A stretch of 64,000 nucleotides of DNA. Origin: Chytridium lagenaria. Its lineage: Eukaryota; Chytridiomycota; Chytridiomycetes; Chytridiales; Chytridiaceae. The position numbers and the translations under genes were made by a program. The notes under the pieces are model-generated. The model saw nothing but the letters and a program-made list of their open reading frames with translations. It did no database searches and was not told the origin of the DNA. This document shows positions 1 to 64,000 of this stretch, in pieces (the stretch's first letter is position 1; every line of letters begins with the position of its first letter). Location: positions 156,915-220,914 of the forward strand of contig JAHLKC010000059.1 of the NCBI GenBank assembly GCA_025449115.1. The letters run 5' to 3'.

Positions 1-1960
1 CCTTCATCACCTTCAAGCATCAAGAGCGATACAGGGAGATATGATGCTGAATTGGATGAGTCTATGCATGTGGAGGGAGGAGATGGGAGGATTACGATCG
101 GGGATATGCATGGAGTTGTTGATCACACTTCAAGTGAACAAAAGGAACAACCCCATAATGTCATTGCACAGTCTACAGAAACGACGACTCCTACTCATGA
201 AGAACCACCATCACAGCATCATCCACAAGAACAACAAGAACAACAACAACAACCCATACCCTCATCCACGGATTCCCCAACCCCCAAAAGAAGAGACGGA
301 GAAGAAAAAAAAGACCAGACACTGTCCAACCCTCCAACCTCAACGACCCATCAAACATCACCATCCCGCAACATGCTCACCACACTCATCCACACCCACA
401 CCCCTTATCCCAACATACAAACCACCCTTCATCCCCAATCGAAGACAACGACAGCCGTGTTGGTCGAAGTCGAGCACCGTCATCCATTGCGTATCGCTAT
501 CCGTCTGAATGGAACATGGGAAGACGGCGGACAGAGGATGGAACAACGTTGAATAGGAGACCAGCGTCAGTGAGGTCGAGAGCATTTACATTGAAGAGCG
601 CACTTCCGGCACATGTGAAGACGACGTTGCATGTGCCGAGGCTGTTGTTTTTATGAGTATCTTGTGATTCCGTATGGTGAGTGTTTGAAAGTTATGGATG
701 CCGTCTTTCTTTGTTGGCTCTTTGTTGTTGAAATGTTCGTTTATGATCCTTTCTTTGAGTATTCTGGGTTACCGCCTTATTTTTATCGCAACGTTTTAAA
801 CATCCGTTCAACTGCGATGCCATCTACACGTCTCTGTGATTCATTCCATAAAGCACCTCTACTGTCAATAATCACACACGTCCCCCCCCTCCAAACCCCT
901 TCATCTCTTGTTCTCGTCATCCATGACATCATTTTCACGCCCCCCATTCTGACAACTCTCTGACAAGGTCTCGGTCTCGTCACCCTCATCATGCGCGTGG
1001 TCTACAGCGCCATCGGAATCCGTGATCTCCGCATCGCCGGACTGACAGCAACCCAAGATTACGTGTTTGGGTTCTCGAGGTCTGCACGCAACTAATCCTG
1101 GAGTGATCTACCTGATCCTTCGGTGCCTGGACAGATTGCTTTGGGACACAGTGTTCAAGTATGAGCAGCTGTGTGGGAGTGTTAGGTTTCAGACGAGCTT
1201 TGATCCGGGACCTTTGATTGATGAGGAGTTTTGTGGACCGAGATGGTATATTGTTTTTTTTGTTTGTTTCTTTGTTTCTATTAGTTTTTTCTTTGGGTTT
1301 GGGTTTGGAGATTGGGTTGTTATGCTTCTTTCTGTTTGATTTTTTTGGACATGGAACACTGTCATGAATCAATATTTATTTCTTAATTATGTGCATGAAA
1401 AACGGTCATATCACTCACACCTCTCATATTAGGAAACCGCGTCGCTCTCGAGATCATCGCAGCCGCTCTCGGCACCCTCGTCATCCTCCTCCTCCTCGAC
1501 AACGCCCTCGTCTGGCTCAACCGTTCCTGCTGGTACCACCCCAAACGCCACCTCGTCTCAGAAGTCGATTTCATCCGACGCACCTTTAAAGCCGTCGTGA
1601 TCCTCACAGTCCTCAGTCACGGAGCGCTCCAAGCCTTTGCGATGGGGATTCTCTTTGACCTTCAACGTCATCGCATTCAATGGCCCGACTTGATTTCCAT
1701 TGGGGGATCTTCTTGCAGGGCATCAGTTGGGTTGCGGATGTGTGTTTGTCGCGCTGTTTTTGTTCTTTGATCGGTTGACTTTTTTTGTGAATGTGGAGTG
1801 GGATAGGGAGGATGAGAGTTTGGGGTTGTTGGGAATGGGGTTGTGGGAGTGAAGTGAGGTTGGAGGATGGTGGGGTGGATGATTTGGAGAAGAGTTTGGT
1901 GATGATGGGGGGTCGAGGATTGATGCGGTTGCTGTGCAGGTTATAAGGGGGGAAAAGTAA
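1..1960 (+). CDS. Multi-pass membrane protein, 5' end outside the window
   Basis: Not recognised. The reading frame is open from base 1, so the N-terminus lies outside the window. The first part is hydrophilic (Q, T, P, H and K-rich) and presumably cytoplasmic. The frame breaks at the A8 run 305-312 and again near the T5 run 647-651; beyond that the protein reads into CCG TAT G and a GTGAGT donor. The proposed intron 677-967 and the next exon keep phase 1. Hydrophobic, helix-like segments follow at about 645-676 plus 968-1020, 1085-1150, 1435-1515, 1590-1650 and 1680-1790. A second intron is 1246-1432. After the last helix the protein is acidic and ends at a TAA at 1958-1960, or at 1850-1852 if a late frameshift is not real. 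Five or more helices suggest a receptor- or transporter-like protein. Family unknown; that exons 1 and 2 form one gene is an inference. Confidence 0.5.
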
Positions 1961-2816
1961 GAAGCGGTGATGGATTTTTATCATTTTTTTTTTTTGCATT
2001 GTTTTTTCTTTGACTGCATTGTTGTTGTTTTTTGTGTGTATAAATAATAATCAATTTATCTATGAGTTTACATGAAAAATCATAAAACAATTTGATTTGA
2101 TAATGACTTTCCCTCACCGGCTTAATGAATGAGACTGAGAAAAATGTTTTTGAAGCAGTTAAAATGGTAGAAGCAGTTCACCCCCAGCGTCGACTCAATA
2201 TTAACTAAACGAAATATTCAAAAGTCGTGATTTTCTTGTTTATTCAAAATAACCCCGTTAAGCATTATTCAAAAGCTTTACCCAGATGTCGCAAGGAAAC
2301 GTTTCTCTCCACGGGCTCCAGCACCCCAATCTTTATAATTTTTTGTTTTGACTGAAATGGCAGTGCATTTAATTAGTTTATAGTTTTCGAGGGCCGATGA
2401 TGGATTTGATTTGAATTATATCCCCCACCTCCCTCCTGCCCTGCGAGCATGGCATTCCTGATGAACTGGTGGGCTATGCAGCGTCATTTTCTGGATGCAT
2501 TAATCAAAATCTTTTTGAATCTGCTGGTCATGAAGAGTTGTGTATAAAAAGCTTCTGGGTTTTATTCAATATCCCCCCCCCCCCCCCCACTACCTTCACT
2601 ACCTCCATTGCCCATCAACTGTCCTTTCAAACCTCTATGGTTTATTTTTCCTCATACATTACCCTTCATGTTCTAAAGTTGCATCAGAAAGCCGTCACCC
2701 GTCACCTCATAATTTGCAACGCTTTTTTTTGAACCTCAGCCAAGCCCAAAACGTCATAATAATCAAAAAAAAAAAGAGTTATTAATCTTAATTTTTTCTT
2801 CTAAACTATCAAGCCT
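1961..2816. other. Intergenic spacer
   Basis: No supported gene. AT-rich sequence with a 16-base C run at 2573-2588 and several A/T runs. The C run is likely to be length-uncertain in the assembly. The small ORFs over it are proline/leucine artefacts of the homopolymer. Confidence 0.5.
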
Positions 2817-4182
2817 ATGGCGATGTCGCCAAACGAGCCGTCTTCATGGGCATCATCACCATCACAGGGAAGTTTTGATGGACGTGCGATGGGTGCAGAA
2901 AACATCAAAGCTGTCTTGGATGCATCCATTGGTGTTGTCGCTGTTCCAACATCATCATCCAATTCATCCCTCCTCATGCATCCATCCACATCATCTTCCA
3001 CCATCGCCATCATCTCAACAGCCATCGCTCTCACTATCCTTTCATCCACCGTCATCCTCATGTTTCTTTGCCCACGTCGCTCAAGAAATCGCGCACCAAA
3101 GGATATCTTACCAACCACAACCATCCCCACCATCACAACAGTATCACCCTCATCAAGCCCTCATCTCTACCATCCACGGCCTTTTGCTTTTCGCGCCGCC
3201 CCTTCCCCAGTCCCTTCCGACTGCACCCTCGTCGATGCCATCCATCCCACCATCCCATTAACAGGTCTCGGCATCGAACCAACCATCACCGCCTCCTTCA
3301 CAAACCCTCATCAATCCTCCTACACAGACCCCTCCGACCCGTTCCTAACAACCTCGCATCTCCCTTCCTCAACCCTATCACCCTTCCGCTCAGAATCCCC
3401 TGACCTCCCCATCCGCACCTCCATCTTCCGCTCACATTCCCCAAACCCCCACCGTCCAACCTCCTCCCTCTCCATCTCCTCCATCACCTCCCAACCCCAA
3501 CCCATCATCAACCCCTCCCGTCGCTCAAAACCAGGCCCCCTCAAAGAAAAACCCTCCCGTCCTCGCATCTCCATCTCATTCCCCGACCAACCCTCCACAC
3601 CTCCATCCCGTCTCCGCGCCTTCTCATTCCAAGAACACGAACGTCGTTGGTCACGTCCAAACCTTGGTCGGAAATCCGCGCTCGCCATCCATACCCATAA
3701 CGTCTCATCCCTCAACCCTGGTGTCTACACTTTTGAATCCCCGAAACGATCCTTTGATACTGACCCCGTTATTGTGGTGAACACGCGGGATGAGAAGGAA
3801 CGCGAGGAGTGGGAGAATGCAGAGGCGCCAGACACACCTACGTCCATGCAGTGGTCGGATTTAGAGGTGGTCGTACCTGTTGAGGGTGGGAGGTGAATAG
3901 GTGGGGTGATGATGGGGGGCGGGATGAGGAGGTTGTGGAAGGGGATGTGGTGACGGATGTGGAGGATGAGGATGAGCATGTGGGGGTACGGGAGACTAAG
4001 GAAATTGATCAAGTGGGGATACGCGAACCCAAGAAGGCGTTGAACATCAAATTGAGATACGTGACGAGGAATGTGGTAAACATCAAATCGAAATACACGA
4101 AATTGAGGAATGTGGTAAACGTCAAGTCGACATTGGTGAAACCAAGGAAAGCGTCATCGAACACGTACCTATCAAAGTTTAA
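2817..4182 (+). CDS. Single-pass membrane protein with long Ser/Pro-rich cytoplasmic tail
   Basis: Not recognised. An ATG at 2817 opens a 359-codon frame. The first 60 residues are Ser/Ala-rich and presumably extracellular. One hydrophobic helix (about residues 62-85, ending in LMFLC) is followed directly by basic residues (PRRSRNR), the usual stop-transfer signal. The rest is a Ser/Pro/Thr-rich tail. The frame closes at 3894-3896, but coding character continues: frame 2 is acidic up to about 4000. Frame 1 then holds three degenerate repeats of the form E-E-C-G-K-x-Q-I/V-E/D-I and ends at 4180-4182. I read this as two single-base deletions. No classical signal peptide is visible, so an upstream exon is possible. 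It could be a wall-integrity or signalling receptor, but nothing proves this. Confidence 0.55.
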
Positions 4183-4934
4183 TTCTCCGTAATTCTACTT
4201 TTTCTATCTTTCTCTTTCTTTTATTTCTTTCCCGCTCTTTTCCTGGCCTCCTTTTTCATAAATAATGACCTCACATACTTTGCAAAGTCGCTTCATCGTA
4301 AAAAAAATTCCTTCTCTCTTAATATTTTTTGCTGCCTTACTTCCCGCCTCATGAACCCAACCCACTCCGGTTATTTACTTTTTAGCTGCGTTTATCTGGT
4401 TTTTGTGATTTTAAAAACGTAATTTAGGGATGGATTTTACTCCCAAGCAACACCCCCTTTCTCTGTTACTGTACCTGTAGAAATCTAATATGAAAATTTC
4501 CCTTTTTTTTTATACATATACATATAACTTACCTTGATAAGGAATGTAAAGCTTTTCTTTTTATGCGCTGTTTTCAACGTTGGTGCATTCTCGTGTGAGA
4601 TCTCGTCGTGGTATGTTCTGAAATATAAGCTTTACTTAAGTAACAGGACTTTGTAATGCTATGTAATTACTTTTTTATCATGTTAGTCTTTTTGTTTTCC
4701 CCGCGGAAACAGTCTCTAATGCGAGGTGTCCGATTAGAAAAAAACCGTATTTTGAAGGCTACTTTATCCATAACTGTGTCATTTAACTTTCACTTTGTCA
4801 TTTATTTAAATTGGATAATGCCTTAACGCAGTATGATTTTATAATTATATCAATATGAGGGCTCAAAAGTACACTTTTATCCCCCCAAGAAAAAACAAAA
4901 AAAAAAAAACAAAAGTGCCATTACACGTTTTACA
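4183..4934. other. Intergenic spacer between convergent genes
   Basis: No gene seen. AT-rich, with T-rich tracts and an AATAA-type sequence near 4259-4264 after the plus-strand gene. Both neighbours end here, so the stretch probably holds the 3' UTRs and polyadenylation sites. Confidence 0.4.
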
Positions 4935-6332
4935 TCACAGCCTAATCTCCTTCCTAATGGCCAAAGTCTCCCGCCTCGAGTTCACTTGAAGCCAAGTCTC
5001 CCACAAAAATCCCAACATCAAAAAAACACTCACAACACCAACCCACTTCCCCAACAACCACGGTCGATTTCCAAAATACACAAACACCTTATCATCATTC
5101 CCCGCATCAAAGAACATTTCCACATTCAATGTAATATGACCATACCCAGGCGGATTATCACGTTCCGCATCTGCCCGATACGCGTCAAGGTGAACTCTTA
5201 ACGCGTCTTCATCTGTCGTGTAGGTCTTGGGGAGTGTTATGATGAGGAAGGAGGACGACGAAGATGCCTTTAAAATTGTTTCTTCGTTATCGGATGCATC
5301 GCGAGAAGAGATGTAATGAATACGCCAGTTTGGGAAATGGTGATAATGGGTATGAGAAGCAGTTCGTTGTTCCGTTCGTGATACCCCGTTGGAATCTGTG
5401 GTTGTCACATCGTATGTGGTTGTTTGGGTGTAGCTTGAATGTCCGGTGATCACAAACCTGAACGGTCCTGTACGGAGTTGTGGATGTAGGCTAATGCGGC
5501 ATCTTGACTCATGACGGGGTCGGAGAATTTGCTGAGGGTTTTAAAGCTAAAGAACCCGACGTGAGTGAGGTATAGGAAGACGGTTATTGTGGAAAGCGAG
5601 ACAAAGTGTAAACTGAAACGCATCGAGTCTGTGCGGTAACAGATGTTGTCGTTCAGGATTGTTTGGCTCAAGGCGCTTGCGTAGAGCATGATGAGGACGA
5701 GGATGAGGGCGGTGGTGAGGAAGAGGGCGATGGTGTAATTTTTGGTTTTCTTGCGGTCTTTTTCTTCTGGGGTGGGGAGTTTGAGGGAGTCGCTGTCTTT
5801 GAACTGGGTTTTGGGGGACGATATGACGAGGATTATAGTGCTGATGAGGAGGAGGATGAGGTAGACTGAGGGATAGCGAGGACGAGGTAGAAGGGGATAT
5901 TGGATAATTTCTTTTCGGGTATGGTGTTGTAGCATTCTGAAGAGGGAAAAGATGTGCAGGAGCCTTCTCCAAATCCACAACAGTAAGAGCATGCTGGGGA
6001 CGCTGAGAGGCAGAGGGAGATGGAGTTGTCTGGGATACTTTTGCAGAGGGTGTAGTTTGAGATGGTGGATGGGGTTGATGAAGGAGCGGGTTTTTTGGTG
6101 GTTCTTGTGCTTTCCTGGTGAGGGATGGAGGGGATGTTGGGATGAGGTTTGTGGAGGTTGTTGTTGTGGGGATTGTTGTTGTGGGGATAGTTGTGAGAGT
6201 GGAAATGAGCTCATCTGAAGTCGTGGATGACTGTGCTGAGACACTGCAGGTGAGAGTGATGAGGAGTAGTAAGACTAGACCAGCTAAGCTGGTGGTTCGA
6301 CGTGAAGGACGCATGGCTGTTGAGAGGTGCAT
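4935..6332 (-). CDS. Membrane protein with signal peptide and four TM segments
   Basis: Not recognised. The ATG chosen is complementary to 6330-6332; a second in-frame ATG is at 6312-6314. The N-terminus is a clear signal peptide (basic RR, then LAGLVLLLLITLTC, cleavage near SVSAQ). A Thr/Ser/Pro-rich extracellular stretch of about 100 residues follows, then in another frame four hydrophobic segments at roughly 5870-5820, 5735-5680, 5610-5550 and 5040-4990. A soluble region of about 130 residues with many T, S and H lies between the third and fourth. The two frame changes (about 5870-5890 and at 5453-5450) are single-base breaks: the first reading stops TGA at the point where the next begins. 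The C-terminus is basic (RRETLAIRKEIRL). A receptor or wall-linked membrane protein is possible; function unknown. Confidence 0.5.
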
Positions 6333-6791
6333 GGAAGGAGTATTTCGGGGATGGGCAATCACAGGTTTGTTTTTATATCTAGTTTGATGAATCCACCTAA
6401 TGATAAGGCTTTTGAATCCACATAGTGGATGTTCTGATCACTTTGATAGAGCCGTTGTGTCTCGCGTATTTTTTTTTTCCAAGAAATTTCGGCGCCTCGT
6501 CGCAGTCTCGGGAACACACAACTTCCGATCCCAGTCAATCTGAAAAATGATCCCAGTCAATGGAAGGGTAAGACTGAGTCGACTCCCGAAAGTTCGAGTC
6601 GAATATGGAGCTAAGCTTGTTTATGAGTAAGCAAGGTCCATTGCGTAATCCACGTCGTGCAGCCATTACGCGATACACACCAGAGCCAATTAAACTTCCA
6701 CTTCGACGCGACGCGCATGTGAACGCGTCTAAAACATCTAGACACGAGTTAGGGGCGGCATGAAACATCAGACACGAGTTAGATAGATTAA

Positions 6792-6932
6792 GAAACGAAT
6801 TATGGGGAGGGTTTTACACCATTGAGTGAAAGAACTAAAGTGACGCTGCACGTGGCTGCGCTGTCTCAAGTGAAGGAGGACCCCGACTGGTTCCGCTCCT
6901 TTAAGAGCCGCACCCGCCGCAGGGGGAGTTAG
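6792..6932 (+). pseudogene. Possible coding remnant (46 codons)
   Basis: A short open stretch between stops with protein-like composition (for example LHVAALSQVKEDPDWFRSF) and visibly higher GC than its flanks. No start, no continuation in other frames, and no family recognised. It could be a decayed gene or mobile-element piece, or chance. Confidence 0.2.
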
Positions 6933-7933
6933 AAGGGGAACCCCGCAGTGCCTGGCTCACAGGAATGACGCATAAGTAAAAGGAAGAGAGTGGAGTGCGA
7001 ATAATGTATGCACTTAAGCCTCAAACCTATACTCTCGCGAAAGCAAACCTAGTAATAAACACTCTTTAAGCGATAACATTCATTTAAGAGTAAGCTTTCA
7101 TGCTTATATATCATCCGCTCAGAATCCTATCCAGAATTTTTCTCTTCAGCTAATCGTCATCGCACGTTATAAACATTTAAAATGAGATTGGACCATCAAA
7201 ACGACTAAACTCGCAAAAATTACAAGCTCACAAGAACTTTGACTTGTTTCTTTGTTTCTTTGGGGGCGGGGGTGCAGCGCTTTAGTATATCAATCAGATA
7301 TGGACGGGTGTTTTGAATTATGCCGTAATGGACGGAACATCGATAGACAGGCGTTATTGTTTGTTTTAAAGGAACCATATCGTGTACCCAAGGCCATGTC
7401 TGAACCAGCGAGGGATGAGCAGTGGAACTAGATATGCTCTTACCAGATAAACGTAAATTATATGCTCTCACTTAAGTCCTGCACGTATCTAATCACCTTG
7501 GATCAATTAATAATCTCTTCCTTTTTTCTTAAAGTCTGCTACGTTCGAGTCGTCGTTTCTTCAAATGTAGCGGCCCCTAGAACTTTGTGCTAATTTGTCC
7601 ATAATTATGCATATTTTCTTCCTTATCTTTTTACCCCCATACCGTCAGTCCTTAAATGACAGGAGCAATGAAAACGGACATCATTATCCTCTAAATTTAC
7701 ATCCATTGTTATCTTTTTGGTCTACATCGCCGACCCTATAACTACACACACGAGAAGAGGCTTGATTTGACTATCAAAACTTGAGAAAGTACGCAAAAGA
7801 GTTGCAAATAAACGTGAATTTTGCGTATAGTAGATGCAATGAAGAAAAAGCAAATTGAGAATATAAACAATTATGCGTGTAAAGATAGTTTTTATACCAT
7901 TGCTCTTAGAAATGACAAAGAGTTTTTTTTAGT

Positions 7934-7957
7934 ACCCAGGGCCAGCTCTGCCTGGGT
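7934..7957. repeat. Perfect 7-bp inverted repeat (hairpin)
   Basis: ACCCAGG and CCTGGGT are separated by 10 bases. A second small hairpin (TGATGC/GCATCA) lies about 80 bases downstream. This may be a structured transcript or an old mobile-element end; nothing else supports either. Confidence 0.3.
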
Positions 7958-8563
7958 GGCTTCGGAAAGGACCGATTGAGCTTGAGCTCTTGAGGGACGC
8001 TGATGGCGATGCTGGATAGATTATTTATCGATTAGATTGATGCTTGAGCATCACTTTTTGTTTTCGGGTTAGGAATGAATCCCGAGCGAGCTTCGGGGGA
8101 ATATTTTAATTTTAATTTTTAATTTTTTTAATTTTTTATTATTAATTTTATTGCATGTTTTGTGTAACATTATGCGTCTATTTTTATTATTTATTTATTT
8201 ATTTATTTAATAATATTCACAGTCACGTCAGCTGTGACAAGTGTCACGCGAGTTGTTTGTAATTTTCTTGATTCTTTCATCCAATCAGATTCATTATACA
8301 CGCATAGTATGTTGGGGATCAGATAACCCTAGATTTAAGAAAGAATTAAAAGAGAAGGAGAGGACGGCTAATATTCACTTAGTACACTGACGGTCACCTC
8401 CTGAGAGACAGAGCAAACGACAACGGCCGTCTCTTTCAGTGTTACTTATTGCTTAAAGCTACACCAATTTGTACTTTTAAAACGTCATCACCATCAACCA
8501 CTACTGCTACCGCTACTTACTAGTATAGCTGCACAGGCACACTCTCATTTTATTAGAGAGAAT

Positions 8564-11500
8564 ATGGCGGCAGAGGAACAACTTCAGCATCATCATCATC
8601 ATCCTCATCATCCTCATCATCATCATCATCATAATCACTCTACCGGTACTACAGCAGCTACAACTACCACTACCACTGCAATGATCATACCAACATCACC
8701 ATCAACTACAATTACAAATAACAGATTCTTCTTGGGAAGACATTCAACTCCCAGTCTTATTGCTCCAAATGACCTTCTTCTCTCACCTTCACCTCCTCAA
8801 CATCATCATCAACACCACCAACAATCTACTGAGTTACATACATCACCAACTTCCTATCACGCAACATCCTTCACAGCTACTGAGCCTTCCTACTCTTTAC
8901 AGAAAACACCTTCCACCGAAACACTCTCATCCATTCGCAGAGAAAGTCGCTCTCTCCTCTCATCCCTCTTCAAAGGAGCCCCACCAAAAAAGGTCGAAGA
9001 GCCATTAAATAAGAAAAAACCCACCCTTTTCAAGGCCCAAAACTCAACATCTCGCTAACAACCTCCCTCTACAAAAACCAACCATCTCCCCTCCTAAAAG
9101 ACACGAGACACCCCGTCGTCATCTCCATTTTTGTCCCGTCCCGTCTCCTGACCTGTTCCATCTCCTCCACTACCGGTCAACCTCAATGGCCAACTCTCAG
9201 TGGTCTCGTCCTCGTCACTCGTCACCCCAAGTCGTCTTCTTCAGAGTCCATTGCGGAAAATGAGGCGAGTCATGGCAACAAGTCACCTGAAATGGATTCT
9301 GTCGAGGATCAAGATGCGATTGATACCGCTCTTAGAAAGTCAATTATATATGTCGAGGCGCAATGTATTCTTGTCCACAAGTCTCCCATGGGCACTATTT
9401 TTGAAAAAACTTTATACGCTGAATCAAAGCGTCTAACCGATGCTGAAACGACCATGACATCAGAATTAGGTAAAACATCTTGCTTTATTCTTTCCCAAGT
9501 TTCCTTTTTTTCCCCCGCATACCTTTCTAACATTTTTATCTATAAGAAAAAAACACGTTCCGCCGAGAACTCCCCTTCTCCTTCTCCTTTGGCTCCCGTG
9601 CCCTCCCACCTTCATTCCTCCTCCCAAACTTGTCCTCTTCACCCGCCATCGTTCCTCCCTCTACTGATTCTGTCCCAAGAGATCCAATTGACGGTGGCCT
9701 CTCTCCTGGAATCCATTGGCGTCTCATCGCCTTTATCATTGCCAACCCTGCCGTGAACTCTACAACCGAGACCATCAGTGGTCTCACGGACCCTCTGAAC
9801 GGTGGGCTAAGGAGCTTAGGAAGCCTCCCCGCTTTACCCCCTGGAATTGTGACTCGACGGCCACTCATTAAAACTTCGCTTAATCTCATCGTGGGATACG
9901 ATCAGTCACCTTTAAAAACTATCACCGGCATGAAACCCACCCCAGCTCCCGTAGAGTCATCGGCAGCGTCCACCGTCTCTACATCCACCTTCTTATCCTC
10001 CCCTTCCCCATCTCCCTCCTCAACCATCATCAAAACACTTTCCTCCAATTCCACCGTCTTTAAAACACCCAACTTTCTTAAACCCTCCCAAACCGCCTCC
10101 CGCCTCGCCACCTTTCGCGTCACCTCTACAACCCCTCACGAGGGTGATTCTACCGTCTCCCTCCTTCTCAACCTCCATCAAGACGTCCTCACCTCAACCA
10201 CCCTTCTTGACATCACCATCCATCAACTCGTCAAACTCCGACGGCCAGGGAATCGATCAACTTTATTGAAAAAATGTGTCGTTGGAGGCGTCACTGGGTT
10301 GGACCTTGCAGCTGCTCTTGCGAGAGGGGAAGGTTTTGCAGGAGTTCATGTTGACGCGGCACTCGTCGATGATGAATGGAGTGACGTTACTGTGAAAGTC
10401 CCTTTACGAGGTGAAGTGGTGGAGGCATCAAATTGGTTAGGTAGCATCCCACGTCCACGTGTTCGACGCGCGTCGATGAGTATCTCACGTACCCCCTCCA
10501 TATCCTCCCGAAGAGGTTCCATCTCTTCCATCACGTCCTCATCGAAATGGTTTGGCAAACTCAAACGCACAGCATCCATGTCGCAAGCCGTGGAGTCGCT
10601 CTACGCTGAACCTATAAATGAAGAAGATACCGCAACAGGATTTAAACAGAGGTTTCGTCGACGCTCTGTTGCTGTTGTGGGGAGGAGCGGTTTCACGCAG
10701 GTTGCACCTTCTACACCTGCTGTTGTCACGTTTGAGAGACACGTGGCGGTGGAAGTTGGGTATGTTGTTGTGGTCAAGGTTGTGAGAGGCGACGGGGATG
10801 AAGCGGGGAAGGCCAAAAGATGGGGGGGTGGGACGAGACGTAAAGTTGAGGAGGTTGTTAGAGTTGGTATTGTGGTGGGATCACCAGAGATGCCTGTTTC
10901 AGGTGAGCTTTTGTGTTTTGTTTTTTCCCTCTGATTTGTTTTAACGCGTTGTTTCCTTTTCTTTTTTTCCCTTTTTTTGTAGAACAACCATCACTATCCC
11001 TACACCTCCATCTGCTGTCTCCCTCCACTCTCTCTCGGCAACGCCCCCACACGTTCGAAGCGCAATCTCTCTCTCAACCCTCAACAACAAGCCGCTTCCC
11101 AAAAACGTAGGTATCCTCCGTTCCACCTCCGCCATTTTCACCAAATCCGAAATCACAACCGGCTCCATCCCTCACCCTCTCCATCCATCCCTCCCCTCTC
11201 CAACGACGAACCTCACACAACCCGACTTTTTGGCACCCCTGCTATCGGACACGTTGGAGGATCTTGCGGTCACAATAAGGAATTTGGGGGAGATGGAGAT
11301 CGCAACGACAACGACGGTGACGACAGGGGAGATGGATGCTTGGACGTTGAGAAAATTAGGCCACCACGCGTCTGTGCTTCTTGATCTTGTGGATACGTTT
11401 GATTTGTTTATCACGCAAACGTTTGTTGAGACGTATCATTCTGAGACCGCGTCCATCCCTTGGCCGCGTCATTTGGAGCCGTTTAATCATGTTGCGTTGG

Positions 11501-11949
11501 AGTTGGAGCTTTTGGTGGGGATTCCCGAGGTGGAGGAGGTGCTTGGAGGTGCCACTGTTGGGAGGGAGAGTGTTGTGACGGTGAAGAGGGGGGCGTTGGG
11601 GTTGGTGGAGATGGCGGGGGAATATTTGGGGGCGGTGAGAAGGGTGGTGTTGGCTTGGACTTCGTCGAGGGGGTTGCCGAGGGCTTTGAGGAGGATGGAG
11701 AGTGGGGGGACGGTTATTGAGGATGGGGATGCGGGTAAGGGTGGTGGTGGGGAGGTTGGGAGGGGTGGGGTTGGAGGGGTTTGGGGGAACGCGTTGGATG
11801 AGGTTTCGGAGAAGCGGAATGGGTTTGTGGGAGTTCTTATGGGGATTCTGAGGGCTGCTGGAGAGGAAGAGGAAGAGGGTGATGGTGATGGGGAGGACGA
11901 CGGGGAAGGGTTGGTGGTTGAAGGACGTGGGAGGGGGTTGGTTTGTTGA
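8564..11949 (+). CDS. Alpha-arrestin-like protein
   Basis: Arrestin-fold trafficking adaptors link membrane proteins to ubiquitin ligases in fungi. The ATG at 8564 starts a His-rich, Thr-rich disordered head. The arrestin N-domain then shows the family pattern: a strand with LSGLVLVTR, then after intron 9470-9546 the hallmark ELPFSFSFGSRALPPSFLLP. In arrestins this corresponds to the h-x-FPFxF...LPxSF motif. It continues as a beta-rich segment (IHWRLIAFIIANPA). The C-domain is suggested by STVSLLLNLHQDVL and VAVEVGYVVVVKVV. A second intron is 10903-10982. The last exon (to TGA 11947-11949) has alpha-helical, Glu/Gly-rich sequence without a known domain. Frameshifts lie near 9015-9050 and at or near exon 3. 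No PPxY motif was seen in the parts read. The His-rich head and the long tail are unusual. Confidence 0.65.
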
Positions 11950-13413
11950 GATGGGGTGATACATACGTCACTTTTTCCTTCATTATCTTTATGCTCTGTT
12001 TTTTATACATTTGATGGTGTTTATTTTGTTTTTCCGTATACTGCACATATTACGTTGTTTTTTTTCTATGATGTGGATTGAATGACAAATGTTCTCGCCA
12101 AAACACGCAATACATATATCCCGACTATCGCCGCTTTTCAAGTATAGGAATCTGAGAGTAGATGTGATTACACTTTATTGTTGTACTTTAATTTCACATA
12201 AACAAAAGATGAAAGGAGAATACGGCAAAAAAAAATCACTATGTTTACCACTGGTACACTGCAGCTCATCATGGGCCGGTCAGACTTCTAGAACGAGGGT
12301 GAGTATGACCATTGCCCAGCGCGTCTCGTGTTTTCTCAAAGGCTCTCGATATATTTGAGCCTCAAAGTTTCAACATCACTCAAGAAAACACATCGGCCGT
12401 TGCTTTTATATTGGAATAGTGTCTTGAAGTGAGAAATATTCTTTGGCGACCGTACTTTATAATAAATAATATGTAAAGGGATCAATAAATCTCCATAAAA
12501 CAGACGCCGACACTGGAACCAGGCAAAAGTAATTGAAAACCGAACAACATAAATGGCTCATTAAGAAAAAGAAATGGTTCAACGAAAACGGATCTCCTCT
12601 GCTGACTGTGCCAAGGCGACGTTGAAATTGCAGTTTCGTCATGATGTACTTGTATAGCTTATAGCAACGCGGGTCAAAGGGGTCTGTTTTTGTTGTCCAG
12701 AAAATGGACGCAGAGATCTTGATTTAAATACGGTGGTCCTACTTCTAATAAGTAGCCTAATTAGTGCCCCCAATTTAACAGTCAACAACATCCTAAAATT
12801 CCGCTACCTCAAAGAGGTTACGGTCGGCATTCACATATTGACGTTTTCAAAATCCTAGATGCTCTCGATTCAATTTGTTATCCACAATTATGAACCGCGC
12901 AAGTATAAAGATATTGTTATTATTTTCTTAGTCTGCAGTAAAAGCAGTTGCCATTTTTCAAAGGTTTCCCGTGTGCTCACAATGCATCATTAAGCATTTT
13001 CTGCAAACGTAAGCTTTTAAACTACTGTGAAGTTGGGTTGATTTTCTCCTAACGATGAGTCTTCTGAATGTATGTACACCGTAAGCAGAGAGCTAAAGCT
13101 TGAGGGGTGGAAAGAAAATGCTCTGTATGCGAGTGACCATCTCCACTAGATACTACGAGAGTGGCAGTCTCGACCTCACTCATGAGGGGATTTCCAACCT
13201 CCTCCCCAAACAGGATAGGTGCAAAAAAAATTCCCTTAGCAACCTGCGTCGATCCCTTGAAATTTGCAGAGAAAACGAGGTTGACAAGAGGGTCATTCTT
13301 TATTTTGTTTGACGCCTTTCCTATCCTCCTCTTTCATCTACCCCCCTGTTGTTAGTCTACAAGTAACTACCTGACATTAAGCGAGCTACGCTTGTTGGAA
13401 AGTCTAGGTCAAA
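11950..13413. other. Intergenic spacer
   Basis: Nothing beyond short chance ORFs. AT-rich. The last 50 bases before 13414 are the likely 5' UTR of the repeat-protein gene, whose ATG has A at -3 (aaaATG). Confidence 0.45.
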
Positions 13414-16400
13414 ATGAAGTCTTTCGGAGCACTGCTTGCGGGACTTCTTTTGGCGCAGGTTGTTGGGGCGCAGAATGTGTGTACTGGACAGAGTGAGGGG
13501 GCAGTTGTTTGTGTTGATGGAACGAGGTTTACGATCTGTGCGAACCAAGGTGAGGGTGTGAGGAGTTTGTGAGAATGTGATCAAGGGTCTAGGAAAGGCT
13601 TTGGAAATTTGCGGGGTGTGAGGATGGGGTGACGGCGTTTTATGAGTATGATGGAGGGATCCTTGAATGAGAGCGGATGGATCGGAGAAGACTGAGAGGG
13701 GCTTGATGGATCGATAAAGGGAGATGTTGAAGGACGGATGGATAGTTTGGGGGGTTTTGTTTTGATGATTGCTGACAAGTGACATGTCTAACGCCTTGTT
13801 CTCTCTTTTCACCCAACCCCATCCCAACAACGATAAGCCCAAACACCTCTTCAAAGCTGTGGCGGTGGAACCGCCTGTTGCAGTGGTGTTTGCGCGAACC
13901 CCACCGACCCTATCTGCGGTGATGCTCTTTGCAAGGGAATCGCAGAGGGCGGTCAAGTATGCACAAGTTCAAACGCTTTCTCTTACTGTCAAAGCGGACG
14001 TGAGTTCAACCCCACTGGTCTTTCAATTGTGAACGTGACTGATTTCTTTGTTTTAGGTCTCACCCCTCAACAGGGTTGCGCGCCTGGTACCGTGTGCTGT
14101 GGTAACTCCTGCGTCCTCTCCTCGGATCCTTCGTGTAGTGCTCCCGCTCCTCCGGTCACAACCACCGTCGCTCCCGTCGTTCCTACAACTACCGTCGTAA
14201 TCGCTCCCACAACTACCGTCGCTCCAGTCCCCACAACTACCGTCGCTCCAGTCCCCACAACTACCATTGCCCCACTTCCTACAACAGCCCCTGCGCCCCC
14301 TCCAGCTGATTGCTCAACCGCTGAGGAAGGTGCCGCTGTCTGTGTCTCCGCAACCTCTTTCGACCGTTGCATTTCAGGACGTGAGTCATCTCCCTCATGA
14401 TTCCTTATACTCACTCTTTTTTTTTTATAAGGCGCCATCAACGCTGTTCAGCCTTGCGCCTTGGGCACTTTCTGCTGTGCTGGTACTTGCGCTGGTCTCA
14501 CAGATGATATTTGCCGTCGCCTTCCCGCCATTGGGAACCGCGCCGGTCACTACCACCGGCGGCTGCCGTAGTTCCTCCGGTTGCCACTACCACCGTTGCA
14601 CCAGTGATTCCCATCCTCCCAGTGACACCTGTGAGCCCCGTGACTCCCGGGACATCAGTATTTGGAAGCTGTTTGGGCGCTCAGGAAAACAGCATTGTTT
14701 GCGTGACGAGCACCTCGTTCAACTTTTGCCAAAACCAAGGTAAGGGTCGATTACTTTGCAATTCGAGATATCTTGCGCTAAACTTTATTTTTTTGGATAT
14801 AGGTATTGCTTCCTCCCCTGCCATTACTTGTGCTCCCGGAACTGTTTTGCTGCGCTGCTACGAACCGTTGTGACTATGCGACCAACTGCCCTGTCAACAG
14901 CACTCCTTGTACTGGGCAGCCGGATGCAAGCCAAAAATGTATCGACTCGACTCGCTTCACTCTTTGCTCTGCAGGAGGTTAGTCCATTAATTACAATCCC
15001 ATTTTTCCTTCTCAAGTTCAAGTTGATTTAACACTTTTTTACATTTTTAGAACCTACCCCATTCCAGACTTGTGCTCCTGGAACCGTTTGCTGCAACAAC
15101 GCCTGTGTTGGACCCACTAGCCCTGCCTGCGCTGGAGTTGTCATCCCTCCCCCTGTGACCACCACCGTTGCCAACGTCGTCCCTCCCGTCGCGAACCACC
15201 ACTCAAGTGCCACTTCCCCCCGCGAATGGTGTCGCCGGAACCTGCACAGGAATTTCTGACAACAACATCGCCTGCACGTCCTAGCATCACATTCAACTTC
15301 TGTATCAACCAAGGTAACATCCCATAGTAACTCTACTGTCGTTTCCTCAAGCTTACTTCTCTACTCTAGCTTTCGTCAACGCTCCAATCAGAACTGCGCA
15401 CCTGGAACTGTTTGCTGTGCTGACAGCAACCGTTGTGATTTCATTGGAAATTGTAAGGCTGTGCTTCCCCTCCTACCAATGCTGGTCCCACAACTACGGC
15501 TGCCTCTATTGTCCCCGGATCATGCGCTGGTATTGCCGACGATGGTATTATTTGCACGTCATACAACTCTATTGGATGGTGCCGTGGAGGAGGTTAGCCT
15601 CATATCTCTCTTTTTCGTACTTAACCCTTTGAATAGCTCTGCAGGTTGCAACTCAGCAGTATTGTGCCCTGGAACTGTCTGCTGCGCTGATACCAACACT
15701 TGTGATTTTGCATCAAACTGTAAGACCTTGTTGCCGACCCTCACCGCTGCGCTTCCAGTTTTCACGAACGTTCCGCCTGCCATTTTGCCCTCGGTTTTAA
15801 CTTGCGCGGGATTGGAGAATCAGAGGAACTGCTTGCGTTTCTGGAACTCAATTCAACTTTTGTAAAAACGGAGGTAAGCTTCCCTCGTATTTTAAGACAC
15901 TTTTAAGATCTGTTTCGCACCACGAACATATATTAATGTTTATTCAATTTCTATCAAACAGCTTTTATTGCTGACGCACCCAAACTTGCGCTACTGGTAC
16001 CGTATGTTGTGCTGACTCTGGTCGTTGCGACTTTGCGTCCAACTGCAAGCTTGCGCTTCCTGGTGGTCAACCTGCTCCCGGTGTTCCCGTTGTCACCAAC
16101 CCCGTGACTCCAGTGAACCCCGTCCTCGGAAGCTGCCAAGGTGCTGCTGACAACTCTATTGTTTGCACGTCCGCCACTCAGTTCAACTACTGTCTCAATG
16201 GAGGTAAACGCTTTTCCTCTTTTATGTAGCTAACATTTCGGCAGCTTTCGTCAATGCCCCTAGCCAATCTTGCAGTGGTGGAACTGTTTGCTGCGCGAAC
16301 ACCAACAAATGTGACTACTCTTACAACTGTGGTACTGTTTCTACCTGCTTCTTGCGTTGGTGTTTCCCACCGGAAACCCTGTCTGCATCGGTCCCATGAC

Positions 16401-18661
16401 CTTCAACTACTGTGTGAATGGAGGTGAGTTTCCCAAGTCTTCGCAACCAATGCTAACTCGCGCAAAAAGCTTTCATCAATAACCCTCCTCAGAGCTGTGC
16501 AAGCGGTACCCGTGTGCTGCGCTGATACTAACCGTTTGTGACTTCCCGTCAAACTGTGGGTCTGTGCTTCCCCTCAACTCGGAGGCGGCACCACGACAGC
16601 CGTTCCTATCGCCACCACCACCGCCCCTGTTAACCCCATCGTGACCACTACTAATGCCGCTGGCCCTGCTCCCACAGTTATCCCTGGAAGCTGCCAAGGT
16701 GTGGCTGACAACAACATTGTCTGCACGTCAGCTACAACCTTTAACTTCTGCTCGAACGGAGGTGAGTTTTCTTTTAACTAATATGAATATATAATAACCG
16801 TTATTTCTTTATAACAGTCTTTGTAAACGCTCCAAGCCAGAGCTGTGCTGGCGGTACTGTCTGCTGTGCCGATAAAAACGTTTGTGACCTTGCTTCCAAC
16901 TGTGGAAAGACTTTGCCCCCAGTTTGCAGCGGTAAAGCCGACGGTGCACCGGTCTGCTTGTCCCGCAATACCTTCAACTACTGCAGGAATGGAAGTAAGT
17001 TTATCCTTTTTCTTGTTTTCATGGCGATATATTTTTTCTTACAAACACTCTACAGACTTTGTTACCGACCTCCCCCAAAGCTGTGGAGCGGGTACCGTCT
17101 GCTGCGCTGAGACTGGTCGTTGCGCCTTTGAAAATGAGTGTACATCCGTCCTTAACCGTCCCTTTGCACCTGCCGAATTTATTCAAAACATTCTTCAATT
17201 CGCTGCAAACACCCCTACGTCGTCATCTGTCAGTATTTGCGCTGGTATCGAGGACAATGCGCTTGCTTGCATGAGTCCAAGCACTTACGCTATCTGTGGT
17301 GGAGGACGTAAGTGTTATTCATAAGCCATTATCGTTCATCATTTCTAATGTGTGTTTACTTCATATTTTATCTAGTTGCGATTACCGGTGCCTTACCTGT
17401 CGCCCCTGGAACCAAGTGTTGCCAAAACCGCATCGTAGTCGCGAGCGCTCCGGAATGTTCACTCCCCCAAATATGCACAGGTCGAAGTGACGGCATGGTG
17501 TGCACCAGTAACACCCAGTACACTGTCTGCTTGAACAATGGTAACGCGTATGTTCTTTGTAATATTTTACTGATGTCTTTTGATAGTCGCTATTGTTGCT
17601 CCTATGCCTTGCGCTCCTGGAACATCTTGCTGCAACAACCAGTGTGTTATCGGTGAATGCTCCAGCCCTATCAATCCCATCACCCCTCCGACTCCCACCA
17701 ACCCCGTGCCAGTCCCGGTTCCAAGTCTTCCCCTTAACTCTTGCGACGGTGTTCCCGACTATGGATCCACTTGCAGTGGTTTCTACACCTTTAAGTACTG
17801 TTTGGCTGGATGTGAGTTGCTTTTTGCTATTTCTTAACAGAATGTGCACTACTTACTTACACACGTGCTTCTCTTTAGCTCTAATCCCCCGCCAAGTTGA
17901 CCAATACTGTGGTTTCACTCTTTCTGGAAAGGCTCTCGCTTGCTGTCCTGATGGCACCCAGGCCTCCTGCAAGGAAGCCAAGTACTGCAAGTCTCTCATT
18001 GGTGTTCCCCCCTCAGCCTCCCAAGCCCGAGGATCCCCCTGGAGTTTGCAAGAATGTGGAAGACGACGACCAAGTGTGTATCGACAATGTGCGCTACTCT
18101 ATCTGCAGGTCTGAAAACCCCTTCCTCAGTGCCTCTTGTGGAGAGGGGACTATTTGTTGCAAGAAGAATGGTCAATGTCTTACTTCCAGACAATGTTCCG
18201 GTGAAGCTGTCGAAATCGTCAAGCCCGTAAACCCTTGCAGCTTCTCTGTTGACGGATGGGATACATGCTCTGACAACAACCTCGCGGTCTTTACTTGCAA
18301 GAACAAAGGTTCGAATGCTTTACTTTTTGTTCACAATATTTAATCCACCTTTTGCAGAGGTCGACATTATCAGGGAGTGTGGGGCTGGAACCAAATGCTG
18401 CCCTTTCACAAGATCTTGCGTCACTGAAGATCAGTGCAAGGACCCATGTCTCTCCAGGGCCCGACAACGCCCTTGTCTGCCAGGACCTCTACACATTCGG
18501 CATTTGCAGGAATCAACGTAAGTATCACACATCAACCTTCTTCATTTATCATCCATATTGAAACACTTCCTTTTAAAGGTATCGGTGGTACGCTCGGCTG
18601 CTACAGTGGCAGTGTGTGCTGCAGGCGAACCCAGTCCTGCGACGAACCCAAGAACTGCTAA
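13414..18661 (+). CDS. Secreted multi-module CBM19-like cysteine-rich protein, 18 exons
   Basis: Signal peptide MKSFGALLAGLLLAQVVGA, then about 18 tandem modules. The module pattern is C-x-G-x5-C-x6-F-x2-C-x-N-G, then x8-C-A-x-G-T-V-C-C-x5-C-D-x4-C. The first half matches the family 19 carbohydrate-binding (chitin) domain seen in yeast chitinase; the extra CC...C...C part is added. Exons: 13414-13549, 13838-13999, 14057-14380, 14432-14739, 14803-14977, 15051-15313, 15370-15592, 15645-15873, 15962-16203, 16245-16423, 16470-16761, 16818-16994, 17056-17307, 17376-17540, 17587-17811, 17879-18308, 18358-18517, 18579-18661. All 17 introns are phase 1 and split each module just after its F-x2-C-x-N/G. 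Exons 2, 3 and 12-15 are exact multiples of three. Exons 4-11, 16 and 17 are off by one or two bases where the frame breaks. Thr/Pro linkers look O-glycosylated. No catalytic domain was found, so this is probably a wall- or chitin-binding surface protein. Confidence 0.8.
14208..14279 (+). repeat. 24-bp tandem repeat coding for a Thr/Pro linker
   Basis: Three units starting cacaactacc; the first two are identical and the third is diverged. They encode TTTVAPVP-type mucin-like linker between two cysteine modules. Such in-frame minisatellites change length easily. Confidence 0.75.
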
Positions 18662-19445
18662 AAAAACTCATCTTGTACGCATTCAATGCGCCTATATTTC
18701 CTTTATGTTCATTCTTTATAAATTTTCGTTTCAGGAGAGACTTACGCACAGGCCGCAAGTGACTTACAACCCCCCATTTGTTCAATATTTCCTATAATGA
18801 CCTGTATAATTACCTTTTAACGTGCATATTTCTTATAATATTTTTTTTCGCGCCTCAACCTACTTCCCACACTTTTAATCTGTGAACACTCGTTCGTCAT
18901 GCGCAAAAAATCACTCCTTCCGACTCCATCGATGTTCAAATAAATGTAAAAACTAAAATTATAAAGGCCTTCAACAACATTTACATTATAATTCTATAAC
19001 TATAACGCGAAACCAAGACCGCATTAAACCTCTTTGTTCGATCGGTTTTTGATTTCTTCTTTTTTAAGTGACTACTGCATTTTCGTCCCTCCTTCTCTTC
19101 CAAAATCAGAAGGTAAATGAGATTCCTTCATCATACAGACTTTTCTCTTCCTTAGACTTCATTATTCTGTTTGAAGCATTTTGTTAGCTAATAGATCTTT
19201 ATCAATAATCAACCAGTTGTTGGTCAGTGGACTGTAAAGGCGAATATATTTCCGTAACAAGAAATCTTCGAAGCAATAACGATGCAGATATTTACATTTA
19301 CGTGGTAGGAAACTAAACAACAAAAACGAAGGTATGCACTCCCCCCAAAAAAAGTATATCTGTCAGTGCATCGTTCCAGAAATTCCGTCACTCACTATAT
19401 TCTTCAGCAGCAACCGCCAAAATAATGCGTCGTCATATCTCTCCC
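18662..19445. other. Intergenic spacer between convergent genes
   Basis: No gene seen. AT-rich; AATAAA-type and related signals occur near 18940 (caaataaatg). It presumably holds the two 3' UTRs. Confidence 0.4.
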
Positions 19446-22400
19446 TCACATAACCGAACATGCTTTACTCTTCACCCTCCCCGTCTTCACCTCCCCGAAA
19501 CTAATCGCTGGCATCAATGCCGCCTCCGCCGCCTCCCTAGCCCGTCTCGCCCGCTCCTCCACAGCCGCAACCCCTAACTCCTGCGTCCCATCATCAGATC
19601 CGACAAGCGAGAAAACCTTACAAGCCCCAATTCCTCTTGAAAACACTGTGCCCCGAGGTAAAAACCGGAACTGATCTTCAGCGTGGTCACGAACGGTTTC
19701 TGTGACGAGAATAGTGGAGATGGAGAGAGTTTCGAGGTGGTAGCAGGTGTTGACTAAAAGTTTGTTAGTGGAGGTTTACGAGATGTGGTTGGCCGTACCT
19801 AATGCTCGCCATGCGGCTTCGACACCTTCGAGGTCATCGGCGCAGTCGGCTGGAATTTCGTCACCATGGATACCTATGCGAGCTTGAACTTGGACGCCTG
19901 TCTCTTTGGCGTATTCTGCGAGTGTGAGCGAAAGATCCAGAACCATGTTGATGAGGTCGTGACAGGTTTTGCCGTCATCTTCGAGGCCCGTGACCGCCAC
20001 TTTGTGATTCAAATTGAAGGGTTAAGAAATGGTATTGACCACGAGCAGTTAACTCGCATTAATTAAGAAACTCACTAAACTATTGAAGGTGGTTTCGTTC
20101 ATAACGTTAAACAACGGAAAGGTCAAAATTAGATTGATTGAATGTTATAGTGAAATGCATATAAACACAGAAGCAACATTACCAAATTCCCTCGCTTTCT
20201 TACACTAGTAATCCCATGCTGCATCGCAAGCACATCAAACATTTGCGAAAAATCCGCCAAAAGCTCCACTTTTGCTCTCGGCCTCAACACCTCCTCCCTC
20301 CCACCCCCAAATCTCATCTCCTCCAACTCCGGCACCCCTTTCACACCTCCACCCTTCCTTCCTTGTCTCATCATAGCAACTGCCAACGCCTGCTCCATCC
20401 CCTTCGCATTCGAATTCACCGCTAAACCCGTCAAACTCTGCACGCTCACCGCGACATCCACATCATGCGGAGTTATGGGTTCTACTATCATTATAAAGGG
20501 TATCGCATAGAGGTCATCCATGGGATGGGTGCGGGGTTTTGAGCGGGGGGCTAGTAGAGAGGTGAAAGAGGTGGAGGAGGTTGTGGAAGGACGGGAAGGG
20601 TTGAGGGATTGAAGGCGGTGTTGGAGGAGGTGGGCGCCGTAGGTCGGGTCCATGATGTATGCAAGGGATTCGTGAGTATCGACGCGTTCCCAGACTGTAG
20701 AGAGAGTAGCGGCAGCCTCAGAAGTGAACTGTTCTTCCTGCAATATCGAGCATTAACCTCTCACTAAAGCGACAAGAATGCCCCCTACCTGATGAGTAAC
20801 AGCTCTATAAACCCCTTCGAAAAACGCAACCAACACTGCGACAGGTCGATGATAACTCCAAATAACTTCCGATGCACTCCTCATCACATCTTGGCCCACA
20901 AATCTTCCCACATGTAGTTGCAACGAGATTGGATGTGGATCCATCGTCAGTGCGTAGGAATGCGGTTTATCGAGACACGCCAGACAAAGATCTGTGAACT
21001 TTTCTTCGCCGATGGTTATATGGCAGGGGCCGCGATAGAATGGACTATAGAGTGGAGGGAGCTGGCGTGATTAGTGAAGAAAAGGAGGGGGAACATACCC
21101 GTCTTCTGCCGCGTTTATTTTGAGGATCATCACATTTTTGGCGCGGAGGGTGTTACGGATGATGTCGAGGCACTGAATAAATAAGGGTTTAGAAAACAAA
21201 GTCCCATAAAAAAGCTATGTATGAAAACTGAAATAAATAACCCCCCCCCCCCCCCCCCCCACCCCTCTCTTGAAAATAAAAAAGAACGACATCATAAAAA
21301 ATGGAAATCGAAGGAAACCAATAACAAAATTTAATCGATAGTGAGCATCTCTTCAGCATCAATGTCTTAATTAAAACGTCCAACACATTAACTTCACGTC
21401 AACAAACACAAAGAGAAACCATAAGCAACGTTACAACAAAACGCGAAAACTTACCTGCCCCAACACCGCTCTTCCACTCTCTTCATCCCAACTCCTTCCC
21501 CTCTCAAGTCCATGTAATCTATCCCTCGCGCACCTCAGATTCTCATTAATCCCATTCTCCCACTTTCTCAATAAAACCTCCACCTCCCCCGCCGCCCACT
21601 CTGTCATCTGTTTCAACAGTTCTGCTTCCTGCGCGGTGAAAGTCTGCCGCGCAGCTCCACGAATCGAAAGCGCGCCAATCTTTATCCGCCACTATAAAAA
21701 ATTATAAGCGAGGATTGAATACTGCAGACTACCTTGTTACAAGCGGTGCACCGGCGTAAAATTCCAAACCCCTTCGAACCTAACCTCATATCAGTCACCC
21801 ATATAAAAACAAACTTGAACCATACCATCGGTTTCTCTTTAAACCGCGTCTCTCTCCTTGCATCCAGTACCCGAATCCCCCGCGTTTATCATCTCTTATT
21901 GCGTAATGACAGAACGAATCCGCGCGAGCTTCTCGAGTCATGGAGGGTGGAAGAAATCCGCCTCTGTCGCAGACACTCCACCAGTGGACAGTGGAATGGT
22001 CGACGATGGTGAGGATGCAGACGTCGGCTTCGAGGAGACGTGCGGTCATGGTGGTCACGTTGTCGAGACGGGAGTCTAGGAAAGGCGAGTCAAATGAGAG
22101 TAAGAGAAGAGTGGTTTCAATAAGTCAGTCAATTTATGGAGAAGATATCAAGAATGAAAGCAAAAAATAAGGCAAAAGAGGAAAGATGAAAACGTTATGG
22201 AAGTGGGATGGAGCAAGGTGAAAAAATAGAGAAAAAGGTTCACCTCTTCCAACCTCAAAAAACCCCAACGTCCTCAACCCCACTAGTCTCTCCGCTCTCT
22301 TTCCTCCGCCGATGTCGACAACCCCAATAACCGCCCCCTCGCACCACCCTCCTTCCCTCCCCCATCGCCACCCCTCCGTCTCGCCTCCTCCCTCGAAGTC

Positions 22401-23170
22401 CTCGCACTCGCCACTCGTCGATGTTGCTGCCAATTCCGTTCCCTCATGACGTCCTCCAACCTCCCCTCCGTATCCCTCTGGACTTCAAGTGGATCAAGGC
22501 GTTTATCAATATCAAGAGGTTTCGTATCATCCGTGTCAAGTCGTTTCGATGCGTCGACTTCGAAACGATTCGGTTTTTTTTGTTGGAACTTCGGGGAGGA
22601 TTGAACGGGATGCAGGGAGAGATGGGGGTTCAATGTGTTCGTGGCTTAATATAACGCTTCCATATAAATTCATGACACCTTTTGAAGCTTCGAAACCTGC
22701 ATCATTCGTCCAGTCATCATGTTTCTGCTCATCAGCCTTCAAATTCTCAGGTTTCTTCTCAGGTGCTTTCACTCCTAACGGTGCCAGCACCCCTCTTCCA
22801 AGTACCCCCCTCCCTGCCCAATAGGTGCCAACCTCCCAAGTCCTCTCACCCCACCCTCACTCTCCTTTGGAATATCCCAAACTTTCTCCCCGCCCTCTTC
22901 CTCGTTTTGTTTAAACTCATCATCTTTCTTTCGTCTTCGTCCTTCCTTCCCCTCCTTCCCCTCCTTCCCCTCCTTCCTCTTCTTCTTCTTCTTTTTCTTC
23001 TCAATCACTTCACCCTCTTCTTTACCCTCCGCAATCCCTACAACTTTTACATTCACCCCACCCTCCTTCTCATCTACACCGCTGTCTCCGGTAACAGCTC
23101 GTCGTCTTACATCCACTTCTTCCCTCTCCCCGAAAGCTGGTGTCGACGTTTGTCGTCGGCGAACCTCCAT
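19446..23170 (-). CDS. GAF-domain protein with degenerate class III nucleotide-cyclase domain and CaaX end
   Basis: Exons in order (minus strand): 23170-22244, 22075-21741, 21691-21455, 21172-21099, 21061-20789, 20737-20183, 19999-19799, 19753-19446; about 970 residues. The first 300 are disordered, with a Lys/Glu run. A GAF domain follows: LLEADVCILTIVDH, then DSFCHYAI, FYAGAPL (one base missing) and RIKIGALSIRG. A second, weaker GAF-like region spans exons 4-6. The C-terminus matches class III adenylate/guanylate cyclases: VELLADFSQMFDVLAMQHG, then RIGIHGDE, the A-x-W-x-x-L-G-N-T segment, and ILVTETVRDHAEDQFRFLPRG...LVG. Key residues look replaced: the G-D metal aspartate reads G-N, the base-selecting position is Ala, and the transition-state Arg reads His. 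The last four residues, CSVM, form a CaaX box, so a prenylated membrane-bound regulator is likely. One splice junction (20182/19999) is one base out of phase. Confidence 0.7.
21241..21260. repeat. C20 homopolymer inside an intron
   Basis: Twenty consecutive C on the plus strand (poly-G in the transcript) inside the 282-base intron 21173-21454 of the GAF/cyclase gene. This intron is longer than most others here. Confidence 0.9.
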
Positions 23171-23690
23171 AGGTATACTGTACAAATATATGACGAATTG
23201 TCAAGTTACTTTGACAAACTCAGAATTCCAATGAGCCATTAGGCTTTGGTAAAGTAAGCAAAAAAAAGAACAGAAAAGAAAAGGACGTATAAAGAAACCT
23301 CACTTTGCTACTTGTGATTCTTGACTTACAAACAATTATCAAAGGGGTGAAACTCATTAAGAAAAAAAAATAACTAAAAAACGGTTTACTTTTAGTTTAA
23401 ATTATTATCACTCATTGTCTGTATATATATATGAGCAAGCAGCGTAAAGCTATGAGGAGGAGATTTTGCAGAGGCTTTAAAATATTAACAGGCGATGGCT
23501 CGAGATAAGGAAATATTCATTTTGTTACAAACTAGCCTAATCCCGCGGATTCTTTACTTTAAATTATGGAAATATTAGACAAGAGAAATAAATGCTAAAG
23601 ATTGCGTGAATTATCATGTGAATATGGTGTAAGGCTAAAATATAACGCGGCAAGATTAAAGCCGTAAATATTTAGTCATACTCTCTACAC
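23171..23690. other. Upstream region of the GAF/cyclase-homology gene
   Basis: AT-rich, no coding signal. It probably contains the promoter of the minus-strand gene that starts at 23170. Confidence 0.4.
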
Positions 23691-24860
23691 GTAGAATTCC
23701 TCGCCATCAGAATCGTCTTCCTCTCGACCGGCATCTTCAACAGTCGAATCTGTCACTTTGTCATCTTACGTGTTATCATAATGATCATCCACGCAATTGC
23801 AACGGCAACCGACCTAAACCCTTCCGTCCTCCGAAGAATTTTAACAATATTTCTATGCCCACGCGCTGCCAAATGCATGGGATAAGTAGTGTATTTGTCG
23901 TTCCTACTTCCATAAAGAAATGCGATCACACCAAGATGGCCATCTTGCGCTGCATTCGACATTGCCCATGAGCTTGCTAACCCTCGGCATGGTTAAAGCA
24001 AAGGCGGTGACCTCCCGAAGCACCGTTATCCATGGCTTGAGTTATAGAACAACCTTCCGTTAGTTTTCTCGGCACAAATTTCACACCATAAAGGTGTACC
24101 CGTGTTTCACCGTCTCATCCATTGCCTGAAAATGCAGCTCCCGATTCAGCAGTGTATCTGCGATTCTCGTGAAGGAATTAAACAAGATCCAAATGTTCAT
24201 TTGCTGCAGCTTCATTCATGGCACGGATGGTGTGGGCATTAGAGTGGGTATACAGCCATTTCACTACTTCCAAACATCCCTTGTGCGCTTTCGGTGAATC
24301 ACTCAAACCATCAAACGACTTTGACATGGTAAACCGACAGTCGCATTCTCTTCAGCTGTCATTGAACATCCCTCAATTTCATTGTCGTAAAGCGCCGCAT
24401 TTGAACACATCACGAAACCCTCTATAGGCGGCACTTTTCACGGCTGCTCTCTGTACACGTCTTCCAGCTCTCGTGAAGGTATTTAATCACCTCGAAATGG
24501 CCGTTAAGCGCAGCCCCACCCAATCTGCCTAATGAATTCATCGAAATCTGATTATCTAAGCCATACGGATAGCCCCGTACTAAACAGACCAATGTTCATC
24601 CTTCTCACCTCTTGGCGTATCTTCAGGATCGACATCATTGGAACCTTCCGCATCGACCAAACGCTGCATAGTATTAAATTGAGGCTTGAAAACCCCTACC
24701 ATTCCCTTCGCATGGATCGTTATGAATGAATGGAGGATCATCCAGCTTGATGATGGCATCTGTGAGGACCAGCACAATTTTTTCCTGAAGAAACATCAAC
24801 TCGCACTCGACTTCTCTTTTACGAAGGTCCTTCTACAAAAAAACAACGTAAAACTGCACG
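23691..24860 (-). pseudogene. Decayed ankyrin-repeat gene
   Basis: On the minus strand several frames carry ankyrin-like units of the kind G-H-x-E-V-I/V-K-x-L-H-E. Examples are GAALNGHFEVIKYLHE near 24500, HKGCLEVVKWLYTHSNA near 24280, NEHLDLV then a stop then FLHENR near 24190, and AAQDGHLGVIAFLYGS followed by MHLAARGHRNIVKIL at 23950-23850. The pieces are broken by stops and frame changes every 20-40 codons, denser than in neighbouring genes, and no intact start or end is visible. The 5' part (24830-24700) has LVLTDAIIKLDD-like sequence after a possible splice acceptor. I call it a pseudogene; a heavily mis-assembled real gene is the alternative. Confidence 0.6.
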
Positions 24861-26803
24861 CTTGAGTTACGTTGTGAAACTTCGAATTAACATAGCAGAG
24901 AAGGGCTCGCCCACGCAACCTATGTTGGAGCTTTAAAAAGAAAGCAGGCCAAATACACAACTTGAGACATTTACACCAAAAGTAGTATCGACTACGCGTC
25001 ACCGATCTTTCTGCAACGAAACAACCCCCAAGTTATAAGGACAAAAAACGGGGGCTCTCAAAGCACCTGAAGAGATATCTAGACAACAACAAAATAAACA
25101 AAAAGGGAATCATCAAGGGAATAATATGAAAACAATTCAGAAAATGCAAACAGCCTCAAGGTAATCAATTTCAAAGCAACAACACAAAAAAACACGTCTT
25201 CCAATAGGCAATAGTAGAAAATGAGATTCTAGAATAAACCCCTCGGCCCTCTTTTCGACAATAACTAACAAACAAATACCTCCTCACTTTCCGTTAAAAG
25301 CTTCCGTCACCCTTTTCCTACTCTTCATATTCTCTTCCTGTTCCGTCTCCTTCCACGGTCCTACTCCCTCGACCTACGCCCTTACCTTCTCCATCTCCCA
25401 CCTTCACCTTGTTGTCCTTTCTTCCATATGGCCTAGTTTTCCACCTTTGCAGTCGCCTCACTTTAACCGTCATCCTATGTCTGCAGAAGTGATATCAACA
25501 CGATGGGTATGTAGGATGTACTTCAAGCTTATCTTCTTTCGTACTCGCACATCTATACACTTGCTAGGTATTATGTTGGGCTTTCAAAAAACTTGTAATT
25601 ATAGATATTAACATTGGCACATGACCAGAATCTTGTGTGTCTTCAAGTATGTGATGCTTGTGTGACAGGGGGCTTGCAATATCAATGACGCCCATTAACG
25701 CCTTGACAAAGTAAACACATCATGTCATCACCAGAGACTTTGGGCCCTGTTGGTAAGTAAAGTGTTCAATGTCTATCCATCGTGTTTGTCCTTCTTGAAA
25801 AAACTGCACATTTTAAACCTTGTTATTAAACTACTTTTTCCACAGATAAACACATGCACGAAATCAGTGGTATCGTTATTTTATAGAACAGCTGTTTTCC
25901 CTGCTAGCACAATATCCCCTCTCATACTAAATACTTACCTACTTATTACCTGATGCTCACTCGCCTACCTACCTACTTGGGTAAGTACCTATATAGGTAA
26001 GGAGCATACACGTACTGATGTTTATTGTCCAGTGTTTGCTGGTGTCAAGCGTTCCTTGTCAGCAGAAAGGCTTTTCAAAAAATAAACAAAGCAGAAACAA
26101 ATGTTACACAAAGAGTATATCCTTTTTTCTCACGCTCCATATATAATTATATTTAATTAATACTCTCACTCCCTGTGCTATAATATTCGGTGAATAGAAA
26201 GACGAGCAGCCATCCAAGAGGGTATCATCATCTCATCATCACACCAGGTTGCTGTTGCTGTTGCTGTCGTCATCGGTTGAGCTGTCGCTCTGTTGTCTGT
26301 GTTTGTGGGCTGTAATCCATATACATAACCACACTCACACACACACACACAACACACACACACACACACACATATATATACCATAGTTACATACTCTGTA
26401 AGTGGTAAAGAGACCATTCCGTTCCTGTGTTGGAGAGTTTGCAAATGAATGGATGGATCAATGCTAGAACCTTGATGCTGTGGTCAAAGTAGAGCTTAGG
26501 ATACGATGAAGGTTCAAGGTAGCATACCCGGATCAAGGTTGCATACCCGGATGGATGGATACATGGTGTTGCTGGTGGAATCAGACTTCAGGCCTCATAT
26601 GCCACTTACGTCAAACCTGAATCCTGTTGGGGACATTCTTTGTTTTTTTTTGTTTTCTTACCCAACTCATCGCCACTACTGCGCGTTGCTGCAACCATCA
26701 ACTTAATATCCTATCTCCTCAACGTCATTCTAACAACTACCACCGTCTACCCATATCCAAACAGTCAACCTAAAAACTAGATCTCATCTGCCCCCAAATT
26801 CAA
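24861..26803. other. Intergenic region, with possible 5' part of the SH3 gene at its right end
   Basis: No gene supported in 24861-26600. It holds TACC-type repeats at 25930-26000 with a 14-bp palindrome tacctatataggta at 25986-25999, and a CA microsatellite. From about 26640 to 26803 plus-strand frames show a hydrophobic stretch (NLISYLLNVILTT) that could be the signal peptide of the next gene. Confidence 0.35.
26331..26380. repeat. (CA)n / (TA)n microsatellite
   Basis: About 45 bases of CA repeats with two single interruptions, ending in a short TA run. Confidence 0.9.
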
Positions 26804-28734
26804 ATGATACCTCCAAGCCATATGCCATTTTCCACCAGCATCCCCTGTAATCACACGTCATCAATATCAGCATCACCCATGGTACGGCCGTCTTCCCTAC
26901 CATCGGATGAGAAAAGAAGAAGAAACATGGGCTCATATTCGTCAACGTCGGTGATAATGGCTTCAGCAGTGATGCTTACCTTTGCGATGGTCAAAGAGAC
27001 GGATGCTGGTTAGTTGTCCTGGTGATTTCAGCATTTGTTTTTTACTTTTCGCACCTGCGCCTCCCTCCCATAACTGTCGTTATTCAATGTTACCTTTTCC
27101 AAACAAATTGCTCATTGAATTGTTCATATCCTCTAACGCAACATCTACACAATGCGACAACAATAACAAAAAACAACAAACATACAGCTCCATTACATCA
27201 CATCTCCCTCTTCAAACGTCAATTTACCCTCAATGCCGGGCCAAAAGACGCCGACCCCAACGGCCAAAACGGTAACAACGCCGACCCTCCAAAATCGCCA
27301 TCGTCCTCTGCTCCGTTGTCGGTTTTCTTGCCGTCACCATCACCACTCTCCTCGTCCGCTACATCATTGTCCGCCGTCGAATCCGTCTCGAAGAAGTCCG
27401 TCGAACAAAAGGAAAAGCACCCGCAACCGATGACGATGATGTCGTCTTTATGGTCTCATCACGACTCGAAGATTACCCTTCCCCACTTGAAACATCAAAA
27501 GCTATCGCCGAGGCTTATGAGAGCTCGGTGAAAGGCGTCGAAAGGGAACCATCCCCACAACCACCCTCTACAACCGCGGGAAAAATCCTCAACGCCATCG
27601 CATCAAACCCCGCGCATCATCTAAATCCCTTCGTGACGATCTCAACCGTATCGTTCCTCCAGATCCCGAAGACCCTGACCTCCTCGCCCCATCCCATCCT
27701 CTGCAGCTTCATCCTCTGGTGACTCTATCCACGACGCCCCAGCACAACGTCGCGCACGCGCCCAGAGCGGAAACAGCCGTGGTGGATCCATGCGATCACG
27801 GTCGTCGAGCAGTCTTGCACCGGGAGCAATGAGACGGAGTAGCAGCACTCAGATGAGAAGGCATGCGAGTTCTGGGTCTATGACTCGACAGGCGGGACAG
27901 AACAGAGACTCGATGGGATCGAGGAAGCGAAACAGCACGCCGGCTCGACGATCGCATTCTCGACGATCTTCGAGGTCTTCGAGACGATCCACACGGTCTT
28001 CGTCGACTCTACGACGATCCGATGATGGGAGCGATGAGGAGTATCAGGAAGGCATTGGGGGCAAGTTTAAAAAGTTTTTTCATATGATGACACATGGCGG
28101 TGCTCCTGCGACCAAGAAAAAAGGGGGACGGAAGGAACAGCCACCGTTGAATGCTCTCCCGCCGAGAAACGCTGGTGGATCCAGTCGATGGAGCCTCCCG
28201 CTCCTCGTGGCGCGCGATTCCCCGTCACAATCCCGCACGTCCCCCGATCCCCATCTCCCTCCTTGATCAACGTCGCCGTATTGACTATGAGGAAGAAGAC
28301 CGTGGACGCGTCGGCCGTGGTTCCTTTGTCGATGAGATGGGATGGGGCAGCGGAGTACTCCTTGAAGGCGAGGATGAGCTCCCACTGCGAGTTGGGATGC
28401 GGTTATTGTGTATGAGTGGAGGGAGGATGGATGGTGTTTTGGTCGACGCGAGGATGGGAGTCCTGGAACCTGTGATCTGGATGAGGAGGATAAAGGACCG
28501 GGTGATGGATGGTTTCCGATTGTGTGTGTGATGCCAAAGAGTAAACGGATTAGGGCAAAGTTGGAGGGGGTGTCGGCGGAACGGGCAAGGCTTTGGGTGA
28601 ATGAGCAGACGGGGAGAGGGGAGTTGAGGGTTGGAGAGGAGGGGAGTGGGAGTGGGACGGGTGGAGAGGAGAAGGGGAAAGGGAAGAAGAAGAAGGGAGA
28701 GATGACGGCGGATGCGGCGCTTTTTGCTATGTGA
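26804..28734 (+). CDS. Single-pass membrane protein with C-terminal SH3 domain
   Basis: Order: an extracellular part with GLIFVNVGDNGFSSDAYLCD at about 26930-26995; a proposed intron after 27008; a second extracellular piece with an NAT site; a helix (KIAIVLCSVVGFLAVTITTL, about 27285-27344); a basic stop-transfer run (VRRRIRLEEVRR); and a long Ser/Arg-rich tail (27790-28060). The end matches an SH3 domain: YSLKGEDELPLRVG in one frame, then VYEWREDGWCFGRREDGSPG (28410-28470) and WFPIVCV (28510-28530). In SH3 domains these correspond to the acidic RT loop, the conserved DGW and the FP-x-x-V strand. At least five single-base frameshifts interrupt it. The true start is upstream of or different from 26804. 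The layout resembles fungal osmosensor/polarity SH3 membrane proteins, but orthology is not shown. Confidence 0.55.
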
Positions 28735-30197
28735 GGCGGGTCGTTTTTCTTTTTGTCCCTGCTTTGGCAGTTTCGTAAATGTCAGTTACCCTTTTTTACA
28801 TACATCTTCATATGAACCTCTTTTTTTGTCTTTTGTACCTTTACTTTTGTTGTCATTTTTTTGCCGTGTTAATATCACCGTCTTTGTTTCTTTTTGTCTA
28901 CTAGGAATAATTTTCTGTATCTTTTTGTTTACCTTTTTTGGCCATATAAAAACCAAGTTTGTTGTTTTTTTGCAGGGGTTGTGCGGGTATTTTTGTAATT
29001 GTGGGGGTTTTTTGGGTGGTTAATCCATGTGATGTGGTTTGGGAGGTGTGAATAAACGCTAAGGGGGGCCTCATGACACTTTTATCATTTCGGGAACGGA
29101 GTTGATTGTTCACCCTGTACGAAGGAGTCTCTTGACTTATTTTAGGACATTTATCTGGGGCACAAGAGTGCAGAGGAAGTGATGGATGAAGAACGTTCGA
29201 TGGGGTTTTCATGGGATTTGAACTTCGCGGAAGAATTAGGGATGGTGACGTCCTTTAAAACGTAACCTGAATTAAACTTCCTGTCCCAGAGTATTCATCT
29301 ATTTCATATTTTCTCTTGCCGGTGCCCTTTGGGTTCGTTGATTGATAACGTTGTTCGTTCATGCATTGTAAAGACACATATTAAGGGGAAAGTGGCGCTG
29401 GCGTGAGATGAAAGCTTCATTTGTGCCTGCAGTGAAAAGGCCACCTCCGTCCGCGTAACGACACAATACCACATTAAAGCTCGCGCTGAATTAGACCATT
29501 TTATACCACAAAAATGGCGCTTTAGACCATTTATATGGAATAAGGACTTTTGCTTTCAATATAATCTAATGTGTAAATATAATGAAAAAAGATGGCATAA
29601 GTGGAGGAAAGTATAACGATGCTGGGCAACTTTGAATGGAAAAAAAAAAGGCCGGTATTCACCGATAACTCTAAGAAACACCGACAACAGGTAAATAGAG
29701 AAAAGCAATGGATTTTTGGGCCGAATAGAGCATTTCGGATGGCAATCTCTGTACGTCAACCTCTGTGCGCAGATGCACACATGGGTTTTTTTATATTTTT
29801 TTTGCGAAAGTCCCCCCCGTTCTTACCAAGATCGTCATTCTTTCAAAATTCATTACAGCGTTTGCTACCTTCCCCGTAGTTTCTTGATACTTGGATCCGT
29901 CTCTCTGTTCTTGATTTGAGAGAGTGAGTGAGCCTAGGAGAACTTGAGATCTTGGATCGTGGGGGAAAGATTAGGGAGGTTAAAGAGTGTGAAACCGACT
30001 CGGATTTTTGGCGGGAGGACGTGGGGTGACGGAAAGAAAATCTGACAGATCACTGTTTCCGAGACAGCACTAGCATTGACGGAGGGGCCATCTCATCGCC
30101 TCAGTTCAATCCACCCCGTCTCCATAGTGCTTGTCACCGTCAGATCTGCTTGACATTCAAATCACCTCTTGACAAACTTCTGGGCAAATCTGCCAAT
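28735..30197. other. Intergenic region
   Basis: No supported gene. T-rich up to 29000 (3' UTR of the SH3 gene), AT-rich beyond. The last 200 bases are probably the promoter of the next gene, whose frame is open without ATG from about 30150. Confidence 0.4.
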
Positions 30198-33100
30198 ATG
30201 TCGACCCTCAGCGATCGCCTCATCATCACCGGCGCCTTCCACATTGTCCTCTCCATCCGCCATCCTCATCATCTCTGCCGTTGGACGGCTGATGCATCCC
30301 CGAGTTTCTACCATCCATCCACCATCATGGGAGTTACCCCTTATTGGGTTTTCCGACTTTTTCGGTCTCGTCGTCACACTTCGAGCCATAGCAGAGGCCG
30401 ATGCCGTTGTTGAACTCGGTGGAGCAACATACCACGTCTTCCCCTTCTTTATGGGTGTTTATCTTCTTTTCGTCGTCCCCGTGGTGCCTGTCGCAACTTA
30501 CAAGCTTTTCGTCGCATCACTGTCAAGAAGATCTGTTGCAAGGTCTTTACTCCCTGATCCCACCACAGCTGCAACGCATCCCATCGTGGTTCAGCGCTAG
30601 CATCAGCTAATATTCCGAATTCAAATGGTCAACCTATACCATTAGGGATAGACAACCCTTCTAAACCATCCATCGAAGAAAACCGTCAGACCCCAACCAA
30701 CCATCCCCAAATCCACCGCCAAAGACTTCTCCCCAAGATTCGTCATTGTCCTCTTCCTCAAATGTTTCGCTCTCTCCTTGTTCCGTCGCCGTCTGGGGGG
30801 GCTTCCCGAATCCCAGGAATAGACGGTACACTGGGTCCAACGGCGTCTTTGTTCAAAGCTGGGTGATTTGGGTGACCATCATCTCCAGCCTCATGCGGAA
30901 CGTTGTCTACGCTATAGCGGCAACCATTGGTCAATTCGATTTCCTCACCCTGGTATCCTCATCACCATCTACGTTTGTCTCGGTCTCGGATTCATCGCCA
31001 CAGCCCCGAATCCATTCATCGGCTGCATGTCAGTCATAAAAGCGAGAAAGCAGCTTCTCGTTCGGTGCACCGTTCGTCCAGTCCGTGTCTTTGGATAAAT
31101 CAGATATCGAGTATCTTCGGGGCGTCATGGCTGCTAGAGGCATGGAAAAACCGTCAAGGGAGGGAACACCAATACATTGGATCCAGTATCAGCCGTCGCT
31201 CCTGGAACATTGGCTACTTTCTCTCTCCGTAAACCCCAATTCCGATGCCTCAAAGACCGGTCGAGTATGATATCGAAGACGTGCTGACGCATCCGTGTTT
31301 GAAGCTAAACATACCTCCGATGTTGCAAAACTCCTTGCGCTGGCGTCAACATTGAAAGCAACCCCTCTCACACTTCATCTCCCTGATAAACCCGAAAACT
31401 TAAACGCTCAAAGCCATTCTCCTAGACCACCTAGAATATCGCCGACACCCGCAACAGGACCTCCACCGTTTCCCATGGAGATGCCAGAGGAACCTGTTGG
31501 GACGCGTGTGCACCTACCGGCTATTGATACCGCGAGGACCGACATGTGGTTGCGAACGTGTCGCCTGTCACGTCGCAGGGGACTTCGGCAACTGCGGCTT
31601 CGTGGAAGGACGGAGAGGGAGGGAAGGGTATTGTGGGAGGGAGCGAGAGTTGGCGCAGGTTGTTGGGGCAGCGAGGGGGGTGCAGGCAGCCGTGAGGAGT
31701 GGGAGTGGGTCTATGGGGAAGGGGTTTGCTGTCAGAGGAGAAAGTGGTAGGTTTTCTTTATTCCATTATTTCCAGTGACATTCTATAAACTCTTTTTTTT
31801 CTGCCTTTTTGCTTTCTCTTTTACGTCTAATTAATGTTTAATTATGAAACAACATAGGGATTGGCAAAACTGCGTTCATCGAAGCCTGCAAACAAGACCT
31901 CGCAGATCTCAATCCACTCATTGCAAGCTACAACGCCCCAAACCGTGCCTGCCTCCGCTCCTTCTCCGCCTTGGGCAGCCTCGTCGGTGCACTCTTTGAA
32001 GCCCTCAACATAATGAAAGATCTCGCACCGTCCATGTGTCCAGCCTCTCACCTCGGTCTTCCCGGTGGTATCGCCCGCTCACCCACTGTAAACCCCAATG
32101 CCCATCCACCGTCCAACACCTCCACCACAGCCTCCAACAACCTCATCTCAGCTTCATACCTCACGGGATTCCCGGAATCCTCTAAACCACTCCTCCCGCT
32201 CCTCAACCTTCTCTTTCCGAATTTCACAAACCTCTCGGCTGCCACGTCGAGGAATTTGACGGGAGCGCCAGCTAGGTCGAGACATCCGTCGAATGCGGGG
32301 AATGAGGGACAGTCAAGGGGAAGAACGCCGTCTTATGTTACGCAGATGGGGTGGGGAGGGGCTGGAGTTGCGGTGGGAGGTGGATTGTTGAATTTGGGGT
32401 TCATACCAGAGACGGATCCGTCGAGGATGAGAATTGATCAGCCGGGGTTGTTTCTGGCGTTGGCGACTGTGGTGTTGGAGGTTATAAAGTATTTTTGGGG
32501 AGAGTCGGGGTATGGAGTACTGGTGCTGGTCGTGGAGGATTTGCAGGTACGGGTTCTTTTTTCGAACAATAGTGTTGTTTTGTTTTTTTTTAAAGGGCGT
32601 TTTACATCTTTGAAAACTAATACGTTATCGTTTTACTCCCAAATTTACATAACAACAGTGGTGCGATGAAATGTCGTTGCAGGTTCTCCCCGTAAGTAGA
32701 CCTAACATGCAAGTATTTAAAAATCTAACTTTTCTTAGAAACTCCTTCGGGCTGCTAGCGCCGTTAAGATCCCCCTCGTTGTTCTTACCACAGTTCGCGA
32801 CTGCCCTTATTCTCCAACGGTCCAATCATGAAAGTACATTCCTTTGCTACAGATCCCGACGTCATCGTCCTCCCCCTCCAACCCTTGAAACCACTAGAAG
32901 TCCGCGCCATGGCAGATTTCTACCCGATTTACCGTCAACTCCCCGAAGACCTCACCGCATCCATCCTGGAAGGCTCAAAGGAACCCCTTGTTCATCCGTC
33001 GTTGGGTCGATATTGTAAACACTACGATACGGTTCGATCACCATCTACACCGTCTGCAATGGTGAGGGATATGCCGGTTTTAGAGGATGACGAGGGACCC

Positions 33101-36100
33101 GCGATACCTTTGTCGCCTGTGTCGACTGCGACGAGAGGGTCGGGTGGTGGGACGGTGGAGGAGGCGGTGAGGAAGGCGTTGACGCTCTCGTGGAACCCTC
33201 GGATAGGTTCTTTCTGCAGCAACCTGTGGAAGCTCAAGAATTTATGTCGTTGGTGTCAGTACTTGGACCTTTCATGGATGTTGAGGCCATGTTTTACGTG
33301 TTCAAATGCAATGCGACTGTGGGGACTTTGGATCAGTTTACAAAGGTGTGTTTCTCATATGACTTTCATCCCAGAGGGATTGCCTCTACTTGCTTTAATT
33401 GGTTTTTCTGTAAAGAGGGATAAAACTAACTAACTTTTTATGCTTTCAACTTTTAGATTCTTCGCCATATCGTTGAAAAGCGCATCCTCATTGTCACGTC
33501 CACACCAGATGGCTCCGAGCCATCCAATGAATCGCGGCGTGCAAACCGCCACTCACCTCACCACCTCCCACTCTCCCAACCCCCCGCATCGAACCCTCAT
33601 CACCGACAGTCCACCGTTTCTGACGTACCCCGGTACGATCAGATTTGGATACGATGGGATCATGAATCGACGTTAGAAATCTCGTACAAGAAACTGTCGA
33701 TGCATACTAGAATTAATGTGCATTCGGCGGCTGCAAAGTTCTTTTGACAAAGTTATCAAAGAGGGAGGATAGAGTTGGTGATGTGGCATCGTTGTTGGAG
33801 ATTGCGTATCATTTGGATCGGTGTGGCGCTAAGGAGATTGCAGTGCTTTACCTTGCAGTTGCTGTTGAGAATGTGAGTTGTGTGATTTTAACTTGTATTT
33901 TATTCATGGATTAACATATCGCAAATATTACAGGACTCTTATGGATACAACTTCCTCATTCGTGAAGATATCCTTCTCTACGCTGATACCATTTCGTTCC
34001 GCCAACGCCCTTCGGGCCAGTTGATCCACCTCGTCCTCCGATGGCGCCAGATCCCACTCGCGACCTCCTTCATGGTACACTTGAACACCTCCTCTCTTCC
34101 TCCGCCTCCTCCTCTGATCCTTGCCGCCACGCCCGTGCTCTCTGGACTTACGGCTCTCAATGTATCGGCCGTGCCCTCCCCGCCATCAGCGTCGGCACTG
34201 CCGCTCGCATGGAAGCCGAATGGAAAATCCAAGCAGCGGCCATGAAGGCCCGAATCCGTCACGTTCGTTCTCGGCGTGGCATGGATGACAACATTGGAGG
34301 TCGTAGAGCTGGTGCTGCATTGCGTGATCTCGTCCCGCTTATCGGGTTAAACCAGGACGCGTCTTACCATCGCGCGCTTCATCATATCATACAGGCTGTT
34401 GGGATGTTGGAGGCGCATGGAGCGTCTAATGGAGACTTGTTGATGGGATATGCGTGGTTGCAGCATCATTTGGCTGTGGGCAGGCATTTTGGATTAAGGG
34501 AGAAGATTATTAAGAAGGGGAGGGATTTGGTTGCAGCCATGAGCCCTGAGGTTATGTCAAAGAGGAGGAGATGTGTAGCGTTTTTTGAGGCGATGATTGG
34601 AATGGGTTCCGCTGCGGCAGGAGGGTAGGACAGGCGGATGCGTTCTTAGGAAGCGCGACGGTTTTGGCTGATATCATGGCGTTGTCGTATCCGTTGACGG
34701 ATCTCTACGTAAGATTTTCATTCTCATTTGGTTTTTTTTGTCGCCTCTTTGGTTTATTAGTGTAATTATTCATTTGCTGACTTATCTAAATCTGTGGTTA
34801 GTCATGGCATGTTGTCGTCCTCTTCCAGATGGGTCGAATTAGAGAAGCAGCTAGGCTTGCGCGGGACGTTCGCAATAAGATTCACGCTAGTGGAGGCGCT
34901 GCAGACCCAACTTCCAGGGATCTCGCCGACGGTCTTCACATTCTTTTGTGTCTAAACGTCGGTCACGGTTCCCACTCTAGAGGGTTAACTCTCGAGGTCC
35001 GAAGACTGGCTGAGGAGCTTATCAATAGAATTTTAGAAGAGCTCACTGGAGGTCCGAGGCAATCAAGGCACACTACTGGAGGACCCAATTCAAAGCTTCG
35101 GCATGCCAACACGGTTGGACACCCAGGACACCCTCCTCCCGCTGCCTCTTCCGCATGGAAGCCGGCTTCCGGGAATGTTGCTGCTTCCAGCATTGCTGGT
35201 TCTTCGACGGCGTGGAACTCCAATGGCACTGCTGGTGTATATGGATCTACAGTAGGAACACCATCGGCAGCATCTTTGCGACAAAATAACATATATGCTA
35301 CAAACACTGGCCCACCTTCACCAGCTCTAGCCTCCGGGCCCTCCAGGAGGTTCCATCAGGAATACCCGAAACTCCTTTGCCATCGTATCATGGCCATCCC
35401 ATACCGGCGTCAAGAGCTGTGCTTCTTTCAGTTCTTGCACTTATTGCCATTCATCTCCCAAATCCTGTAGCTTGCGCACGACTACTTGATTACCTACTCT
35501 TCCCACTTCCCGTGTCCACTGAGGATGATTCTTCATGTCCTCAGGTGTATGGAGACGGAAGTCTTGATCCCTATCGTACCGCCATCCCTGCCATGCAAGC
35601 ATGCAATCCCATCCCATCAACCAGCTATCCAACATCCACCTCCGCCAGCTACCCTTCGTCCTCCTCACCCACGCCAAACTTCTCAAGAACCAATATCGAC
35701 TCCTCTAATACAGCCCATCAATACCATCACCCCTCAGAGCCTCATGGGTACCAGGTATTCCCTTCGCCATTGCTTGCGCTCTTGAAGCCTCTGTCCGTGG
35801 CCTCGTCATGGTGCAAACTGGTGACGCCCGTCGGAACAGTTTCTCTCCACAACCTTACATCCCGCAGCACTGGGCTCCACATAACGCCCATTACCGGACA
35901 ATGGAAACCCTCTCGTCAAAGCACCAGCGCTTCTCCCTTCCTCACAAGCGCTAAAGCCTGGCGCGCAAGAACAGATCTCATGCTGAAGCCGCCACCAACG
36001 CCGTCAAACAAAATGGTCAGAGCCGCTTGGGGCTGAGCTCAATCTCTTCCGAACCTGCGCGAGAGCTTGGGAATCCGTGCATGGTGTTGCACCTACTTCA

Positions 36101-36513
36101 ACGTCTCCACCATCGTCACCTGCATTAGGTAGTGGTGCTGTTGAGCTCGAGATAAGAAAGGGCTGTTGAGGGCAAGGGATTACGCCCGGATGTATCAGCG
36201 GACGTGGATTGAGGCTTTTGTGCATGCGCAGGCGGATGCAATGCTTAACGGAGGTGGGGTGGGTGAGCATGATGAGAGTGGGAAACCACCTCCTATTGGT
36301 TTTGAAGATCATAGAGTGTTTGAGAGAGAGTGTGGAGGGAAGATTACTACGGTGGCGTTGAGTGCAGTAGTGAGAGGGGCAGGATCTGTGGCGAGACGGA
36401 AAGCAGGATCGCCCCTGGGGGGTTGTAAATCCTTGCTCGTCCTTCTTGCTATTGATGCTCAGCTTTTCGCTATATGTAAATGGTTTATTCCCTCGTTTCT
36501 TTTTCTCTTGTGA
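30198..36513 (+). CDS. Multi-TM protein fused to STAND/AAA_16 ATPase and TPR-like helical region
   Basis: The start ATG 30198 opens MSTLSDRLIITGAFHIVLSI, the first of several hydrophobic segments (30198-30300, 30340-30540, 30725-30775, 30850-31035), so the N-terminal third is multi-pass. A linker (31040-31700) leads to a P-loop: R-G-E-S-G, intron 31747-31857, then GIGKTAFIEACKQDL, a Walker A of G-x4-GKT type. Walker B is VLVLVVEDLQ, then after intron 32547-32658 WCDEMSL, matching the D/E-D-x-x-W-x-D-x-x-S-L pattern of AAA_16 ATPases. KIPLVVLTTVRDCPYSP, a sensor-like segment, follows. Further on are helical repeats (KLSMHTRINVHSAAAKF..., AVLYLAVAVEN) like the TPR part of such proteins, then low-complexity sequence and a last exon to 36513. 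More than eight frame breaks occur. One gene or two cannot be settled, but coding is continuous from the TM part into the ATPase. Confidence 0.5.
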
Positions 36514-36865
36514 TGGGACACTGGTTATGTTGGAATGTATGTTTCCACTCTAAAAACAATTCAAAGATGGCATAGGTTTTTGTTTTTTCTCTTTCTATTG
36601 AAGTTAATTTATTTATCTTGACCGATATACATCACGAATTTTGCCGTTGTTCCTCGAATTACTTTAGTTGAATGTTTGTTTTTTTCCAAACACCGGCCTT
36701 GTTGTCTGTGGCTCTTTTTGGTCTTCCAGCTCTTGTAAAGGGACTGCTGCCTTGTCAACGTGTCAGTAATTAGAAGACTCTGTACGACGGCCCGTTGCGG
36801 CAAAGGTTTTAGGCCCTTCATCGCTTATTAGAGGCGCTAAACTTGTTTCTTGACAATCTTCCACC
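36514..36865. other. Intergenic spacer, likely promoter of the DUF4436 gene
   Basis: AT-rich; no coding signal on either strand. Confidence 0.4.
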
Positions 36866-38915
36866 ATGGACGCTCCACATCAGCCTTCTAGAAGGCCATC
36901 ATCACCAGCAGCACCACGTCCTGTCACTCCTGTGGCTGTCAGCAATGGAGACGGGAGGTACCGGTATTCGATCAGGAGGCCATCACATCCTACTCTGGGA
37001 CCGAATCTGAGTAGCCTGAGCCCCTTGCTGCTCCCCTCTCACCGACACCGGGAAGAGGATGGTCGGCAAGTCCGGGTTCTGGTAGTCGGACATATGAAGG
37101 GGCTGGAAATGCCCCATTTCGAGCAGACTATCCAACACCGTCTGCAGCTGCTGTTGCCGCCTTTTCAGACCCCCGAATGATGAAAGCGGGGGCATCTTTT
37201 GTTCCGCAGAGGCAGAGAACCCTGGGTCTCCCATACAGAGGACTCAGGTGGTGTATTTAACGGGATGCAGCCGAGAGTGAACTTCAGCCAGTGGCTGGAC
37301 GAATCACGCCAGATGATGACGACAACAAAGAGAGTGAAGAATTGGATCCGGCAACAGAGAAGAAGAAGAAGATGAAGAACTTAAGATTATTATTATGACT
37401 GTCATCGGGTTTCTCTTGTTTCTTGCGACCGTCGCCACCTTCGGCGTTCCAATATGGTATTGTTGGTGATTCATCCGACTGTTGCTAACATTTTTTGTGA
37501 TCTCTAGAAAGAAGGAAACTTGCGCTTACAGACTGCTTTCACGTCGGCACCTCAAGGGAAATTCTCATCATCGTTTAACTTCACGAGTAATCCTATCAAA
37601 GATCCCAATTCGATTGATCAAAGTTCGCCAGAATTTATATGCAACAACTTTGATCTCGTGCAACTCTTTGCCAATGTTTCTTCCGTCGATACCGTTGGAG
37701 GAACCATGAAGCTTCATTTTTTGTTTTTCCCGTGTGGTAGGTTTACTCGTACCATAAGAGTCATTACAGGCCATTTTACTGACATATTCGCAAACAGGAA
37801 AGTTTATCAGTGTGGATCCTGTTCATGGAAGAAGCAACATTGCCGTCAACATGAACATCACAATAGGTTGGTCTTAATAATAAAAATGCGCGCATTTTTT
37901 AATGAAACTTTTCTTTTAGACTCGAAGGTATTTCGGTTTGCCGACGATCTACCCATGTCCTCCCAAGACATCGTAACCCGTTTTGCCCGCGGTGACGTCA
38001 ACAATTACCCGATTGAAACCTACGAATCCAATGCCTTCCAAATATCAGGCAGCTATTTCCCTGAAACATCCTCCAATGTCAGCTCTCCCGTTCCCATTCG
38101 TCTTTCCATTGTTGGAGCACTACAAACTTTTTCCATCGATATTCCTGAGGTTATTGACGTCAGCGAGACAGGTGATGGAACGTTGTTGTCGGTGAGGGTG
38201 AGAGTCCGACGATCGTTCACGACAAGAGCATTCTCGATATTTGTGATGGGTGTGATGTGGGTGCTATCCATCTTAACGTTCTGCTTGTCGGTTTCACCCT
38301 GGATCCGAAACTATAAGGCTGAAGCACCGACATTGGCCATTCCCAACACGCTCTTGTAAGTTTTTTCGTTATATCACCTAGGTTCGCTTTAGGCCTAAAC
38401 CCTTAATATCATTAATAGATTCGCCTTACCTGCCATCCGAAACTCCCAGCCTGGAGTTCCGGCGATTGGGTACGTTATATCTTTTATATTTTTATCATGA
38501 TGCTAATTATCAATTATTTGTTTTGTAGAGCTACCGTTGATGTTGTGTCGTTCTTCTGGTGTGAGATGCTCACTGCGGTTTCCTGTGAGTACACATTCTT
38601 CACATCACGTATCAAACTAATGCCTTACTTCTATCTACAGCTCTTATCATGCTCACCAACTACATTCTTTACACCTATTATCCACCAAAGCCTCGAACTC
38701 CAACCCCCGCACCACCGCCGCCGGAACCTGAAACCTTGAAAGAACCCGTCCATGGGCCTCCTGTGAACGCTGAGCCTCCGCCGTCTTCCCGACGAAGAAA
38801 CTGGGCGGGGTCGTTGAGGAGGAGGGGTACCGAGTCTGATGCGGCGAGAAGGAGAACGAGGTTTTCGAGCGTGACAGTGGCCAGAGGTGCTGGAGGTGGA
38901 GGGAGAGGGGAGTAA
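36866..38915 (+). CDS. DUF4436 family membrane protein
   Basis: Starts MDAPHQPSRRPSSPAAPR, a disordered cytoplasmic head, followed by an acidic stretch and TM1 (TVIGFLLFLATVATFGVPIW, about 37395-37456). The body has the DUF4436 layout: a large extracytoplasmic part with NYPIETYESNAF, then three helices near the end: FSIFVMGVMWVLSILTFCLS; FALPAIRNSQPGVPAIG; VDVVSFFWCEMLTAVS/SLIM. The run L-F-A-L-P-x-I-R-x-x-Q-P-G-x-P with the later DVVxFFW is the mark of the family. Introns: 37457-37507, about 37737-37797, 37867-37919, 38356-38418, 38470-38528, 38585-38640. The basic, Pro-rich tail ends at 38915. Two frame breaks lie in the head region. The family function is unknown; the protein is probably in the plasma or an internal membrane. 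Confidence 0.75.
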
Positions 38916-39296
38916 TGGGTAAACTTTTTAAGCGACGGTTTTGCCAAACTATTACCCGTTCTCTTTTCGTCGTTGCGCCTTTTTGTATCTGACTATTCTT
39001 TTGATTCCTGTCATCACGTTTCCATTTTTTGTATCTTTGAATCCCCATCTTTCATATGTATATTTATGCACGGAGATTGCATACTCACACAAACAAAAAT
39101 ATATCACAAATCTGCATTTAACCAATATCTTGCCTTTTTGGTATAGTAGCGTAAATGATCAGACATTGATCCGATAATAAAGAAAAAGGAGCTATCGCAA
39201 TGGATATGAATGAAGGCGAATAAATGTATTGATCGCCATACTAAAGTCTCACACACCCAAACAAAGAATACGTACGCCCTACCCAAAACCAGAATA
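38916..39296. other. Convergent 3' region
   Basis: Short AT-rich spacer between the DUF4436 gene and P450 no. 1, with an AATAAA at about 39175-39180. No gene. Confidence 0.5.
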
Positions 39297-41525
39297 TCAC
39301 CCCTCCACCCTCGTCACATCAACCCTCATCCCATCTTTCATGGGCAACGTAAACGAACTCCCATACCTCACAGGTTTCGCATCCTTACTCAACGCAACCC
39401 CAAACCTCTTCACCAAAAACACCATCGCCGCTACAGCCTCGTAAGTCGCCATCTGTTGTCCTAAACAAGTCCTGGGACCGGCATTGAACACGTTGTACTT
39501 GAAAGGACTTTCTCGACGAAGCGTTGTAGTGCCGTCGGACGCAACATCGATCCAGCGGTGGGGTTAAAAAGGAGGGCATCAGGACCCCAGAGACTTTCGA
39601 GGCGGCCCATTGTGTAGTTGTGCCAGACTATGCGAGTGTTGGCGGGGATTTTGATGCCTCCGGGGAGTATATCCTATAGTGTAAATGGTTGATGATTAAA
39701 AGGTTATCAAAGCTTGATTAGGTTGTTTTGCTTTCAATTTAAAAAAAAAACAACAAACCTCTGTAATGGAGGCCTTCGTTTCAATGGGAACCGAAGGATG
39801 TAGTCGTAGTGCCTCAAAAAACCTATGATAAGGAGAGAGAGATAAAGTCAATCAATTAATTTTAAATCAAGGCAGACACTAAATTTTATATGCGCACATA
39901 GGATTTCAATAAAGTATAAAGAAGGCGAAAAATGAATCAAAGTAAACTAGGAATAAAGGTACTCACACTGCATTGGCAAACTTGAGCTTTGACACATCAT
40001 CGTAACCAGGTACCTCCCAGGACCCTTTTTCTCCAAGCACTTCAACCGCTTCCTTATTGATCTCCTCGATAATATCCGGTCGGTTCATAATCTCAAAAAA
40101 CGTCCACGAAAGAGCCTGTGCAGTGGTATCTCTTCCTATTTTCAAGAAAATAAATCAGATTTGATAATTATATACAACAAACTCACCCGCCAAAATCATA
40201 TTCAATACCATATCCCTTAACTGTCGATCCGTCGGCGCCGTTCCCTTCTCATACCTTCTAGGATCCATATAAAGATCTAATAAGTCCATCCTCTCTTTCC
40301 TATCACCCTCTAAATCCTCTTTTCTCCTCTTTTCCTGGATACACCGGTCTGCAAGGCCATCAACCACTGCAATGTGTTTGTGGAGACGCGTAAATGAGCC
40401 GTCAAGGTGTCCCCATATGAAAGATAAGGGGGTGGCAAGAAGGTTTCGGAGCAAAGATATACTCGCGTCTAGAGAGACGGCGAAGGGCGGTGGCGACGTT
40501 GGGGTTTCGAGGGAGTTGAAAGAAATACCAAAGGCGATTTTTCCAAAACTTGGCATTCGTTAGAAAACCTTGAAGCGAAATGTGGCATATATACCTGTCT
40601 AAGGTGAAGGCGTGGAATAGCATATGTAGATCAACAGGTTCCTGAGCGTCAGCATACCTTCCCAGCACTTCCGTAAGGCTTTGGAGATCTTCCTTGACCA
40701 CTTTTCTGCACGTGTACATAAAGTATTAAATCCTCTTCTTCCCTGATCTCTTGAAATAACTTACTCAATGACCTGTCGGAAATTTCTACCAGTGAAAATA
40801 TGCGACGATACTTTTCTTTGCCATTTCCACTATGTCCCCAACAAGCAAAACATTAGAACCCGAACACCAAATTGCAACAACTGACATTATCCCCATCCGT
40901 ATTGAATATCCCATCACCTAATAATGGTCGTAGTCCGTTTGTTAAATATCGACCTTTCTCGTATGCCTCAAAGTTTCCTTTGAGGACGTGTTCTATGATC
41001 ACGGGATCTACTGTGAGCACTATCTGCATGCCCATGAAGTTTGGGATGGTGGCCGTCCTAAGAGTGGACAGAATCGAATGTAAGTAGAAGGAGAGCAGAT
41101 GATATTGAAGCGCGCAGTAGGATGTTCTCACCATGTGGGGCCAAAAATTTGTGCATACTCGTAGAACTTATCAAGTCTCGTTTCCTTGTTCCTGCACTTT
41201 ATTATAAATAAAAACCAGTAACTCTGCAAAGTGGAATATCTTGCAAAAAAAAAAAAAGTAGACGACGTCATAAGACAACAATAACTCACAGTAGGACAGG
41301 CAATACATTCCCAAAGAACGGCACCGTTGGAGGCTGTCTCAATCCCTTGATCCTCGACTTCCTGGTTGTAAAGTATAGGTATATAGCGGCCGCAATCACC
41401 GGTATGCCTGTAGCAGTTGCTGCTACAAAGAATGCGGCGATAGCAACAGACCGGATTGAGGAGACGGCGGAGCCGGGATGAATGCTGAAAGCCAGCTGAA
41501 AGTGCGGGTGATGCTGTATAGACAT
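39297..41525 (-). CDS. Cytochrome P450, CYP52-like (copy 1)
   Basis: Haem-thiolate monooxygenase, probably ER-bound. Start MSIQHHPHF (ATG complementary to 41523-41525), then a membrane anchor (VAIAAFFVAATATGIPVIAAA) and a Pro-rich hinge (LRQPPTVPFFGN). Motifs in order: WKW-type C-helix exon near 40800; FGKIAFGIS; I-helix A-G, intron, RDTTAQALSW; K-helix FFEALRLHPSVP (E-x-x-R); LPGGIKIPANT; haem-binding FNAGPRTCLGQQMA with the Cys ligand. It ends VTRVEG at 39297. The FNAGPRxCLGQQ signature and the RDTT-x-QALSW I-helix are typical of fungal fatty-acid/alkane hydroxylases (CYP52 and relatives), though the substrate is unknown. Exon joints match copies 2 and 3. A frame break lies in the exon before the haem region (about 39500-39580). 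It is inverted relative to its two paralogs. Confidence 0.85.
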
Positions 41526-42433
41526 CCTATTATTTATCTGATCGAGATGTATGAGTCGCTGCGGCCGAAGATGCTTGTGAATGTGAGGACGTAATAGTTG
41601 ATGGTATGGCTACGGATGGCCGTCGCGAAGGCAGAATAGCGGAGATGGTTTGAGTTTGATTGTCACGATATATTTATAATGTAGACTTTGTATTACCCAG
41701 TGTTTTGCAGTTATGTACCTACTCACCTAAGCGCACAGGTAGATATTTAAATGTTCAGATTGATAATGAAGGACGGGTTACGACGACAACGACAACGACG
41801 ACGACGGAAAGCCATTACAAACGTAGAACAATTCCATGATTACTCACAATCTGAGCAAAGTCTTTTGGCCGTAATGAGTGAACTCCAAGAATCAAAATTC
41901 GGGAACAACATGTGACAATCCTGCCTCTTGCCTTGAGTGGTATCAAAGTGAACTCTGTCTGTATGTGAGATCAAGTGGCCTGTTGCAGGAGACAAAACAA
42001 AGGCATATCCGCGCGAAAATGTTCAGGATTTACTCATTCGTCACAATCGGGAAGGTACTCACCCTTCCCCACCCCAAAAAGTCATCTTATTGATCAAGAG
42101 ATTGAAATAGTAGTTACAGAGCATCATCCCCGAAACAGAAAAATGTTTGGATGAGCTTTATAGTGCATAAACAAGAGTAAGAGATCTTTAAAAACACGGC
42201 TTAAACTTGAAGATGTGGTGAAAGGAAACGACAAGACAGAATTAAACAAATCCAAAGAAGAAGAAAAACATGAGAGCCCTAAGATACCCGATATAAAAAC
42301 AGAGAAAACCACACCAAACAACTTTTTTTAAAAAAAAGAATCGGAGGTGTGTCGAAAACGGAACAATAGGAATATTGTAAACGCAAGAAAGAAAAAAAAA
42401 AAGTGCCAACAAGTGAGAGCGCCGGACAAACGC
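41526..42433. other. Intergenic region
   Basis: No gene. The part next to 41526 is the likely promoter of P450 copy 1 and contains GACAAC/GAC repeats at about 41780-41810. The part next to 42433 is the 3' region of the PPPY gene. Confidence 0.4.
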
Positions 42434-43192
42434 TTATCCCATGTACGGTGGAGGTTGATCTACTTTAGCACCATCCTTTTCTCCTTTTGCATTTTCCTCT
42501 CCCGCCTCCTCTTCCTTTGATTGCGCTTGCCATGCGTTTTGAGTATTCTCCATTTCGGGTGGCGCCGGCTCCTGACCAACACCATCCCTCCTTGCAGTCG
42601 GTGTTGGGACAGTAAACAACCCCGAAGCTGCCTTTTCATCGACCGGTGCCGGGCCAAACATGCGGCGATGATTCACAGGCTGGAAACGAATACCCCCATG
42701 GGAACCCTGCGATCCCGAGCGATTAAGAGCAGGGGAATCCAGAGCACGTTCGGGAGTTTGAGGTGGTGTGTTGGATTGATATTGTGGGATACCGGCGTAT
42801 TGGGCAGGCATGGGCTGTTGAGGTTGTTGAGGATAGTAGTATTGTTGGGGTTGGTAGTAAACGAGTTGAGGTTGGGGACGGTAGGAGGTGCTGTTGAGGA
42901 AACGATTAAGGGACCGGCCTGTATCGGACAGGAGATTATCCACTCCTGACGCTAGACTGTAATATTGTGGTTGAACGTAGACGTATTGGGGTTGACCTGG
43001 CTGATGAGGGTACATGGGGGCTGGAGGTTGCATGTATACAGGTTGGTGAGACGTATACTGTTGAGCATGTAGAGGCACTGGCGGCGGTGCTTGAGGACGC
43101 TGCTGCTGCTGCTGCTGATTCTGCTGTTGCTGTTGCGGTTGCTGTTGATAGCCCGGAGTACCCACAGCATCAAACTTGTTAGGTCGGTCCAT
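42434..43192 (-). CDS. Gln/Pro/Tyr-rich protein with C-terminal PPPY motif
   Basis: A complete 252-codon single-exon frame from ATG (complement of 43190-43192) to TAA (42434-42436), unusual here for being unbroken. Composition is dominated by Gln, Pro and Tyr: a poly-Q segment near residues 17-32, then Y-x-Q-P-Q and Q-P-V-Y-type repeats, and a charged Glu/Lys tail. The protein ends QPPPYMG, a PPxY motif of the kind bound by WW domains (for example Nedd4/Rsp5-type ubiquitin ligases). No folded domain is evident; an adaptor or scaffold role is an inference. Its start codon lies 56 bases from that of the divergent HD-domain gene. Confidence 0.7.
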   Translation of the reverse strand: MDRPNKFDAVGTPGYQQQPQQQQQNQQQQQQRPQAPPPVPLHAQQYTSHQPVYMQPPAPMYPHQPGQPQYVYVQPQYYSLASGVDNLLSDTGRSLNRFLNSTSYRPQPQLVYYQPQQYYYPQQPQQPMPAQYAGIPQYQSNTPPQTPERALDSPALNRSGSQGSHGGIRFQPVNHRRMFGPAPVDEKAASGLFTVPTPTARRDGVGQEPAPPEMENTQNAWQAQSKEEEAGEENAKGEKDGAKVDQPPPYMG

Positions 43193-43248
43193 ATGTAATA
43201 AATAAAGACAAGATTTACTTGACCTTGTCTCTTTTCTTAAAATTCAAT
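43193..43248. promoter_or_regulatory. 56-bp divergent intergenic region
   Basis: The only sequence between two divergent start codons (42434-43192 on minus, 43249 on plus). Any promoter and both 5' UTRs must overlap it or the coding regions. No TATA box is obvious. Confidence 0.5.
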
Positions 43249-44273
43249 ATGTCACCCTCCCCATCCACTCTCATCGAATTCCTTCTCATTTGTGGACGTC
43301 TCAAGACAACAAAGCGGACAGGATGGGTGAAAAATAACGTCAACCTTCCTGAATCCATATCGGATCATATGTACAGGATGGGGATCATGGCATTTGTTAT
43401 AGGAGGGAGTAATGAGACGGATGAGTGGAAGGTTGATAAGGAAAAGGTAGGTTTGAGTGATTGCAAGTGTGTTTTTAAAGCAAACGGTTTTATTTTGATG
43501 GGTTGTTCCTGTTTCTTTATGCTTCGTGAAGCATGAGTTGGGAATATTCCATATCTACTTCCTTCTTGCATATTATTTAATAAACCCATCTCATTAATGC
43601 ATTTCGTTTTCTTTTGTAGTGTATAAAAATGGCGATTGTTCATGATCTTGCTGAAGCTATTGTTGGAGATATTACACCACATTGTAAGGTCACAAAGAAG
43701 AGAAACGTGTTATGGAGGAGAAGGCTATGCGAGATATTATCGCACCTTTGGGAGTTACTGGAAATGAAATGCTTGAGCTTTGGCTAGAGTGAGTGTTGTT
43801 ACTTTCTATCTTGTAATTTCTTTTCAGCCTCACTTTCTTTAATTTTATTATCGACTGTATATTTACATGTTAACATTATACTTCGTATTAGATATGAGGA
43901 GGGTGAAACCTCAAATGCGTTATTTGTAAAAGATCTTGATAAACTTGAAATGATAATTCAGGTACACCTTCTTCCGCTTTCGCTTTTTTCCTTTCGTTGT
44001 TGGTGATGGTGGGAGGGGGGCGAAGCGGGTGGGGGGAGTGGATTTGTTAAGAAGATGGGCAGACCGTTGAGGTTTTCATACTGCGTATATCCTAGCATTT
44101 ACCACAATTAACGAATCCATACTTCTCATCTCTAGGCATACGAATACGAAAGAGACCAAGGCAAGAATCTCGAAGAATTCTACGAATCCACAATTAGCAA
44201 GTTTAGACATCCTAAAATTGTTGCAATGGCCAAAAGTCTTATTACAGTACGGACTGCTTTAGTGCTGCCATAG
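43249..44273 (+). CDS. HDDC2: HD-domain 5'-deoxynucleotidase, HDDC2/YfbR-like
   Basis: Hydrolyses (deoxy)nucleoside 5'-monophosphates in this family; soluble, metal-dependent. Exons 43249-43446, 43620-43788, 43892-43961, 44136-44273; the frame opens [19 protein letters not shown]. Family blocks: [13 protein letters not shown], then [15 protein letters not shown] (first His), the HD pair in [17 protein letters not shown], the late Asp in [18 protein letters not shown], and [12 protein letters not shown] near the end. Length (about 190 residues) is normal. A single base is missing in exon 2 at about 43695-43700 (K-K then E-K-R-V), the only break. As a housekeeping-type gene with all motifs present, it is good evidence that such breaks are sequence errors. 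Confidence 0.9.
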
Positions 44274-45571
44274 AAAATCTATTCTCTTTCTACCTGCTGA
44301 CTATTCTCACAACCTCGGTACTCGTTTACAAATTAGCTTGCTACGGCTGGCGTTTATTGAATTCCTTTTTGAATTACTAATGGGAAAGTGGGCGACCAAC
44401 AGAGGGCGACAATATAATCCCCTCAGTTTTGAAATTGCTTAAGGTTATCCCTGTCTCAAACAAAAAAGGCAAGAATATATGCATGTTATTCGCGTAAAGA
44501 AGTTTGATCAACGGTGAATCTTTTTACCATTAATTATATGGTAAACAACTAAGAAAAAAATTAACACAAGCGGCGGACGTTGCAATAATCATAGTTGCAG
44601 CGGTAAGGTATGCTCTTGCATCAACATCCAATCCTTCTGTAAAATGATGGCACCCCGAACATTCTAGTCGTAGGTTGACCACTAGCCATATATTTTGCAG
44701 CGCCATATATTCTCCCCTTTTTTTTTCATGCGCCGGCTGCAGCGATATAAAGACGTCCACAGTAAAGTTTACAAAGCTCGCACGCCATTGCCTCGCGGCG
44801 ATGCCTCCGTATCGTTGGCAGTATCAGATCAGAGCTTTTTCACTTTTTGAAATGATGACATTAAGGATATAGGACTCAAAATATTCTAGAAATCTTATGG
44901 TCTAAACGGTGGGAGAGCTTTATTGAAAACGCTTAGCTGGATGTTCGACTGTGATTCCGGGCCCCTCTCTTAACTTCATTGGAAATGTATCGGGAAAATG
45001 CATCCATTTAAGCAAGTACGTCGTAGCTGCTGTAGTAAGCATTGTTGAGGGAATTGGTATGTAACCGGCACGTCCAGCACACTTATGATGGAGCGTATAC
45101 GAGATACCTCATAATAGGTGAGATGTATCTAAGTTGAAATAACGGGTGAGTCGGTTACGCGCCGTATAAGCTGACGTAATAAAAGCGCCGCAATAATCAA
45201 TGTACCACGGAGACACATTATCGCGATCATATGCTCCGGCGTCTGCTTGGTTTGCTGTGAACTTGTGGTAGTAGCACGGCGGCCACGGCCCATTCGTATT
45301 AATGCGGAGGAAGCGTACGTAAGACGGCCGTGACTCCGTTGTGACCTCCGTCAACATGCCTAAATCATGGCGTCGGCAAATCAAAGGGCCGCTTGGAACT
45401 TTATTCAAATCAAAATCAAAATATAATAAATATTATATATTATTATTTATATTATAGTAAATAAATATTCAATAAAACAGTGGTCTTTGTGTCCTCCAGA
45501 AAAAGGTCAATCGACATCACCATATCTCATCACTTTGCCATTCGTTCGATTGCTGCAGAAGAAGAATCGCG
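44274..45571. other. Intergenic region with mitochondrial-like insert
   Basis: No intact gene. Contains the cox1-like fragment at 44578-44650. A 99-codon minus-strand ORF at 45109-45408 has higher GC than its flanks but no recognisable features. The right end is the promoter of P450 copy 2. Confidence 0.4.
44578..44650 (-). pseudogene. Fragment of mitochondrial cox1 (NUMT-like)
   Basis: On the minus strand the frame reads HHFTEGLDVDARAYLTAATM and continues IIAT. This matches the very conserved cytochrome oxidase subunit 1 stretch around HHM-F-x-V-G-x-D-V-D-T-R-A-Y-F-T-x-A-T-M-I-I-A. The match is short, has no start and does not continue upstream. Downstream a weaker match may go on to about 44540. 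Best explained as a transferred mitochondrial DNA piece, not a working gene. Confidence 0.6.
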
Positions 45572-47746
45572 ATGACTAGATCAGTAACGTCAACTGCCCT
45601 CATTGCAACAGCCACGGCAGCCGTCGCTATCCCTGCTGCCTTTCTAGCGTACTTGCATTCCATCTCCCGCAAACCTGTCGTAAAGGGTGTTCCTCATCCA
45701 CCACCACCGCCTATCATTGGTAGCATTTACAGCATCGTAGGATATACCCAATCTCTTGTTCATCTATTGATATAACGCATTACATTCTCTCTAACGATTT
45801 GTTAAGTTGAGTGACTTTGACTCCCGTTACGAAACCTTTACCCAATGGGCGAACACCTACGGACCGACATGGTAAAGCTAGCAACTCGCATTCCATGAAT
45901 TTGAAATAGTCTGTTGAATGGATCATCTAACGATGCTTTGCCGTCCCATCCAGGACCCTAGCAGTTGGTGCTGTCCCTTTGATCCCGATGGTAATGACGG
46001 TTTGACCCTCTTGTCATCGAACACATTCTCAAGACTAAGTTCGATAACTATGTTAAAGGTATGCAACTCTATCCGTCAATTGCTCTTTGTTTAACTACAA
46101 TATTTGCTAACTTTACATTGGAATTGCAGGAGAGAGACTGCATCGTCTCCTTAACCCATTGCTTGGAGATGGTATTTTCAGCACAGATGGACATCAGGTG
46201 AGAAGCGCCATACTTTTATGTTTTTGGAATCTAGTATTCATCAGTGTTTAGTGGAAGTGGCAGAGGAAGGTGTCGTCCCACATCTTTACCGGCAAAAACT
46301 TCCGCGAGGTTGTCGAGTAAGTTCTTCTATCATACATTTACATTCTCTTCGTTATCATTGTACGTCCGCTAAAATTCGTGACATGATTTTAATAGAACGG
46401 TCATTCATGAAGATATGAAGAAACTCGTCACAGTTCTTGGTTTGGCAGCCGATGACAATCGCGAGATTGATCTCCATCTTTACCTCCACTGCCTGACAAT
46501 GGACACGTACGTCTTTGATATCTATTTCTCGTATTTACATTTACTCATCAAATGTCCTACAGCTTCGGTAAAATCGGTTTCGGTATCGACCTAAACGCCC
46601 TCGAAAATCCAAGTTCTCCACCCCCTTTTGCAAAGTCCTTTGACACTGTTCTCCCCATCCTCAACCGCCGTTTCGCCAACCCCTTCTTCTGGGTCGTGGA
46701 GCCGATATCAGGGGATGACCGCGTGCTGATGGAACATATGAAGATTGTGAACGGATTTGTGGAAGAGAGGATTACAGAGAAAAAGGCAAATATGCTGAAG
46801 GAGATGCTTCACAAGGAGCGGAGGTAAACACAGGATTTGCTGGATCTTTATATCGCTTATGATCCCGATATGACCGATAAGCAGTTAAGGGATATGTGTT
46901 TGAATATGATGTTGGCTGGTATGATGCCATTCTTTCCTTCTTTTCTTGTTTAACCCTTATCGCCTTTAGGTCGTGATACAACTGCTCAGGCTCTATCATG
47001 GGCGTTCTGGATTCTCTCTTCACACCCCGACGTCGCCCAAAAGATTCACGATGAGGTTACCTCACTTATGGGAGACCGTCTTCCAGGTTACGATGAAGTT
47101 AATCAACTTAAATACACGAACGCTGTGTACGTATCATCTTAAACTTGGTTTTTTCTCTTTTGTAATCTATCATAAGCGTGTTTGTTTTTTTTGCTAAATG
47201 TATACATGACAGATTCATGGAAGTCCTTCGATTACATCCTAGCGTACCAGGAGATTTCAAAGTCGCGGTCGAAGCGGTATGTTCTTTTCACATTCTCCAT
47301 ATCCTTTTCACAAATGCGATTTGCCATTCTAATATATTTACTGCCAACAGGATGTTCTCCCTGGTGGTATCCACATCCCTGCTGGCACCCAAGTCAACTG
47401 GTAAGCGCCCACCATCCCCACCCTCCCCCACTCACCACCCCTTTCAGGCTTCCCTACGCTATGGGCCGCATGGAATCCCTCTGGGGACCTGACGCGACCT
47501 CTTTTAACCCCTCCCGGTGGCTCGACGAGAACAACAACATTCGTCGAGAATCCCAATACAAGTGGGCCGTCTTCAACGCTGGACCGAGGGTTTGCCTTGG
47601 TCAACAGATGGCGACTGTGGAAGGTGTTATGACGCTTGCGACGTTGTGTAGGGAGTTTGAGTTTCAATTAATGCCAAATGCCAATGTGAGGTACGGGAGT
47701 AGTCTGACGTTGGGTGATGAAACATGGGTTGGCTTATGAAGGTTAG
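45572..47746 (+). CDS. Cytochrome P450, CYP52-like (copy 2)
   Basis: Start MTRSVTSTALIATATA, a hydrophobic anchor, then the hinge GVPHPPPPPIIGS. Motifs in order: YGPTW; GDGIFSTDGHQ, intron, WKWQRKVSSHIFTGKNFREV (C-helix); FGKIGFGIDLNALENPSSPP; I-helix A-G, intron, RDTTAQALSW; K-helix MEVLRLHPSVP; DVLPGGIHIPAGTQVNW; LPYAMGRMESLWGPDA; haem FNAGPRVCLGQQMA. Exon borders are the same as in copies 1 and 3. Frame breaks are near 45990 (T/D-P-L-V), 46825 and 47712; the end is set to TAG at 47744-47746 by likeness to copy 3. Substrate unknown; the family usually hydroxylates long-chain alkanes and fatty acids. Confidence 0.85.
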
Positions 47747-48166
47747 GAGGAGGGAGGAGTGAAGGATCACTGGTCTTTACAATTCTGTTTCTTTGGTCAT
47801 TGGATTCATATCATATTTCTATGTTTTTGTTGACTACTTCATTAATGTAAATTTTCTTTTCTATGCTTTTATTTACTCAACTCAATCATAAGCCTTTTTC
47901 GTCAGTTCTGCTGTCATGTAGTTGCTGCTGCCCTTTATTGAAAGCAACCTAGATCAGCAATAACATGTATTTTCCCAAAGCGACGATTGTGTACCCTCCA
48001 CGAAATCGCGTTCTGGTATAGCTATAGCTCTGATGAGGGTCGTCAAACTTGTTTGATGAAAGGTGAACACAAGCCAGCGGGAGACGGAAAATATTTTTTT
48101 TCCGCGAAAAAGTCGCGTGCAACCAATTAGAACTTTATCATCCTTATTACAGCCATTCTCCCAAGC
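47747..48166. other. Spacer between tandem P450 copies 2 and 3
   Basis: AT-rich; no gene. Holds the 3' end of copy 2 and the promoter of copy 3. Confidence 0.5.
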
Positions 48167-50359
48167 ATGCCAACCACCACCACCATTGCCGTCACCGTCG
48201 CCGCCACAGCCATTGCATTCCCAGCAGCCCTTGTTGCTTACCTCCATGCCATCTCTCGCAAGCCTATGGTGAAGGGGATCCCTCATCCTCCTTCTCCTCC
48301 TATTCTGGGGAATCTTCTGGATATTGTATAGACATCCCTTCTTTCTTTTTGGTTTGCCATTTGGACCACCTTTCGCTCTACAGTCATTCTACCACCGACA
48401 TATCTCTAAAATTTGAATGCGATCATGGCAGGTGAATGATTTCCCTCGCCGTTACGAACTCTTTACGGAATGGGGCAAACTCATATGGGCCAACTTGGTT
48501 AGTCCTGATCTCACTCTAACACACATGAGTCTCGTTCTTACCTTAGCTATCAGGGCTGTCTCCATTGGTACAGTTCCACGATTCCCCCTTGTTATGACTG
48601 TCGATCCTGCTGTTGTCGAATATGTCCTCAAATCCAATTTTGAGAACTTTATCAAAGGTAAGGAATGCTCATGCTCCCTGTTTCGATATCTAAGAAATCG
48701 ACCTGATCATTGGATAATGTAAAGGCCCAAGATTCCATGACATTTTGGAACCTCTTCTTGGTGAAGGAATTTTCAATACGGACGGACATCAGGTATGCCG
48801 TTGTTTCAATTTTCTAGCCACCCCTAGAACGAATATTTTGATGCTCACCCAATATTTGTTGTTCAGTGGAAATGGCAGCGGAAGGTATCTTCTCATATCT
48901 TCACAGGAAAAAACTTCCGCGAGGTCGTGGAGTAAGTTGTCTCCGCTTAGATGGTCTTGTATCTAATTGCAATCAACATTGCCTCCGTTTTATAGAACTA
49001 TTATCCACGAAGACATCAATAAGCTTGTTGACGTTCTTTCCTCGGCTGCTGATGATGGCCGAGAATTTGACCTCCATCTCTTCCTTCACGCCTTCACCAT
49101 GGACACGTAATTTATTTATTTTTTCTTATCTTCCAAACTGACAACAAAACGTAGATTTGGTAAAGTCGGATTCGGAATCGACCTTAGAACCCTCGACAAC
49201 CCAACAACGCCTCCCGCCTTTACAAAATCCTTTGACTTGATTCTCACCATCCTCAACTACCGCTTTACCAACTCGTTCTATAACTTATCAGAGCATCTTG
49301 ATGGAAATAGAAGACTTCTGAACGAAAACTTGAAGGTCGTTAATGACTTTGTCTATGGACGTATCAAGGAGAAGAAGGCGCAGCTGGCCGCTTCCAACGA
49401 TGGTGCAAAGCATAAGGATCTTTTGGACCTTTACATCAACTACAACCCGGATATGACTGACAAGGAGTTAAAGGACATGGTGTTAAATATGCTTATCGGG
49501 GTACGCATTTCTATTCTTTTTTAGTTTTGGTGTGTAGCTTTGGCCTGACTTTCATATCGTCTTCTCGCTGATAAGGTCGCGATACTACCGCTCAAGCACT
49601 TTCATGGGGCTTCTATGTTATTCAAAATCGCCCAGACGTTGCCCAGAAGATCCGGAATGAGTTGAACGCTGTCATCGGGGATCGTCTTCCTGGATATGAC
49701 GAAATCAGTCAGCTCAAGTACACGAATGCGGTGTAAGTACTTTTATGCCATTCATATATATTCAACCAAAGTCTCACGATCTCTGATTTGAACTAGCTTT
49801 TTCGAGATTCTCCGCCTTTATCCAAGTGTCGCCGTTGACTTGAAGTCGTCCGTCAAAGAGGTATATCAATTCGCTCAATTTAAATATATAGTCTACTTTT
49901 ACTGACTGAAATAAAGGATGTTCTTCCAGGCGGCTACGTTATCCCTGCTGGCACGCAAGTCACTTGGTGAGGTTTTTTTCTTGATATTGACCTCACTCTA
50001 TTTCAAAATCTAACAAAATAACAAACAAAAAAACAAACAAACAAAGGTTGCCTTACTCCATGGGACGTATGGAAAGCATTTGGGGACCAAATGCCACCGA
50101 ATTCTACCCTGAACGTTGGATCGACGAGTCCGGCAACCTCCGTCGAGAGTCCCAGTTCAAGTGGCCTGTCTTCAACGCTGGTCCACGTGTGTGCCTTGGT
50201 CAACAGATGGCCACTGTGGAAGCGGTGATGGCACTTGCGGCTTTGTGTAGAAAGTTCAAGTTTGTGTTGCTTCCGCATGCCAATGTCATTCCGGGAGCGA
50301 GTTTGACGTTATCAATGCAGAATGGGTTGGCGATGAAGGTGGAGCACTTGAAGTTGTGA
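48167..50359 (+). CDS. Cytochrome P450, CYP52-like (copy 3)
   Basis: ATG at 48167 gives MPTTTTIAVTVAATAIAF, a membrane anchor, then GIPHPPSPPILGN. Shares with copy 2 the blocks GEGIFNTDGHQ / WKWQRKVSSHIFTGKNFREV, FGKVGFGIDLRTLDNP, the I-helix GRDTTAQALSW, FFEILRLYPSV (E-x-x-R), DVLPGGYVIPAGTQVTW and haem FNAGPRVCLGQQMA; ends KVEHLKL. It is the best preserved of the three, with one extra base near 48470 that shifts the A-N-S-Y-G-P-T-W segment. A likely AATAAA polyadenylation signal lies at 50516-50521. Same strand and order as copy 2, so a tandem duplication followed by divergence. Confidence 0.9.
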
Positions 50360-50885
50360 GAATGTGTTAGCAGCTGCTTAAAATTACTTTTTTTCTGAAA
50401 TCTTTCCTTCTCAGTTTGAATGGGTCCCCGTAACTATACTCATTTCTCTATTTCATCACTTTAAAACCTCCTACCCCTGTTTTTTTTTCATTGGCCATAT
50501 ATTACACTCTTCATCAATAAAGTAGACCTTTTTAAGCTCGAAAGAATGTCACAAAATGCTATTGATGCCCAGTCAAAATTGATATAGAGCGAGGGTTGAC
50601 ATTTATAACGGTTTGGGGAGGGATGGATATCGCCTGGTCATCTTTGCATGCAACATCCATAAAGGGAGCTGCGAAAAAGAGAGCCTTAATTCATCACAAG
50701 AAGTAAAGATTATATAAAACGAAGAAGATGATTTCATAGTTTTACTGCAAGAGGAACTTTTGTATTATATTGGTAAAAAACTGAGGAAATGAAAAGAGAT
50801 AACATGAAAAGAGTCGATTGTAGTATGAGGAACATTAAGTAAATGGACGTGAAAGGAACAGGAAGAGAACGGGGCAACTACTGAA
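50360..50885. other. Convergent 3' region
   Basis: AT-rich, no gene; AATAAA at 50516-50521 for P450 copy 3. Confidence 0.5.
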
Positions 50886-53800
50886 TCACTTCTGCTTTTG
50901 ACGGTTGAGGACGATCATTAACACAAACGCCACAACACGGTAAGCAATACCCAAACCCAACATAGCACACAAATTACGAGTTACCTTGTTTGCCTCATAC
51001 CCCCCATAACTCAACGCAGGCCTCAAATCATAAATGTTAGAGTAATTCTTAATCCACAACCAGTACTGCGCTTCCGCAGCCCATCGGTTAGCTCCCAAGC
51101 TGAAAATCCAAAGGTAACCACCTTCAGCCGCCGTTTCAAGGTCAAGCCCGAATCCACAAAACACGGCCATAAACAACCCGACAATGACGGCAACAAGGGC
51201 AGATTTTTCGCGACGAACAAGCATGGAGATGATGCTGGCAACTCCGTAGACGCAGAAGAAGTTGAGGAGGACGAGGAGGAATTGAAGCTCAACCGGGATG
51301 GCAGGTTTGGCGAGGAACAGGAAGATTGCGGTGAAATGGATGGATGAGATGATGATGCGGCTGATCACGCTGAGATTTTTTCCCTAAGAAATAAAATATT
51401 TCTATTTAGTTGAAATCCAACAAAGGAAAAACGGGTGGATGAATAGTAAGCTTACAAGGTAATAGCTAAAACGGTTGTGACCAGATGCAGCCTCGCGCCA
51501 ATAAATGGGTTTTTCTTCCCCAAACACATTGACTCCAGCAGGTCCAGCGGCAAGTGCAATGGCAATACCGACAAGCATGCCATCTGTCAACAGAAAAAAA
51601 AGCAAAGTTAATGTCTAATCAAGAAAGTGGGGGAACGCGTATAAACAGAAAAGCTTACAGAGACCGACGAACCAGTGCAGATGACTGGACGACGTAAGTA
51701 CATATGGCGACTTCAAAACACCGGCAAACGGCTCAGACAATCGAGAGGCAGCACCCATAATGAAACCAGCAAAAAATCCCACAAAAGCTTCCAGGAAGAA
51801 AGCTCCCACAAATCGACTCTGCTGAAGAAGTGACCTGTTATGGGCATACCAGATCTGGCTTAACGCTCCCGCTCCACGAGCCCGGGAGATAGTAGCCATC
51901 TTTTCAACCCCAAGACTTCCAGTCGAGCTGTCACCTTCCGAACTAGAACCAGTGCTTGTGAGCGTGACCTTTGGAACGACACTGAAATCATCCTTTTCAG
52001 CTCTGAGGCTTGTAATGTTGAAACCGCCTGACGCCGTGATGCCACCGGATTCCACAAATTGAGACCAAGCGTCCACAATCTCCTCCGCAGACTTGACGTC
52101 ACCGTTGGTCTCGGAGACACCACGACCAGAAAGGATATCCATGAGAACGTCTGCAACGTTGGCGCCATCAGGGAAGGAGAAACCGAGAGCGGTAAAGTAG
52201 CTTCGAATGTGGATGACAGGGCCAAAGTAGGCCGTGCGGCCGCCAGGAGCGATGAGGAGGACGTCGTCGAAAAGTGAGAATACCTCAGCCCTAGGCTGAT
52301 GTATGACGGAGACGATGGTGAGGCCAAGGTGGGATGCTGAGCTTAGGATGGATGAAAGGTCGAGGGCGGAGGTAGAGTCTAGACCGGTGGTGGGTTCATC
52401 GAGGAAAAGGGATAATGGGGCTGTTTTGATAAAGTGGGCGAAGAAATGAATACTCATTGATGAGTAGGGGAACAATAGGTGATTAAGAAAGAAGCATACC
52501 AGCCGCGAGCTCCATTCCAACGTTGACACGCTTGCGCTGACCACCAGAGATGCCGCGGGAGAATTCATCACCAATTTGAGAGTTGGCAACATGTTGAAGG
52601 CTTTAAAATTTGGGACAGAATATTAACGTTAATCTGGGAAACAAGAAGGAATGGGAAAGGTAAAACGCTCACTTGAGGGCTTCAATGATATGATCCACGT
52701 GTTCGGCGACTTTTGCGGACGACCATGAACTAGGAAGTCGGACTCTAGCACTGTACATGATGTTTTCGCGGACCGTAAGTTCGCGAAGCATAATGTCGTC
52801 CTGAGGAACGTAACCAATGATCTTTTTAAACTTTTGCATCTCCGTAGTGACACCGTTAATGCGAAGCTCACCACCCGTGCGGGCAACTTTGCCCATCAGA
52901 ACGTTCATGAACGTGGTTTCTAAGAAACATACAGTTATACATAAACTAAAGCAAATAGTGTGATGATATCATATGTATACGTACTTCCTGCACCAGATGG
53001 TCCCATAATGGCAGTAAGTCGCCCAGCCTTGATTTCACCACTGACACCATGAAGAACAGTAACGCCCGATGGCAGTCTCAAGCTGAGATCCGAGAAACTG
53101 AAATTCATCCTCAAGTCATCGCCAAGAGCTTCACGGACACCATCCACCAACCTTCCCACGCGCGCTTGCATCTTCGAAATCTCAGTCTCATCAACACCAT
53201 CCCTCACGCTCACTACCGCGTTAGCAGCGATCTCTGGTGTCGTCTTCTCAACAGGGGTCTTGCGGAATCGTGCAAATAGGGCGAGAAGTCCCGCTGGGAA
53301 GATGGCTGAGAAGGGTTGCTTAGCTCGCTTCAACTCGACGAGACGTTTTGTTATAAAGAAGATGGCGAGGATCAATCGATGACGGCAACGATGATGAGAA
53401 GACCATAGTGCAATTGAACGGTTGTTCCTTTTGGGCATGAGGAGAGAAGCTGGCATTTGATGGGCTCGACGGTTCCCCTCAAGCTGGTGAGGTTGGTGGT
53501 CAGTCAGAGACAATAATTGTTTTTTGCATTGCAGGTGGGCTTACCAATAGTATCCAGCAGGGCTGATAGTATGTAAAAAAACAATAGAGAAGAAAGGATT
53601 AGCTCGATGTGGAGTGTGTCAGGGATAACAAGCTCGACGGACGAGGAGGAGGAGGAGAAGGAAGAGAAAGAAGTAGAGATAATGCAATATGTACGTACCA
53701 TGGGATGATTGTGCGAGGGTTGGGGCAGTAATTGCCAGTGAGGCAAGGCATGGGCTCATAGCGGCCTTGAGGCTAAAGAGAGGAAAGAATTAAAGAAAAC

Positions 53801-54310
53801 AGTGAGCTGCTGAAATGATCGCGGATGCATGGATAAGAGAGGATTCATTCCGACAGACGGAACTTACCAAGCAATTCGCTCCAAGGATCCTAAGGAATTG
53901 ACAGTACTAATAAAGGGACAAACATGTATTCAGTACGTGAAGGATTAATGCAGTTAAGATGAAGAAGGGAAACTTACAGGATCCGGAGGGCATGCTACGG
54001 GGAGAGTATTGACATTTCCAAGCTCATAGTAAGGGCAATAAAATCCAGGCGCGCAATCCACCGTCGCATTCGAGAACAAGGGATAGCCGATGCTCACGTT
54101 TGGCGAGTTGAAGCAACCGAATCCAGGCCCACCTTTGGGAAGAGCGGTAAGGTTCGCCTCGCTGGGCAAAACCCATTGTTGAGCTCGTTTGGGGGCATTC
54201 ACTTCAAAGAGATTGTTGGGGTTCCCTGTGTTGATAAAGTCCAGTCCACTGCTTTTTACGGTCGTAGCATCGGAAGAACTCGCGCTGGAGAAGTTGCCGC
54301 TGGAGCTCAT
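50886..54310 (-). CDS. ABCG (White/PDR-half) transporter with Cys-rich N-terminal domain, ADP1-like
   Basis: ATP-driven exporter, half-transporter layout (NBD then TMD). The start chosen is ATG complementary to 54308-54310. The N-terminal part is extracytoplasmic and Cys-rich: [20 protein letters not shown], and in another frame [13 protein letters not shown] helix ([10 protein letters not shown] / [15 protein letters not shown]) precedes the ATPase. ATPase motifs: Walker A GPSGAG, intron, KTTFMNVL; Q-loop GYVPQDD; signature [18 protein letters not shown]; Walker [16 protein letters not shown]-loop VIHQPR. The TM domain follows ([19 protein letters not shown] ... [12 protein letters not shown] ... 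[20 protein letters not shown]) with the late acidic/aromatic loop before the last helix; the protein ends NRQKQK. The domain order and Cys-rich head match yeast ADP1 and plant ABCG24-type proteins. One frame break occurs near 53370. No signal peptide is seen before the Cys-rich part. Confidence 0.85.
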
Positions 54311-55672
54311 GTTCAAAGAGGTTTATGGAGTTTGACATGGGGATGGATGGAAGCAAGAAGGCCTTTTATTGTTCTTCTATCCTGTCTGTCAGAATATGGT
54401 CCTCAAGCGCTCTTGTGGTCTGCTGTGTAAAGTCCATGAATTCGTTTACTTTTGGCTGAAGATTTGGCGCATCTACGTATACCTGTACCCTGATTGATTA
54501 GGGGAGATGAGTGGCAGTACTTTCTGGCGTTCCTTAAGATGATGCCCATGAACCCCATGCGCCAACATTATCTTGTGCGTGGTGAGACAAACAAAACTGG
54601 GTTGATCAACAGCACGACTCCACGACCTGCGAAATGTGATAAACTTCTTTTGGCGCTAAAACAAGGAAAGTTATGCCTTGATTTAGTTACTGTTTGAGCC
54701 TTTCAATGTTGGCTGGTATTTATAATGTTATCATAAAAACCCGTTACAGACTTGACGGATCATTCATTTATGGTTATCGGTGGATGGGACCAAAGAACAA
54801 CGTTGTTTTGGTTTTCGGGGTCGTGAATTTGAGGCTGTGAGTAGCGCGCGGTGTGCGACGTGGAGATGAGTGATGATTTGGGACGGAGATTTAACGTGAA
54901 TCATGGATAAGTAGGCTCTTTTGAGACATAAGCAGCTCACAACAGCCATGATGTTTACTCTTCATCATGTGCGAATGCCGTCGAATGGGGTCATGCCGGA
55001 CCTGAGGGAGAATATTTGGAGGAACGTGGACTTTATCATCTCCTTTTTTAGTAGAGTTACTGATAATAATTTTCCCTTATATTTTTCTTTTACCAATGAA
55101 GACCTCTGGCTTGGTTGCCTAATCACCCTTCATCCCTATATCTACACACTGAAAAGGTAAGAGGTGTTGAAATGTCCATTGATGCATATGAGTTTAGTTA
55201 CTTCATACTTACGGTAGCCTCAAACTCCATTTCTCATCTACTACCAAAGATCATGAATACAACCCAATTTGTGAAAGAGTGGAGAGAATTAAACTTTACG
55301 AATCTGCTACCCCTACTGTCCATTTTCAGGGAGATAATCCTCCCATATAGTCAAGTATGAGACACATTGCTAACCACATTTTATTAATGTATTGTAGTTC
55401 TCATGTACTAAAATTTGTGATGCTTTCTTCTATTTATAAAGAAGTTAGGCATAGCCCTAAAGACAAAAAATCAATCTACAGTAAAAAATAGGAAAAAAAG
55501 GAAAAGAAAAAGAAAAGCTAAAAAAGAGGTTCTCGCATTCATTTACAGATCGAAATAGAGCGCGTGCAAACAGGGAGGGTAAAAAAAACAGGGAAAAAAA
55601 GGCGGTGGCAGACAAAAGCAGCACCAAATAACTAAACCGAGAAACGATAAAAAAAAAAGGGCATCTCAAAAT
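54311..55672. other. Intergenic region
   Basis: No gene supported. The left part is the promoter of the ABCG gene; the right part, AT-rich with A/T runs (55480-55650), is the 3' region of the 7-TM gene. Small ORFs here lack protein-like features. Confidence 0.4.
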
Positions 55673-58216
55673 TCATCCCACAACTTCATCTGCAAATCTC
55701 AACACTCTAGGTCCATTTCCTACACTCTTTCGTCCCACAACACTCCCTAATGACTCCTCTCCTTCACTCCCCTTCCTCACAGCATCACCACTCCCACGTC
55801 TTTCCAACCCCCTCTCCCCACTCCCCCTCCTCTCATCACTCTCCCTCCTCTCCCCCTCAAGCCTCGGCGACGGCGTGGACCCAGTCGAACTCCTAACCCT
55901 CCATCCCCCCGCATACGCATCCGTCACAACAGCCTCAGGCACAACAACAGGCGGAGGAGGTCTCGTCGAAATCGTAACCCCATTCCGAATCTTCTGAAGT
56001 CCAACATCATCATCCTCCTCCTCCCCTTCCTCCTCTAAAATCGCTGCCGAAAGCGGCGGAGACCGTCGTGATCGTGGTGATGCCAACGTTGGAGATGATC
56101 GTGTCATGGCCGCTTGTGGGGCTTCAAGGTGGAGTGGGATGTCTATGCTGTCATCGTCGTCTTCGTCTTCGTCGTCCTCGACCTCGATAGGGACGCTTCC
56201 GAGGACAATGTAAAAGTGGATGAGGAGGATAAGGAGGGGCGGGTGGTAGTATGCGATGCAGAATACAGCGTATTGCCACCAAAGAGGGGATTGTGTGTGG
56301 AATTGGACACGCGCGAAACCGTAGTAGGTGAGGATGGCGGAGAAGGTGAACATGATCATCATGTTGGACCATTTCATGCCAGTGATCTGAGTATAATATT
56401 GTGTTAACAAAAACAACACGTCGGAAAGTCAAAGAGCGAGACACGCCAACCAATTGATAAAGTTTGGGGCTATGGAAGATACAAAGAAAGAATGAAGATA
56501 CTTACGCGAATAGCACCAAGCTCCAACCGTCTAATATTCGCAGTCGCTTCTCGAATCACAATAGCACTCGCCCTCCCCACACTCCCATGACTCCCCAAAT
56601 CCCCATTCCCACTAGCCCCCCACTATTGCCCCCACTATTCCCTCCCCGACTCCCCCCACTCCCACTCGCATAACTCAACACGGACAATTTCCGCACCTCA
56701 TGATCCGCCCTCAACTCTTGCAAATGCTGATTCAAAATCTTGACGAGCTTTGACCCAAAATACGCAAACGCGAGCGCAAGCACAAAACACCACACCACTC
56801 CCCAGACAATATAGTGACTGCCGAGTGCGAGCGTGAAGAGTTTTTTGCGCGTGGAGAGGTTGTTCTCGTAGGCGATTTGAGACACCGTGGGAGCTGGGAA
56901 TGGGGTGGTTAGGTTGAAGGGTTGGCTTGGAGGTGGGGTGAGGACTGGAAGAGGGGTGAGGAAGGATGGGAGGTTCCCACGTGCGACCAGGAGAATGTAG
57001 TTGATAACTTGGGAGGTGATGACGGGACCCGCGCATAGGATGAAGGCGAGGGCATTAGTGTAGCCTTCGGATGGTCGCCATACTGTTCGGCTGTGGCGAG
57101 TGTTGCTGAGGATGATGGAGAGGCTGGGGAGGAGGGGAGGGCGACGATGAAAAAGGCTGGAGTGGAGTAGACGGTGCCGATAAGGTAGAGGGTGAGACCG
57201 ACGTAACCGGCTTCGAAGCAGAGATCGTGGAACCAATGAAGGAGAACGTCTGGGGCGGTGTTCCAGTAGATGGTGATCAAGATGTTGAAAATGCGGAGGA
57301 AAAAGTAGAGGTTCGTCCATCTGTAAAAAAACAGAAGTCATTATTAGAAATCACGATTGAAGCCGTCAAAAGTATAGTGATAAACTAAAATAAACAAACA
57401 TGAGATAATCTTCCACGCTCTTCGGCCTCCAACTTAAAAAGCGTCTCTTCCATCCGCCTCTGTATCGTCGTCTTCTTCCACTCCAAAAGTTGCCATTAGA
57501 ACCACTACCGCTCGAAGCAGAAGCTATTCTTTCAGACTTTTTGGGAAGAGCTTCAGCCTCCCTTGGAGCTGACGTTTCCACAGAAATTATAGGAGGTCTT
57601 CCAAGAGATGAGTTTTGATGATCATAGCTGACATAACTGGATTGATGAAGAGGGCTCGGTTTATGTGTGCTACTCCCGTGTTTAGGTATTTGCAGAGGTG
57701 ATGGTGGGTAGAGACGCTGTTGGGATGAAGACGCTATCCCTTCCTCTCTCCCCATCGCACTCGTCTTGCCATGTCCCGGGACAGACTTGACATGATTCGA
57801 CTTGACAAGAGACTTGCCAGACTGCAGCTGCCCAGACGATTTGGCATGACTCTGGCGATCCAACCAAGCCCTCACATTGATATTCTGTCTTGCAGCAAGC
57901 GGTGGTTCCAACACCACTTTTGCAGAACGATCCGATCGTCTCTGTCTTGATGCCATGAACAAGGATCTGATCCCATCTTTTCGTCGTAGAAGCCATAGCG
58001 ATACCCCTGCGACTAGGGCGATGGCGTGGAGGACTAGACAGACCCAGTTGAGGATGAAGAGGGTGTCTTTGTTGAAACAGTCGGCGATGCGGACGCGAAA
58101 GTCGCAGTGGTGGATGCCTTGAGGGTCTGTGAAGATGTACCAGGAGCCAGAGGGGCTTTGACCAATGTCAAAGGAGGAGGAAGTTGACCAGTCGGTGAAT
58201 GGGAATATGCGCGACA
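55673..58216 (-). CDS. Seven-TM protein with long acidic/Ser/Arg tail
   Basis: Not assigned to a family. Start MSRIFPFTDWSTSSSF (ATG complement of 58214-58216); extracellular head with IHHCDFRVRIADCF; TM1 LFILNWVCLVLHAIALVAGV; a long Ser/Lys-rich loop; then after a short intron NLYFFLRIFNILITIYW (TM2). GYVGLTLYLIGTVYSTPAFF (TM3), FILCAGPVITSQVINYILLV (TM4), YIVWGVVWCFVLALAFAYFG (TM5), SNMMIMFTFSAILTYYGFAR (TM6) and AVFCIAYYHPPLLILLIHFY (TM7) follow. The C-terminal tail has a Glu/Asp run (DDEDEDDDD) and many Ser/Arg, like the phosphorylated tails of G-protein-coupled receptors. It ends RFADEVVG at 55673. Frame breaks occur near 57160 and 56560. A GPCR-like role is an inference from topology only. 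Confidence 0.6.
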
Positions 58217-58292
58217 TCTCCTTTTGTTTTCTTTTCTTTTGTATATAGTACAGACGAGAGATGTATATATGTATGTATGTATAATGTAATAC

Positions 58293-58324
58293 GTATGGAT
58301 GGATGGATGGATGGATGGATGGGA
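58293..58324. repeat. (GGAT)n microsatellite upstream of the 7-TM gene
   Basis: About seven GGAT units just outside the start codon of the 7-TM gene, within its 5' flank. Confidence 0.9.
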
Positions 58325-59848
58325 TATATGTACTCTTTGTGGTTGCAAAAAACCAATGACGGACTCGCAGGAGACGACGACCTAGACACCTTTTACATAC
58401 ATGGAAAACAACAAAGTGCACTTGCACCCACCCACCTTTTTAAATATAATAATAATATGCACACAGCACACAAGGACCCCCCCTTTTCCTTATTGATATA
58501 TTACACAATCTCATGTCGTGTGAGCAAAGCACCATTTAATTATTTATATTTAAATATTATTACCAAAATAGGTAAAAATTACTAATATTTATTTTTGCGC
58601 ATAAATAATTATAAATAAAAAATTAAATAAATTAAAGTGATTTACACAAATGTCCTAATTTGGGTATAATTTACCCAGAGTGACGACATTTATTTGTACC
58701 TGAAACCGGCAGGGATAGGACATTTGGATGACTGTTTGTGCTTTCCGTCGTCCCTTCTGTCCTGAGCGACTCCTCATTCCTGTGTACTCTATCAAAATGT
58801 CCTCGGAACACCGAATATATAGGAATAGAGGAGGGTGTTTGTATACAATACACAAGTGGTGCCACCTTCTGATTGAATATGAATTGAATTCACGGACGAC
58901 AAGTATTTTTATTTACTATTGGGCCATTCGGTCTCTAATATATTACGAAAAAATTTTGAATGGAGCCCTTGTGAACAGGAATAATAATCGGTAGTGGCTA
59001 TTGATCCAAGTTATTCCGAATTGGGCGAGGGATGATCAGTGTTTTACTGGAGCCTCAAAATAAGGTGAAAATGAGTGCGGCGAACGCGTTAAAGATGGGG
59101 TGATCCAGATTGTGTGAGTACGATCGTGAACAGAAATGGGGACAAGAAAGAACCACTTGTTTTCCTTCTCCATAAACTTCATCAAAGACGGGTAAGGGTT
59201 GAGGAGCCAGCCAAAATACAGGGCTTACGAAGTTTATATAATTAGGTGATGATTTTCCTGACTCCCTCCCTTTCTTCATTGCCATATGGCAGCTATCCAA
59301 ATGATTACAGCAGAACGACAAAACTGTGAGGGTCTCTTGATAGGTATTGACATGAATGTATAGCTTTTAAACATCGCATCCGCTACGCCAAACGTTGACA
59401 CTGGCTCGAGCGTAAGATAGGCTCTTTATGGCCGTTCAGTAGGGAAGCAGGATTGAAAAGGATGGTAACGCTTTCTTATGCGACAATGGAAATGCTGCGA
59501 GAATTACTTGTTCACTTTCATTATTTTTACATAGAAAGCTTAAGGGTATGGCTTTTGGGAAATGCTGCTACGAATTACCTGTTCACTCTCATTATTTAAC
59601 CTCCTTTGATGTCGTTACATATTAATTATATCATGTGCATATGCGATGCAACGATTGTTTGGCTTTATTAGCGGTTTCTTTTACTTTTAAATAAGCCCGT
59701 ATGAAAAAACTTTCAAGCTATAATGTCAAGGTCACACAATAGAGAGAAAATTGTTCTTTCGCAATGTGAAGAATTACATTATTCACATGGCCTATGGCTC
59801 ATAAGGACATTCCGTCTAAGTCCGTTGAGTTCCATTATATCCCGCGTC

Positions 59849-59868
59849 GACGCGTATATTTACGCGTC
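59849..59868. promoter_or_regulatory. Palindrome of two ACGCGT boxes
   Basis: GACGCGTA-TATT-TACGCGTC, a perfect 8-bp inverted repeat with a 4-base centre. ACGCGT is the MluI cell-cycle box recognised by MBF-type factors in fungi. It lies about 230 bases downstream of the short minus ORF's end and far from plus-strand starts, so a regulatory role is only a possibility. Confidence 0.35.
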
Positions 59869-60100
59869 ATATTGAATCCTCCCTTCTTTTCCCTTTGGGT
59901 TTTTTATATTTAGTTTTTTCCCCACGTTTATAGGGTTTTTATTGAAGGAGGTGGCGCGCATATGTGCCGTTTATGTGTCTGTGCATATGTTGTGTCTATT
60001 ATTTATTTGTATTTTGTGTATTACTTTAATATGAGAGATTTCTTGATTTAATTTGTACCTGTTGAATTAAGTAGTTGATATTGAGTTGATTCCCCATCCT

Positions 60101-60455
60101 CTATCTCACGCGCGTGGCCTCGCCGTGATCTCCCTTCACTCCTTCTTGGATGGCAGCCCACCCCTCTACCCCCTGCCACCTGGTGAAGCCGCAATCCAGC
60201 TGTTTGAAGCAGAAGGCTGCGATGGGAGCCCAAGGGTCCTCCTCATTGTCAGTGTCCTTTAGCTTAGGCGTGGTCGGCTACATTCCACCTCTGATGATCC
60301 CGAGCCGGTGATCGACGCTGCAGGCAGGTGTGAGTGAGGTTACCCTGTGCCAGCTCGTGAGGCAACGAGATCATCACGTTCCAAAAGGTGCCATAGCAGG
60401 AAGGCAAGGAGGCTTTCAGCCCTCCCCGATCGCCAGGAGACGATCTGGTGCTCAT
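60101..60455 (-). CDS. Small uncharacterised protein, about 115 residues
   Basis: Not recognised. ATG complement of 60453-60455. The first frame runs 63 codons (MSTRSSPGDRGGLKASLPSC ...) and stops; a neighbouring frame continues with clearly protein-like sequence (DTDNEEDPWAPIAAFCFKQL and TRWQGVEGWAAIQEGV) to a TAG at 60101. A single-base break joins them. Trp, Cys and charged residues in the second half argue for a real gene or a fragment of a larger one. Confidence 0.35.
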
Positions 60456-61210
60456 ATTGGTTTATTAGCAAGGTAAGTCGACATAGAAGATACTAAACAC
60501 GTTCCCTTCTCCCTTTAATTAAGCAGAACCTCGCGATCACTCACCCACACCATCGCCAAACAACAACAACATCACTTAGATTCAGGAGTACATCCTGTCC
60601 CTAGGTGCTCTGTGGACTTGCTCTGCTGGAGCAACTCCTTTACTCTTCTCCCCTACCCCTAGTCGAAGCTAGGTAGGGAGGGATGGGTCAAGAGAAGATC
60701 ACAGTGGGGGCCCAACCTAAAATGGGTGTTTGGTGAGTTCTCGTCGGTTTTTTGCTTATTTTTCGTTGTTTCTTTTGCAAACCCGACATCACCTCCGCTC
60801 TGGACCAACCTGGACGCGTTCCCCCGCCGAAACTGGACCTCTGGATGTGTTCTGGATGTGCCTGGATCTCCTACCTCTCTCCATGCATGCCTGGAATCAT
60901 CTCGTGTCACCTACCATTGTTCTGGCCATTGTTCCTATTTTGGGACAGGCTGGGATGATGGAAAGGCACCAGGGACCACACCATCACTGCATCACCACTA
61001 TGCCGCGTTCTCACGCCGCGTGGGTCATGCTTAAAGTGATACCTACCTCTCTAGATTGAGTCCCTGGACTCTTACCTTATCTACTGAGAAACATTGGCTA
61101 TTAGAACTCGATCCCTCGACTTCTAGGCCTCACCTTGCTTCTAAAGCTAAATCCGAGCGTGTTCTACACACCCTCGTCAAATTTCGAGCTTCTAGCTCGT
61201 ATTTTCATTT
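60456..61210. other. Region without a supported gene
   Basis: Overlapping ORFs of about 100 codons on both strands at 60660-61060 have mixed composition and no recognisable domain. GC is higher than in typical spacers here, so an undetected exon is possible. Confidence 0.3.
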
Positions 61211-61535
61211 TTGACTTAGTATAGTCAATGATACTATGTAGCGTACCTTTGCGGTGCACTACATTTCTCACAAAAATACTTGTCCCACCACCATAGGCCA
61301 GGCTAGAAATCCGAAGCCAGTGATGGTGGTGTGAGAAGTCAACGAAAACGCACCCTATTGCGGTGCTTGAAAACGTTTTAGAAAGGTCTATGTGACCTTT
61401 CCAAAGTTCAAAAGAGTTTTCGCTTTTAACTTTTGTTTTGACGACAAAATCTCTGTCTCCCCTTTTTATGTGGGGGACTTAGAAAATATTTTGAAAATAC
61501 AAAGATTTGGTACCCACTATTAGAGTGGATACCAA
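61211..61535 (+). other. Hairpin-rich region 5' of an uncharacterised gene
   Basis: Four inverted repeats in 325 bases: TTGACT/AGTCAA (61211-61228), CACCACCAT/ATGGTGGTG (61286-61331), a perfect 8-bp GAAAGGTC/GACCTTTC with a 5-base loop (61381-61401), and a 12-bp stem with one mismatch and loop ATTAG (61507-61535). The 9-base word ttgcggtgc occurs twice (near 61249 and 61359). It could be a structured 5' leader. Confidence 0.4.
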
Positions 61536-61606
61536 GATCGACACAAACATAAAATAATAAAGAATTTGACAAGAGACTTTATTGACAACAGTTTATTACT
61601 ACAACA

Positions 61607-63733
61607 AGTAAGGACACTTGATCGCATCTTATTGCAGCTACTTACTTACTTACACAACTCCTCCCCCCAGTGTCCTCTCGCGATGATCAAAACTGGAGGG
61701 AAAGGGGGCACGAAAAACGAAGGGTTAGCGACGACTACCCGCTCAAAGAAAAAGGAAAGGTCGAGAAGAAGAGACCCAAACTTACCAGAGCCGGCATCCC
61801 AGAGAATGCCCGCCTCTTCCACATAAAGGCAGGCCGCGATCTTCCTGCCATCCGAGAGGCCTCCACCCGCATGATCTCGGGTTTCTACTCTCAGTGTGCG
61901 CTCTTTCACATACCTATTTGTGAAGAGAATCTAACAAGGTTTTTAAGAAACCAAAACAGAGGGCGGAATGATCGTTCTGAACCTTACCTTAACGCTGCCG
62001 AGTGTGAATCCCGCAAGATCACTGTCCTTGATCCTAGCGCCACCGTTGGGCAGCACCAGAGGATTCTCTCCCACAATCCTCAAGGCCACTCAACCTCCTC
62101 CAACCGTCGCCCTCCTCTTTCTCGTGAGGCTCCGGTTTCAAAGAAGACTCCAGCCTCCTCTGGCTCCCGTCATCCTGGCCATGTTAGTAATGACGGCCTC
62201 TCTCACCTGGCCTCCTCGTCTAGTGCTCCTCTCCGTGACATTCGCCGTCACACCAGGGACTCCTCCCCATGGATGAGGATGAAGTGGTCCTCGTCGGCTA
62301 CTCTCCCCCCACCAACCAGCTCAAGGCAGGCTTCGAACCCGCCACCTTTGAGCACTCAAACGGCAAAGGCAAAGAACCGCTCATCGAGTATGATGAGGTC
62401 TTCCTCCATCCCAAAGCAGGCGATTCCTCCGCCTATGAAGAGTTAGTAGGTGCTGATCGCGATCGCGCTATTCTCCAACGTAGTGAAGGTCGTCTCAGTC
62501 CTCTCACCTTGGTGACAGTCCGTCCGAGGGTACCTCCTCCTCCTCCCCCTCGTGACGATGGACCATCCCGCCGTCTTGACGACCCCACGACCTCCCGTCA
62601 CCGCTCCACTAGCACCAACCCTCGCGAAAAGGAGCCAGGCAGCAACCGATATAACATCGATGCCGTGCTTGACCTCGCTGAGCGCTTGAAAGGCCTAGGC
62701 ATGGAGGTTCATATTAGTGAGAGTAAGCTTAAGAGCAACTCCACTTACCGTAACGAGAAGCTCGCCTCCTTCACTGCCCTCGTTGATGAACGCCGCAAGT
62801 ACCTCTACAAAACCATTAGTGGGATAAGAGAGTTGCTTGTTGACTGTACCTCTGAGCTCCAGTCGCTCCTGGGTACCCGTCAACCCACCATCCGCCAGCT
62901 TGGAGACGAGCCTACCTACTCTGATGGTGCTCTCGTCTCCATCCGCCATGATTGGAATAGCGTCCTAATCGAAAGTCAGCTGAAGGTCAAAGAGGCTCGT
63001 AAAAAGCAACTCACCTTGCAACGACCTCTTCCTCCGCCGTCACCACCTCCAGCATTGACTCCATCGTCGGCTCCGGCTCTCCCTCGTCGCTCTGGCATGG
63101 AGGTTCGCCTTCCTCCCAACCACCCCCTCTTGCGTCGGGATGAGCAAACGGCCATTGATGTGGATGGTGAGTCCGCCACCGACACCACCACCGCATCAGT
63201 CGGCTCCGTCAGTGATGATGATGATCACCACGACCCTCGCCAGGTAGCCCCTCCCGTCCCCTCCGTTAGACGTAAGGCTCCTCGCTTCCAATCGTCTAGT
63301 TCCCGAGTCCATGGTGTGGAGGATTCTAGGCACAAGAAGTTAGATTGTTGATGGGATTACTCGTCGACTTACCCTCCTCCAGTATCGACAACGTCGGTCT
63401 GGGCCTCTACCTCCTGCTCGTAAGCCTCTTGTCTTCGTTAAGAGGGGCTAAGACGACTGTGGATGGCGTTTAGCGACTCAATGCAAGTTAATCAAACTTC
63501 CCTACCTCCCTACCTCTCTTCCTTCTGATGTTGCGCCGAATGCATCCCCCATCACTTGTGAGGACCCCGCAGCCGCTTTTCCCCGCACGACCCTCTCCGT
63601 CGGCGACGATGAACAAAGCCCTGTTAATGATGGTGAGCCGATTGCAGTTGATGATGATGTTAGTCCCTCATCAACTCCACCAGGCTCACCTTATCCTACT
63701 TTACGGGACCTCGTCCTTGATGCCACCCCTTAA
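61607..63733 (+). CDS. Uncharacterised Pro/Ser-rich protein with coiled-coil-like segment; start codon formed by splicing
   Basis: Not recognised. The coding frame is open from about 61622 without an ATG. A donor GTAAGG at 61608 and an acceptor after a pyrimidine tract (ctcctccccccag, ending 61670) define a 63-base intron. Joining A61607 to TG61671 makes ATG, giving MSSRDDQNWRERGHEKRRVS. The protein is basic at first (EKKRPKLTRAGIPENARLFH), then Ser/Pro-rich. It changes frame near 62270 (MDEDEVVLVGYSPPTNQLKA), with a helical, probably coiled-coil segment (LDLAERLKGLGMEVHI to ELQSLLG, 62660-62880) and a poly-Pro stretch. The frame stops at 63351. Another frame continues (LTLLQYRQRRSGPLPPARKP) to a TAA at 63449-63451, and acidic coding-like sequence runs on to 63733. 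A structural protein or a domesticated mobile-element gene are options. Confidence 0.45.
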
Positions 63734-63892
63734 ACAAACAATGTAATGATGGAATCATTCCTCTTACCTTATCTCTTCCTCCTCTCTGTAGTGATAGAAC
63801 ATTATTAGATTAAAGATTCCTTTCCTCTTCTTACCTACATCATGAACGGTATCAAGATTTTGAATACGAAATTTATTAACTAGAAAAATTCA

Positions 63893-63985
63893 TTATGAGT
63901 TTTTGAGTGAAACGACAAACACGCCATTTGGCGTATACGTCTTCCCCTCAATAAGCTTGATGATGTAACCATGCAGACGTGATAC
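63893..63985 (-). CDS. Last exon of a gene entering from the right edge
   Basis: Minus strand: acceptor AATAG at 63986-63990, then 30 codons including LHGYIIKLIEGKTYTPNGVF and a TAA at 63893-63895. The composition is strongly protein-like and the acceptor is good, but the rest of the gene lies outside the window. Family not recognisable from this length. Confidence 0.4.
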   Translation of the reverse strand, partial: VSRLHGYIIKLIEGKTYTPNGVFVVSLKNS

Positions 63986-64000
63986 CTATTAACGTCTTCA

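Follow-up and report, generated by a model that had tools for sequence, protein, structure and literature searches.

What kind of protein is encoded by a gene of Chytridium lagenaria (Chytridiales) that was proposed, in a preliminary description, to join a GAF sensor to a cyclase-like domain and to end in a CaaX box? The gene lies on the minus strand, at approximately 19446-22645, of a 64-kb window, which is the whole stretch of DNA analyzed and belongs to a 220914-base contig (C59). From the N-terminus to the C-terminus, its product consists of a disordered N-terminus, a first GAF domain (GAF1), a second GAF domain identified by fold only (GAF2), long helices, a class III cyclase domain interrupted by an insert, and the CaaX box (CSVM). 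Direct observation covers how these parts are ordered, that they are conserved, and that the cyclase domain has lost catalytic residues. The best overall explanation, which we hold with moderate confidence, is a chytrid family of tandem-GAF sensors with a dead cyclase domain and a predicted prenyl anchor that would signal by contact. If flagellated fungi have a conserved lipid-anchored pseudo-cyclase, their cGMP and cAMP pathways would gain a membrane-bound regulator; no other pseudo-enzyme of cyclase fold that is lipid-anchored is known to us.

The features of the gene are shown in Table 1. Open frames and GT/AG signals guided the manual choice of exon joins. Eight exons from 21873 onward gave 564 stop-free residues, and the last exon ended in GRVKSKACSVM followed by a stop (KSKACSVM, 19449-19472; stop, 19446-19448). 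The proposed C-terminus was therefore present as described, and the public model of this gene (P0001; BC829DRAFT_396175, hypothetical protein, Chytridium lagenaria; 616 residues, 95% identical over 95% of the query) ends identically. The three proposed GAF motifs were also located: DSFCHYAI within 21879-21920, FYAGAPL within 21741-21770, and IGALSI within 21644-21685. The proposed extent (19446..22075) was right at the 3′ end and too short at the 5′ end, where the gene continues upstream of 22075; comparison with the Phlyctochytrium planicorne model P0002 placed two conserved N-terminal stretches, RLDPLEVQRDTEGRLEDVMR and HRRVASARTSRE, within 22388-22501.

Table 1. Positions in the window of the parts of the gene (all on the minus strand).
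Feature	Position	Strand	Remark
N-terminal exon piece with conserved HRRVASARTSRE (22388-22423)	22283..22645	-	True gene start further upstream
GAF1 start (RLVGLRTLGFFEVGR); frame differs from preceding piece; donor 22243	22244..22289	-	Compare EERERDRLVGLRTLGVFEVGR in P0002
GAF1, exon 2, containing DSFCHYAIRDDKRG	21879..22075	-	
GAF1 continued past one-base frame change (VLDARRETRFKEKPM)	21826..21873	-	Read through in the models of P0002 and further relatives
GAF1 end (FYAGAPL, IGALSIRG) and linker helix; exons 21741-21779 and 21455-21691	21455..21779	-	
GAF2; exons 21099-21172, 20789-21044, and first part of 20206-20737	20663..21172	-	GAF fold in P0087 and P0007
Cyclase first strand FIMIVEPITP; Glu at expected first-metal Asp	20468..20497	-	Strand 702-713 of P0007 model, E711
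Between cyclase first strand and next conserved helix	20270..20467	-	Helix and disordered insert in P0007
Cyclase helix and hairpin VELLADFSQMFDVLAMQHGITSVRKRGN; second metal Asp replaced (GN)	20186..20269	-	
Cyclase domain, VAVTGLEDDGK...ARIGIHGDEI	19799..20000	-	
Cyclase end and tail; VNTCYHLE at expected NTASR-type motif	19461..19753	-	
CaaX box CSVM and stop codon	19446..19460	-	

Two one-base shifts interrupt the reading frame in the assembly, one near 22290 and the other between 21879 and 21870. Models of relatives, for example P0002, read through both sites. P0001 starts inside GAF1, past the first break, and compared with P0002 it omits 20 GAF residues at the second. In addition, two exon joins fit the relatives poorly, one after GAPL near 21741 and one around VRKRGN at 20186-20203. 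The exon end at the latter is uncertain: the hand join stops at 20206, and VRKRGN is included in the public model and in relatives.

The frame breaks mean that the Chytridium lagenaria copy may be non-functional, which counts against the best explanation, and the two one-base changes together with the two discordant joins are what a decaying pseudogene would be expected to show. However, the window gene retains 107 of the 117 residues that do not vary across the ten relatives compared (another 14 invariant columns, with a gap or X, were set aside), in line with five relatives counted in the same way (106/111, 91/105, 104/119, 116/128, and 116/120), and the exons past the second break join into one long open frame. 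Given the retention of these family-invariant residues, the breaks are better explained by an error of assembly or by very recent decay than by an old pseudogene, and we regard a decaying copy as improbable. Among the best candidates scored, no recent duplicate was found elsewhere in the genome: the 564-residue query returned its own locus and one weak match (C67; E 0.96, 29% identity).

Several other features of the window were observed. A run of 20 C lies inside an intron of the gene (21241-21260). The otherwise low-complexity N-terminus contains a short motif, HRRVASARTxRE (22388-22423, minus strand), that may be a phosphorylation or docking site; HRRVASAR was present in 9 of the 14 models P0001-P0014, and no related pattern was found in the 14 models P0082-P0095, many of which are cut. 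On the plus strand, open frames over approximately 5 kb (about 13837-18797) carry a series of Cys-rich units (e.g., CAPGTVCCADSNRCDF), perhaps forming one multi-exon gene, and two of these frames gave no Pfam match. Neighboring frames at 37508-38359, 47176-47739, and 50886-52622 matched DUF4436, cytochrome P450, and ABC2_membrane_7, respectively.

Three protein searches, in each of which the 7997 candidates sharing most words were scored, gave a family of 28 models (P0001-P0014 and P0082-P0095, including that of the window gene). All named sources were chytrids, and eleven models were environmental; because candidates were chosen by shared words, this does not prove that the family is restricted to chytrids. 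The sources were Chytridium, two Phlyctochytrium species, Chytriomyces, Rhizoclosmatium, Obelidium, Podochytrium, Physocladia, two Entophlyctis species, Chytridiales sp. JEL 0842, Batrachochytrium salamandrivorans (P0006), and one labeled Hompol1, which we take to be Homolaphlyctis. P0002 was 60% identical to the window gene over 93% of the query. P0088 and P0093, both from contigs of 221935 bases, probably represent the two parts of a single Entophlyctis helioformis gene. In one search, 67 of the 80 matches listed fell outside the family (two of them, P0025 and P0032, from a eukaryote set); these covered only 15-37% of the query and listed a GAF family. In a tree of 16 models, with P0088 used in place of P0093, E. 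helioformis, which NCBI assigns to Chytridiales, grouped with B. salamandrivorans (Rhizophydiales).

The domain assignments came from profile and fold comparisons. The spliced window pieces, with X at the frame break, matched GAF (PF01590) at 25.6 bits (Pfam cut-off 22.4) and Guanylate_cyc (PF00211) at 24.1 bits (cut-off 21.9); single open frames alone were below both cut-offs. Class III cyclase membership (PF00211) is given by the above-cut-off sequence match together with the cyclase fold, for which the matches were the rhodopsin-cyclase domains 6sir, 5oyh, and 6aob. Both GAF and cyclase were above cut-off in P0003, P0007, P0009, and P0083, and in P0014 by way of the GAF_2 model. In P0002, the GAF was above cut-off (30.3 bits) and the cyclase under it (17.8). 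P0012 was just below for GAF (21.6) and P0082 was below for cyclase (17.7). P0001 had no GAF match because part of GAF1 is missing from that model, and P0005 had neither domain in the Pfam scan. P0004 was under both cut-offs, P0006 was under the GAF cut-offs with no cyclase match, and P0013 had no Pfam match at E 0.01; these three members, together with P0002 and P0082, count against the best explanation.

A second GAF domain had been suspected, and this held for the fold and failed for the sequence. The GAF fold was clear in the relatives P0087 and P0007, whereas none of nine members matched a GAF model at E 1 in this region and the interval between GAF1 and the cyclase gave no PDB sequence match at E 1. 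GAF2 was therefore assigned from fold alone. The GAF fold matches were 8ugs, 6x88, 9cxg, 8ufi, and 1ykd; those obtained with the whole model had rmsd 8-21, which also counts against the best explanation. The cyclase matches of the whole model lay mainly over residues 580-1065 and have little bearing on the GAFs, and a shorter model was made to compare the GAF fold. In the P0007 model, the N-terminus was of low confidence (pLDDT <50 over residues 28-193), and long helices (547-576 and 579-614) between the GAFs and the cyclase were taken as a coiled coil. The cyclase domain is split by a low-complexity insert that follows the first strand and helix (P0007 736-903, pLDDT <50; window 20270-20467).

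The catalytic residues of the cyclase domain were compared across the family. Metal site 1 was placed by way of the strand in the P0007 model, and metal site 2 by aligning the family with three cyclases encoded in the genome. At metal 1, a motif search of the 28 models, in which the pattern required Glu, Gln, or Asp preceding Pro/Ala, gave Glu in 17 of 18 rows and Gln in one. At metal 2, no Asp was present in 19 rows (Asn 11, Ser 2, Arg 2, Leu 2, Cys 1, and Gln 1), five of which (P0084, P0085, P0087, P0089, and P0090) end soon afterwards and may extend into intron sequence. At three other cyclase loci in the Chytridium lagenaria genome, the metal-2 Asp is retained. The Asn of the NTASR-type motif was kept in 8 of 10 rows (His in the other two), and the transition-state Arg site held His in six rows, Gln in two, Lys in one, and Arg in one. 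The family therefore lacks both the pair of metal Asp and the transition-state combination of Asn and Arg expected of an active cyclase. The loss proposed for the window gene proved to be a family trait, and because the second metal Asp is replaced in all 19 covering models, the domain is most likely a pseudo-cyclase, as judged from its residues. The decay is incomplete in places, which counts against the best explanation: P0082 retains the transition-state Arg and P0093 has Lys.

The near-invariant Glu at metal 1 may have a role of its own, contrary to an account by loss only. One reading of it is that the domain still produces cyclic nucleotide through an altered metal site in which Glu stands for the first Asp; in the P0007 model, the Glu lies close to where the first strand ends, and the transition-state Asn is frequently retained. 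However, the residue that replaces the metal-2 Asp varies from model to model, and the Arg site is mostly His or Gln. We consider residual activity of this kind very improbable.

The other part of the proposal was the C-terminal CaaX box. Only 10 of the 28 models span the cyclase domain; the other 18 stop before its end, and their C-termini were thus not counted. Seven of the ten end in a CaaX box, including the window gene (P0001, CSVM; P0002, CRVM; P0007, CNIM; P0013, CVIM; P0014, CAIM; P0093, CNVM; and P0083, CTIL). Orthologs lacking both the box and the GAF would have spoken against the proposed architecture, and the family instead supports it. The three models without a box were P0009, which ends in RARV after an unrelated tail, P0012, which ends in KFKR and is flagged partial, and P0082, which ends with the domain. 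Three of the shorter models (P0003, P0004, and P0008) end at the boundary AWTxLG or continue past it; in the window, this boundary is a splice donor. Models bearing the box were found on both sides of the midpoint root of the tree. The Chytriomyces clade, comprising four models, had none (three are cut, and P0009, from Chytriomyces hyalinus, has RARV), which counts against the best explanation. P0083, with 1172 residues in one open frame, comes from a contig of 3535 bases, which suggests a transcript; its C-terminus is therefore unlikely to be a splicing artefact.

When the last 120 residues of the seven tails were shuffled, a CaaX-type ending appeared in 3 to 42 of 20000 shuffles each, and among the 21194 internal four-residue words in the 28 models, 27 fit the same pattern. 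A chance origin was rejected because six relatives share the box with variation in their a1 and a2 residues. In five of the seven tails, no Cys other than that of the box occurs within the last 120 residues. The stretch of 14 residues upstream of the box contains 3 to 5 Lys/Arg and 0 to 5 Asp/Glu; in P0002 and P0007, four Lys/Arg stand against five Asp/Glu, so that this stretch is not clearly basic, another point against the best explanation. Met at the X position of a CaaX box favors farnesylation. Prenyltransferase beta-family matches were found at three loci of the genome and ICMT at one; the single Rce1-type match was barely above cut-off (25.0 vs. 22.4 bits). These matches indicate only that the box could be used.

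We regard a membrane-anchored pseudo-cyclase as likely. Farnesyl on the C-terminal Cys would anchor the protein in the membrane, and in the CTIL relative P0083 the group would possibly be geranylgeranyl. The tandem GAFs would sense a small ligand, the helices would relay the change to the pseudo-cyclase, and the latter would signal by protein contact rather than by synthesis of cGMP or cAMP. Most likely, this contact would take the form of pairing through the helices and the cyclase fold, either with an active cyclase or between two copies of the protein. Mixed pairing is plausible because chytrid rhodopsin-cyclases need heterodimers to work (available part of PMC7655827), and action through an active cyclase partner is a fair possibility, to which we give somewhat less than even weight. 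The fuller proposal is more tentative: prenylated tandem-GAF pseudo-cyclases on the membrane would bind a ligand and switch active cyclases by mixed dimers, as a fungal, PDE6-type counterpart in swimming zoospores. The metal site and the Asn/Arg motif, the two halves of a classical heterodimer site, both look damaged, so this subunit would not form a complete site with an active cyclase. This, and the long helices of P0007, agree with a homodimeric membrane scaffold in which the GAF ligand reshapes the pseudo-cyclase and recruits a non-cyclase effector, with no active cyclase involved. We consider such a scaffold rather unlikely.

A connection of the family to the rhodopsin-cyclase eyespot is doubtful. 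The word GAF is absent from the available parts of two papers on that eyespot (PMC9616733 and PMC12264004), and B. dendrobatidis is reported, in the available part of the former, to be without the rhodopsin-cyclase system. Because B. salamandrivorans has P0006 and B. dendrobatidis lacks that system, the family may be independent of light sensing. Within the portions of the open-licence PubMed Central literature available to us, no description was found of a dead cyclase, tandem GAF, and CaaX box combined in one fungal phylum, and texts combining GAF, guanylyl cyclase, and chytrid concerned other matters.

A GAF near a cyclase domain is in itself not unusual in the Chytridium lagenaria genome, to judge by sequence matches, because three loci (C19, L038; C14, L040; and C44, L039) pair GAF and class III cyclase matches on one strand within approximately 2 kb. 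The GAF was above cut-off at C19 and below it at C14 (19.8 bits) and C44 (14.9 bits). Unlike the family described here, these loci keep active-cyclase motifs (YIGDA in all three, GDTVNTSSR in C44, and GEAVNIASR in C14).

To our knowledge, the nearest architecture is that of PDE6, in which two GAF domains are followed by an enzyme domain and a CaaX box. The chytrid family has the same order of parts, and its GAFs match the folds 8ugs, 6x88, 9cxg, and 8ufi. The third domain of PDE6 is an active phosphodiesterase, whereas that of the chytrid family has a cyclase fold without the metal residues, and the likeness is one of domain order and GAF fold; Pfam scans of P0001-P0006 and eight further relatives gave no phosphodiesterase model. 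In the cyanobacterial GAF-GAF adenylyl cyclases, tandem GAFs likewise precede a class III cyclase, and the family matches the fold 1ykd, presumably a cyclase of the CyaB1/CyaB2 type. Those enzymes are active and are not known to be prenylated; the chytrid family differs in its loss of catalytic residues, its insert, and its CaaX box. The chytrid rhodopsin-guanylyl cyclases and NeoR also join a coiled coil to a class III cyclase, and share their cyclase fold with the family (6sir, 5oyh, and 6aob). They differ in that rhodopsin provides the membrane attachment, and they are not known to contain a GAF. The coiled coil and cyclase domain are highly conserved among three rhodopsin-cyclase proteins (available part of PMC7655827), and PDE6 subunits have a CAAX box and undergo prenylation (available part of PMC8857470). 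Thus, GAF-GAF-cyclase (cyanobacteria, from the title of 1ykd) and GAF-GAF-enzyme-CaaX (PDE6, with PMC8857470 as the source for its CAAX box) were already known, and a family of chytrid signaling proteins with two GAFs, a dead cyclase, and a lipid-anchor signal appears to be new.
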